From an uncultured Bacilli bacterium (GTDB lineage: Bacteria > Bacillota_I > Bacilli_A > RF39 > UBA660): a stretch of 42,302 bases of DNA. Where the stretch lies: contig CANQYB010000008.1 in NCBI GenBank assembly GCA_947627975.1, positions 1-42,302 of the forward strand, in the 5' to 3' direction. The translations under genes were made by a program, and so were the position numbers. Numbering within the stretch: the first letter of the stretch is position 1; the number at the start of each line of letters is the position of its first letter. Below the pieces are notes generated by a model. It ran no database searches. It was given only the letters and a program-made list of their open reading frames with translations, and was not told the DNA's origin. Below are positions 1 to 42,302 of this stretch, piece by piece.

Positions 1-1041
1 AAAACCGGAACATTATCTTTAAGTTTTTCAGATAAAACACCTTCATTTAACGCTACGGAAATAAGTCCTGGATGGAGCAAGACAAAAGAAGTAACAGTAG
101 AAAATACTGGAAGTGTAGATGTGACATATGATTTAGTGTGGTTAAAACTTGATAATGAAATATTAAAAGATGAGTTAGTATACACAATAACATGTACAAG
201 TGGATGTAAAGGCCTTACTGAAAGTAAAGTGCCAGAAGCAGGAGAAAACTTAGGAATAATAAAAGGGCAAACAATAAAAAGTAAAGAAATTCAAACATAT
301 AAAATAACTTTTCAATTAAAAGAAACAAGTAAAAACCAAGATTATAATCAAGGATTAACAATCGAGGGAACAATAGGAATAAAAGAAAGTGGAAGCTATG
401 AAGAAAAAGACAGAAGTATAGTAAGAGAAGGATTAGAACTATTATATAATAAAAGAAGTTTAGAAAATGCAAGTGATACATTAATAGACAAATCAGGAAA
501 TAGATATAATGGAAAAGTAGAAGGTGCAACAAAAACAAGTGAAGGACTTTCATTTGACGGGACAAATGATTATGTAGTAATTGGTGAACTTAATTATGAT
601 TATGTAACAGTGGAAGCAGTATTTATCTCAAATAATATATCAGATATTGGGCACATAATCTCGAATGTTGAAAATGGTGGCTATTCTCTATCTAATAAAA
701 ATAATACTATTGATTTAGGAGTTCGTATAAATAATGAATATAAAAGTAAATCATCAACAATTAGTTCAAAAACTAAATATCATGTAGTTGGAACATACGA
801 CGGATTTGATTCAAAAATATATATAAATGGAAAAGAACAAACACCAAGTTTACATATTACAGATACATTAATAAAAATTGGAAAGCCAGGAAATAAAACT
901 AAATTAGTTTTAGGATGTAATCCAAGTGGTTCAAATTGCACCGGCGGTTATTTTGATGGAATAATATCCAATGTAAAAGTATATAGTAGAGCATTAACAG
1001 AGGCTGAAGTATTAAAAAATTATAATGCTTTACAAAATTAA
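1..1041 (+). CDS. Surface protein fragment (5' truncated by window): TasA/CalY-like beta region followed by a LamG/concanavalin A-like lectin domain
   Basis: Frame 1 is open from base 1 (KTGTLSLSFSD...ISPGWSKTKEVTVENTGSVDVTYDLVW), then GLSFDGTNDYVVI...HVVGTYDGFDSKIYINGKEQ...GIISNVKVYSRALTEAEVLKNY, typical of LamG. Confidence 0.75.
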   Translation, partial: KTGTLSLSFSDKTPSFNATEISPGWSKTKEVTVENTGSVDVTYDLVWLKLDNEILKDELVYTITCTSGCKGLTESKVPEAGENLGIIKGQTIKSKEIQTYKITFQLKETSKNQDYNQGLTIEGTIGIKESGSYEEKDRSIVREGLELLYNKRSLENASDTLIDKSGNRYNGKVEGATKTSEGLSFDGTNDYVVIGELNYDYVTVEAVFISNNISDIGHIISNVENGGYSLSNKNNTIDLGVRINNEYKSKSSTISSKTKYHVVGTYDGFDSKIYINGKEQTPSLHITDTLIKIGKPGNKTKLVLGCNPSGSNCTGGYFDGIISNVKVYSRALTEAEVLKNYNALQN

Positions 1042-1061
1042 AAAAACTTATCCACAAAAAC

Positions 1062-1092
1062 TTGACTGGGGGGGGTAGTATCATTATATAAT
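1062..1092 (+). promoter_or_regulatory. Promoter for the 1115 gene with a G8 tract in the spacer
   Basis: TTGACT (1062-1067), G8 (1068-1075), TATATA at 17 bp spacing (1085-1090) overlapping TATAAT at 19 bp (1087-1092). Confidence 0.6.
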
Positions 1093-1114
1093 AATATTAA
1101 GAAAGGAGAAAAAA

Positions 1115-1840
1115 ATGAAAAAAATATTGTTTTTAATTACAGGATTTATAATTAGTTTAGCATTCATTCCAAATGTTTTTGCTCTTACATTAAAAGAAGT
1201 CTCTGATATAACTGGAAATGATACTAAAATTTCTGGCGAAAGTGAAGTTACAAAAATTGATGATAAGACTACGAAGATAACTTATAAAAATGCTGAATTT
1301 TATTATGCTTCAGAGGAAACAAATGATGCAGGTTTTAGACCAAAAGAAAATGCTTGGATAGGAATTAAAGTTGCTTATCCTGAAGGAGTAACTGATGATT
1401 CTTATGATATTTATGTTAATGGCGAATTATATGAAGATGGTGGTGTAAAAAAAGAATCATCTTATTCTGAATGGTTTGGTATTAATTTAAAAAGACTTAA
1501 TGAAGCTATAGAAAATAATACTAAAATAACTTATAGAATTGCATTTGATTGGGATAAAAAAGATGACAAAGAAGACCAAGTTGTTATAATTGAAATTGAT
1601 CCAATGTCAATTTCATTATATAAAACACAAGATAAATCTGAAGAAGTATGGACTCCTGCTATTGCATTAGAAAAAAAAGCTGAATTAGATAAAGCTAATA
1701 AACAAGAAGACCAAGCAAAAAAAGAAACAGAAAAAAATCAAAATCCTAATACAAGTGATATAAATTTATTAGCAACTGTTGGAACAATTCTTGTAAGTGC
1801 TTTATGTGTTTTATACATATTTAAAAAAAGATTTAATTAA
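1115..1840 (+). CDS. Secreted surface protein with C-terminal sortase-type sorting signal (NPNTSD + TM + KKRFN)
   Basis: SD AAAGGAG at about 1102; signal peptide MKKILFLITGFIISLAFIPNVFA; C-terminal NPNTSDINLLATVGTILVSALCVLYIFKKRFN. Confidence 0.75.
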   Translation: MKKILFLITGFIISLAFIPNVFALTLKEVSDITGNDTKISGESEVTKIDDKTTKITYKNAEFYYASEETNDAGFRPKENAWIGIKVAYPEGVTDDSYDIYVNGELYEDGGVKKESSYSEWFGINLKRLNEAIENNTKITYRIAFDWDKKDDKEDQVVIIEIDPMSISLYKTQDKSEEVWTPAIALEKKAELDKANKQEDQAKKETEKNQNPNTSDINLLATVGTILVSALCVLYIFKKRFN

Positions 1841-1872
1841 AAAAATTTAAATAATAAATTGTTATTTAGAAT

Positions 1873-1920
1873 AAAACCCTAATTTAATTTTAAATTGGGG
1901 TTTTATAATTAAAATTTTTT
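1873..1920 (+). terminator. Rho-independent terminator
   Basis: AAAACCCTAATTT aattt TAAATTGGGGTTTT hairpin followed by a T-rich stretch. Confidence 0.65.
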
Positions 1921-1932
1921 TTGGCAAAAAAG

Positions 1933-1960
1933 AAAAGACTAACTTTAGTAGTCTTAATTT
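1933..1960. terminator. Bidirectional hairpin terminator between convergent genes
   Basis: AAGACT (1935-1940) / AGTCTT (1950-1955) with flanking A and T tracts. Confidence 0.5.
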
Positions 1961-1984
1961 TTTAATTACCATAAAAGTAAATTG

Positions 1985-2167
1985 TTATCTATAATAATAT
2001 GGAGGATAATAATTATAACCATAATTATAACTATATCCTGGATAAGGATAATTATATATTGGTCTTGGTCTAGTTAAACCAACTGCTGCTCCACCTGTTA
2101 CAGCTCCTACTAAAAAGGGAAAGAAAAATCCTCCTCTTAAGTTATTATTATATGGGTAATAACGCAT
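1985..2167 (-). CDS. Small Tyr/Pro-rich protein with Gly-rich hydrophobic segment
   Basis: MRYYPYNNNLRGGFFFPFLVGAVTGGAAVGLTRPRP...YYPPYYYR; start moved to internal ATG preceded by AAAGGGG. Confidence 0.55.
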   Translation of the reverse strand: MRYYPYNNNLRGGFFFPFLVGAVTGGAAVGLTRPRPIYNYPYPGYSYNYGYNYYPPYYYR

Positions 2168-2213
2168 ACTAAAAACCCCTTTCATAATATTTTATGAAAT
2201 TAAAATAAAAGAG

Positions 2214-3053
2214 TTAATTATTATATAATCTATATAAGTTAATTGATGGTTTATTTAAAAAACGATAGGGATAGTTGGAAGTTCCAATTCCACTTGATAT
2301 AAATAAGTCAGTTTTATCTAGTTTATAATAACTTTCATTATATATTTTAGCACCATCATAATTATAAATTGCTCCTATAAAAGGAATTCTTATTTGTCCG
2401 CCATGAGAATGACCTGCTAAAATCAAGTCAAAATTATTTTTCTTTATATTTTTAATTTCATCAGGAGTATGTATTAGTAAAATTTTATATAAACTATTAT
2501 CATTATTAGATATTTTTTCATAATCGGGATTTTTAGTATCAACTCCACTAATTACTATAGGAGTATTACTTTCGTAATATATTAATTCACTTGAATTATC
2601 TAAAAAAATAAAATTAGACGTTGATATAATAGTTTTAAAATTATTATTAGCATAATCATCTTCACCATTAATAGCAAATTTTTGAATATTTGCTTCCAAT
2701 GAATTCATAAAAGTATTTAAGACTTCTATATCTTTATTATTATATTTTACTTCATCGGAAAATAAATCACCAGTAAATACAATAATATCTGGTTTATAGT
2801 TATTAACTTCTTTTATAATATATTTTAAATCGTTTTCAAAAACTGTCGTTTTATAGTGAATGTCAGATATGTGAATAATTTTCAAGCCATTAATATTTTT
2901 ATTAATTTTTTCATTTTTAATTCCATATTCTTTAACAATTAATCCTTTGGGATAATAATATTTAGCTAAAACAAATATTAATATAAATATAAGAATTAAA
3001 TTAGTTACTATGTATAACAAAAAATTTTTCTTTTTTTTCTTTTCTTTTTTCAT
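2214..3053 (-). CDS. Membrane-anchored metallophosphoesterase (YkuE-like)
   Basis: N-terminal TM; HISDIHY, FTGDLFSDE, NGEDDY, LAGHSHGGQI motifs. Confidence 0.85.
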   Translation of the reverse strand: MKKEKKKKKNFLLYIVTNLILIFILIFVLAKYYYPKGLIVKEYGIKNEKINKNINGLKIIHISDIHYKTTVFENDLKYIIKEVNNYKPDIIVFTGDLFSDEVKYNNKDIEVLNTFMNSLEANIQKFAINGEDDYANNNFKTIISTSNFIFLDNSSELIYYESNTPIVISGVDTKNPDYEKISNNDNSLYKILLIHTPDEIKNIKKNNFDLILAGHSHGGQIRIPFIGAIYNYDGAKIYNESYYKLDKTDLFISSGIGTSNYPYRFLNKPSINLYRLYNN

Positions 3054-3062
3054 TATTTTCTC

Positions 3063-3770
3063 CTAACATAAAACAATAATTAATAAGACAAATAGATTAT
3101 GTATTGCATGAGTTAAAATTGAAGTATTAATATTATTTGTTTTAAAATAAGCATATGCAAAACAAAATCCTAAAGAACCATAGGGAAGAATATATAATAA
3201 TTCATGTATAAAACTGCTTAAAGAAGTAGCTGTTAATAATGTTTCAAAAACATGTATTCCACCAAATAAAAGACCAGATATTATAGAATATAAAATTATA
3301 TTTTTAAACCCTTTTTTTAAGGAAGCCCTAAAAATAAGCTCTTCAATAAATGGCCCATAAAAAATGACTGAAAATATAAAATAGGTTGGATTTGTTTTTA
3401 AAATTTTTCTATTAATCTCTTCATTGTTAGCTATTGAGCCTTTAAATATAAAATTATTAATTATTAAATTAAACACTATCATTAATGTTAATCCTATTAT
3501 CCATAATTTTAAATGATACTTAATATCTTTTTTTATATTTAGTGATTTATTAATATCTTTTTTAAATATAAAAGTAAACAAAATCATTTCTAATAAACAT
3601 GTTATAATTAAAACTAGATTATAAATAATTTTATCATTTAAATTAAAAAAAGAAATTTTTTTAAATATATTAACTACTATTGGTTGAAATACAAGATGTA
3701 TTAAAAATAGACTAATAGTTAATAACATATAATTTCCCATATTTTTAATTTGTATTTTTAATTCCTTCAT
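3063..3770 (-). CDS. CPBP family intramembrane metalloprotease
   Basis: EELIFRASLKKGF and FGGIHVF motifs in a multi-TM protein; ATG at 3770 preferred over the TTG at 3827. Confidence 0.75.
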   Translation of the reverse strand: MKELKIQIKNMGNYMLLTISLFLIHLVFQPIVVNIFKKISFFNLNDKIIYNLVLIITCLLEMILFTFIFKKDINKSLNIKKDIKYHLKLWIIGLTLMIVFNLIINNFIFKGSIANNEEINRKILKTNPTYFIFSVIFYGPFIEELIFRASLKKGFKNIILYSIISGLLFGGIHVFETLLTATSLSSFIHELLYILPYGSLGFCFAYAYFKTNNINTSILTHAIHNLFVLLIIVLC

Positions 3771-3814
3771 TTTATCAATCCTATCAAAATAAATATAGCA
3801 TATAAAAAAAATTA

Positions 3815-3843
3815 TGGCAATAAACAAGTATATTTGATATAAT
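3815..3843 (+). promoter_or_regulatory. Promoter for pilus/surface locus
   Basis: TATAAT at 3838-3843, weak -35-like TGGCAA at 3815-3820 (17 bp), SD AAGGAGG before 3870. Confidence 0.45.
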
Positions 3844-3869
3844 TTAATTGATAATAAGGAGGATTATTA

Positions 3870-4598
3870 ATGAAATTTTTTAACTACTTTTTTTTATTAA
3901 TTATTAGTTTTATAATTATTAGTATTTCTCCTAAGGCTCTTACTGATAACTGTTCAAATAAGGAAAATCTAGAACTACAAAAAGCTGCTAGTCAAGTAAA
4001 AATTGGTTATACATATAAAAATGTAACTGATACGTCTTTATTAAATAATAAATCAGTTGAATTTACAATTAATATTAATAATATGTCTGATAATATTTAT
4101 ATTGATGTTTTTGGGATTCCTACTGTTTTAAAATCTACATATTATAAAAGTAATGAAATAGCTGGTGTTATTAGCATTGGAAATTTGCCTTCTTATACTC
4201 AAAATACTTATACTTTGCAAATTAAATCGAATAATTATAATTGTAAAGATAAATTAATTGTTTCTAAACAAATAGTTACACCAAAATATAATGAATTTTC
4301 TGAAAGTTCAGAATGTAAAGAATATCCTAAATTTTCTCTTTGTCAAAAATTTTATAATACTTCTGTTACATATGAAGAATTTTTATCTAAACTTAATAAT
4401 TATATAGATAGTTTAAATCAAGTGAAAAAAACTAGTTCTATAGAAAAAAAAGAAGAAGAAAAAAAGACAGTTGATTATTTAAAAGAAGTTTTTAATCAAA
4501 ATAAAAAAGTTTTATTATATATTTTGTTATCAATAATAGTTGTAGTATTAATAATTGGAATTATTGTTGTTATTAGAAAGAAATTAATTATTAAATAA
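3870..4598 (+). CDS. Secreted Cys-containing ectodomain protein with C-terminal TM anchor (cassette 1, protein A)
   Basis: Signal peptide, VTPKYNEF...CKEYPKFSLCQKFY, C-terminal LLYILLSIIVVVLIIGIIVVIRKK. Confidence 0.7.
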   Translation: MKFFNYFFLLIISFIIISISPKALTDNCSNKENLELQKAASQVKIGYTYKNVTDTSLLNNKSVEFTININNMSDNIYIDVFGIPTVLKSTYYKSNEIAGVISIGNLPSYTQNTYTLQIKSNNYNCKDKLIVSKQIVTPKYNEFSESSECKEYPKFSLCQKFYNTSVTYEEFLSKLNNYIDSLNQVKKTSSIEKKEEEKKTVDYLKEVFNQNKKVLLYILLSIIVVVLIIGIIVVIRKKLIIK

Positions 4599-4613
4599 TA
4601 GGATAGTGATAAA

Positions 4614-5387
4614 ATGAAAATAATAAATAAATTAATTTTTTGTACTATTTTTACCTTTTTATTTTTTGGTGTTAAAAATAATATTTTTGCACAAGAATTA
4701 TGTAATGATACCAAAGTAGCTGAAAATATTAAAGTAAAATATGAATTAAAAAATGAAACTATAAAAAATTATAATCCATGTCCAGATAAGGAATGTGATC
4801 CTCATACATGGGAAGTAAATCCTCCTAAGGGATATTATTATAATTTAATTATTAGTAATTTAAACAAGGGTATGTATGTTGAAATTAGTAATGATTATAA
4901 AGAAAATTATGAGACAATTGATGAAAGTTTATTTCCATCAAAAGAAACTTTTGATGATACAAAATTTGTTGACAATTTATTAGTATATGAATCTACAAGA
5001 ATCTACTATATGGTAAATTATACAATAGATATTTATGATAAAAATAGTTCTTGTTTGTTAAAAACTTTAAAAATAAAAACTCCATTTTATAATGAGTATA
5101 AAAATAATAATAAAAATATTTGTAAAAAAATACCAAAATTTAAATATTGCCAAGATTGGCTAACTGAAAAAATAACAGAAAAATCTTTTTATAATAAAGC
5201 ATTGAGTTATGCAAATAAAAATAATATTAATATAAATAAAGAAATTCCAGATATATATAAAGAAAATAAAGAAGTAAATAATGTTAAAAATAAAATAAAT
5301 TTAAAATTAATTTCATTATTAATTTTAGGAGTGCTTGTTATTTTAACTATTATAACTGGCATAATAGTTAGGAGTAAAAGAAAATGA
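4614..5387 (+). CDS. Secreted Cys-containing ectodomain protein with C-terminal TM anchor (cassette 1, protein B)
   Basis: Clear paralog of the 10948 ORF: NPCPDKECDPHTWEVNPPKGYYYNLIISNLNKGMYVEISN; C-terminal TM. Confidence 0.7.
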   Translation: MKIINKLIFCTIFTFLFFGVKNNIFAQELCNDTKVAENIKVKYELKNETIKNYNPCPDKECDPHTWEVNPPKGYYYNLIISNLNKGMYVEISNDYKENYETIDESLFPSKETFDDTKFVDNLLVYESTRIYYMVNYTIDIYDKNSSCLLKTLKIKTPFYNEYKNNNKNICKKIPKFKYCQDWLTEKITEKSFYNKALSYANKNNININKEIPDIYKENKEVNNVKNKINLKLISLLILGVLVILTIITGIIVRSKRK

Positions 5388-8300
5388 AAAAGAAATTTTG
5401 GAAATTATTATTTTTAATTATTTTTAGTTGTTTTTTTTCATTATTAAAGACAAATGCTATGGAAGTTTTCTATGATTCTATACCTAGCTTATGGCATTGG
5501 GCAAAATCAAATTATGGTACTAGCATATATGTTTCTTCTCCTGATTATGGAAATTATAATGGTCAAAACGTGGAGTTATATTGTGTATCTCCTCAAAAAA
5601 ATAGTCCATCTTCTGTAAATGTAAAAAATATTTTAACATCGGATAAATGTAAAAAAAGTGATTCTTTTGAATGTTCCATGATTTATGTTTTAAGTAGCAA
5701 TTATAATTGGCAAACAAAACTTTTAGCTTCACGTTTAGTTGCATCAAAATATAATAAACTTGATGGAGATGGAATATGGGGTAATGGAAATGATGGCATT
5801 TATGATTGTTCTAGGAAAAGGATTGAAGGAAAATCTAATAATTGTGAACCATATTGGCAAAATTACGGTAGTTATAAAGATGCTGTAACATTATATAAAA
5901 ATGCTATAAACAAAAATAATTTAGATTTTTCTAAAAAAGAAAAACTTTATAAATTACATATGGCATCTTATAATAATGCTTTTCAGCAATACTATTTTAT
6001 AACATCAGAAAATAAAACTTGTGAAAACACTGATTATCCATATAAAAAAATAAATGATAAAATTTCAATTAGAAATACAAAAAATACCTATACTAGCTCT
6101 GCTAATGAATGTTATACTGAGTTAAAAACTTGTAAAGATTGGACTACTTATTATATTAAAACTAAAAATAAAAGTATATCAGATTCTTTGAATAATCAAG
6201 GATATAAATTTAAATCTTCAGAAGAATTTACTTATAAAAATGAAACATACAAAATGAAAAATTCAACACTAAACATTAATTCATGTAAAAAAAATATTTT
6301 TGATGCACCTTTAATGTCTTGTGTTACAGAGAAATGTTTTAAAAAAGTTGAACAAAAATGTCCTGAAAATACATATAAAACATTTAATGGATCTATTTAT
6401 AAAAGAAATACAAAAAAAACATACACTACATCTTCTAAAGAATGTTACACTGAGTTAAAAACTTGTGAAAATTGGTTAATTTATTATTACGAAAATCAAA
6501 ATCAATCAGTAAAAGATCAGTATTCTTATTTAGATAATAGAGCAGGAAAATTTAAGGTTATTGATAGTAAAACAATTGATAAAGATAATGGCTTTACATA
6601 TTTAATTAATGAAAGTAAAAGAAAAAATGTAGTAACTTCTGCTAATTGTAAAATAAATGGTAAAAATTATTGGGATTCTTCTAATAATAAACCAAATTTG
6701 TATTGTTTAAAGCATGTCTGTATGTTACCAACTTGTGCATCATTTGAAAATAAGTCATATACAGGATATTTATATAAGGGATCTAATAATACTCAATTGA
6801 GTAAATTTAGTCCAACAGATGATGATATCATAAAAACATGTTTTAAAAAACCAACTTGTGGAGAATATAAAAATTTGAAATTTTCTGGTTACGTATATAG
6901 TGGACCAGATAGTAAAACTGTTGATACTACTGATATATTTAATATAGACAAAGTGGCCCAAGGAAAAGGTAGTACTCCACTAACATCTTCATTTAAAAAT
7001 TTTATGAATGAATATAAAGATAATAATATTACTATTAAAAATAATAAAATAATAAATGTTACTACAAATGTTGTTGGGGCTTATAACAATTATATTATTA
7101 AAAATACATGTTTTAAAAACAAGGCAACATGCAGTGATAAAATAAATGAATTTCAGTTAACAAATTATGTTAAAACAAATAATGGTTGGTTAAAAGAAAA
7201 AGAAAATCCCAAAAATACATCAATAGATATAAATGCTTCAAAAGATGAGGTTTTAAAAACATGTTATTCTAATCCAATAAGTACTTGTAAAGATTGGGCA
7301 TTATTTTTTGCTAATAATAAATATAAAGAACAGTTAAACCCATATGACAACTCATTTAAGGAATATAAATTTGATGATTATGATGCATTTACATATAAAG
7401 AAACAAAATATAATCTAAAAAATGAAAATACAAAACTAAGTAGTACTAAATGTAGCAATAATGGCGGATGGGATAATGCTTATAATGGGCCTAAACTTGA
7501 ATGCTTAAAAAATGTATGCTTTGATATTGATACCTCAAAAAAAAGTTGCCCAGAAGATAAATATAAAACTATAAAAGGTGTTGTCTATAAAAGAAATACA
7601 AAAAAAACATATACCGTAAATATTAATGAATGTTATGATAAAGAACTTTCTACATGTGAAGATTGGGCAAGTTTTTATTTTAACAATAAAAAAAGTATAA
7701 AGAATTATTTTCCAGAGTGGTATACTAATGACAATCATAATGATGGTAATTTAGAAAGTTATGGATATCATTATTCATCACCAAGCTCATACAAAGTATT
7801 TAAATATGATGGTGATGGTAAAATTTATGTGTATAATGAATTAAAGAAAAATGATAAATTAGAAAAAAGTAATTCTAGTGTAACAAGTATTTGTAACTTT
7901 GATCATATGCCAAATGAACCAAATGATTGGCAATATATTTATTGGAATAATTATGATTCAAGTCGTCCTCATAATTTTATTTATGATAAAGAAAATGAAG
8001 ATTATATTAAAAAATTAAAAAAAGATTTACCTAAAATGTATTGTGTAAGAGCATATTGCTATGATCCAAAAGATGAAATAAAATCAGATTGTGATAATGT
8101 TGATCCAAATTTTAAAGGATCATTTACTGGAAAAGGAACATTTGACTATAATATTTATAGTTCAATTAAAGATGATAAAACAAAAGATAATTATATCAAA
8201 ACTTGTAAATGTAATTGCAATTCTTCACCTGATGCCATAAATGCAGGATGCAGCTTAAAAAGTGGTGCTTGGAATAATGAAACTTATAACAATTTAAATG

Positions 8301-10084
8301 ATAAGGCAAAAGAAAGCTATAATGTAGCTTGTTCTCCATGTGATTTTAGTAATTCAAAAAATGTTTCATGTAATAATAAAAATATTAATTGTAGTGATAG
8401 TAATAAATCATTAATACAAACTGATACTAGCTTATTAGATTCTAGTTATTACTATAAAAAAGATGGTGTTACATTAGAAGATGAAGCAAATTCTATAATT
8501 AAATTAGTCAATAATTTTGTTATCAATTTAGATAATAATGTTTCAAAAGAAAATAAAGATGCTTTGGAAAAACAAATTGATTTATTAAAAAATAATTTAG
8601 AAAAAAAAGATATAAATTTGGCTAATAAAAATTTAGATGATTTAATTAGTCTATATAATAAGATTCAAAATATTAATAAAGCTAATGACTCTCAAAATTC
8701 CTCATATAAAGTGGATTATGATTTAACTCAAATAAATGCTTGTTTAGATTCACTAAAAAACAATACTTCTTCTATTTCAAAGTATAATTTTAAAAATGAT
8801 AATGAAGAAAATATTTATGGAATTAATACAAATTCAATTTGTAAAGAAGAGTTTGAAATAACTTATAATTCTATGGGCATATCTACTGGAATAAATACAA
8901 CATTAGGAGTATCAAGTTATTTAGAAATGAAAAATAATTTAGCAAATGACAATAGAGTAAAAGTAAATGCTATAAGAACATGCTATGTTGATGACATTAA
9001 AAAAGTGGATAATAATTTAATAGATAATTATTTTAATCATAAAGAATTATATCCAAATGCGCCTAGCTTTGATTTTACTTATGATGAAAATATTCCTAAT
9101 AGTGGATTATCATATAATGAATCAAAATATTATAAGCCAAAAATTGATTTAGAAAATAATACTGTTACTAGTATAGTTACTTATTCTTATTATCCTCACA
9201 CATCTTATGCTATTGATGTTGTAAATTCTAATTTATATTTTGATGTTTTAAATGAATCTGAAGAAAAAATAGATAATTTTTCTAAATCTGGAATTATAAA
9301 ACCTTATAATTCTAAAAATAATAATATAAATACAATAAAAAAATTAGGATCAAATTATTTAAATGGTAAGGTTTTCCCTATTAAGTTTTCAACTAAAATA
9401 AATGATACAAACGAAGAAAATTTTAATGATTCATTTGTAAAAGACAATAGTAAAAATTATAGTTTTAAAGTGAAAAATTATAATATTAATGAGTATGCAT
9501 TAAATTATCAAGAAGATAATAATGATTGTATCAGTGAATATGCATGTAAATATATTACAAGTAAAAAAGATTGCAAAAAAACAACATCTATTTGTAAATA
9601 TGTTTGTTCAAAAAATAACATTCCTGATTCTGAAAAAGAAACTAGTCCTTATTGCAGTGAAGTTTGTACATGTTTAGAAGATACAAGTACAAAAAAATCT
9701 AAATCAACGGATATTAATTTTATATATAATCAAATTAGTAATGATAATTTATTTGATGGATATAAAGTTTTAGGTTCAAATTGGTTAAATCAAAAAGGAA
9801 CGGAAACAATTGAAAAAATTAAAGAAACATCTAAAACTGGAGATACATTTTCTAAAAAGAATTTAGTTTATGAAGTCAAGTTATCATATAGTGATATTAA
9901 AAGTATTCAAAAAAAAGTTAAAGATGAAGGATATATAGGGAATGTTAATTGTTTAGAAACAATTGGAAATTCTAATATATATAAATGTCAAAGTGAATTC
10001 TTAAAAGAACTTGATGCTCAAAATAATATTAAGTATGAATTATATGAAGACAAAAAAACTAACTCATATCTTGCATGGAAATAA
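5384..10084 (+). CDS. Giant secreted Cys-rich surface protein (1566 aa; cassette 1, protein C)
   Basis: Signal peptide; long ORF translationally coupled (ATGA) to upstream gene; paralogous over N- and C-terminal regions to the 11660 ORF. Confidence 0.8.
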   Translation: MKKKFWKLLFLIIFSCFFSLLKTNAMEVFYDSIPSLWHWAKSNYGTSIYVSSPDYGNYNGQNVELYCVSPQKNSPSSVNVKNILTSDKCKKSDSFECSMIYVLSSNYNWQTKLLASRLVASKYNKLDGDGIWGNGNDGIYDCSRKRIEGKSNNCEPYWQNYGSYKDAVTLYKNAINKNNLDFSKKEKLYKLHMASYNNAFQQYYFITSENKTCENTDYPYKKINDKISIRNTKNTYTSSANECYTELKTCKDWTTYYIKTKNKSISDSLNNQGYKFKSSEEFTYKNETYKMKNSTLNINSCKKNIFDAPLMSCVTEKCFKKVEQKCPENTYKTFNGSIYKRNTKKTYTTSSKECYTELKTCENWLIYYYENQNQSVKDQYSYLDNRAGKFKVIDSKTIDKDNGFTYLINESKRKNVVTSANCKINGKNYWDSSNNKPNLYCLKHVCMLPTCASFENKSYTGYLYKGSNNTQLSKFSPTDDDIIKTCFKKPTCGEYKNLKFSGYVYSGPDSKTVDTTDIFNIDKVAQGKGSTPLTSSFKNFMNEYKDNNITIKNNKIINVTTNVVGAYNNYIIKNTCFKNKATCSDKINEFQLTNYVKTNNGWLKEKENPKNTSIDINASKDEVLKTCYSNPISTCKDWALFFANNKYKEQLNPYDNSFKEYKFDDYDAFTYKETKYNLKNENTKLSSTKCSNNGGWDNAYNGPKLECLKNVCFDIDTSKKSCPEDKYKTIKGVVYKRNTKKTYTVNINECYDKELSTCEDWASFYFNNKKSIKNYFPEWYTNDNHNDGNLESYGYHYSSPSSYKVFKYDGDGKIYVYNELKKNDKLEKSNSSVTSICNFDHMPNEPNDWQYIYWNNYDSSRPHNFIYDKENEDYIKKLKKDLPKMYCVRAYCYDPKDEIKSDCDNVDPNFKGSFTGKGTFDYNIYSSIKDDKTKDNYIKTCKCNCNSSPDAINAGCSLKSGAWNNETYNNLNDKAKESYNVACSPCDFSNSKNVSCNNKNINCSDSNKSLIQTDTSLLDSSYYYKKDGVTLEDEANSIIKLVNNFVINLDNNVSKENKDALEKQIDLLKNNLEKKDINLANKNLDDLISLYNKIQNINKANDSQNSSYKVDYDLTQINACLDSLKNNTSSISKYNFKNDNEENIYGINTNSICKEEFEITYNSMGISTGINTTLGVSSYLEMKNNLANDNRVKVNAIRTCYVDDIKKVDNNLIDNYFNHKELYPNAPSFDFTYDENIPNSGLSYNESKYYKPKIDLENNTVTSIVTYSYYPHTSYAIDVVNSNLYFDVLNESEEKIDNFSKSGIIKPYNSKNNNINTIKKLGSNYLNGKVFPIKFSTKINDTNEENFNDSFVKDNSKNYSFKVKNYNINEYALNYQEDNNDCISEYACKYITSKKDCKKTTSICKYVCSKNNIPDSEKETSPYCSEVCTCLEDTSTKKSKSTDINFIYNQISNDNLFDGYKVLGSNWLNQKGTETIEKIKETSKTGDTFSKKNLVYEVKLSYSDIKSIQKKVKDEGYIGNVNCLETIGNSNIYKCQSEFLKELDAQNNIKYELYEDKKTNSYLAWK

Positions 10085-10153
10085 TAGAAGATAAATAGAA
10101 TATTAATATAAATTAATTTTCTAAAATTTCTTCTTTTATTTTGATTTTCTTTG

Positions 10154-10162
10154 TGCTATACT
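10154..10162 (+). promoter_or_regulatory. Extended -10 promoter element
   Basis: TGC TATACT. Confidence 0.45.
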
Positions 10163-10186
10163 AGAGAATAATTATGGGGTGAGTTT

Positions 10187-10870
10187 ATGAAAAAATACGT
10201 ATTTTTACTATCATTTTTTATAGGTTTTTTACTAATAGTTCCTAAAAATGTTTTAGCTGATTATTGTGTTGCTACGAATAATATGGAAGCTGATTATACT
10301 TATAAAGAAGATTTCAGTGTTTTAAAAAACAAAAAGAAATTAAGTAAAGATGATGTGTTTTTTCATTATTTTATAAATATTAGTGGACTCAATGATAAAA
10401 ATTATGTTGTTATAACAAATAACTACAATAAAAAGACCAAAAAAATAACAGCTCAGGAATTTAAAAATGGAATAGCAGTTTATGAGTGGACAAAATTTAA
10501 TAAAGAAGTTGAATTTACCATTAAAATTTATTCCTTAGATGAAAATTGTATGAATAAAAATATTAAGACTTTAACTATTATTACACCTAAATTAAATAAA
10601 TATTATTTAGATGAAAAATGCCGAGAAATACCAGATTTTGAAATGTGTCAGCCATTTTATGAGACTGATATAAATTATAAAGATTTTTATGAAAATGTAA
10701 ATATTTATCGAAAAAAAAAGGGAATGAAATTAGTATCTGAATTTGATACAACTAAAACGGGAATAATTTTAGATTTTTTAAAAAATAATATTTGTTCATC
10801 TACTATTGCTATTATGTTTTTAATTGGTATTATTGCTATAATTATTAATAAGAAAAAAATGTCTGAGTAA
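10187..10870 (+). CDS. Secreted Cys-containing ectodomain protein with C-terminal TM anchor (cassette 2, protein A')
   Basis: Signal peptide; ITPKLNKYYLDEKCREIPDFEMCQPFYE; C-terminal TM; same layout as the 3870 ORF. Confidence 0.7.
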   Translation: MKKYVFLLSFFIGFLLIVPKNVLADYCVATNNMEADYTYKEDFSVLKNKKKLSKDDVFFHYFINISGLNDKNYVVITNNYNKKTKKITAQEFKNGIAVYEWTKFNKEVEFTIKIYSLDENCMNKNIKTLTIITPKLNKYYLDEKCREIPDFEMCQPFYETDINYKDFYENVNIYRKKKGMKLVSEFDTTKTGIILDFLKNNICSSTIAIMFLIGIIAIIINKKKMSE

Positions 10871-10887
10871 TCAGATATTTTTATTAT

Positions 10888-10921
10888 TTACATTGACAAG
10901 ATTAATGTGTTATACTAATAT
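10888..10921 (+). promoter_or_regulatory. Promoter upstream of 10948
   Basis: TTACAT-17-TATACT with extended TGT; overlapping TTGACA-17-TAATAT. Confidence 0.5.
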
Positions 10922-10947
10922 TAGATTATTATAGGAGGATATAAATA

Positions 10948-11673
10948 ATGAAGAAACTAAAATTGGTAGCTACTTTTTGTTTTTTAATGTTACTAAGTAT
11001 ATTTAATGTACATGCTATTGAATGCCAAGATAAAAGTATAGCAAGTGATGTAAATATTGAATATGAAACTAATTTTGAATCATTTGATAATTATGTACCG
11101 TGCCCAAATGGTGAATGTAGCCAATCTGATTGGACAGAAACACCACCTAGAGGTTATTATTATAGTATTAAAGTAACTAATTTAACAAATGATATGTATG
11201 TAGAAATAAGTAATGGTGAAAAAACTGAAACTTTTGATTCAACTAAAATTGTTGATGGAATATTAACTTATGAAACTACTGATATTAATTCAATATATAA
11301 TTATACTGTAAAAGTTTATAAAGCAGAGGAAAATTGTATTTTAAAATCATCTAAAGAAAAATCACCAATGTTAAATAAATATGCAACATCTAATGTTGAT
11401 TTATGTAAAAAGATATCTGATTATGAGAGTTGTAATCCATGGGTTAAAAAAGAACTTAATGATGAAAAATTTTATGAAGGTGCTCAAAAATATGCAACTT
11501 CTAAAAAAGTTAAAGTTGATAATTTAATACCAGATGTATACAAAAAAAATAATGATAAAAGCAATTTAAACACTGTAAAAAAAATATTAATTTCACTTAT
11601 TATTGTATTATTAATTGGTATAATAATAATTAGTATAAAAGTTTGGGGGAAAAGTAAAAATGAAAAAAAGTAA
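10948..11673 (+). CDS. Secreted Cys-containing ectodomain protein with C-terminal TM anchor (cassette 2, protein B')
   Basis: VPCPNGECSQSDWTETPPRGYYYSIKVTNLTNDMYVEISN closely matches the 4614 product; C-terminal TM. Confidence 0.75.
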   Translation: MKKLKLVATFCFLMLLSIFNVHAIECQDKSIASDVNIEYETNFESFDNYVPCPNGECSQSDWTETPPRGYYYSIKVTNLTNDMYVEISNGEKTETFDSTKIVDGILTYETTDINSIYNYTVKVYKAEENCILKSSKEKSPMLNKYATSNVDLCKKISDYESCNPWVKKELNDEKFYEGAQKYATSKKVKVDNLIPDVYKKNNDKSNLNTVKKILISLIIVLLIGIIIISIKVWGKSKNEKK

Positions 11674-14557
11674 AATAGCTAATTTAATATTATTTTTAAT
11701 TATTGGTCTATTTATAGCAAATTTAAATGTAAATGCTGAAAAAAGGCAATATAATGTTACATTAAGTGGTTATCATAATAATCAAACTAATTCATGTGTT
11801 GGAACATGTTTTAGTGCATATCATAGTGCTAGAGAAGCGGGTGCTAATGGATTTTATTGGTTAGTAACTAATACTGGTTATCCAATTAATGTTAATAATT
11901 TAGAGCAAATTACTTTTAAAAATAGTACAAGAGACATGTACTGTGTATCTCCTAAAATGGCTGCTGATACTGCACGTGGTGGAGGAGTTTATGTAGATGA
12001 TTCTAAATATTATTCATCACTAAAATGTGATGGAAAAAATAACTCTTATGAATGTGGTGCTATTCATATTTTAAAAGAAAATGCTGACTGGGAAACAAAA
12101 TTAATTGCTATAAGATTACTTGCTGCTGAAAAAGGAAGACTTATTGGAATACCTAATGTTACTAGTGGTGATGGTGTATGGTCTGGAGATAAATCATATG
12201 TAAATAATGTTGCTGATGGAGTTTATTATTGTTCATCATTAAAAGCTAGATATGGAAATGATTATAATTGTGGTCCTTATTGGTCTAAAAGTAAAAGTAA
12301 GGGTACAAAAGGATGGCAATTATATCAAAAAGCAGTTAACTTATATTTAAGTGCTCGTAACGCTAAAAATAACAATTATAAAAATGCATCAAAAGAATAT
12401 AGATTATTTGAAGCTACTCCAGTTGGTGGTAGTGGTTACCAATCTTATTTATTTATAACTTCTCAAAATGCTCCTAAAAAAGAGACTCCTAAAAAAGAAA
12501 AAAATTGTACAGAATTAAAAGATTCATGTTTAAATGGAAATAAAAATGATTGTAATACTTACAAGGACAAATGTTCAAATTGTGATAAGCTAGAAGATGA
12601 ATGTGATAAAGGAAACAAAGATTCTTGTAAAATTTATGATAAAGTATGTCCAAAAAAGACATGTAAAGATTATAAAGATGAATGTGAAAAAGATCCAAGT
12701 TCAAAATCTTGTGATAAATATAGTTCAAAAGAATGTTGTGATGAAATAAAAAAATCATGTGAAGATGGAAATGATAAAGATTGTGAAACTTATGATAAAG
12801 TATGTGCAACTACTACTAATAAATGTAATTTAAGTGATGAAGAAATTAATAGTGGTGTAATTGTAAAAAATGCACAATCAGGAGAAAAATTTAATTTAGA
12901 TGTTTGGAATAAAATTAAAGCTCGTGGAGATAAACATCAAATGGATTCATATAAAAAATATTGCAAATGTAATTGTACAAGTACATCTGAAGAGATTAAT
13001 AGTGGAGCGTGCGATTTAACATCTGGTGGTGAATGGAATTCTGATGTTTACAATAAATTGAATGATAATATTAAGGAAAGTTATAATGTTTCATGTCCAC
13101 CTTGTAACTTTAATAATGATAAAATTGCCTGCAGTGGTAATGGAACATGTGATGATAATAAAGCTGCAACCTTAAAAGCCAATTATGATGAATCACAGCT
13201 TGTAGCTTGTTCATCTGTATCATCTGATAAATCAAAAATTGATAAAATTTATTCTGATAATAACTTAAATGCAATTTGTTATGAAGAATATGAAATTAAT
13301 TATAGAGAAGCATCAATAACTACTGGTATTAATACTACACTTGGTTTATCAAGATATTTAAAATTTGATGATAATGTAGATAAAGATCTTGATAATAGAG
13401 TAAGAGTAACGACTACTAAAAATTGTTATGTTCATGGAGAACTTGATAAAATTAATTCTTTAATTTCTAAAAATGAAGATGGCCTTTTTGCTAAAGCTCC
13501 TTCAATAAATTTTGAATATAATGAAGGAATTCAAAATGAAGGATTTATAGATGAAACAGCTAAAGGAAATATTTCTACTCCAGAAAGTAAAGGTAGCAAT
13601 GTATATAAAGTTGTTGCAACTAAAGATTATGAATATATTCCTGCTACTGAATTTCATGTTGGTGTATTAGATGGTCAATTTTATGCTAAAGATAATGCAA
13701 CTAATGATATTACTTTAAAATTTGATTCTCTTGTAAAAGAATATAAAGAAGATGAAAATATAAAAATGTTAGGTGCAAATGGTAGAGTATTCCCAATTAA
13801 ATTTACTACTCAAGGGCAAATACTTGATCAAATTCCTGAAGATCAATGGGGATATCCATATACAATTAATATTAGTAATTACAATATGGATGATACTTCA
13901 ATAAATAAAGATTATGATAAAGAAAAATGTAAGAATGATTATTCTTGTAAATATATAATAAGTAAAAAAGAATGTAAAAAAGGTCCATGTGCTTGTAAAT
14001 ATGTATGTTCAAAAGATAACATTCCTGATTCTGAAAAAGAAACAAGCCCTTATTGTAGTGAAGTATGTTGGGACGAATCTAATGAATCAAAATCTAGTGA
14101 TAAAGAAGGCATTTCATTTACTTATAATACTATTTCAACTGATACTATACTTGATAAAAATATTGCCACAAGTATTGGTTCAAATTGGCTAAATACTAAG
14201 GGACAAGACACATTAGAAAAAATTAAAACGTCTTCTCAAAAAGGTAATATATTTGATGATGATAATGCAACTTATACAATAACTTTAACATCTGATGACA
14301 TTAGTAAAATTAAAGATGAAATAAAATCATCAAGTTATGTTAATAAAGCTGGTATAAATTGTGATAATTTATTTTCAAATATTTATGAAGCTAAATCAAA
14401 AACTGATGTAAAAAATGATACAAATAATTCTAAGACAGACATTTATTATTGTACTAGTGATTTTATAAGAAAATATGCTACAACAGAGCAAAAAAATAAA
14501 TTAAATTCATCATATACAGTATATTATGATGGCACTAATTACAGTGCATGGAAATAA
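11660..14557 (+). CDS. Giant secreted Cys-rich surface protein (965 aa; cassette 2, protein C')
   Basis: Signal peptide; CKYVCSKDNIPDSEKETSPYCSEVC and terminal YSAWK shared with the 5384 product. Confidence 0.8.
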   Translation: MKKSKIANLILFLIIGLFIANLNVNAEKRQYNVTLSGYHNNQTNSCVGTCFSAYHSAREAGANGFYWLVTNTGYPINVNNLEQITFKNSTRDMYCVSPKMAADTARGGGVYVDDSKYYSSLKCDGKNNSYECGAIHILKENADWETKLIAIRLLAAEKGRLIGIPNVTSGDGVWSGDKSYVNNVADGVYYCSSLKARYGNDYNCGPYWSKSKSKGTKGWQLYQKAVNLYLSARNAKNNNYKNASKEYRLFEATPVGGSGYQSYLFITSQNAPKKETPKKEKNCTELKDSCLNGNKNDCNTYKDKCSNCDKLEDECDKGNKDSCKIYDKVCPKKTCKDYKDECEKDPSSKSCDKYSSKECCDEIKKSCEDGNDKDCETYDKVCATTTNKCNLSDEEINSGVIVKNAQSGEKFNLDVWNKIKARGDKHQMDSYKKYCKCNCTSTSEEINSGACDLTSGGEWNSDVYNKLNDNIKESYNVSCPPCNFNNDKIACSGNGTCDDNKAATLKANYDESQLVACSSVSSDKSKIDKIYSDNNLNAICYEEYEINYREASITTGINTTLGLSRYLKFDDNVDKDLDNRVRVTTTKNCYVHGELDKINSLISKNEDGLFAKAPSINFEYNEGIQNEGFIDETAKGNISTPESKGSNVYKVVATKDYEYIPATEFHVGVLDGQFYAKDNATNDITLKFDSLVKEYKEDENIKMLGANGRVFPIKFTTQGQILDQIPEDQWGYPYTINISNYNMDDTSINKDYDKEKCKNDYSCKYIISKKECKKGPCACKYVCSKDNIPDSEKETSPYCSEVCWDESNESKSSDKEGISFTYNTISTDTILDKNIATSIGSNWLNTKGQDTLEKIKTSSQKGNIFDDDNATYTITLTSDDISKIKDEIKSSSYVNKAGINCDNLFSNIYEAKSKTDVKNDTNNSKTDIYYCTSDFIRKYATTEQKNKLNSSYTVYYDGTNYSAWK
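12506..12805 (+). repeat. Four tandem ~25-aa Cys-rich repeats within the 965-aa protein
   Basis: CTELKDSCLNGNKNDCNTYKDKC / CDKLEDECDKGNKDSCKIYDKVC / CKDYKDECEKDPSSKSCDKYSSKEC / CDEIKKSCEDGNDKDCETYDKVC. Confidence 0.8.
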
Positions 14558-14573
14558 AAAGGGGTGAAAATAA

Positions 14574-14990
14574 ATGAAAGAAAGTTATTGGGGCTACTGG
14601 TTAATATTATTAGGTATTTTAGTAGTTGTCATACTTTTATTAGTACAAAGTTATACTACTACTAACACACAAGATTATTATTTAATTAAAGAAACTACTG
14701 AAGCAGCTATGAATGATGCAATTGATTATGGATATTATAAAAATTATGAAGAGCTTAGAATTAATAAAGAAGTATTTATGGAAAGTTTTATAAAAAGATT
14801 TGCTGAAGATGCTTCTTTATCTAAAGAATATACAATTTCTTTTTATGACATCTATGAAGCACCTCCTAAAGTTAGTGTAAAAGTAACAAGTGCTTCTAAA
14901 ACTTTTAGTATTAGAGGAGATGCTAGTTCAATAGATTCAGTTAATAAATTATCTTCTATATTACAAATTAATATGACAGAAAATAAGTAA
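14574..14990 (+). CDS. Small N-terminally anchored TadE/minor-pilin-like protein
   Basis: MKESYWGYWLILLGILVVVILLL... single N-terminal TM and position between giant protein and cpaB. Confidence 0.5.
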   Translation: MKESYWGYWLILLGILVVVILLLVQSYTTTNTQDYYLIKETTEAAMNDAIDYGYYKNYEELRINKEVFMESFIKRFAEDASLSKEYTISFYDIYEAPPKVSVKVTSASKTFSIRGDASSIDSVNKLSSILQINMTENK

Positions 14991-15002
14991 GGAGGAATAA
15001 AA

Positions 15003-15812
15003 ATGGGCGTTGCTATTAAAAGATTTTTAAGCAACAAAAATACAGTAACGATTATTGGTGTAATTCTTGGTATAGTGGTTTTATATGTAGGTTATAATTG
15101 GCGAGTTAATAATGCTCTTGAACTGATATCTGTACCTGTTGCCAATAAAGAGATTGCTTCACGTACAAAAATTACAGAAGATATGATAACTTATATAAAA
15201 TTACCACGAAATTCTGTAAATTCAATTGATAATCTAGAAACATCTGCAAGTAATATAGTTGGTAAATATGTTTCTTTTGGAACAAGCATTGCTCAAAATA
15301 GTATGTTTTATACATCTTATTTATTAGATAAAAGTGAAATGCCAGATTCTGCTTTTGCCGATATACCAGATGGTTATACTATTTTTAGTTTAAATGTTGA
15401 TTTACATTCAACATATGGTAATTCTATTTACCCTGATAACTATATTGATTTGTATTTAAAGGCAACAGATGATACAGGAAAGGTTATATTTGGGAAATTA
15501 ATTTCTAGTATAAAAGTACTAGCTGTTAAAGATAGTAGTGGTAATCATGTATTTGAAACTACTGTTGAATCTAGAACACCATCTGAATTATTATTTGCTG
15601 TTACTGATGATATGTTTTTACTTTTAAAGAAAGCAGAATATATTGGGTGTGAAATAACACCTATTCCAAGAAATGCATCTTATAGTGCTAATCCAGGAGA
15701 AACAAGTGTTGCTAATGATTATTTAAGAGATTTTATTTTATCTAAGGCAGCTACAATTCCAGATTCTGAAATTACTATAACGAATAATGATGATAACGAA
15801 ATAGAAGATTAA
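15003..15812 (+). CDS. cpaB: CpaB/RcpC-like Tad pilus assembly protein (SAF domain)
   Basis: N-terminal TM, VPVANKEIASRTKITEDMITYIKLPRN...IVGKYVSFGTSIAQNSMF, then IPDGYTIFSLNVD...YPDNYIDLYLK. Confidence 0.8.
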   Translation: MGVAIKRFLSNKNTVTIIGVILGIVVLYVGYNWRVNNALELISVPVANKEIASRTKITEDMITYIKLPRNSVNSIDNLETSASNIVGKYVSFGTSIAQNSMFYTSYLLDKSEMPDSAFADIPDGYTIFSLNVDLHSTYGNSIYPDNYIDLYLKATDDTGKVIFGKLISSIKVLAVKDSSGNHVFETTVESRTPSELLFAVTDDMFLLLKKAEYIGCEITPIPRNASYSANPGETSVANDYLRDFILSKAATIPDSEITITNNDDNEIED

Positions 15813-15836
15813 AAGAATAATAAAAGGGATGATATA

Positions 15837-17003
15837 ATGAACGAAGCGATATTTTCACAAATTGATTTTGGCCCTTTAAAAGAATATTTAGAACAAGATG
15901 ATATAACTGATATTTCTTATGATAATGGGGGACAATTGTGGCTTAAAACTCTATCTAAGGGTATTTTTAGAGTTGAAAATCCTGCTATTAATAATTCATT
16001 AATAGAAAAAATTGCCTTTCAATGTTCCAATGTCATGGGAAAAACGTTTAATATGGCTGAACCATTTTTAGATGCTGAAAGTACTGAGCTTCGTTTAAAT
16101 TTTATTCACGAATCTATTGCTACTAATGGAATTGCGATGGTTATACGTAAAACACCAGCAAAAATAAGATTAAATCGTGAAAAACTTTTAAATGAAGAAT
16201 ATGTAACTAAAGAAATTTTGGATTTTTTGATAAATTGTGTTCACGCTCGATGTAATATTATTGTAAGTGGAGAAACTGGTTCTGGTAAAACAGAACTAGT
16301 TAAATATTTAGCAGCAAATACAAAAGATAATGAGAAAATTATTACTATTGAAGATACTTTGGAACTTCATTTAGATAGAATTTTTCCTCATCGAGATATT
16401 GTAGCTATGAAAACAAACAATATTGCATCATATTCTGATGTTTTAGTTACATGTATGAGACAAAATCCAATATGGATTTTATTATCAGAAGTTCGTTCTG
16501 CCGAGGCTGTTTTGGCTGTTAGAAATTCTATTTCTTCTGGGCATCATATTTTATCAACTATTCACGCTGATAAGGCTTCTTCAATACCAATGCGTATGTA
16601 CTCTCTTCTTGAAAGTAGTCAAGATGTTGATCAATTTTTATCATCTATTCATAGATATGTTCAAATAGGTATATATGTAAAAGGTTATTTTTCTAAAAAA
16701 TTAAATAGATATCAAAGAGAAATTATTGAGGTTTGTGAATTTTATGTTGATGATGATAATAAACCAATGACAAATATAATATATAAAAAAACGTTAGATG
16801 GAAAAATTACTTTAAATAATCCAACAAAACATTTACTTGATTATTTTAGTATTGCTAATGTTTTAATTGATAAAGATACATTCCATTTAAATGATGAAAA
16901 AAATAATTTAAATAACAAAGAAAATCAAAATAATAATTTAAATAATAATTCTCATGATTTATTAAATTCTTTAAGATTAAATAATAATATTGAAACATTA
17001 TAA
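15837..17003 (+). CDS. cpaF: CpaF/TadA-type secretion ATPase
   Basis: Walker A SGETGSGKTELVKYLA, EDTLELHLDRIFPHRD, LLSEVRSAEAVLAVRNSISSGHHILSTIHADKA. Confidence 0.92.
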   Translation: MNEAIFSQIDFGPLKEYLEQDDITDISYDNGGQLWLKTLSKGIFRVENPAINNSLIEKIAFQCSNVMGKTFNMAEPFLDAESTELRLNFIHESIATNGIAMVIRKTPAKIRLNREKLLNEEYVTKEILDFLINCVHARCNIIVSGETGSGKTELVKYLAANTKDNEKIITIEDTLELHLDRIFPHRDIVAMKTNNIASYSDVLVTCMRQNPIWILLSEVRSAEAVLAVRNSISSGHHILSTIHADKASSIPMRMYSLLESSQDVDQFLSSIHRYVQIGIYVKGYFSKKLNRYQREIIEVCEFYVDDDNKPMTNIIYKKTLDGKITLNNPTKHLLDYFSIANVLIDKDTFHLNDEKNNLNNKENQNNNLNNNSHDLLNSLRLNNNIETL

Positions 17004-17021
17004 AAAGGAAGGTGAATATTT

Positions 17022-17915
17022 GTGGAATTAGTTATACTGTTAATAATTACAGCATTTATTATTACCTATAGAACTAATACTGGTGAAAAAACTTCTAAGT
17101 TTTTTATTGAAAAAGTTACCCAAGCTTATAACAAATATGCACCTGGTAAATTTAAAGAAGTAAGAGAAAAAGCAAAGGAATTGGGCCAAGAATATACACC
17201 AAGACAATATTTAACTCAAGTTGTTATATTAGGTGTAGTATTTGGTGGAATAGCGTTTTTATATTTTTGGAATTTAATTATTGCAATTATTTATGCAGTA
17301 ATTGCGATTTCCTTTGTTCCATATCTAGCTTTACTTCGTTGTAAAAGAATTTATAGTGAATATATATTTGAACAAATTCAAGTTTATACTACAAATACTA
17401 TCATGGAATTTAATACTACTCAATCATTTGTTAAAGCACTTGAAGGTGTTCGTGATTCTGGAATTATTGAAGAACCAGTACTTAGTGACTTAAAAAAAAT
17501 GATTGAACTTTCCTATGAAAATGGAACAATTGAAGAATCAATAGAATACTTTAATCAGAAATATCCATTTTATATGGTTAAAAATATGCACCAATTGTTT
17601 TTGCAAATAACTAATGAAGGGGCAAAAGATTCTGGAGAATCACTTGAAAATATGTCTATGGATATTGATATGTTAGTTGAAGGAGTTTATAGAGATAGAA
17701 TGGATAGAAAAAATTTTCACAGACGTTTTTTATCTTTTGGATTTGCTCTTTATTTTTTAGTAGTTGCAATGACACTTCTTCTTGGAAAAGATTCCTATAG
17801 AGAACTTATAAATCTTTGGTATGTAAGCTTGCTTCTTCACGCAATTATTATAATAAATAGTTTTTTCTTACTAAAAGGAGAAAAATATTATAACGAAGAT
17901 GTGGGGGCTGAATAG
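17022..17915 (+). CDS. tadB: TadB-like T2SS F-domain inner-membrane protein
   Basis: Position after cpaF; TM-cytoplasmic-TM layout; GTG start preceded by AAGGAAGGTG. Confidence 0.75.
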   Translation: MELVILLIITAFIITYRTNTGEKTSKFFIEKVTQAYNKYAPGKFKEVREKAKELGQEYTPRQYLTQVVILGVVFGGIAFLYFWNLIIAIIYAVIAISFVPYLALLRCKRIYSEYIFEQIQVYTTNTIMEFNTTQSFVKALEGVRDSGIIEEPVLSDLKKMIELSYENGTIEESIEYFNQKYPFYMVKNMHQLFLQITNEGAKDSGESLENMSMDIDMLVEGVYRDRMDRKNFHRRFLSFGFALYFLVVAMTLLLGKDSYRELINLWYVSLLLHAIIIINSFFLLKGEKYYNEDVGAE

Positions 17916-17916
17916 A

Positions 17917-18705
17917 ATGTATGTGGAAATAATTTTTTTGGGAGTAGCAATATTTTTTATAATGAATTATACTGGAAGAGTTAGTACTAATAAATTTATT
18001 GAAGATAACGATGATATTTTTCAAAAACTAAAAGAAGATGATTACGACTTTTATGTTTATGCCAAATATGGTCCTGAAAAAGATCCAAATATTTTATTTA
18101 AAAAAAGAATGAAAAACGCTATAATTACTTTATTTATTGTTTTATTGTTTTTTATTTCTAGTTTAGATTATATTAAATTTTTAATTGCTATTGGTATTGC
18201 TTTTGCAGTTTTTAAAATGGATTATATGCAACTTAAATCTTATTATAAGGGAAGGTTGCATGAAATTGATCTTTTGCTACCATATTATTTAAAAAATTTA
18301 GAAATATTAATACAGCATTATACTGTTCCAGTTGCCATTGGTAAATCAATTGAAACAGCTCCTCCTATTTTTAAAGAGGGACTACAAAAAATGATTGATG
18401 AAATAAATGCTGGTAACCAAACAATTGATCCTTATATGGAGTTTGCTAGAAATTATCCTGTTAAGGATTCAATGAGAATGATGCGATTATTATATCGTTT
18501 GTCACTAGGTAAACAAGAGCGTAAACAAGAACAATTGCTTGCTTTTTCTAGAACAATTTCAAATCTTCAACAGAAAGCTAGAGATACTAAGTATAAAGAA
18601 AGACTTGAAAAAATGGAAAAGAAAACTATGCAAATGCTTATTATAACTGGTATTGGTGTAATGATTTTATTAGTTATTTCCCTATTAATGATGTTTAGTA
18701 AATAA
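17917..18705 (+). CDS. tadC: TadC-like T2SS F-domain inner-membrane protein
   Basis: Follows tadB-like gene; LPYYLKNLEILIQHYTVPVAIGKSIETAPPIFKEGL; two C-terminal TM regions; ATG 17917. Confidence 0.72.
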   Translation: MYVEIIFLGVAIFFIMNYTGRVSTNKFIEDNDDIFQKLKEDDYDFYVYAKYGPEKDPNILFKKRMKNAIITLFIVLLFFISSLDYIKFLIAIGIAFAVFKMDYMQLKSYYKGRLHEIDLLLPYYLKNLEILIQHYTVPVAIGKSIETAPPIFKEGLQKMIDEINAGNQTIDPYMEFARNYPVKDSMRMMRLLYRLSLGKQERKQEQLLAFSRTISNLQQKARDTKYKERLEKMEKKTMQMLIITGIGVMILLVISLLMMFSK

Positions 18706-18750
18706 AGATTAAAATAGTAAAATATTTTAATTTTTTTTAATTAAAGTTTT

Positions 18751-18759
18751 TGTTATACT
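18751..18759 (+). promoter_or_regulatory. Extended -10 promoter element
   Basis: TGT TATACT 28 bp before the ATG at 18787. Confidence 0.5.
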
Positions 18760-18786
18760 ATTATTAGATAATAATTGAGGTGGATT

Positions 18787-21315
18787 ATGAAAAAAAATAA
18801 AAAAATATTATATTTTATTTTATCTTTTATAATACCAATTATAATTTTTATGTATCTTTGTTATTTAAGTAATATATATCCTTTTGGAAACATTTTAATT
18901 AATAAATATGATTCAATTGGACAATATTCTTCCTTTTTAGTAGAATTTATAAATAAATTAAAATTTGGAGGAAATTTTTTTTATACACTTCATGCTGGAT
19001 GTGGTGCTAATTTTTTAGGCATTTTTAACTTGTATGTCGCTAGTCCTTTAAATTTATTATTTATTTTTTTTAAACAAAATCAAATTTATACATTTTATAT
19101 ACTGCTAATTTATATTAAACTTGGTTTATGTAGCTTTTCATTATTTACTTATCTTTATAATGTAAATAAAAATCATTTAAGAGTTAATTTATTATTTACA
19201 ATAATTTACGCTTTGATGTCTTATTCTATTGGCTATTCATATCATATTATGTGGCTAGATGCCCTATATTTAGCACCGTTGATTTTGTTAGGAATTGATA
19301 AGTTAATTAATGATGATAAAATTATATTGTATACAATATTTTTGACTGTTTCAATAATAATAAATTTTTATATGGGCTATATGCTTTGTATATTTTCTTT
19401 AATATATTTTATTTATAAAATAATATTAAAAAAAGGAAACAAGAAAAAAATTATTTTTAAATTTATTTTATCTTCATTCCTTTGTGGATTTCTTAGTGCA
19501 TTTATCATAATTCCCTCAGGATTTGCTTTAATAAATGGTAGAAGTATTGGTGAAAATAATTTTATTTCTTTAAATTTAAATAATTTAAAAGCATTATTTT
19601 ATAATTTAACTCCAGCTAGTTTTATCCAATCAGATAACTATAATGATGGAAGTTGTGTTATATATTGTACTTTATTTGTCATATCACTTGTAATTATGTA
19701 TTTTTTTAATAAAAAAATTACTTTAAAACAAAAATTAATTACATTAATTATGATAATTTTTTTTATAATATCATTTTCTTTTAATTTACTTGATTTTTCT
19801 TGGAATATGTTTACTAAACCTATTTGGTGGAATAGCAGGTATTCATATTTATTTAGTTTGTTTTTAATTATTATTGCGCATGATTCATTCTTAAAAATTA
19901 ATGATATAAAAATGAATCATAAATTAAAATTATTATTTTTTACTATTTTTTTTATTTTAGTAATGATTAGTATGTCTTTAAAATTAATAGGCTCATCACC
20001 AACAAATATAAAATTAATAATAACTTTATTATCAGTTGCATTGCTATTTACATATTTTACTTTAATACCATCACTTAAAAATAATTTGTTTAAATTTATG
20101 ATTTTATTATTATTAATTTTTTCAGAAATAATTTATAATGGTTATTATTTATTAAGTTTTGATAAAGATAGTATTATTTATTATGATAAAACTATCAAAT
20201 CATTAAATAGTAAAATAAAATATATTAAGACATTAAATCAAAAAGATAGATCATTTTATCGAATTTATGATTATAATGATACTCAAGAGGATAATGGAAT
20301 GCTTATTGGTTTTAATTCTCCTTTAATTTTTTCATCAATTTATAATAAGAAATTAAATGTATTTTATTCAAAGTATATGGAAGTTAATAATTTATATGAT
20401 GAGACAATTAATCATACACAAATAAGTTATCCTAGTATAGAGCTTTTATCTTTAATAAATATTAAATATGTTATAGATTATAATGGTAAATTTTTAAAAA
20501 AAATTGATAGAGGAATAAATGAAATTACATCTGCTTTACCATTAGGATTTTTAATCGATGATAAACCTACTATTCAACTTGATGATTATCAAAAGTTTTT
20601 AAATACTGAAAAAATATATTCATATTTAAGTTCAACTAATTTGTCTTTATATAAACAGATTGATGAAGATATTACTTTTAAAAATATTTCTTTAAGTAAA
20701 GAAAAATCATTAAAATTAAAAAACAGTAAAAAAAGTGGGAAAGTAAATTTAAAATTTACAGTTTCTAATAATGGTTTATTGACTCCAAGAGTTTCTCAAT
20801 ATTTTTATAAATATGCTAGTGTATTAATTAACGGTAAAAAAGTAGATAAAAAAGATTTTATAGAAGTTTTTAAAGGGGATAAAGTAGTTATTACTTATCA
20901 ATTTTTAAAAGATGAAAATATAGATAATATATATCTATATGATTTACAGTTAGAAATATTTGATTATCAAAAATTTATTACTGTTATTCATAATTTAAAA
21001 GTTAATAATTTAAAAATTGATAAAAATGATAAAGATATACTTGGGGGATACATAAATGTGAATAAAAATGGGAAAAAATTATTTTTATCAATTCCTTATG
21101 ATAAAGGACTAATTATAAAAATTGATAATGAAGAAGTAAAATATAATGAAGAATTTGATACTTTTATATCTGTTCCTGTAAAAATGGGAAAACATAAAAT
21201 TTCTATAAATTATTATCCTCAGGGATTAAAATTGGGAATAATTATATCATTATCGACATTATTAATGATAATAATTGTAAGAATTTACATATTTTGTAAA
21301 CAAAAATATTTATAA
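18787..21315 (+). CDS. YfhO-family multi-TM membrane protein (putative GT-C type glycosyltransferase)
   Basis: IYPFGNILINKYDSIGQYSSFLVEFINKLKFGGNFFYTLHAGCGANFLG...YNVNKNHLRVNLLFTIIYALMSYSIGYSYHIMWLDALYLAPLILLG; ATG 18787 preferred over the TTG at 18775. Confidence 0.85.
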   Translation: MKKNKKILYFILSFIIPIIIFMYLCYLSNIYPFGNILINKYDSIGQYSSFLVEFINKLKFGGNFFYTLHAGCGANFLGIFNLYVASPLNLLFIFFKQNQIYTFYILLIYIKLGLCSFSLFTYLYNVNKNHLRVNLLFTIIYALMSYSIGYSYHIMWLDALYLAPLILLGIDKLINDDKIILYTIFLTVSIIINFYMGYMLCIFSLIYFIYKIILKKGNKKKIIFKFILSSFLCGFLSAFIIIPSGFALINGRSIGENNFISLNLNNLKALFYNLTPASFIQSDNYNDGSCVIYCTLFVISLVIMYFFNKKITLKQKLITLIMIIFFIISFSFNLLDFSWNMFTKPIWWNSRYSYLFSLFLIIIAHDSFLKINDIKMNHKLKLLFFTIFFILVMISMSLKLIGSSPTNIKLIITLLSVALLFTYFTLIPSLKNNLFKFMILLLLIFSEIIYNGYYLLSFDKDSIIYYDKTIKSLNSKIKYIKTLNQKDRSFYRIYDYNDTQEDNGMLIGFNSPLIFSSIYNKKLNVFYSKYMEVNNLYDETINHTQISYPSIELLSLINIKYVIDYNGKFLKKIDRGINEITSALPLGFLIDDKPTIQLDDYQKFLNTEKIYSYLSSTNLSLYKQIDEDITFKNISLSKEKSLKLKNSKKSGKVNLKFTVSNNGLLTPRVSQYFYKYASVLINGKKVDKKDFIEVFKGDKVVITYQFLKDENIDNIYLYDLQLEIFDYQKFITVIHNLKVNNLKIDKNDKDILGGYINVNKNGKKLFLSIPYDKGLIIKIDNEEVKYNEEFDTFISVPVKMGKHKISINYYPQGLKLGIIISLSTLLMIIIVRIYIFCKQKYL

Positions 21316-21327
21316 ATAGCAAATTTA

Positions 21328-21356
21328 TTGATAAAAAAAATAATTCTAGGTATAAT
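21328..21356 (+). promoter_or_regulatory. Near-consensus sigma-A-type promoter for pilin genes
   Basis: TTGATA - 17 bp - TATAAT. Confidence 0.7.
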
Positions 21357-21388
21357 AAGTATGTATATAATAAGGAGGAATGTATTAA

Positions 21389-21613
21389 ATGAAAGAAGCG
21401 ACTGGTGAATTAAATATGACTGTAATTACTGTAGTTGCAATAGCTGCTATAGCTGCAATATTCTATGCATGGGTTTGGCCATCAATTCAAGTTAGTATCG
21501 CTAAAAATACTTGTGAGGCAGCATGTACTGAGGAAAAGAAATCTGGATGTGATAGTATAAATAGAGCTGAAATAAAAAAATCAAATTTTGATGCGACTAC
21601 ATATTGTAAATAG
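21389..21613 (+). CDS. Flp-like small pilin 1
   Basis: MKEATGELNMTVITVVAIAAIAAIFYAWVWPSI, 74 aa, strong SD; N-terminus nearly identical to next ORF. Confidence 0.65.
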   Translation: MKEATGELNMTVITVVAIAAIAAIFYAWVWPSIQVSIAKNTCEAACTEEKKSGCDSINRAEIKKSNFDATTYCK

Positions 21614-21638
21614 AATAAACTTAAGGAGGCCATAATAT

Positions 21639-21893
21639 ATGAAAGAAGCAACTGGCGAATTAAATATGACAGTAATTGTTGTTGTTGCCATAGCTGTTAT
21701 GGCTTCTTTTTTCTTTGGTGTTTTTTGGCCTAGTATTAAAAATAGTTTTGATAGTGATACTGCATGTAATAAAGCTAATTGTAAGTATGGTGAAAATGGT
21801 AATAATGTTAAAGATGGTTATTACATCCATTGTTCATATTCATCATCTGGTAAAACTTATAATTTAGATGGCAAGTGTCCTTATAAAGGATAG
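21639..21893 (+). CDS. Flp-like small pilin 2
   Basis: MKEATGELNMTVIVVVAIAVMASFFFGVFWPSI, 84 aa, SD AAGGAGG. Confidence 0.65.
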   Translation: MKEATGELNMTVIVVVAIAVMASFFFGVFWPSIKNSFDSDTACNKANCKYGENGNNVKDGYYIHCSYSSSGKTYNLDGKCPYKG

Positions 21894-21901
21894 TGATGTA
21901 A

Positions 21902-22375
21902 ATGAGAGAATCTTATGGAGCTACATGGCTTACTCAAATTGTAATTGTGTTTATTTTGCTTTTTGCAGCAATTATTTGTTATGCCGTAAATTATGGAAAA
22001 GCTTTTAAAATTAAAAATCAAATTGTTGAAGATCTTGAATACTATGAATCCCCTAAAGAAGCTAAAGAGGCAATTAAAAGTTATCTTGTAGATGTTGGCT
22101 ATCGAAAAACTTCTACTTTAAAATTAAATGAAGAAGATAATGGTCAATGCCAAGGATATGGATTAGATGCAGAAGCATCAACTGATACTCATGGAGAAGC
22201 TTATTATTTTATTTGTAAATATAATAGTAGCGTTAATACTTCTGATATAAATAAAGTTTATTATAAAGTTTATGTTTTTTGGGGCTTCGATTTGCCAGTA
22301 ATTGGCGGACTTTTAAATTTTAAAATTGTTGGTACAACAAAAAGTTTACCTTCTGTTGGTGAAGATTGGCGATAA
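21902..22375 (+). CDS. TadE-like minor pilin/pseudopilin
   Basis: MRESYGATWLTQIVIVFILLFAAIICYAVNYGKAFKIKNQIVEDLE; FDLPVIGGLLNFKIVGTT tail. Confidence 0.6.
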   Translation: MRESYGATWLTQIVIVFILLFAAIICYAVNYGKAFKIKNQIVEDLEYYESPKEAKEAIKSYLVDVGYRKTSTLKLNEEDNGQCQGYGLDAEASTDTHGEAYYFICKYNSSVNTSDINKVYYKVYVFWGFDLPVIGGLLNFKIVGTTKSLPSVGEDWR

Positions 22376-22390
22376 GAAAGGTGGATATAA

Positions 22391-22894
22391 ATGAGAGAAT
22401 CGATTGGTGGAGCATGGATTTATGGTTTAGTTCTAGGTTTTGTTTTGCTATTTACTTCTTTTATTTCCTTAGCTATTAGTTATAATAAAGTATTTAAAGT
22501 TAAAAATGAAGTTGTATCAATAATTGAAAAATACAATGGAGTTAACGATAAAAATAAAGATATTATTGCCAATTATTTAAAAACATCAGGTTATTCTATA
22601 AAGGGAGCAAGTTGTGATTCAATTGAAGATGAAGCGTCAAAAGGAATTGCAGAAAATAAAAATTACCTTGACTATATGAAAGTAATTGCCAATGTAGGTG
22701 ATGATGATAGTAGAACTATGTGTATAAAAAAAGTACAAAGAGAAAAAAATGTTTATGTTTATGATATAGTTTTATTTTATAATTTTAATATACCAGCTAT
22801 TGGAGATATTTTTAAGTTTAAAATAACTGGTCAAACAGAGGATATTTATTATCCAAATGATACTAATCCGTATCTTAATAAATTAGAACCATAG
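22391..22894 (+). CDS. TadE-like minor pilin/pseudopilin, paralog of previous
   Basis: MRESIGGAWIYGLVLGFVLLFTSFISLAISYNKVFKVKNEVVSIIE; FNIPAIGDIFKFKITGQT tail. Confidence 0.6.
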   Translation: MRESIGGAWIYGLVLGFVLLFTSFISLAISYNKVFKVKNEVVSIIEKYNGVNDKNKDIIANYLKTSGYSIKGASCDSIEDEASKGIAENKNYLDYMKVIANVGDDDSRTMCIKKVQREKNVYVYDIVLFYNFNIPAIGDIFKFKITGQTEDIYYPNDTNPYLNKLEP

Positions 22895-22902
22895 GAGGTT
22901 TT

Positions 22903-23889
22903 ATGAATGTAATAATTTCTAACAAATATCAAAGTGAATTGGGAACTTTAGATATAGATGTTAGCAAAAATTTAAATGGTGAATATGAAGTAGAGGAAAT
23001 AGTAAATATATTTAAAAATTACTTTTTTAATAAAATGATTATTGATATTACTTCTTTAAAAAATTATAAAGATATTAATAATATCAAAAAATTATCTTTA
23101 GGACTTGATGCGTCTAAAATTATTTTATTTTTAGATGATTCTTTAGAATGTTCAAGCAGTGTTTACTTATCAAATTTAGTTTCTATGGGACTATATAATT
23201 TTTCAAGAGATTTGGAAAATATTAAATATTTAATTAATAATCCAAATTCTTATGAAGATGTTGCTCATTTGCAAATTCTTAATAATAATGAATATCTAAA
23301 TGATACAAAGACATCTACAAATGAAGAAAATATAATAAAAACTAAAATTATTGGATTTAAAAATATTACTGATAATGCTGGGGCAACAACCTTAATTTAT
23401 ATTTTAAAAAAATATTTAGAAAAAAAATACTCTGTTGTAGCAATAGAGATGGATAAGCAGGATTTTAGTTTATTTAAAGATAAAGATATGTTTTCAACTG
23501 ATAGCAAAAATTTTGCTAATACTTTAATTAATGCAAAGGGAAAAGATATATTATTAATAGATATAAATAATTCAAATGAAGAAAATGATTGTGATGAGGT
23601 TATTTATTTAATTGAACCTACAATGATAAAGTTAAATAAACTAATAAGAAGAAATAAAAATATTTTTAAAGAACTTAAAGATAAAAAAATAGTTTTAAAT
23701 AAGTCGTTAATAAATGAAAGTGAAGTTAAAGAATTTGAATATGAATCTAAATCAAAAATTTTCTTTAATCTTCCTCCTTTAAATGAAAAAAAGTATGATA
23801 ATGATATTGTTTTTGATTTTTTAAGAAAATTAGGATTTTTAAATTTTCAAAATAATGTAAAGGAAAGAAAATTTAAATGGTTTAAATAA
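22903..23889 (+). CDS. TadZ/CpaE-like MinD-superfamily protein with degenerate Walker A
   Basis: Receiver-like N-terminal half; IIGFKNITDNAGATTLIYILKKYLEKKYSVVAIEMDK; ILLIDINN. Confidence 0.6.
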   Translation: MNVIISNKYQSELGTLDIDVSKNLNGEYEVEEIVNIFKNYFFNKMIIDITSLKNYKDINNIKKLSLGLDASKIILFLDDSLECSSSVYLSNLVSMGLYNFSRDLENIKYLINNPNSYEDVAHLQILNNNEYLNDTKTSTNEENIIKTKIIGFKNITDNAGATTLIYILKKYLEKKYSVVAIEMDKQDFSLFKDKDMFSTDSKNFANTLINAKGKDILLIDINNSNEENDCDEVIYLIEPTMIKLNKLIRRNKNIFKELKDKKIVLNKSLINESEVKEFEYESKSKIFFNLPPLNEKKYDNDIVFDFLRKLGFLNFQNNVKERKFKWFK

Positions 23890-23918
23890 TTGACAAATGT
23901 AAATATTTAGGTTACAAT
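23890..23918 (+). promoter_or_regulatory. Promoter for 23949 gene
   Basis: TTGACA (23890-23895) - 17 bp - TACAAT (23913-23918). Confidence 0.7.
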
Positions 23919-23948
23919 ATGCTTAGTTTAAAGAAGGAGAGGTTTTAT

Positions 23949-24332
23949 ATGGCAAAAACAAGTTTTTGTGCTAGTACTGGAAATATATGGCAATTTATTG
24001 GTTATTTTATTTTTTGGTTTAAAATTATTATTCCACTTATTATAATTATTTTAGGTGTAATTGATTTAGGTAAGGCAGTAGTAGCTCAAAAAGATGACGA
24101 AATAAAAAAAGCAACAACTAGTATAGTTAAAAGAATAATTATAGGTATTGTAATATTCTTTATTCCTACATTAATTTATATGTTCTTTGGTCTTGTTGGA
24201 ATTGGAAATAATGCTCAAGATAGAAATGATCAAGGATTTAAAGAATGCTATGAATGTTTGCTTCAACCTTTTGGTGCTGGTAAAAAAGGCAGTTGTAAAG
24301 GTCAAAATATTGTATCAATTGAAGAATCTTAA
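23949..24332 (+). CDS. Small two-TM VirB2/TrbC-like pilin-like protein
   Basis: MAKTSFCASTGNIWQFIGYFIFWFKIIIPLIIIILGVIDLGKAVVAQKDDEIKKATTSIVKRIIIGIVIFFIPTLIYMFFG; ATG 23949 after SD AAGGAGAGG. Confidence 0.55.
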   Translation: MAKTSFCASTGNIWQFIGYFIFWFKIIIPLIIIILGVIDLGKAVVAQKDDEIKKATTSIVKRIIIGIVIFFIPTLIYMFFGLVGIGNNAQDRNDQGFKECYECLLQPFGAGKKGSCKGQNIVSIEES

Positions 24333-24333
24333 T

Positions 24334-24363
24334 AAAAGTTAATCTAATGATTAACTTTTTCTT
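24334..24363 (+). terminator. Strong Rho-independent terminator closing the pilus locus
   Basis: Perfect 11-bp stem AAAAGTTAATC TAAT GATTAACTTTT plus T tract. Confidence 0.85.
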
Positions 24364-24381
24364 TTGGTTTTAAATTCGTTA

Positions 24382-24390
24382 TGTTATACT
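24382..24390 (+). promoter_or_regulatory. Extended -10 promoter element
   Basis: TGT TATACT immediately upstream of the 24395 ORF. Confidence 0.45.
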
Positions 24391-24394
24391 TTTT

Positions 24395-25570
24395 ATGGGT
24401 GATAGTGTGGGAAATATATTTACTTTATTAAAAGATAATATTAAGACATTTTGGGATAAAATTGAAAATAAAACTAAGAAAAGGTTTTTTATTAGTATTA
24501 TTATAGTAATAATTTTTATGATTTTTATTTTAATAATTATGAAAATTAATGGTAATAATATTACGTATTTAGAACTTGAAAATCGTGTTAAAATTGCTAG
24601 TAAAAATTACTTTGAAATACATAAAAATAAATTACCTGATGAGGGTAAAAGTATTACTTTAAAAATATCTACATTAGAAAAAAAAGATGTTAAAAATGAT
24701 AAAAAAGCCTATATTAAAAATATAAAAAAACTAGTAAAAGATAATACATGTAATGGTTATGTTGAAGTAACTAATTTTAATGATAATTATAAATATCAGC
24801 CATTTATTGAATGTAATAATTTTAAAACAGAAATATTTATTGAAAAATTTCTTGATAAAAATAAAATAAAAAATGAAAATTCTTTTAATTCTGGACTTTA
24901 TAAAATTAATAATGAATTAGTATTTAGAGGAGATAATAATATTAATAACTATGTTAAATTTTCCAATCAGACATGGCGAATATTAAAATTTGATGAAGAA
25001 AGAAATTTTTATTTGATATTAGATTCAATTGATGATGATACTTCTTATACTTGGGATGATAGATATAATATTGAAGAAAAAACAAACCAAGGAATAAATG
25101 ATTATACAAAAAGTAGATTATATATTTCTCTTATTAATTTATATAATGAAAATAAAATTATAAAAAAAGAGAATAAAAAATATTTAGCTAAATTTAATGT
25201 TTGTTTAGATAAAGTTTCCCCAACATTTAGCTATAAGCAATCTTGTATAAATTTTTTAAATAATCAATATATTACTTTACCAACAGCAATGGATTTTATG
25301 AATGCAACTTTAGATAATACATGTACATTAATTACTCAAGAGCAATGTAGTAATTATAATTTTTTATCTATGCTAGAAACTAATTGGTGGTTAATTACTG
25401 CTAATAGTGAAAATACATTTGAAGTATATAAAGTCGGGGGAATGGGATATGCCGAGAAAACTTCCGCTTCTGATATTTCATTTTTAAGATATGTTATAAA
25501 AATTAAAAATGACGTTTTATATGAAAGTGGAAATGGTAGCAAAAAAAATCCTTATACCCTAAGATATTAA
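24395..25570 (+). CDS. Membrane-anchored exported protein, pilin-like first half and FRGxxxxNYVxFxNQTWRILK-type second half (true start may be GTG 24407)
   Basis: N-terminal TM; TCNGYVEVTNFNDNYKYQPFIECNNFKT; LVFRGDNNINNYVKFSNQTWRILKFDEE. Confidence 0.55.
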   Translation: MGDSVGNIFTLLKDNIKTFWDKIENKTKKRFFISIIIVIIFMIFILIIMKINGNNITYLELENRVKIASKNYFEIHKNKLPDEGKSITLKISTLEKKDVKNDKKAYIKNIKKLVKDNTCNGYVEVTNFNDNYKYQPFIECNNFKTEIFIEKFLDKNKIKNENSFNSGLYKINNELVFRGDNNINNYVKFSNQTWRILKFDEERNFYLILDSIDDDTSYTWDDRYNIEEKTNQGINDYTKSRLYISLINLYNENKIIKKENKKYLAKFNVCLDKVSPTFSYKQSCINFLNNQYITLPTAMDFMNATLDNTCTLITQEQCSNYNFLSMLETNWWLITANSENTFEVYKVGGMGYAEKTSASDISFLRYVIKIKNDVLYESGNGSKKNPYTLRY

Positions 25571-25579
25571 GGAGAAAAT

Positions 25580-26056
25580 ATGAAAAAAATCATGCTTATT
25601 TCCTCGGCAGGAGGACATTTAAAAGAGCTTATGGCCTTAGAGAAAGGATTTAAAAATTATAATTATTGTTATGTTACTGAAAAAACTAAAAACAATGAAG
25701 ATTTAAAAAATAAGTACAAAGAAAAAATTCATTTTTTAATTTATGGAACTAAAGATCATATATTTACTTATTCTTTTAAATTATTAGCAAATTGTTTTAT
25801 AAGTTTATTTTTATATTTAAAAATTAGACCAAAAATAATAGTAACAACTGGTGCTCATACAGCCGGCCCAATGTGCTTAATTGGTAAAATATTTAGAAGT
25901 AAAATAATTTATATAGAAACACTTGCAAATATTAATACTAAAACTATAACTGGTAAACTTTTATATCCTTTTGCTGATCTTTTTATAGTTCAATGGGAAA
26001 GCATGAAAAAATTATATCCTAAAGCCGTTGTTTGTAGTTTAGAGGAGGATAAATGA
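25580..26056 (+). CDS. PssD/Cps14F (Alg14-like) glycosyltransferase subunit
   Basis: MLISSAGGHLKELMALEKGFKNYNYCYVTEKT...IIVTTGAHTAGPMCLIGKIFRSKIIYIETLANI. Confidence 0.9.
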   Translation: MKKIMLISSAGGHLKELMALEKGFKNYNYCYVTEKTKNNEDLKNKYKEKIHFLIYGTKDHIFTYSFKLLANCFISLFLYLKIRPKIIVTTGAHTAGPMCLIGKIFRSKIIYIETLANINTKTITGKLLYPFADLFIVQWESMKKLYPKAVVCSLEEDK

Positions 26057-26535
26057 TTTTAGTTACATTAGGAACTCAAGATAAAAGTTTTAAGAGATTA
26101 TTAGATATTGTTAATAATGCTATAGAAAATAATATTATAAAAGATGAAGTAATAGTTCAATGTGGACATACAGCTTATAAATCAAAAAATATGAAAATTT
26201 TTGATTTTTGTTCACAAAAAAAATTAGAATCTTTAATAAAAAAATGTGATTTATTAATAACACATGCAGGAGTTGGATCAATAATTAGTGGTCTTACCTT
26301 TAATAAAAAAATAATTGCCGTTCCAAGGCTTTCTAAATATAAAGAACATACTAATGACCATCAATTACAAATTCTTAATAAGTTTAGTGAGTATAAATAT
26401 ATTTTAGCGTTAAATGAAAAAGATAATTTTGCTGATGTTTATAAAAAGGTTAAAAATTTTAAACCTAAAAAATACAAAGATAACTCTTTAAAAATTATAA
26501 ATGTTATAAATGATTATATAAAGGATGTTTTATGA
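26053..26535 (+). CDS. PssE/Cps14G (Alg13-like) glycosyltransferase subunit
   Basis: MILVTLGTQDKSFKRLLDIV...LLITHAGVGSIISGLTFNKKIIAVPRLSKYKEHTNDHQLQI. Confidence 0.9.
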   Translation: MILVTLGTQDKSFKRLLDIVNNAIENNIIKDEVIVQCGHTAYKSKNMKIFDFCSQKKLESLIKKCDLLITHAGVGSIISGLTFNKKIIAVPRLSKYKEHTNDHQLQILNKFSEYKYILALNEKDNFADVYKKVKNFKPKKYKDNSLKIINVINDYIKDVL

Positions 26536-26834
26536 TAAATTTATCTAAAATAAATAAATTAATGAAAGTAAATAATATAAATAGCTATAATATTCTTTCT
26601 AAAAAAGCAGCTATTCCTTATACTACTTTATTAAATATTATTAATAATAAAGATGTAAGAATTTCAAGTCTTTTAAGTCTTAGTAATTTTTTTAATGTTT
26701 CCATTGATGATTTAATAATAAGTAAAATTTATTATTTAAATATTATTACAGAAAAATATATTAGGACTTATAAACTTAAATATAAAAATGAATTTTTTAA
26801 ATTATTAGTTTTAGAAAAATATTTACTAAGTTAA
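26532..26834 (+). CDS. XRE-type helix-turn-helix regulator
   Basis: INKLMKVNNINSYNILSKKAAIPYTTLLNIINNKDVRISSLLSLSNFFNVSIDDLI. Confidence 0.75.
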   Translation: MINLSKINKLMKVNNINSYNILSKKAAIPYTTLLNIINNKDVRISSLLSLSNFFNVSIDDLIISKIYYLNIITEKYIRTYKLKYKNEFFKLLVLEKYLLS

Positions 26835-26890
26835 TTAATTATAAATATTTTATTTTTTTAATATAATTTGCATAAAAGAAAGGAAAAATC

Positions 26891-29182
26891 ATGTTAGAGA
26901 TAAAAAAAATAAAAAAAAGTTATAATACAGGTGGTTTTAAACAAGATGCTTTAAAAGATGTTAGTATTAAATTTCAAAAAAATGAATTTGTAGCTATTCT
27001 TGGTCCTTCTGGATCGGGAAAAACAACACTATTAAATATTATTGGTGGACTTGACAGATATGATTCTGGAGATTTAATTATTAATAATAAATCTACTAAA
27101 AAATTTAAAAATAATGAGTGGGATGCATATCGAAATAATTGTATTGGTTTTATATTTCAAAATTATAATTTAATAAGTCATATAAGTATTTTGGCAAATG
27201 TTGAATTAGGAATGACTTTAAGTGGAATTAGTGCTAAAAAAAGACACAAGAAAGCTTTAGAAGTTTTAAAATTAGTTGGACTTGAAAATCATATTCATAA
27301 AAAACCAAATCAACTATCTGGAGGACAGATGCAACGTGTTGCTATTGCTAGAGCCCTTGCCAATAATCCAGATATTATTTTAGCTGATGAACCAACTGGA
27401 GCATTGGATTCTAAGACAAGTGTTCAAATAATAAAACTTATAAAAAAAGTTGCTCAAGATAAATTAGTAATAATGGTAACTCATAATCCTTCTCTTGCTA
27501 ATGAATATGCTAGTAGAATAATTGAAATGAAAGATGGAAAAGTAATAAAAGATTCCAAAGTAGAAGAAAAAAATTTGAATGAAAAAAATTATACAATCAA
27601 AAAAACTTCTATGAATTTTTTAACAGCTTTAAAACTTTCTTTAAATAACATTAGTACTAAAAAGGGAAGAACAATTCTTACAGCTTTTGCCTCATCAATC
27701 GGTATTATCGGTATTGCTTTAATTTTAGCCTTATCAAATGGATTTCAAAAAGAAGTTGATGAATTTGAAAAAGATTCTCTTTCTCAAATGCCTATTATTA
27801 TATCCGAACAGGCTGTTTCTATGGATCAAGAAACTCTAAAAAAAATGCAGTTAAATGAAAATAAATTAAAAAAATATTCAACTAAAAAGTTAGTTTATGC
27901 ACAGGACGATTTTACAAATAGTATGATTCATAAAAATGTTATAACTAGTGATTTTATTGATTATATAGATAAAATTGATTCCTCATATGTTTCTGGTACT
28001 TCATTACAAAAAAGTGTTAGATTTAATATAATTAATTACAATGAAAAAAAAGGGTATACATTAGTTGATTTGTCTAATCAAATGGCTCCATGGTCATTGT
28101 TACCTAATAATTCAAAAAATTCTGATATAATAAAAGAAAATTATGATGTTCTTGCTGGAAAAATTGATAAAAATGAAATTGGCTTAGTATTGCAAGTTGA
28201 TAATAAAAATAGGGTTTCTAAAACTATATTAGAACAACTGGGAATAAATGATGAAAAAATTTCTTTTAACGATATTATGAATAAAGAAGTAAAAATTGCT
28301 ATAAATGATGATTATTATAATTATTATAAAGGAAGATTTATGCCAACTAATAATTATGAAAAATTATATAATAGTGAAAACAGTATATCTTTAAAAATTA
28401 AAGCAATTATTAGAGGTAAAAAAGATAAAGAAGCTATTACTAGTGGATCTAATATTTTATATCCTAGCTCCTTAACAGATTTAGTTATAGCTAAAAATAA
28501 AGATTCAAAAATAGTAAAAGCTCAAGAAAAGTTAGATTATAATATTTTGACAAATCAAAAATTTGATAATGAAAATAATACTAAAAAAGCTACTTTAGCT
28601 TATTTAGGTGCTGATTCTTTACCATCTATAATATATATTTTCCCTAAAAATTTTGAAACAAAAGATAAAGTAATAAATTATTTAGATAAGTATAATAATA
28701 ATTTGAATCAAGATAAAAAAATTATATATACTGATATGGCAAGTATGCTATCTTCACTTTCAGGAAATATAATGAGTGCTATAACAATAGTTTTGATAGC
28801 TTTTTCATCTATATCTTTAATAGTTTCATCAATAATGATTGGAATAATTACGTATATTTCTGTTTTAGAAAGAACAAAAGAAATAGGAATATTAAGAGCT
28901 TTAGGTGCTAGAAAAAAAGATATAACTCGTGTTTTTAATGCTGAAACTTTTATTATTGGTCTTATTTCTGGCTTATTAGGTATTTTAATTGCAATATTTT
29001 TAACTATTCCAACTAATTTCATAATTGAAAAATTATCTGGGCTTGCTAATGTTGCTAAATTAAATCCAATTCATGCAATAATTTTAATAATTATTAGTAT
29101 GATATTAACTTTAATTGGGGGATTTATACCTGCTAAAGTTGCATCAAAGAAAAATCCTGTTGAAGCGTTGAGGACTGAGTAA
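26891..29182 (+). CDS. MacB-type ABC transporter, fused ATPase and FtsX-like permease
   Basis: [51 protein letters not shown], permease with [19 protein letters not shown]. Confidence 0.92.
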
Positions 29183-29264
29183 TTTAGTAAAGAAAAAGTA
29201 AATAATTTTATTAATTTCGTGAAATTGAATATAATAAAGGTTATAATAAAGATGGTGGAATAGT

Positions 29265-30239
29265 ATGAATAAAAATGCTTTTACATTAATTGAAATGATT
29301 TGTGTAATATCATTAATTGGAATTATTGGGCTTACTATGGCTTTAGGTCTTAATGGAATGAAAAAAAATCAAAATGAAAAAAAACAATCAGATGCATATT
29401 CGAAAGTAAAAAGTGCCATGAATGTTTTTGTTTCTACAGGTGGAAATTTTACGAGTACTAATTATATTACTAGATTACAAACATTACTTAATGAAGAATT
29501 AATTAAGGAAAATGAAAAAAAATTGTGTGAAAGTAACACAACATGTAGAAATTTTGTAACAAATTATAAATATTCATTAATACGTTCAAATAATAATAAT
29601 GGAGCTTCATTTAAAATTGACAAAAAAAATTATACGGGCATTGCTAATGGAGAAAAGGGGTTAATTAACGGTAATGAAGTTTTTGAATTAGATATAAAAT
29701 CACTAAATACGGTTAATATAGAAGTTAATGCTAATAACAAAAAGGCAATTATTACATTAAACGATAATAATAAATCTTATTCTTCATCTGGAACACTTAA
29801 TAGAAATGTAGCACTTTCTTTAGATGAAATTAGTAAAAGTATAACTATCTCTATAATGGATAGTAAAAATGTTAATAATAAAACTACATATAAAATAACA
29901 TTGAAACATAATTTAACTTTTCTTCCTAATTTTAGTGCAAGTTATAAAATTAATAACACATATAAATCATATTCTCTATCTTTGTCAGAATCAAATATTT
30001 TAAATGTTCCTTATAATACGCAAGAAGTATTATTTATGTTTAATCAGTTCGTTAATTATACATATAAATATGACAATTTAGTATATAAAGGCCGAGGTGA
30101 TAGTTCTAATCAATATAAAGATATGTATGTTTGTGATAATAAATGTTTAAGTAATTCTAATGAAAAAACAATTTCTGTCCTGCAAAATAATCAGCTAAAA
30201 ATTAAATATAGTTTTAAAATTATAAAAAATAAATCATAA
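29265..30239 (+). CDS. Type IV prepilin-like (N-methylation motif) protein
   Basis: MNKNAFTLIEMICVISLIGIIGLTMALGLNGMKK. Confidence 0.75.
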   Translation: MNKNAFTLIEMICVISLIGIIGLTMALGLNGMKKNQNEKKQSDAYSKVKSAMNVFVSTGGNFTSTNYITRLQTLLNEELIKENEKKLCESNTTCRNFVTNYKYSLIRSNNNNGASFKIDKKNYTGIANGEKGLINGNEVFELDIKSLNTVNIEVNANNKKAIITLNDNNKSYSSSGTLNRNVALSLDEISKSITISIMDSKNVNNKTTYKITLKHNLTFLPNFSASYKINNTYKSYSLSLSESNILNVPYNTQEVLFMFNQFVNYTYKYDNLVYKGRGDSSNQYKDMYVCDNKCLSNSNEKTISVLQNNQLKIKYSFKIIKNKS

Positions 30240-30256
30240 AACAAGGAAGTGTGTAA

Positions 30257-32395
30257 ATGAAAAATAAAATTTTAGAAGTATTAGAAGATATAAAAGAACC
30301 AATTGAAATAATGGATATTAATGATAAATTAGGTTTAACATCTCCCGAAGAACTTTCTAAATTAATTAAAGATATCGAAAATCTTGTTGATGAATTTTAT
30401 ATACAAAGAACAAAAAAAAATAAATATCGTTTAATGAAATATTGTTCTGAATATAAAGCAGGAGATTTAAGCGTTAACTCAAAAGGTGATGGATTTTTAC
30501 TTTTGGATGGTAAAGATTTATTTATAAAATCTAAAAATTTAAATGGAGCAGTTCATGGTGATAGAGTCTTATGTGAAACTTTTTTATATAACAATAAAGA
30601 AGAAGGAAAAGTTATAAAAATAGCTGAAAGAAAAAACAATAATTTAGTTGGTATTGTATATTTAGAAAATAAAGATAAATATATTGAACCAATTGATAAA
30701 AGGATTAAATTAAAGATTAGATTAAGTGAAAATACCGCTAAAGATTGTGTTGAAGGGAATATTGTTAGTACAAAATTAGTAAAAGAAATAAATAAAAGTT
30801 TATGCCTTGCTGATGTTAATTATATTGTAACTCATATTACAGATCCAAAATCAGATATATTAACAATTGCGGCCTTAAATGGTAGAACTATTAAATTTTC
30901 AGATGCGGTAATGGATTATATAAGAAATATTCCTAATGAAGTTAAGGAAGAAGACAAAAAAGGAAGAGTTGATCTTACAAACTTAAATATTTTTACAATT
31001 GATGGCGATGATACGAAGGATATTGATGATGCAATAAGTATAAAAAAATTAAAAAATAATAATTTTGAATTAGGTGTGCACATAGCAGATGTTTCATATT
31101 ATGTAAAAGAAGATACTTTGCTTGATAAAGAAGCATTAAATAGAGGAACATCAACTTATATTGCTGATACAGTTATCCCAATGTTACCTAGAAAATTATC
31201 AAATGGTATATGCTCTTTAAATGAAGGAGTTATAAGATGTACAATATCTTGTATTATGGAAATAAATGATAAAGGTAAAGTAATAAATTCAAGTATTTTT
31301 CCATCTTTGATAAAATCCAAGAAAAAAATGACTTATAAAAAAGTTAATGATATTTTGGTAAGAAATATTATTGATAAAGAGTATGAACCCTTTGTTAATG
31401 ATTTAAAAGAACTAGAAAAACTTTCTAAAATTTTAAGAAAAATGAAACACGATCGTGGCGAAATTGATTTTGAAATTGATGAATTAAAAGTAATACAAGA
31501 CGAAAATGGGAATGCTATCGACATAAAAAAAAGAAGTAGAGAAGTTGGGGAAATGTTAATTGAAGATATGATGATCGCTGCAAATGAAACAGTTGCTACA
31601 ACAATTTACAATTATGGATTTTTACCATCAATTTATCGTGTTCATAAAGAGCCTGATCCAAATAAAATCGAACAATTTTTAAATTTAGTAAAACAATTAG
31701 GTGTAAATTTAGATTCCAAACTAAATTCATTTAAACCAAAACAAATTCAAAAGATTATAGAAAAATTAAAAAGTGAAAAATATTTTAAAATATTATCACA
31801 ACTTTTACTTCGAAGTATGCAAAAAGCTGAGTATAAAGAATATAATATTGGGCATTATGGACTAGCATCTAATTGTTATACACATTTTACATCGCCGATT
31901 AGACGTTATCCAGATTTAGAAATTCATAGACTTTTAAGAACTTATATTTTTGAAAATAAAATTGATAATAATATTATAGAAAAATATAAAGACTTATTAC
32001 CACATATTGCTAAGCTATCTTCTGATAACGAAGTAGAAAGTGTATCAGCAGAGCGAGAAGGAGAAAGTATGAAAGTTGCAGAATATATGCAAAATCATAT
32101 AAATGAAGAATATAATGGTATAATTTGTTCTGTTGTTAACTATGGTATTTATGTACAACTAGATAATTTAGTTGAAGGGTTAGTAAGAATAAATACATTA
32201 AAAGGCGATTTTTATAATTATGTTCCAGAGCTTTTATCACTTATTGGTGAAAAAACCAAAAAAGCTTATCGCTTAGGAGATGAGGTTAGAGTAAAAGTTA
32301 TAGCAGCTTCTAAGGAAACAAGAACTGTTGATTTTGAAATTATTGAAAGAGAAAAGACTAAAACATTAAAAAAGAGTGATAAATATGGAAATTAA
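30257..32395 (+). CDS. rnr: Ribonuclease R
   Basis: [58 protein letters not shown]-terminal S1 domain. Confidence 0.95.
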
Positions 32396-32807
32396 AAATA
32401 AAAAAGCATATTTTGATTATTTTATTGAAAAAGAAATTGAATGTGGAATAGTTCTTAAAGGAACAGAAATTAAATCTATTAGAAAAGGATCAGCTAATTT
32501 AAAAGATACTTATGCAAGAATTAAAAATAATGAAATATTTATCATAAATATGTATATTGCTAAATATTCTGAAGGAAATAGGTTTAATCATGATGAAAGA
32601 AGAGAAAGAAAATTATTATTACATAAAAAAGAAATTATTAAATTAAAACAAGAAATTAATCAAAAAGGATATACATTAGTTCCTCTTAAGTTATATTTTA
32701 AAAAAAATTATGCAAAAATCTTATTAGGTTTAGCCAAAGGTAAAAAATTATATGATAAAAGAGAAACTATAAAAAAAAGAGATTTAGAAAGGCAAAATAG
32801 ATTGTAA
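32385..32807 (+). CDS. smpB: SsrA-binding protein SmpB
   Basis: [41 protein letters not shown]...[14 protein letters not shown] 32385. Confidence 0.95.
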
Positions 32808-32830
32808 ACAAAATAAAAATATGCTATAAT
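32802..32830 (+). promoter_or_regulatory. ssrA promoter overlapping smpB stop codon
   Basis: TTGTAA - 17 bp - TATAAT with extended TGC. Confidence 0.65.
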
Positions 32831-32840
32831 CTTTTTGCTT

Positions 32841-33197
32841 GGGGTCGTAATGGCTTCGACAGAATATATTTTAATATATGTTGCAAGTGGTAGTTATGCC
32901 TTAAATAACAACAGTTAAAATAACTGACAAATTAACAATTGATCAATTAGCATACGCCTAATAATTGGTGGCTAATGCCTCTTTAATATTTTTGCTCATA
33001 GAATATTTATAGAGGCTCATATTTATGAGCTATATTAAATTTATTGATTAGGTAAATTTAATGAAATAATTTCTAATCTAGTTAATAAATAAGTTGTTAG
33101 ATCTGATTTTGTTAATAAATATATAAAACTAACTAAACTTGTAGATACTATATTAAAAATTTTTTGGACGCGAGTTCAATTCTCGCCGACTCCACCA
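32841..33197 (+). ncRNA. ssrA: Transfer-messenger RNA (tmRNA)
   Basis: GGGGTCG...GGCTTCGACAG 5' end pairs with CGACTCC-ACCA 3' end; T-arm GAGTTCAATTCTC; tag ORF ...KITDKLTIDQLAYA**. Confidence 0.95.
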
Positions 33198-33240
33198 GTG
33201 ACGAATCTGTTCGAACTTTTTCGGACTTAATATAAAAAGA

Positions 33241-33290
33241 TAACCCCTTAGGTCATTTTTGATACATTTGTCAAAATACCTAGGGGGTTA
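33241..33290. terminator. Long near-perfect hairpin, bidirectional terminator between ssrA and convergent MFS gene
   Basis: TAACCCCTTAGGT / ACCTAGGGGGTTA with inner ATTTTTGA / TCAAAAT. Confidence 0.75.
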
Positions 33291-34466
33291 ATTATTGTGT
33301 CTTACCTTCCTTAAATAAATTAAATAATAAGCTAATCCTATTTGAAAAATCATAAATAGTGTAGACAAGCCAAACATATACCTTAAACCTTTATTATACA
33401 TAATACCACATAAAAATATACCAACAGCCTCTCCTAAATATTTAACTACATATCTAAAATTAGTAAATGTTAATTGATATTTATTTTCAACATTATTTAT
33501 ATAATATCCATCACAAATATTTTCATATGCTGTTGAAATTAATATAGACCAAGTTATTGCAATTAATGTAAAAATTAAACTATTAGATAAAAATGCTATT
33601 GAGTAAGCAATAAATCTAATTCCAAATTTTATAGTGATAGTAATATAATCATTTTTTGGTGTTAAGTACTTTAATGCTATAATGCCAATTACATCTGCTA
33701 AAAGTCCTACTATTAGCAAATAATTTGTTGCTTGGTTATCTGAAAATTCAAAATAGTTTGTTAATGTTATCATTTTTAGACCTAATGCTGTTTGCATTGA
33801 AATAGCACCTACAAAAGAATATATTGCATATATAGTTTGCAGTTTACTACTTAATATATATTTAAATATGCTACTTACTTTAGTAGATTTACTATCAATA
33901 TTTTCATTTATCTTTATATTAAACATTACTATAATTGAAATAACTAAAAATATTACAGAAATTAATAAACAAATATTATAATTTATTAAAATACCTATTT
34001 TTTTACCTATAAGTAATCCTCCAACTAAAATACCAATATCTCTGAAAAAATATTCTGTTAATTTCCTTTTACTATAAATTGTATTATTTTTAATAATTGT
34101 AGTTATTAAAGGATATATACTTGTTGTAACTAAATAACCTGTTAAAATATCTATTATTATTGAAATATTTATTAAATTAGAATTTCCTAAATTATTTAAA
34201 GAAAACAAAACAATCATATTTAAGAATTTAATAATTAACGCATATTTTATAAAGTTTTTTAACTTATTTAGCTTAATATACTTGCCTGCAAGCATTATAC
34301 CAAATACACTTATTAATGTTCCAATACTAATTATATTTCCTATATTTGTAGGAGAAAAATTGTTATCTTGTAACCATAACTGTCTGAAATTTTCCCATAA
34401 CCCAATTGAAATGCTAAAAAAAGCTAACATTATCAAAATTTGATTTTCAATTTTAATTTTTTTCAT
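33288..34466 (-). CDS. MFS transporter
   Basis: About 12 hydrophobic segments; FSISIGLWENFRQLWLQDNNFSPTNIGNIISIGTLISVFG. Confidence 0.7.
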   Translation of the reverse strand: MKKIKIENQILIMLAFFSISIGLWENFRQLWLQDNNFSPTNIGNIISIGTLISVFGIMLAGKYIKLNKLKNFIKYALIIKFLNMIVLFSLNNLGNSNLINISIIIDILTGYLVTTSIYPLITTIIKNNTIYSKRKLTEYFFRDIGILVGGLLIGKKIGILINYNICLLISVIFLVISIIVMFNIKINENIDSKSTKVSSIFKYILSSKLQTIYAIYSFVGAISMQTALGLKMITLTNYFEFSDNQATNYLLIVGLLADVIGIIALKYLTPKNDYITITIKFGIRFIAYSIAFLSNSLIFTLIAITWSILISTAYENICDGYYINNVENKYQLTFTNFRYVVKYLGEAVGIFLCGIMYNKGLRYMFGLSTLFMIFQIGLAYYLIYLRKVRHNN

Positions 34467-35058
34467 CTATATTACTCCATTTTAAAATGCAAGTATAAAT
34501 CTCTTCCCAATTTTTGCAACTTATTATATTTTCATAATCTATTGTTTTTTCTGAAATTCTTATAGTTTTAATTCCTAAATGTGAAATTTCAATACAATTA
34601 CTTAATTGATCATCAATAAATATATCAATTTTTTCTTCTTTGCATATAGGGGCTTTTTTTCTAGCATTGACAATAAGTTTATCAAACTTTATTCCATTTT
34701 TATTTAACCAATTTTTACTTAGTTTATATGGATCATCGTGAAATTCTGAATCTCTAGCTGTAATTATATAAATTTCATGACCATTTTCTTTTAATTTTTC
34801 AATACATTTTATAGCATTTTCTCTTGGCATTGCTTTATTAATAATTTTTTCCTGTATATTTTTTAAAAAATATTTTAATTCCTCATATGAAAATTCAAAT
34901 TTTTCTCTATAGAAATTAGCATTATTGTTTATCTCTGCAAATATACTTTTAGATTTATCAATATTTTTTCCTAAACTTTTTGCATAATTGTAGGCTGCAA
35001 TATTCAATTCGTTTTGTACTTTTGTTAATGTATTATCAATATCAATTCCTATTCTCAT
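34453..35058 (-). CDS. HAD-superfamily 5'-nucleotidase-like hydrolase
   Basis: MRIGIDIDNTLTK, IYIITARDSEFHDD, KIDIFIDDQLSNCIEI. Confidence 0.75.
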   Translation of the reverse strand: MRIGIDIDNTLTKVQNELNIAAYNYAKSLGKNIDKSKSIFAEINNNANFYREKFEFSYEELKYFLKNIQEKIINKAMPRENAIKCIEKLKENGHEIYIITARDSEFHDDPYKLSKNWLNKNGIKFDKLIVNARKKAPICKEEKIDIFIDDQLSNCIEISHLGIKTIRISEKTIDYENIISCKNWEEIYTCILKWSNIDEKN

Positions 35059-35367
35059 TATTATCACCTGCAAAATATTACTTGTCTAACAACATTATAC
35101 TATAAATTTTGCTTTTTTTGAGAAATATAATAAAAATTGTGTTAAAAATATTATTAGAAAGTGATATTTTTATATATCAAATTCGTTATTAGGTGAAAAG
35201 TTATAGATTACACCAGATAGATACCAAACTAGGGTTAATGTAGTTCGAGTTTTAAAATACTAAATTTTAGGATAAAATATTTATAAGTTAAAATTGATAT
35301 ATTTGGCAATTTAGAAAACATACTTGTATATTGTTAAAAATAATTATGAATAGGGGTGATTTTTAAA

Positions 35368-35530
35368 TGAAAATATTAATAAAAAAGAAGATAGTAATCA
35401 AAGATAATCAATTAAATTAACAAATAATAAAAATCAAAGGTTTCTAATGAATTTGGCGGCACAGATTTTTATTGGATTATGAAGATTATGAAACTTATAA
35501 AAAAGCAAAAAAATTAATAAATATATTTTA
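35368..35530 (+). pseudogene. Possible decayed ORF remnant
   Basis: SD-like AGGGGTGAT and ATG, early stop, then EFGGTDFY and LDYEDYETYKKAKKLINIF in different frames. Confidence 0.25.
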
Positions 35531-35608
35531 AAATAATAGATAAAGATAATTTAGAGATAAAAATGTAATAATCTAAATAATCAAAAACTATAAATAATCA
35601 AAAAAAAA

Positions 35609-35617
35609 TGTTATAAT
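35609..35617 (+). promoter_or_regulatory. Extended -10 promoter element
   Basis: TGT TATAAT followed by SD AAGGGAGG. Confidence 0.5.
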
Positions 35618-35646
35618 AATAAATAAGATAAGGGAGGTTTATAAAA

Positions 35647-36372
35647 ATGACAAGTGAAATTGCAAAAAGATATGAAAATTATAAAAATATTGGTAATTTT
35701 ATTTTAGATTATGATGAAATATTATTATTTTATCCTGATTACTCTAAAATAAAAACTAAATTAGAGCAATTAAATTTTATTTCTAAAGAAGATGCAGAGG
35801 AATATTTTGAAAACAATTATAAAAATTCAGCATTATATAAAAAGTTAACTTCTATAGCTATGGCTGAAGATGAAATATATAATTTCATGAAACATAATAT
35901 GGAACTTAATTATTCACAGTTAAGTTTATTATTTAAAAAATCAATTGATAGTGTTATCCAACTTTGTGAATTAATTGATTATATGGGACATTACCCAACA
36001 ACATGGCCTGTACCAAAAGAGGAAGAAAAAAAACCAGAAATGGAAGATTTACTTGAAAAATATGATATTATAATCAGGTACTATTTAAACGATGAACTTG
36101 ATAAGATGCAAATCACATCAGATGATGTTGTAAGAGTAATTGAAACATTGAAATTACGAATAGGATACGTTGATTCCATAACTGAAATAACTTATAATAA
36201 TGATTGGCTATTCACAAGAAAAGCAACGGATCAAAAAATTAAAGAGTTAGTTGATAAGATTATAGAAAATCTTTCTTATTTTCCATTATCTTGTTATCAA
36301 GAAGAAGGTAAATCAAAAAGAGAAGAAGGAAAAAAGTACTTAAGACTTCAGTATGGTAATAATATTATTTAA
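35647..36372 (+). CDS. Hypothetical cytoplasmic protein
   Basis: Long ORF with promoter-like element and SD; no family recognised. Confidence 0.6.
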   Translation: MTSEIAKRYENYKNIGNFILDYDEILLFYPDYSKIKTKLEQLNFISKEDAEEYFENNYKNSALYKKLTSIAMAEDEIYNFMKHNMELNYSQLSLLFKKSIDSVIQLCELIDYMGHYPTTWPVPKEEEKKPEMEDLLEKYDIIIRYYLNDELDKMQITSDDVVRVIETLKLRIGYVDSITEITYNNDWLFTRKATDQKIKELVDKIIENLSYFPLSCYQEEGKSKREEGKKYLRLQYGNNII

Positions 36373-36574
36373 ATATTAAAATGTATTGTCATATATTTTT
36401 TTATAAAATATATGTTTGGATTATCTGCATTTTTTATGTTAATAAAATTAACATTAGCATACTTATTAATTTATCAAAGATGTAATTAAAAATTTTAAAT
36501 TTCAAAGGCAAGTAATTCTTAATTTTGATGAAAATGTGTAAGAATAGAAAAATTATAAATTTGGAGTGATTTTT

Positions 36575-37078
36575 ATGAAAAATTTAGAATCTAATTATTT
36601 TATTGACAGATTGGAAAAAGGTATAAATACGAAAATTATGCTTATGGCTCATAATGCATATTGGTTTCAATTAAAAAAATTTGAAAAAATATATAGTAAT
36701 TTTGAAGTTAAAGTATTTGGAAGTAGTACAGCTTATCTTAGAATGAGAAAGAATGATATTCCAAATGATTGTGATTTTATTATATTAGATAGTTCTAATT
36801 TTTATAGTGAGGATGACTTTTTAGAAATAAAAAAAATAGCTTTAAAAATGTCTTGTGAAAGTAATAAAAGAGTTAGTATAGGATATGTTTATTTTATTCC
36901 GTTATATAAACGAACTGAACCTAAAATGAGTAATGAAATCAAAATTGTTAGCTTTAAAAATAATAATTTTGATGAAACTATTATTCCTCTTTCTAGTTAT
37001 GATTTATTATCTTTAGCTGATATTATTGTAAATATGCATAATGAATTAGAAAATCATATGATTTTAAAAAAAATGTAA
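36575..37078 (+). CDS. Putative nucleotidyltransferase-fold protein
   Basis: VKVFGSSTAYLRMRKNDIPNDCDFIILD (GSS...D-x-D); SD TTGGAGTGAT, ATG 36575. Confidence 0.45.
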   Translation: MKNLESNYFIDRLEKGINTKIMLMAHNAYWFQLKKFEKIYSNFEVKVFGSSTAYLRMRKNDIPNDCDFIILDSSNFYSEDDFLEIKKIALKMSCESNKRVSIGYVYFIPLYKRTEPKMSNEIKIVSFKNNNFDETIIPLSSYDLLSLADIIVNMHNELENHMILKKM

Positions 37079-37100
37079 ATTAATAATTTATTATATTTAT

Positions 37101-37140
37101 AAAACTCAAAACACTCAAAACTATTAAGTTTTTGAGTTTT
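37101..37140 (+). terminator. Rho-independent terminator
   Basis: AAAACTCAAA ... TTTGAGTTTT. Confidence 0.55.
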
Positions 37141-37213
37141 ATATTTGTTTAAAATATGATGTTTTTATAATTTAAAATTAAATTAAAAAGTTAAATATCA
37201 GCATAATAAAATT

Positions 37214-37241
37214 TTGCTTATAAAAATAAATGTGTTATAAT
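37214..37241 (+). promoter_or_regulatory. Promoter for 37285
   Basis: TTGCTT - 16 bp - TATAAT with extended TGT. Confidence 0.55.
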
Positions 37242-37284
37242 AATTTGAAAAAACAATTGATTGAAAAGAAAGGAATAAAATGAT

Positions 37285-38493
37285 ATGGAAAATTTAGATA
37301 ATAAAAATCAATTAATTGCAGTAAAAAAAGTTTTAGAAGAACTAAAAAAAGCAGAAAAAATTGTAAAAAGTTGGAATACTAGTTGGTATGAACAATTATT
37401 AAATGCCCATTGTTTGCCACTGCATTATGAATTTGGAGAAGCAAATGTATGGGAATTGGAAAGAAAATATGCTCCAAGATATAAATTAGCAAACGCATTT
37501 TATTCTGAAGATAGTATAGGAATACCTCTTACTAAAGAAACATTAGTTTATAAATCTTTATATGGAGAAAAATCTGAAAGTTTGGAAGTGGAATTTGGAA
37601 GAATTGATTGGATGGATATGAGAACACATAAATCAACGAGGCATTTTTCTTTTTATAATAATGGTATTATTGAATTTTCTAAAACTGTTAATACTGGAAA
37701 AAGATTAACATTAAAAAATCCCCAAAAAATCTATTATAATACTTCTTTTAATGTGTTATCAGATGATTTTGATATTACTATTAATCTTGAACAATTAACT
37801 GATGCTTTTATGAAAAAACATAAATATGATGATTTTCAACTTAAATTAAATAATAATATATTAATAGAAAAATTTAATGATATTGAAATAATGCGAGATT
37901 TAAGTACTGGATTAAGATTAATAAGAATTATAAAAAAATATGATAAAAATAGTATACAAAATAATACTTCAGTAGTATTTGAAGCAATATTAAATCCAAA
38001 TGATAGTTTGGAACATGGGAAAATTGTAATGGAAACTCACAAAGGAAATGGTAAAATAAACGGTACCTATAGATTTGATGCCAGTAGAAAAAATGGTATT
38101 CAAGCAAACTTTTATTCTCGAAAAGGCAAAAAAGTGGATTTAACTAAAAATCAATCATTATTAAAAAATGCAAATGAACTATTATTACCAAATATTAGTG
38201 AACAAAAATTTAGCAATAATATAGTCCAAAATTTTGCTAATTCTACACAGGTGGCAATACTTAAAAATTTGAATGAAAAAACTATAAAATTTGACAGTTC
38301 TGATTTTAATATGGAAGCAATAAAAAAAGCAGAAAAACAAGTAATAGAAATAGTCAAAAATATCAAAGGAGAATTACCTTTACCTGGTTTAATAGAAAGA
38401 ATCGATAAATGTTTAAAATTAATAAATAAAAAACAAAATCAGCAAATTGATGATAAAAATAATTGTAATGTATTAAAATTACATATGAATTAA
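37285..38493 (+). CDS. Hypothetical protein
   Basis: 402-aa ORF with promoter and SD AAGAAAGGAA; no family recognised. Confidence 0.6.
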   Translation: MENLDNKNQLIAVKKVLEELKKAEKIVKSWNTSWYEQLLNAHCLPLHYEFGEANVWELERKYAPRYKLANAFYSEDSIGIPLTKETLVYKSLYGEKSESLEVEFGRIDWMDMRTHKSTRHFSFYNNGIIEFSKTVNTGKRLTLKNPQKIYYNTSFNVLSDDFDITINLEQLTDAFMKKHKYDDFQLKLNNNILIEKFNDIEIMRDLSTGLRLIRIIKKYDKNSIQNNTSVVFEAILNPNDSLEHGKIVMETHKGNGKINGTYRFDASRKNGIQANFYSRKGKKVDLTKNQSLLKNANELLLPNISEQKFSNNIVQNFANSTQVAILKNLNEKTIKFDSSDFNMEAIKKAEKQVIEIVKNIKGELPLPGLIERIDKCLKLINKKQNQQIDDKNNCNVLKLHMN

Positions 38494-38623
38494 TATTTCC
38501 ATATTTATTTTAGTATAATTTATTAAAATATTTTAAAGTAAATTATATATTTTTAAACTTAATAGAAATATTATTAAACTTAAAGGAGATGTTAATATTA
38601 ATAAAGATTATTTAGAAAATAAT

Positions 38624-39319
38624 TTGATGATTAATTGTGTCAATAAAAATACATATAATTTATTATTTAGTGATTATCATAATCTTCCTCAAATAGATCA
38701 AGGTAGTTATGAAAATGAAATGGCATATTATACAATTGATTATTTTACAAAATTAAAAGAAAAAAATAAAGGTAAAAAAAATTTTTTTAATAATAAATTA
38801 ATTAATTTAAATAAAATTTCATTTAATAAAAAAACTAAACAATATATATATAGAAATAAGAATTTATTAATTACTTTTAATAAACTTTCTGATTGTTTTA
38901 ATGATATGGAAGTAATTAAAGAGTTAACATCAGAAAAAAGATATCATAAATGTCATATAAAATCTGTAAATATTTCTTCAAATTTTAAAAAATCAAAAAT
39001 TGTAACGGGTTATGCTACTATAGGGAATGAAAAATTTTTACATTCTGTTGTAGAATATGAAAGCTATGGACAAAATTTTATACTAGATTGGACAATAAAT
39101 TTAAAAATAACTAAGGAACAATATATTAAATTAACTGATTTTGAAGAAATTACCTCTTTAAATAGCGAAGAAATTTTAGATGAATTAAAAATATTTAATA
39201 GTAATATTAACTTAAAAGTTTTTTTATTATTTAGAGATGAATTAATAAAAGATATGCAAAAAAATTCTCATATTTTTAATATTAATCAAGAAAAAAAATT
39301 AATCAAAAAAAAAAATTAA
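38624..39319 (+). CDS. Putative transglutaminase-like/papain-fold cysteine enzyme (frame may extend to ATT 38597)
   Basis: KCHIKSVNISSNF...KIVTGYATIGNEKFLHSVVEYESYGQNFILDWTINLKITKEQY: Cys-His-Asp arrangement. Confidence 0.5.
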   Translation: MMINCVNKNTYNLLFSDYHNLPQIDQGSYENEMAYYTIDYFTKLKEKNKGKKNFFNNKLINLNKISFNKKTKQYIYRNKNLLITFNKLSDCFNDMEVIKELTSEKRYHKCHIKSVNISSNFKKSKIVTGYATIGNEKFLHSVVEYESYGQNFILDWTINLKITKEQYIKLTDFEEITSLNSEEILDELKIFNSNINLKVFLLFRDELIKDMQKNSHIFNINQEKKLIKKKN

Positions 39320-39324
39320 TAAAT

Positions 39325-39360
39325 AAAGTCTTGTTTATTAGAAACAAGACTTTAATTTTT
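39325..39360. terminator. Bidirectional terminator between convergent genes
   Basis: Perfect 12-bp stem AAAGTCTTGTTT ATTAG AAACAAGACTTT with A/T flanks. Confidence 0.8.
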
Positions 39361-40029
39361 TATATAAACTGATATTTTATTATTTTTATCTATGGTTAGA
39401 AGTGAGATATTTTCTATATTTTTTTTACTTTCTTTTAAGTATTGAGTTAGCCACTTCTTATTTTTATTAGCTTTTTTTAGTTCTAATTCATTTAATACTC
39501 CGTCAACTATTACTAAATAATTTAATGTTTGTTTTGTAATTTTTTTTTGAATATCTTTTTTTAAATCATTACTTGTTATTGGTTGTGATTTTTCTTTTAA
39601 TAAAATTGAAATATCACCAGATGGTTCTAAAATGGCACAATCTAATTCATTAATATCAAAACATCCTTTTAATCGACAATTTTCTAAGACATTAGCAACA
39701 CTTAATTTAGAGATAGCTAAATTTTTATAATTAAAATTATTATTTTCATACAAAACTAATGGATTCCCATTCATTATTTTTTCAATTGTGTGATTATAAT
39801 AAGATAAGTAAGAGATTAAATAACTTATAGCAGCAAAAACTGTTAAAGCTATGATACCATCATAAATTGGTTTATCAATACTTATAATGCTGTCGGCTGC
39901 AATAGAACCAATGGTTATGCCTGATACATAATCATACAGAGTTAAATTTTTTATTTGTTTTTGCCCAAGAAGTTTAACTATTAAAAAAAGTAATATAAAC
40001 ATTATAATAGATCTAAATATAATTTCCAT
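39352..40029 (-). CDS. DUF421 (YetF-like) membrane protein
   Basis: FILLFLIVKLLGQKQIKNLTLYDYVSGITIGSIAADSI; cytoplasmic domain with NGNPLVLYENNNFNYKNLAISKLS. Confidence 0.85.
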   Translation of the reverse strand: MEIIFRSIIMFILLFLIVKLLGQKQIKNLTLYDYVSGITIGSIAADSIISIDKPIYDGIIALTVFAAISYLISYLSYYNHTIEKIMNGNPLVLYENNNFNYKNLAISKLSVANVLENCRLKGCFDINELDCAILEPSGDISILLKEKSQPITSNDLKKDIQKKITKQTLNYLVIVDGVLNELELKKANKNKKWLTQYLKESKKNIENISLLTIDKNNKISVYIKN

Positions 40030-40088
40030 TTATAAAATCACCTAAAATTAATTTAGCCAATTATAATAAATTTATACAATAATTGATT

Positions 40089-41009
40089 TTATCCCATAAT
40101 TTGTCCACCATTATTATGAATTACTTGTCCAGTAACATAACTTGAATCATCGGATGCTAAAAAGACAAATGTTGGAGCAAGTTCATAAGGCATTGCACCC
40201 CTAGCCATTGCTGCATCTGAACCTAAAGAAGGAATTTTTTCACTTTGCCAACATGCTGGTTGTAAGGGAGTCCAAAAAAATCCTGGAGCTATAGCATTTA
40301 CTCTAATGTTTTTAAGAGCTAAATTTCTAGCTAAAGATCTTGTAAAACCAACAATTGCACCTTTTGTTGTTACATAATCAATTAGTTGAGGATCTCCATA
40401 AAAGGTTGTAATAGAAGATAAATTTATAATAGTATCACCAGAATTTAAATAGGGTAATACAGCCTTTGTTAAATAAAACATGCCATAAATATTTACTTTC
40501 ATTGTCCAATCAAATTGTTCATCAGTTATTTCTTCTAATGAATCAGCTTGATATTGTACACCAGCATTATTAACTAAAATATTAATTTTTCCATATCTAT
40601 TTAAAGTTTCATCTACAATTTTTTGACAAAAATCTTTTTTTGTAATATCTCCTTTTATTAAAGTACATTCTCCACCTAACTTTTCAATATAATTTTTTGT
40701 TTCATTAGCATCAATATCTTCATTATAGTATGGTATAACAACTTTAGCACCTTCTTTAACAAATGCAATAGCAGCCGCTTTTCCTAATCCACTATCTCCT
40801 CCTGTAATAATAGCAACTTTATCTTTTAATTTTCCACTTCCTTTATATTTTGGATTATCAAATATTGGTTTTGGAAACATTAAATATTCTAAACCAGGTT
40901 GATTTTTTTGCTCTTGTGGTGGGGCTAAAATTTTATATTTTGTTATTTTTAATCCATATTCCTGATAATATTTATAAAAATCATTTCCAAATTTATAATC
41001 ATATTTCAT
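40089..41009 (-). CDS. Short-chain dehydrogenase/reductase (YhxC/YdaD-like)
   Basis: KVAIITGGDSGLGKAAAIAFVKEGAKV, NILVNNAGVQYQ, YVTTKGAIVGFTRSLA, VTGQVIHNNGGQIMG. Confidence 0.92.
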   Translation of the reverse strand: MKYDYKFGNDFYKYYQEYGLKITKYKILAPPQEQKNQPGLEYLMFPKPIFDNPKYKGSGKLKDKVAIITGGDSGLGKAAAIAFVKEGAKVVIPYYNEDIDANETKNYIEKLGGECTLIKGDITKKDFCQKIVDETLNRYGKINILVNNAGVQYQADSLEEITDEQFDWTMKVNIYGMFYLTKAVLPYLNSGDTIINLSSITTFYGDPQLIDYVTTKGAIVGFTRSLARNLALKNIRVNAIAPGFFWTPLQPACWQSEKIPSLGSDAAMARGAMPYELAPTFVFLASDDSSYVTGQVIHNNGGQIMG

Positions 41010-41143
41010 TAATTACCTCCTTTAAAGTATATGCTTAATAAAATATTCATATAATTGGTTTTAATTATAAAATAAAATGAATTTTTTATTTACCTTGAAT
41101 TACTATAAATTAAAAGATATAATTATAAAAAAGGAAGATATAT

Positions 41144-41458
41144 ATGGATGAAAAAAAATTTAAAATGATAGATGAAGAGTTTGAATGTCAAGTTTGCCAT
41201 AAGTGGGTTAATAAACTAAATTATTCGGCCCGAGATCATTGTCCATATTGTTTAGCGTCAATTCATATAGATATAAATCCAGGAGATAGAAAATGTGATT
41301 GCCATGGAATATTATTGCCAATAGATATAGAAAAGGCGTCTAAAGGAATTTTAAAAATAATATATCAATGTAATAAATGTAAAATGATTAAAAAAAATAA
41401 GGTAGCAATAGATGATAATTATGATGAAATTTTAAAAATAATGTCTAATAAAAAATAA
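41144..41458 (+). CDS. RNHCP-type zinc-ribbon protein
   Basis: FECQVCHKWVNKLNYSARDHCPYCLASIHIDINPGDRKCDCHGILLPI. Confidence 0.8.
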   Translation: MDEKKFKMIDEEFECQVCHKWVNKLNYSARDHCPYCLASIHIDINPGDRKCDCHGILLPIDIEKASKGILKIIYQCNKCKMIKKNKVAIDDNYDEILKIMSNKK

Positions 41459-41543
41459 TTTTGTAAAATTTAAAAAATTTAGGATTTAATTTAATTGATA
41501 ACCATAAACTTAAATGATAAAATAAATTAAAGAGGTGAGAATA

Positions 41544-42197
41544 ATGAGTGATGATTTAAGTAAAGTATTTTCTAAAATATTTATGTGGCTTGGTATTGGA
41601 TTGTTAATAACTTTTGGAACTGGCTATTTTTTATCTATTAATGAACCATTAATGTCAAGTGTTTTATCTTTAGGAATTTTACCAATAATAATTATTGAAA
41701 TTGTAATTTCTTTATTGATGGGATTTAGAATAAAAAAAATGCATCCAATAACTGTTAAAATTTGTTATTTAATATTTTGTATTACAACAGGAATTACTTT
41801 TTCGTCTATTTTTGTAATATTTAAAATGACATCGATAATTTCAGTTTTTGCAATATCTGCTATTATATTCGGTTTACTTGCTTTCTTTGGAATTGTAACA
41901 AAAAAGGATTTAACAAAATTATCAACTATTTTATTTATTGGATTAATAGGATTAATAGTTGGAGAACTTTTAAATTTTTTAATATTTAAAAGTGGAACTA
42001 CTGAAATAATGTTAAGTGCATTGGGAGTTTTAATATTTATTTTATACATTGCATATGATACAAATAATTTAAAAAGATTACTGCCATTTTTAGGTGAGGA
42101 AAAAATATCTGTTTATGGAGCATTTCAATTATATTTAGATTTTATTAACTTATTTATAAGATTACTTGAAATATTTGGTAAAAGAAATGATAATTAA
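41544..42197 (+). CDS. Bax inhibitor-1 family membrane protein
   Basis: MSDDLSKVFSKIFMWLGIGLLITFGTGYFLS...ALGVLIFILYIAYDTNNLKRL; seven hydrophobic segments; ATG 41544 after GAGGTG. Confidence 0.8.
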   Translation: MSDDLSKVFSKIFMWLGIGLLITFGTGYFLSINEPLMSSVLSLGILPIIIIEIVISLLMGFRIKKMHPITVKICYLIFCITTGITFSSIFVIFKMTSIISVFAISAIIFGLLAFFGIVTKKDLTKLSTILFIGLIGLIVGELLNFLIFKSGTTEIMLSALGVLIFILYIAYDTNNLKRLLPFLGEEKISVYGAFQLYLDFINLFIRLLEIFGKRNDN

Positions 42198-42229
42198 AAA
42201 ATAATCATATTTAAATATATGATTATTTC

Positions 42230-42281
42230 AGACTGTTGACAAAGTCGAAAAAATTTTGAATTTTGAAAACAGTCTTTTTAT
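42230..42281 (+). terminator. Rho-independent terminator
   Basis: AGACTGTT ... AACAGTCT followed by TTTTTATTTT. Confidence 0.6.
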
Positions 42282-42302
42282 TTTGAAAAAAATATAATAT
42301 AA

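Follow-up and report, generated by a model that had tools for sequence, protein, structure and literature searches.

Known thioester adhesins are anchored by sortase, and PilY1-type proteins are non-pilin tip adhesins. The protein studied here, C, is a secreted Cys-rich giant encoded twice, each time behind two smaller partner genes (A and B), in a 42,302-nt stretch of DNA from an uncultured Bacilli bacterium (the whole stretch is hereafter the window). Like the TIE adhesins SfbI, PnTIE and Cpa, which have class I or class II thioester domains (TEDs), C has a secreted N-terminal head with both TED motifs, a modelled beta-helical-beta topology and a long stalk, and its family includes Pfam TED matches and both short and long Cys–Gln spacings, as theirs does (PMC4450167, PMC6194298). 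In contrast to these adhesins, C has neither LPXTG nor detectable isopeptide or ester repeats, but a Cys-rich stalk, a free C-terminal WK, a dedicated Ig-like membrane partner and a Tad-like pilus locus. The Kil system of Myxococcus likewise combines several alternative adhesive units per Tad-type machine with tip-exposed variable domains, but its tips consist of minor pilins extended by additional domains, whereas C, which is not a pilin, is secreted by Sec and has a predicted TED head (PMC12075869). By analogy, C also resembles the PilY1-type tip adhesins of type IV pili, which are large, Cys-rich, Sec-secreted, anchorless and encoded with minor pilins (PMC12075869). However, the domains differ, C1, C2 and eight full-length relatives gave no Pfam match to the PilY1 propeller domain, and the machine here is of the Tad type in a Gram-positive bacterium. 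A secretion-related operon of gut Clostridia has in common with our locus a TadA/CpaF ATPase, a PilC/GspF-like membrane protein, DUF5411 and a surface protein; it belongs to another Firmicutes class, and an internalin-B-like protein is named there, not a thioester adhesin (PMC9523054). A class II TED adhesin on a Bacillus subtilis plasmid is likewise tied to a secretion-type machine, although one for conjugation and not a Tad pilus, and its abstract describes no two-cassette locus (PMC8092201). Published work that treats thioester domains together with tight adherence or type IV pili yielded no description of a TED adhesin paired with such a pilus.

The original prediction was of a tandem duplication of a three-gene surface cassette, with two membrane-anchored proteins followed by a giant. 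The six reading frames were recovered at the predicted positions in the order A-B-C twice. Direct reading of the sequence also bore out both B–C overlaps, in which the B1 stop overlaps the C1 ATG at 5384 and B2 and C2 share 14 nt (11660-11673). The features of the locus, all on the + strand, are as follows.

3870..4598, +: A1, B-family partner with signal peptide, ectodomain and C-terminal TM helix
4614..5387, +: B1, B-family partner
5384..10084, +: C1, secreted Cys-rich giant of 1566 aa with 56 Cys, lacking LPXTG and a C-terminal TM helix
5459..6028, +: C1 head, predicted thioester domain
5582..5584, +: C1 Cys67, predicted thioester Cys, in YCVSP
5984..5986, +: C1 Gln201, predicted thioester Gln, in FQQYYF
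10067..10081, +: C1 C-terminal YLAWK, variant of the family-wide GP[AS]WK end
10187..10870, +: A2, B-family partner
10948..11673, +: B2, partner with an AF2 model
11660..14557, +: C2, secreted Cys-rich giant of 965 aa with 45 Cys
11735..12484, +: C2 head, predicted thioester domain (AF2 pLDDT 75; top PDB match 5a0n, a TED)
11942..11944, +: C2 Cys95, predicted thioester Cys, in YCVSP
12440..12442, +: C2 Gln261, predicted thioester Gln, in YQSYLF
14540..14554, +: C2 C-terminal YSAWK
14574..14990, +: DUF5411 protein (PF17424, E=1.2e-54), short with a single N-terminal TM helix, putatively pseudopilin-like
15003..15812, +: CpaB/RcpC-like pilus assembly protein (TIGR03177 E=2.9e-10, PF16976 E=4.6e-5, both below cut-off)
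15837..17003, +: TadA/CpaF-like secretion ATPase (T2SSE E=1.5e-27; TadA family E=7e-29, below the NCBIfam equivalog cut-off)
17022..17915, +: TadB-like membrane protein, by position, length and TM pattern, with no family match
17899..18705, +: TadC-like membrane protein, by position, length and TM pattern, with no family match
21639..21893, +: possible Flp-like pilin (weak Pilin_N match, E=0.018)

A TTGACA-N17-TAATAT site lies upstream of B2 (10893-10921); the promoter scan as a whole was at chance level (127 versus 113 ± 10).

The two cassettes are homologous. Relative to shuffled sequences, pairwise alignment gave z=21 for A1/A2 (24% identity), z=53 for B1/B2 (39-40%) and z=49 for C1/C2. BLASTP resolved three blocks between the C proteins: the N-terminal 270 aa (28%, E=2e-22), a middle Cys block (E=3e-14) and the last ~500 aa (C1 1101-1566 against C2 498-965; 36%, E=2e-69). 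Therefore, the copies are more alike than unrelated Cys-rich proteins would be, and the predicted N- and C-terminal blocks of the two C proteins are real. The 600-aa difference proposed for their middle parts consists mostly of additional Cys-rich repeats that lie in the stalk of C1. The three-gene unit itself had to be redrawn: the tandem cassettes are there, but A and B are not separate families, since they also align within each cassette (A1/B1 z=14, A2/B2 z=21, again relative to shuffled sequences) and all four match one profile (E<1e-35). Judged by sequence, A and B are members of one family, and the cassette unit is thus two partners plus a giant. Both are membrane-anchored as predicted, with an Ig-like ectodomain and a TM helix that is called with confidence; the AF2 model of B2 (pLDDT 88.8) comprises a signal helix, a seven-strand Ig-like sandwich, a Cys hinge and the TM helix. 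PDB sequence profiles gave no meaningful matches to B, and we rejected its Pfam matches to ETRAMP or similar families as signal/TM artefacts.

TEDs are marked by the motifs [YFL]C-phi-zeta and phi-Q-zeta-phi-phi, and their bond does not require a further motif, TQxx-phi-W (PMC4450167). Both window heads contain the Cys motif (YCVS, at Cys67 in C1 and Cys95 in C2) and, near the domain end, the Gln motif (FQQYY at Gln201 and YQSYL at Gln261), with spacings (134 in C1, 166 in C2) that resemble class I TEDs. The central-helix motif TQxx-phi-W is absent from them, and W[QE]TKL[LI]A.R, with a conserved Arg, is found instead. Across 41 heads with ~16% identity, only Y69, C70, P73, R127 and Q236 are conserved at 90% or more; the Gln is present in 38 of the 41, and in 15 of the 17 that were not selected for the Gln motif. 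Pfam TED (PF08341) and TED_2 were the top families across these heads, and the head of one relative (L101) passes the PF08341 gathering score (25.2 versus 22 bits) in a match that starts at the Cys motif. In the AF2 head model, helices stand between two beta parts, a topology that fits the beta barrel plus three-helix fold of TEDs. The best PDB match of the model in Foldseek was the TED 5a0n (E=2.7e-3, prob 0.72), followed by a match at E=0.13. Because its E-value is above 0.001 and its TM-score only 0.25-0.28, the fold match is suggestive. PDB sequence profiles gave no meaningful matches to the heads.

The C1 and C2 heads carry the TED signature. The Cys and Gln side chains are predicted to form an internal thioester, which would react with an amine on the target and so fix the adhesin covalently. 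Alternatively, the head could be a domain that binds without a thioester, or a TED that has degenerated, and C a non-covalent, disulfide-rich tip adhesin or sensor. We regard this as unlikely: the Cys and Gln, besides Y, P and R, are near-invariant, one relative passes Pfam TED and the top structural match is a TED, even though the TM-score is low, the window's own heads have no Pfam match many C heads are without one of the two residues or without both (85 and 67 of 128, by a loose regular expression), and the C1 head of a congener has neither.

The locus is conserved well beyond the window. In nearly all relatives examined, a B–C pair lies directly upstream of DUF5411-CpaB-TadA; C directly precedes DUF5411 in 40 of 42 first loci, and one pair is present in 61 of 86 loci, with two or three C genes in about 12. 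DUF5411 was present in 121 of 147 sampled genomes, and genes of the B family occurred in 11 of 12 genomes that carry TadA/DUF5411, compared with 3 of 18 that do not (Fisher p=9e-5). C is likely to be a thioester-domain adhesin, and throughout the bacterial family it is part of a Tad-like pilus locus; the original prediction had missed both the thioester-domain reading and the family-wide locus.

None of 126 distinct C proteins contains LPXTG, although the genome encodes two sortases, and no C examined has a C-terminal membrane helix. Of 124 C proteins, 69 end in W[KR], mostly as GP[AS]WK, with P at -4 in 60. From sequence only, C1, C2 and eight full-length relatives gave no Pfam match to isopeptide or ester repeats. 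The exact GP[AS]WK-stop pattern had a single DNA match in 40 genomes, the C gene of one of them (G008), and therefore says little about other substrates.

With moderate confidence, we propose that C is a secreted thioester adhesin carried on the Tad-like pilus, with B and A as Ig-like membrane partners and two adhesin units served by the one machine in the window. The long Cys-rich stalk and the tail would carry the head, and the protein, having no LPXTG or membrane anchor, would be displayed via the adjacent Tad/Flp-like machine (DUF5411, CpaB, TadA and the TadB/C-like proteins), probably at the pilus tip in the manner of PilY1. Its conserved free C-terminus (...WK) may be the docking signal, and B and A may hold, fold or hand over C, each B being matched to its own head. 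If so, covalent bonding would be joined to a pilus machine that may pull, and there would be an explanation for a surface locus that most members of this abundant and largely uncultured gut lineage possess. More tentatively, and with some doubt, this could be a new display route for covalent adhesins, with TED heads on a Gram-positive Tad-type pilus, Gly-Pro-[Ala/Ser]-Trp-Lys docking and a head-matched Ig-like partner.

Another reading is that B and A hold the thioester adhesin at the cell surface and that the pilus has no part in its display, the shared locus reflecting joint regulation only. B and A do have the TM helix and ectodomain for such a role, B almost always sits directly before C with overlapping start and stop, and it tracks the head in three genomes. 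However, both the presence and the order of C are tied to DUF5411/TadA, genomes that lack the machine mostly lack B as well, and the conserved free C-terminus of C would be left unexplained; we consider this reading improbable.

As an account of the history of the cassettes, duplication followed by diversification, as first proposed, is too simple. The cassettes are homologous and in tandem, but neither head has the other as its nearest relative, and modules have been exchanged. The two N-terminal heads of the window resemble each other less than they resemble heads of other genomes: B2 and the head of C2 pair with those of another genus, and B1 and the head of C1 with the cassette-2 gene of the congener. 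B1 is closest to the congener's single B (53-56% identity), which sits before the congener's C2, and B2 to the B of the other genus (47-48%). Orthologues of A1 were found in the congener (59-60%) and the other genus (37%), and of A2 in the congener (65%), with none found in the other genus. A two-C locus is common to the window, the congener and the other genus. The two copies are ancient and mosaic, not freshly duplicated, and the two-cassette layout predates the genus and was later reshuffled by module exchange. A plain tandem duplication of one cassette in this lineage, then divergence, is very improbable: gene order is identical, A, B and C have homologous counterparts, the C tails are 42% identical and other loci hold tandem B–C copies, but A1, A2, B1, B2 and the heads are each closer to genes of other genomes, another genus has the same locus, and the AU test rejected the window's C proteins as sisters for heads (p=3.5e-6; a grouping picked after the tree was seen) and for tails (p=2.4e-4).

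B tracks the head, and the C tails do not. In the three genomes, B identity correlated with head identity (r=0.94; Mantel 1/120) but not with tail identity (r=0.03). Across 82 single loci, coupling of B to the head only was not seen (partial r 0.40 for head, 0.43 for tail), and thus B–head specificity rests on the three genomes. The tip and its partner gene appear to have been swapped between copies and between bacterial species. With a head-matched partner and a C-terminal docking signal, B-plus-head modules would be exchangeable on a constant tail; their exchange from one cassette or genus to another, irrespective of the tail, would give the window two different adhesins. Two ligands for the two cassettes, as originally suggested, are plausible and compatible with exchanged heads, and such natural swaps make specificity and docking testable. 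We rejected gene conversion between the window's C tails, because sites shared only within the window were not clustered (permutation p=0.54); in the tails, 87 sites were positional versus 45 within-genome.

The six ORFs of the two cassettes (A1, B1 and C1 starting at 3870, 4614 and 5384; A2, B2 and C2 at 10187, 10948 and 11660), their order, their overlaps and the alignment of the two B proteins were all as originally described. In pairwise local alignments, similarity lay well above that of shuffled sequences for A1/A2 (z = 21), B1/B2 (z = 53) and C1/C2 (z = 49), and C1 and C2 have three blocks in common (best block, E = 2e-69). Similarity extends across the A and B types even for ectodomains alone (z = 4 to 21, shuffle test), and a single profile from other genomes' B genes retrieves all four window genes. 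Therefore, A1, B1, A2 and B2 are four members of one family.

DUF5411, encoded 3′ of the cassettes, is present in 121 of the 147 genomes sampled from the family. The relatives it retrieved are Bacilli whose genomes were assembled from metagenomes of guts, including those of rumen, rabbit and chicken; we take them to be the RF39-like group. Among the first oriented relatives, a Cys-rich secreted ORF of 700–1550 aa ends just before DUF5411 in 40/42; these giant ORFs and C2 all fall into a single profile family, which C1 matches at E = 4e-10. The usual gene 5′ of C encodes a protein of 190–270 aa that has a signal peptide, a TM helix at its C-terminus and four to eight Cys. Upstream sequence was long enough at 86 distinct loci, a sample biased towards the window's kin in which nested DUF5411 genes may double some loci; here the layout was B-C in 61, B-B-C in five, B-C-B-C in five, B-B-C-B-C in three and C-B-C-B-C in one (three tandem C genes precede DUF5411 at L080 in genome G031), while B-B-C-B-B-C occurred in the window only. 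Of 12 tested genomes that have TadA or DUF5411, 11 contain B, against 3 of 18 that have neither; these three may reflect assembly gaps of draft genomes.

The two-C layout predates the genus, since it occurs in a congener (A1-C1-A2-B-C2) and in a genome of another genus (genus 2), where one contig carries A1-B1-C1 beside the same CAAX-protease gene and another carries C1(end)-B2-C2-DUF5411. This genus-2 C1 is split over contig ends (L060/L199) inside a near-identical internal repeat, a stalk assembly break. The congener C1 (L013, 4749–8720) keeps its tail, but its head is unrelated and has neither the Cys nor the Gln, and its gene is not preceded by a B. Duplication followed by diversification had been proposed; the homologous tandem copies agree with it, but it is too simple: the window's two heads are not each other's closest kin. 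The C1 head is closest to the congener C2 head (55% identity) and the C2 head to the genus-2 C2 head (49%), whereas C1 and C2 heads share only 36%. Tails group otherwise: genus-2 C1 and C2 cluster together (41%; support 100/100), apart from window and congener tails (20–26%), and the window C2 tail groups with that of congener C2 (46%). AU tests rejected window C1 and C2 as sister heads (p = 3.5e-6), and in the tail tree window C2 with genus-2 C2 (p = 3.5e-25) and window C1 with congener C2 (p = 0.001), p-values that are optimistic because the groups were named after the trees had been seen. At L068 and L204, tandem copies are alike in stalk and tail and unlike in head. The surface parts of the locus evolve fast: mean identity is 32% for B, 30% for tails and 23% for heads where TadA is 81% identical. 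In five units from three genomes, B identities correlated with head identities (r = 0.94; Mantel, 1/120) but showed no correlation with tail identities (r = 0.03); since B tracks head and tail equally over 82 single loci, the evidence for a specific B–head link comes from those three genomes.

The conserved residues of published thioester domains (TEDs) are just the two seen here, Cys in [YFL]C-phi-zeta and Gln in phi-Q-zeta-phi-phi (PMC4450167; PMC6194298). Both are present in the window heads, which lack the TQxxW motif of TEDs. In 41 aligned heads, chosen by the Cys motif, at least 90% conservation was seen only at Tyr-Cys, Pro, Arg and Gln, and Gln occupied its column in 15 of the 17 not chosen by the Gln motif. 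Several heads are hit by Pfam TED; a single hit exceeds the cut-off, and it begins at the Cys. An AlphaFold2 head model (strand-helices-strand; pLDDT 75) best matched the solved TED 5a0n among 350,542 PDB chains (E = 2.7e-3; next unrelated match, E = 0.13), which is support rather than proof because the TM score is low. Cys–Gln spacing (134 in C1, 166 in C2) is near class I TEDs; in many relatives it is 200–360, as if a class II insert were present. The head is probably a thioester domain, the bond itself being predicted.

In the most likely reading, C acts as a covalent adhesin that depends on a Tad-like machine for its handling, with B and A as membrane partners; two cassettes would then give two adhesins. 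Pilus display of C is favoured modestly, and the thioester domain, pilus display and partner role jointly have slightly better than even chances. DUF5411 is followed by a CpaB-like protein, a TadA-like ATPase and two membrane proteins placed as TadB and TadC would be, in a draft genome of 1.06 Mb (94% complete); the agreement with a Tad locus is partial. The high-confidence B2 model (AlphaFold2; pLDDT 88.8) comprises a signal helix, seven strands, a Cys-bearing helical hinge and a TM helix, closest to Ig-like and Fn3 domains, and four Cys are invariant across 75 B sequences.

The genome encodes two sortases, but LPXTG and a TM helix at the C-terminus are absent from every C protein; C is not a TIE protein, because those carry LPXTG. 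Among 124 distinct complete C sequences, W[KR] is the terminus of 69, and Pro stands at −4 in 60 of the 69; the window proteins end in YLAWK (C1, 10067–10081) and YSAWK (C2, 14540–14554). This conserved free C-terminus suggests a candidate docking signal. A free Gly-Pro-[Ala/Ser]-Trp-Lys end occurs in more than half of a C family otherwise ∼20% identical (L045–L163). A surface protein at 1115–1840, adjoining a LamG-domain protein (1–1041), ends in NPNTSD, a TM helix and KKR, an NPxTS-like sortase signal that C proteins lack.

TTGACA-N17-TAATAT lies directly 5′ of B2 (10893–10921) and could serve as a separate promoter for B2-C2; the whole promoter scan was at chance level. DUF5411 (14574) and two small downstream proteins (21902, 22391) all start M[KR]ES, followed by a TM helix, and may form a single minor-pilin family. 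A YfhO-family membrane protein (PF09586, E = 9e-135; 18775–21315) lies between the TadC-like gene and a possible pilin, and a two-TM protein in the same gene run (23919–24332) resembles VirB2/TrbC-type pilins by eye.
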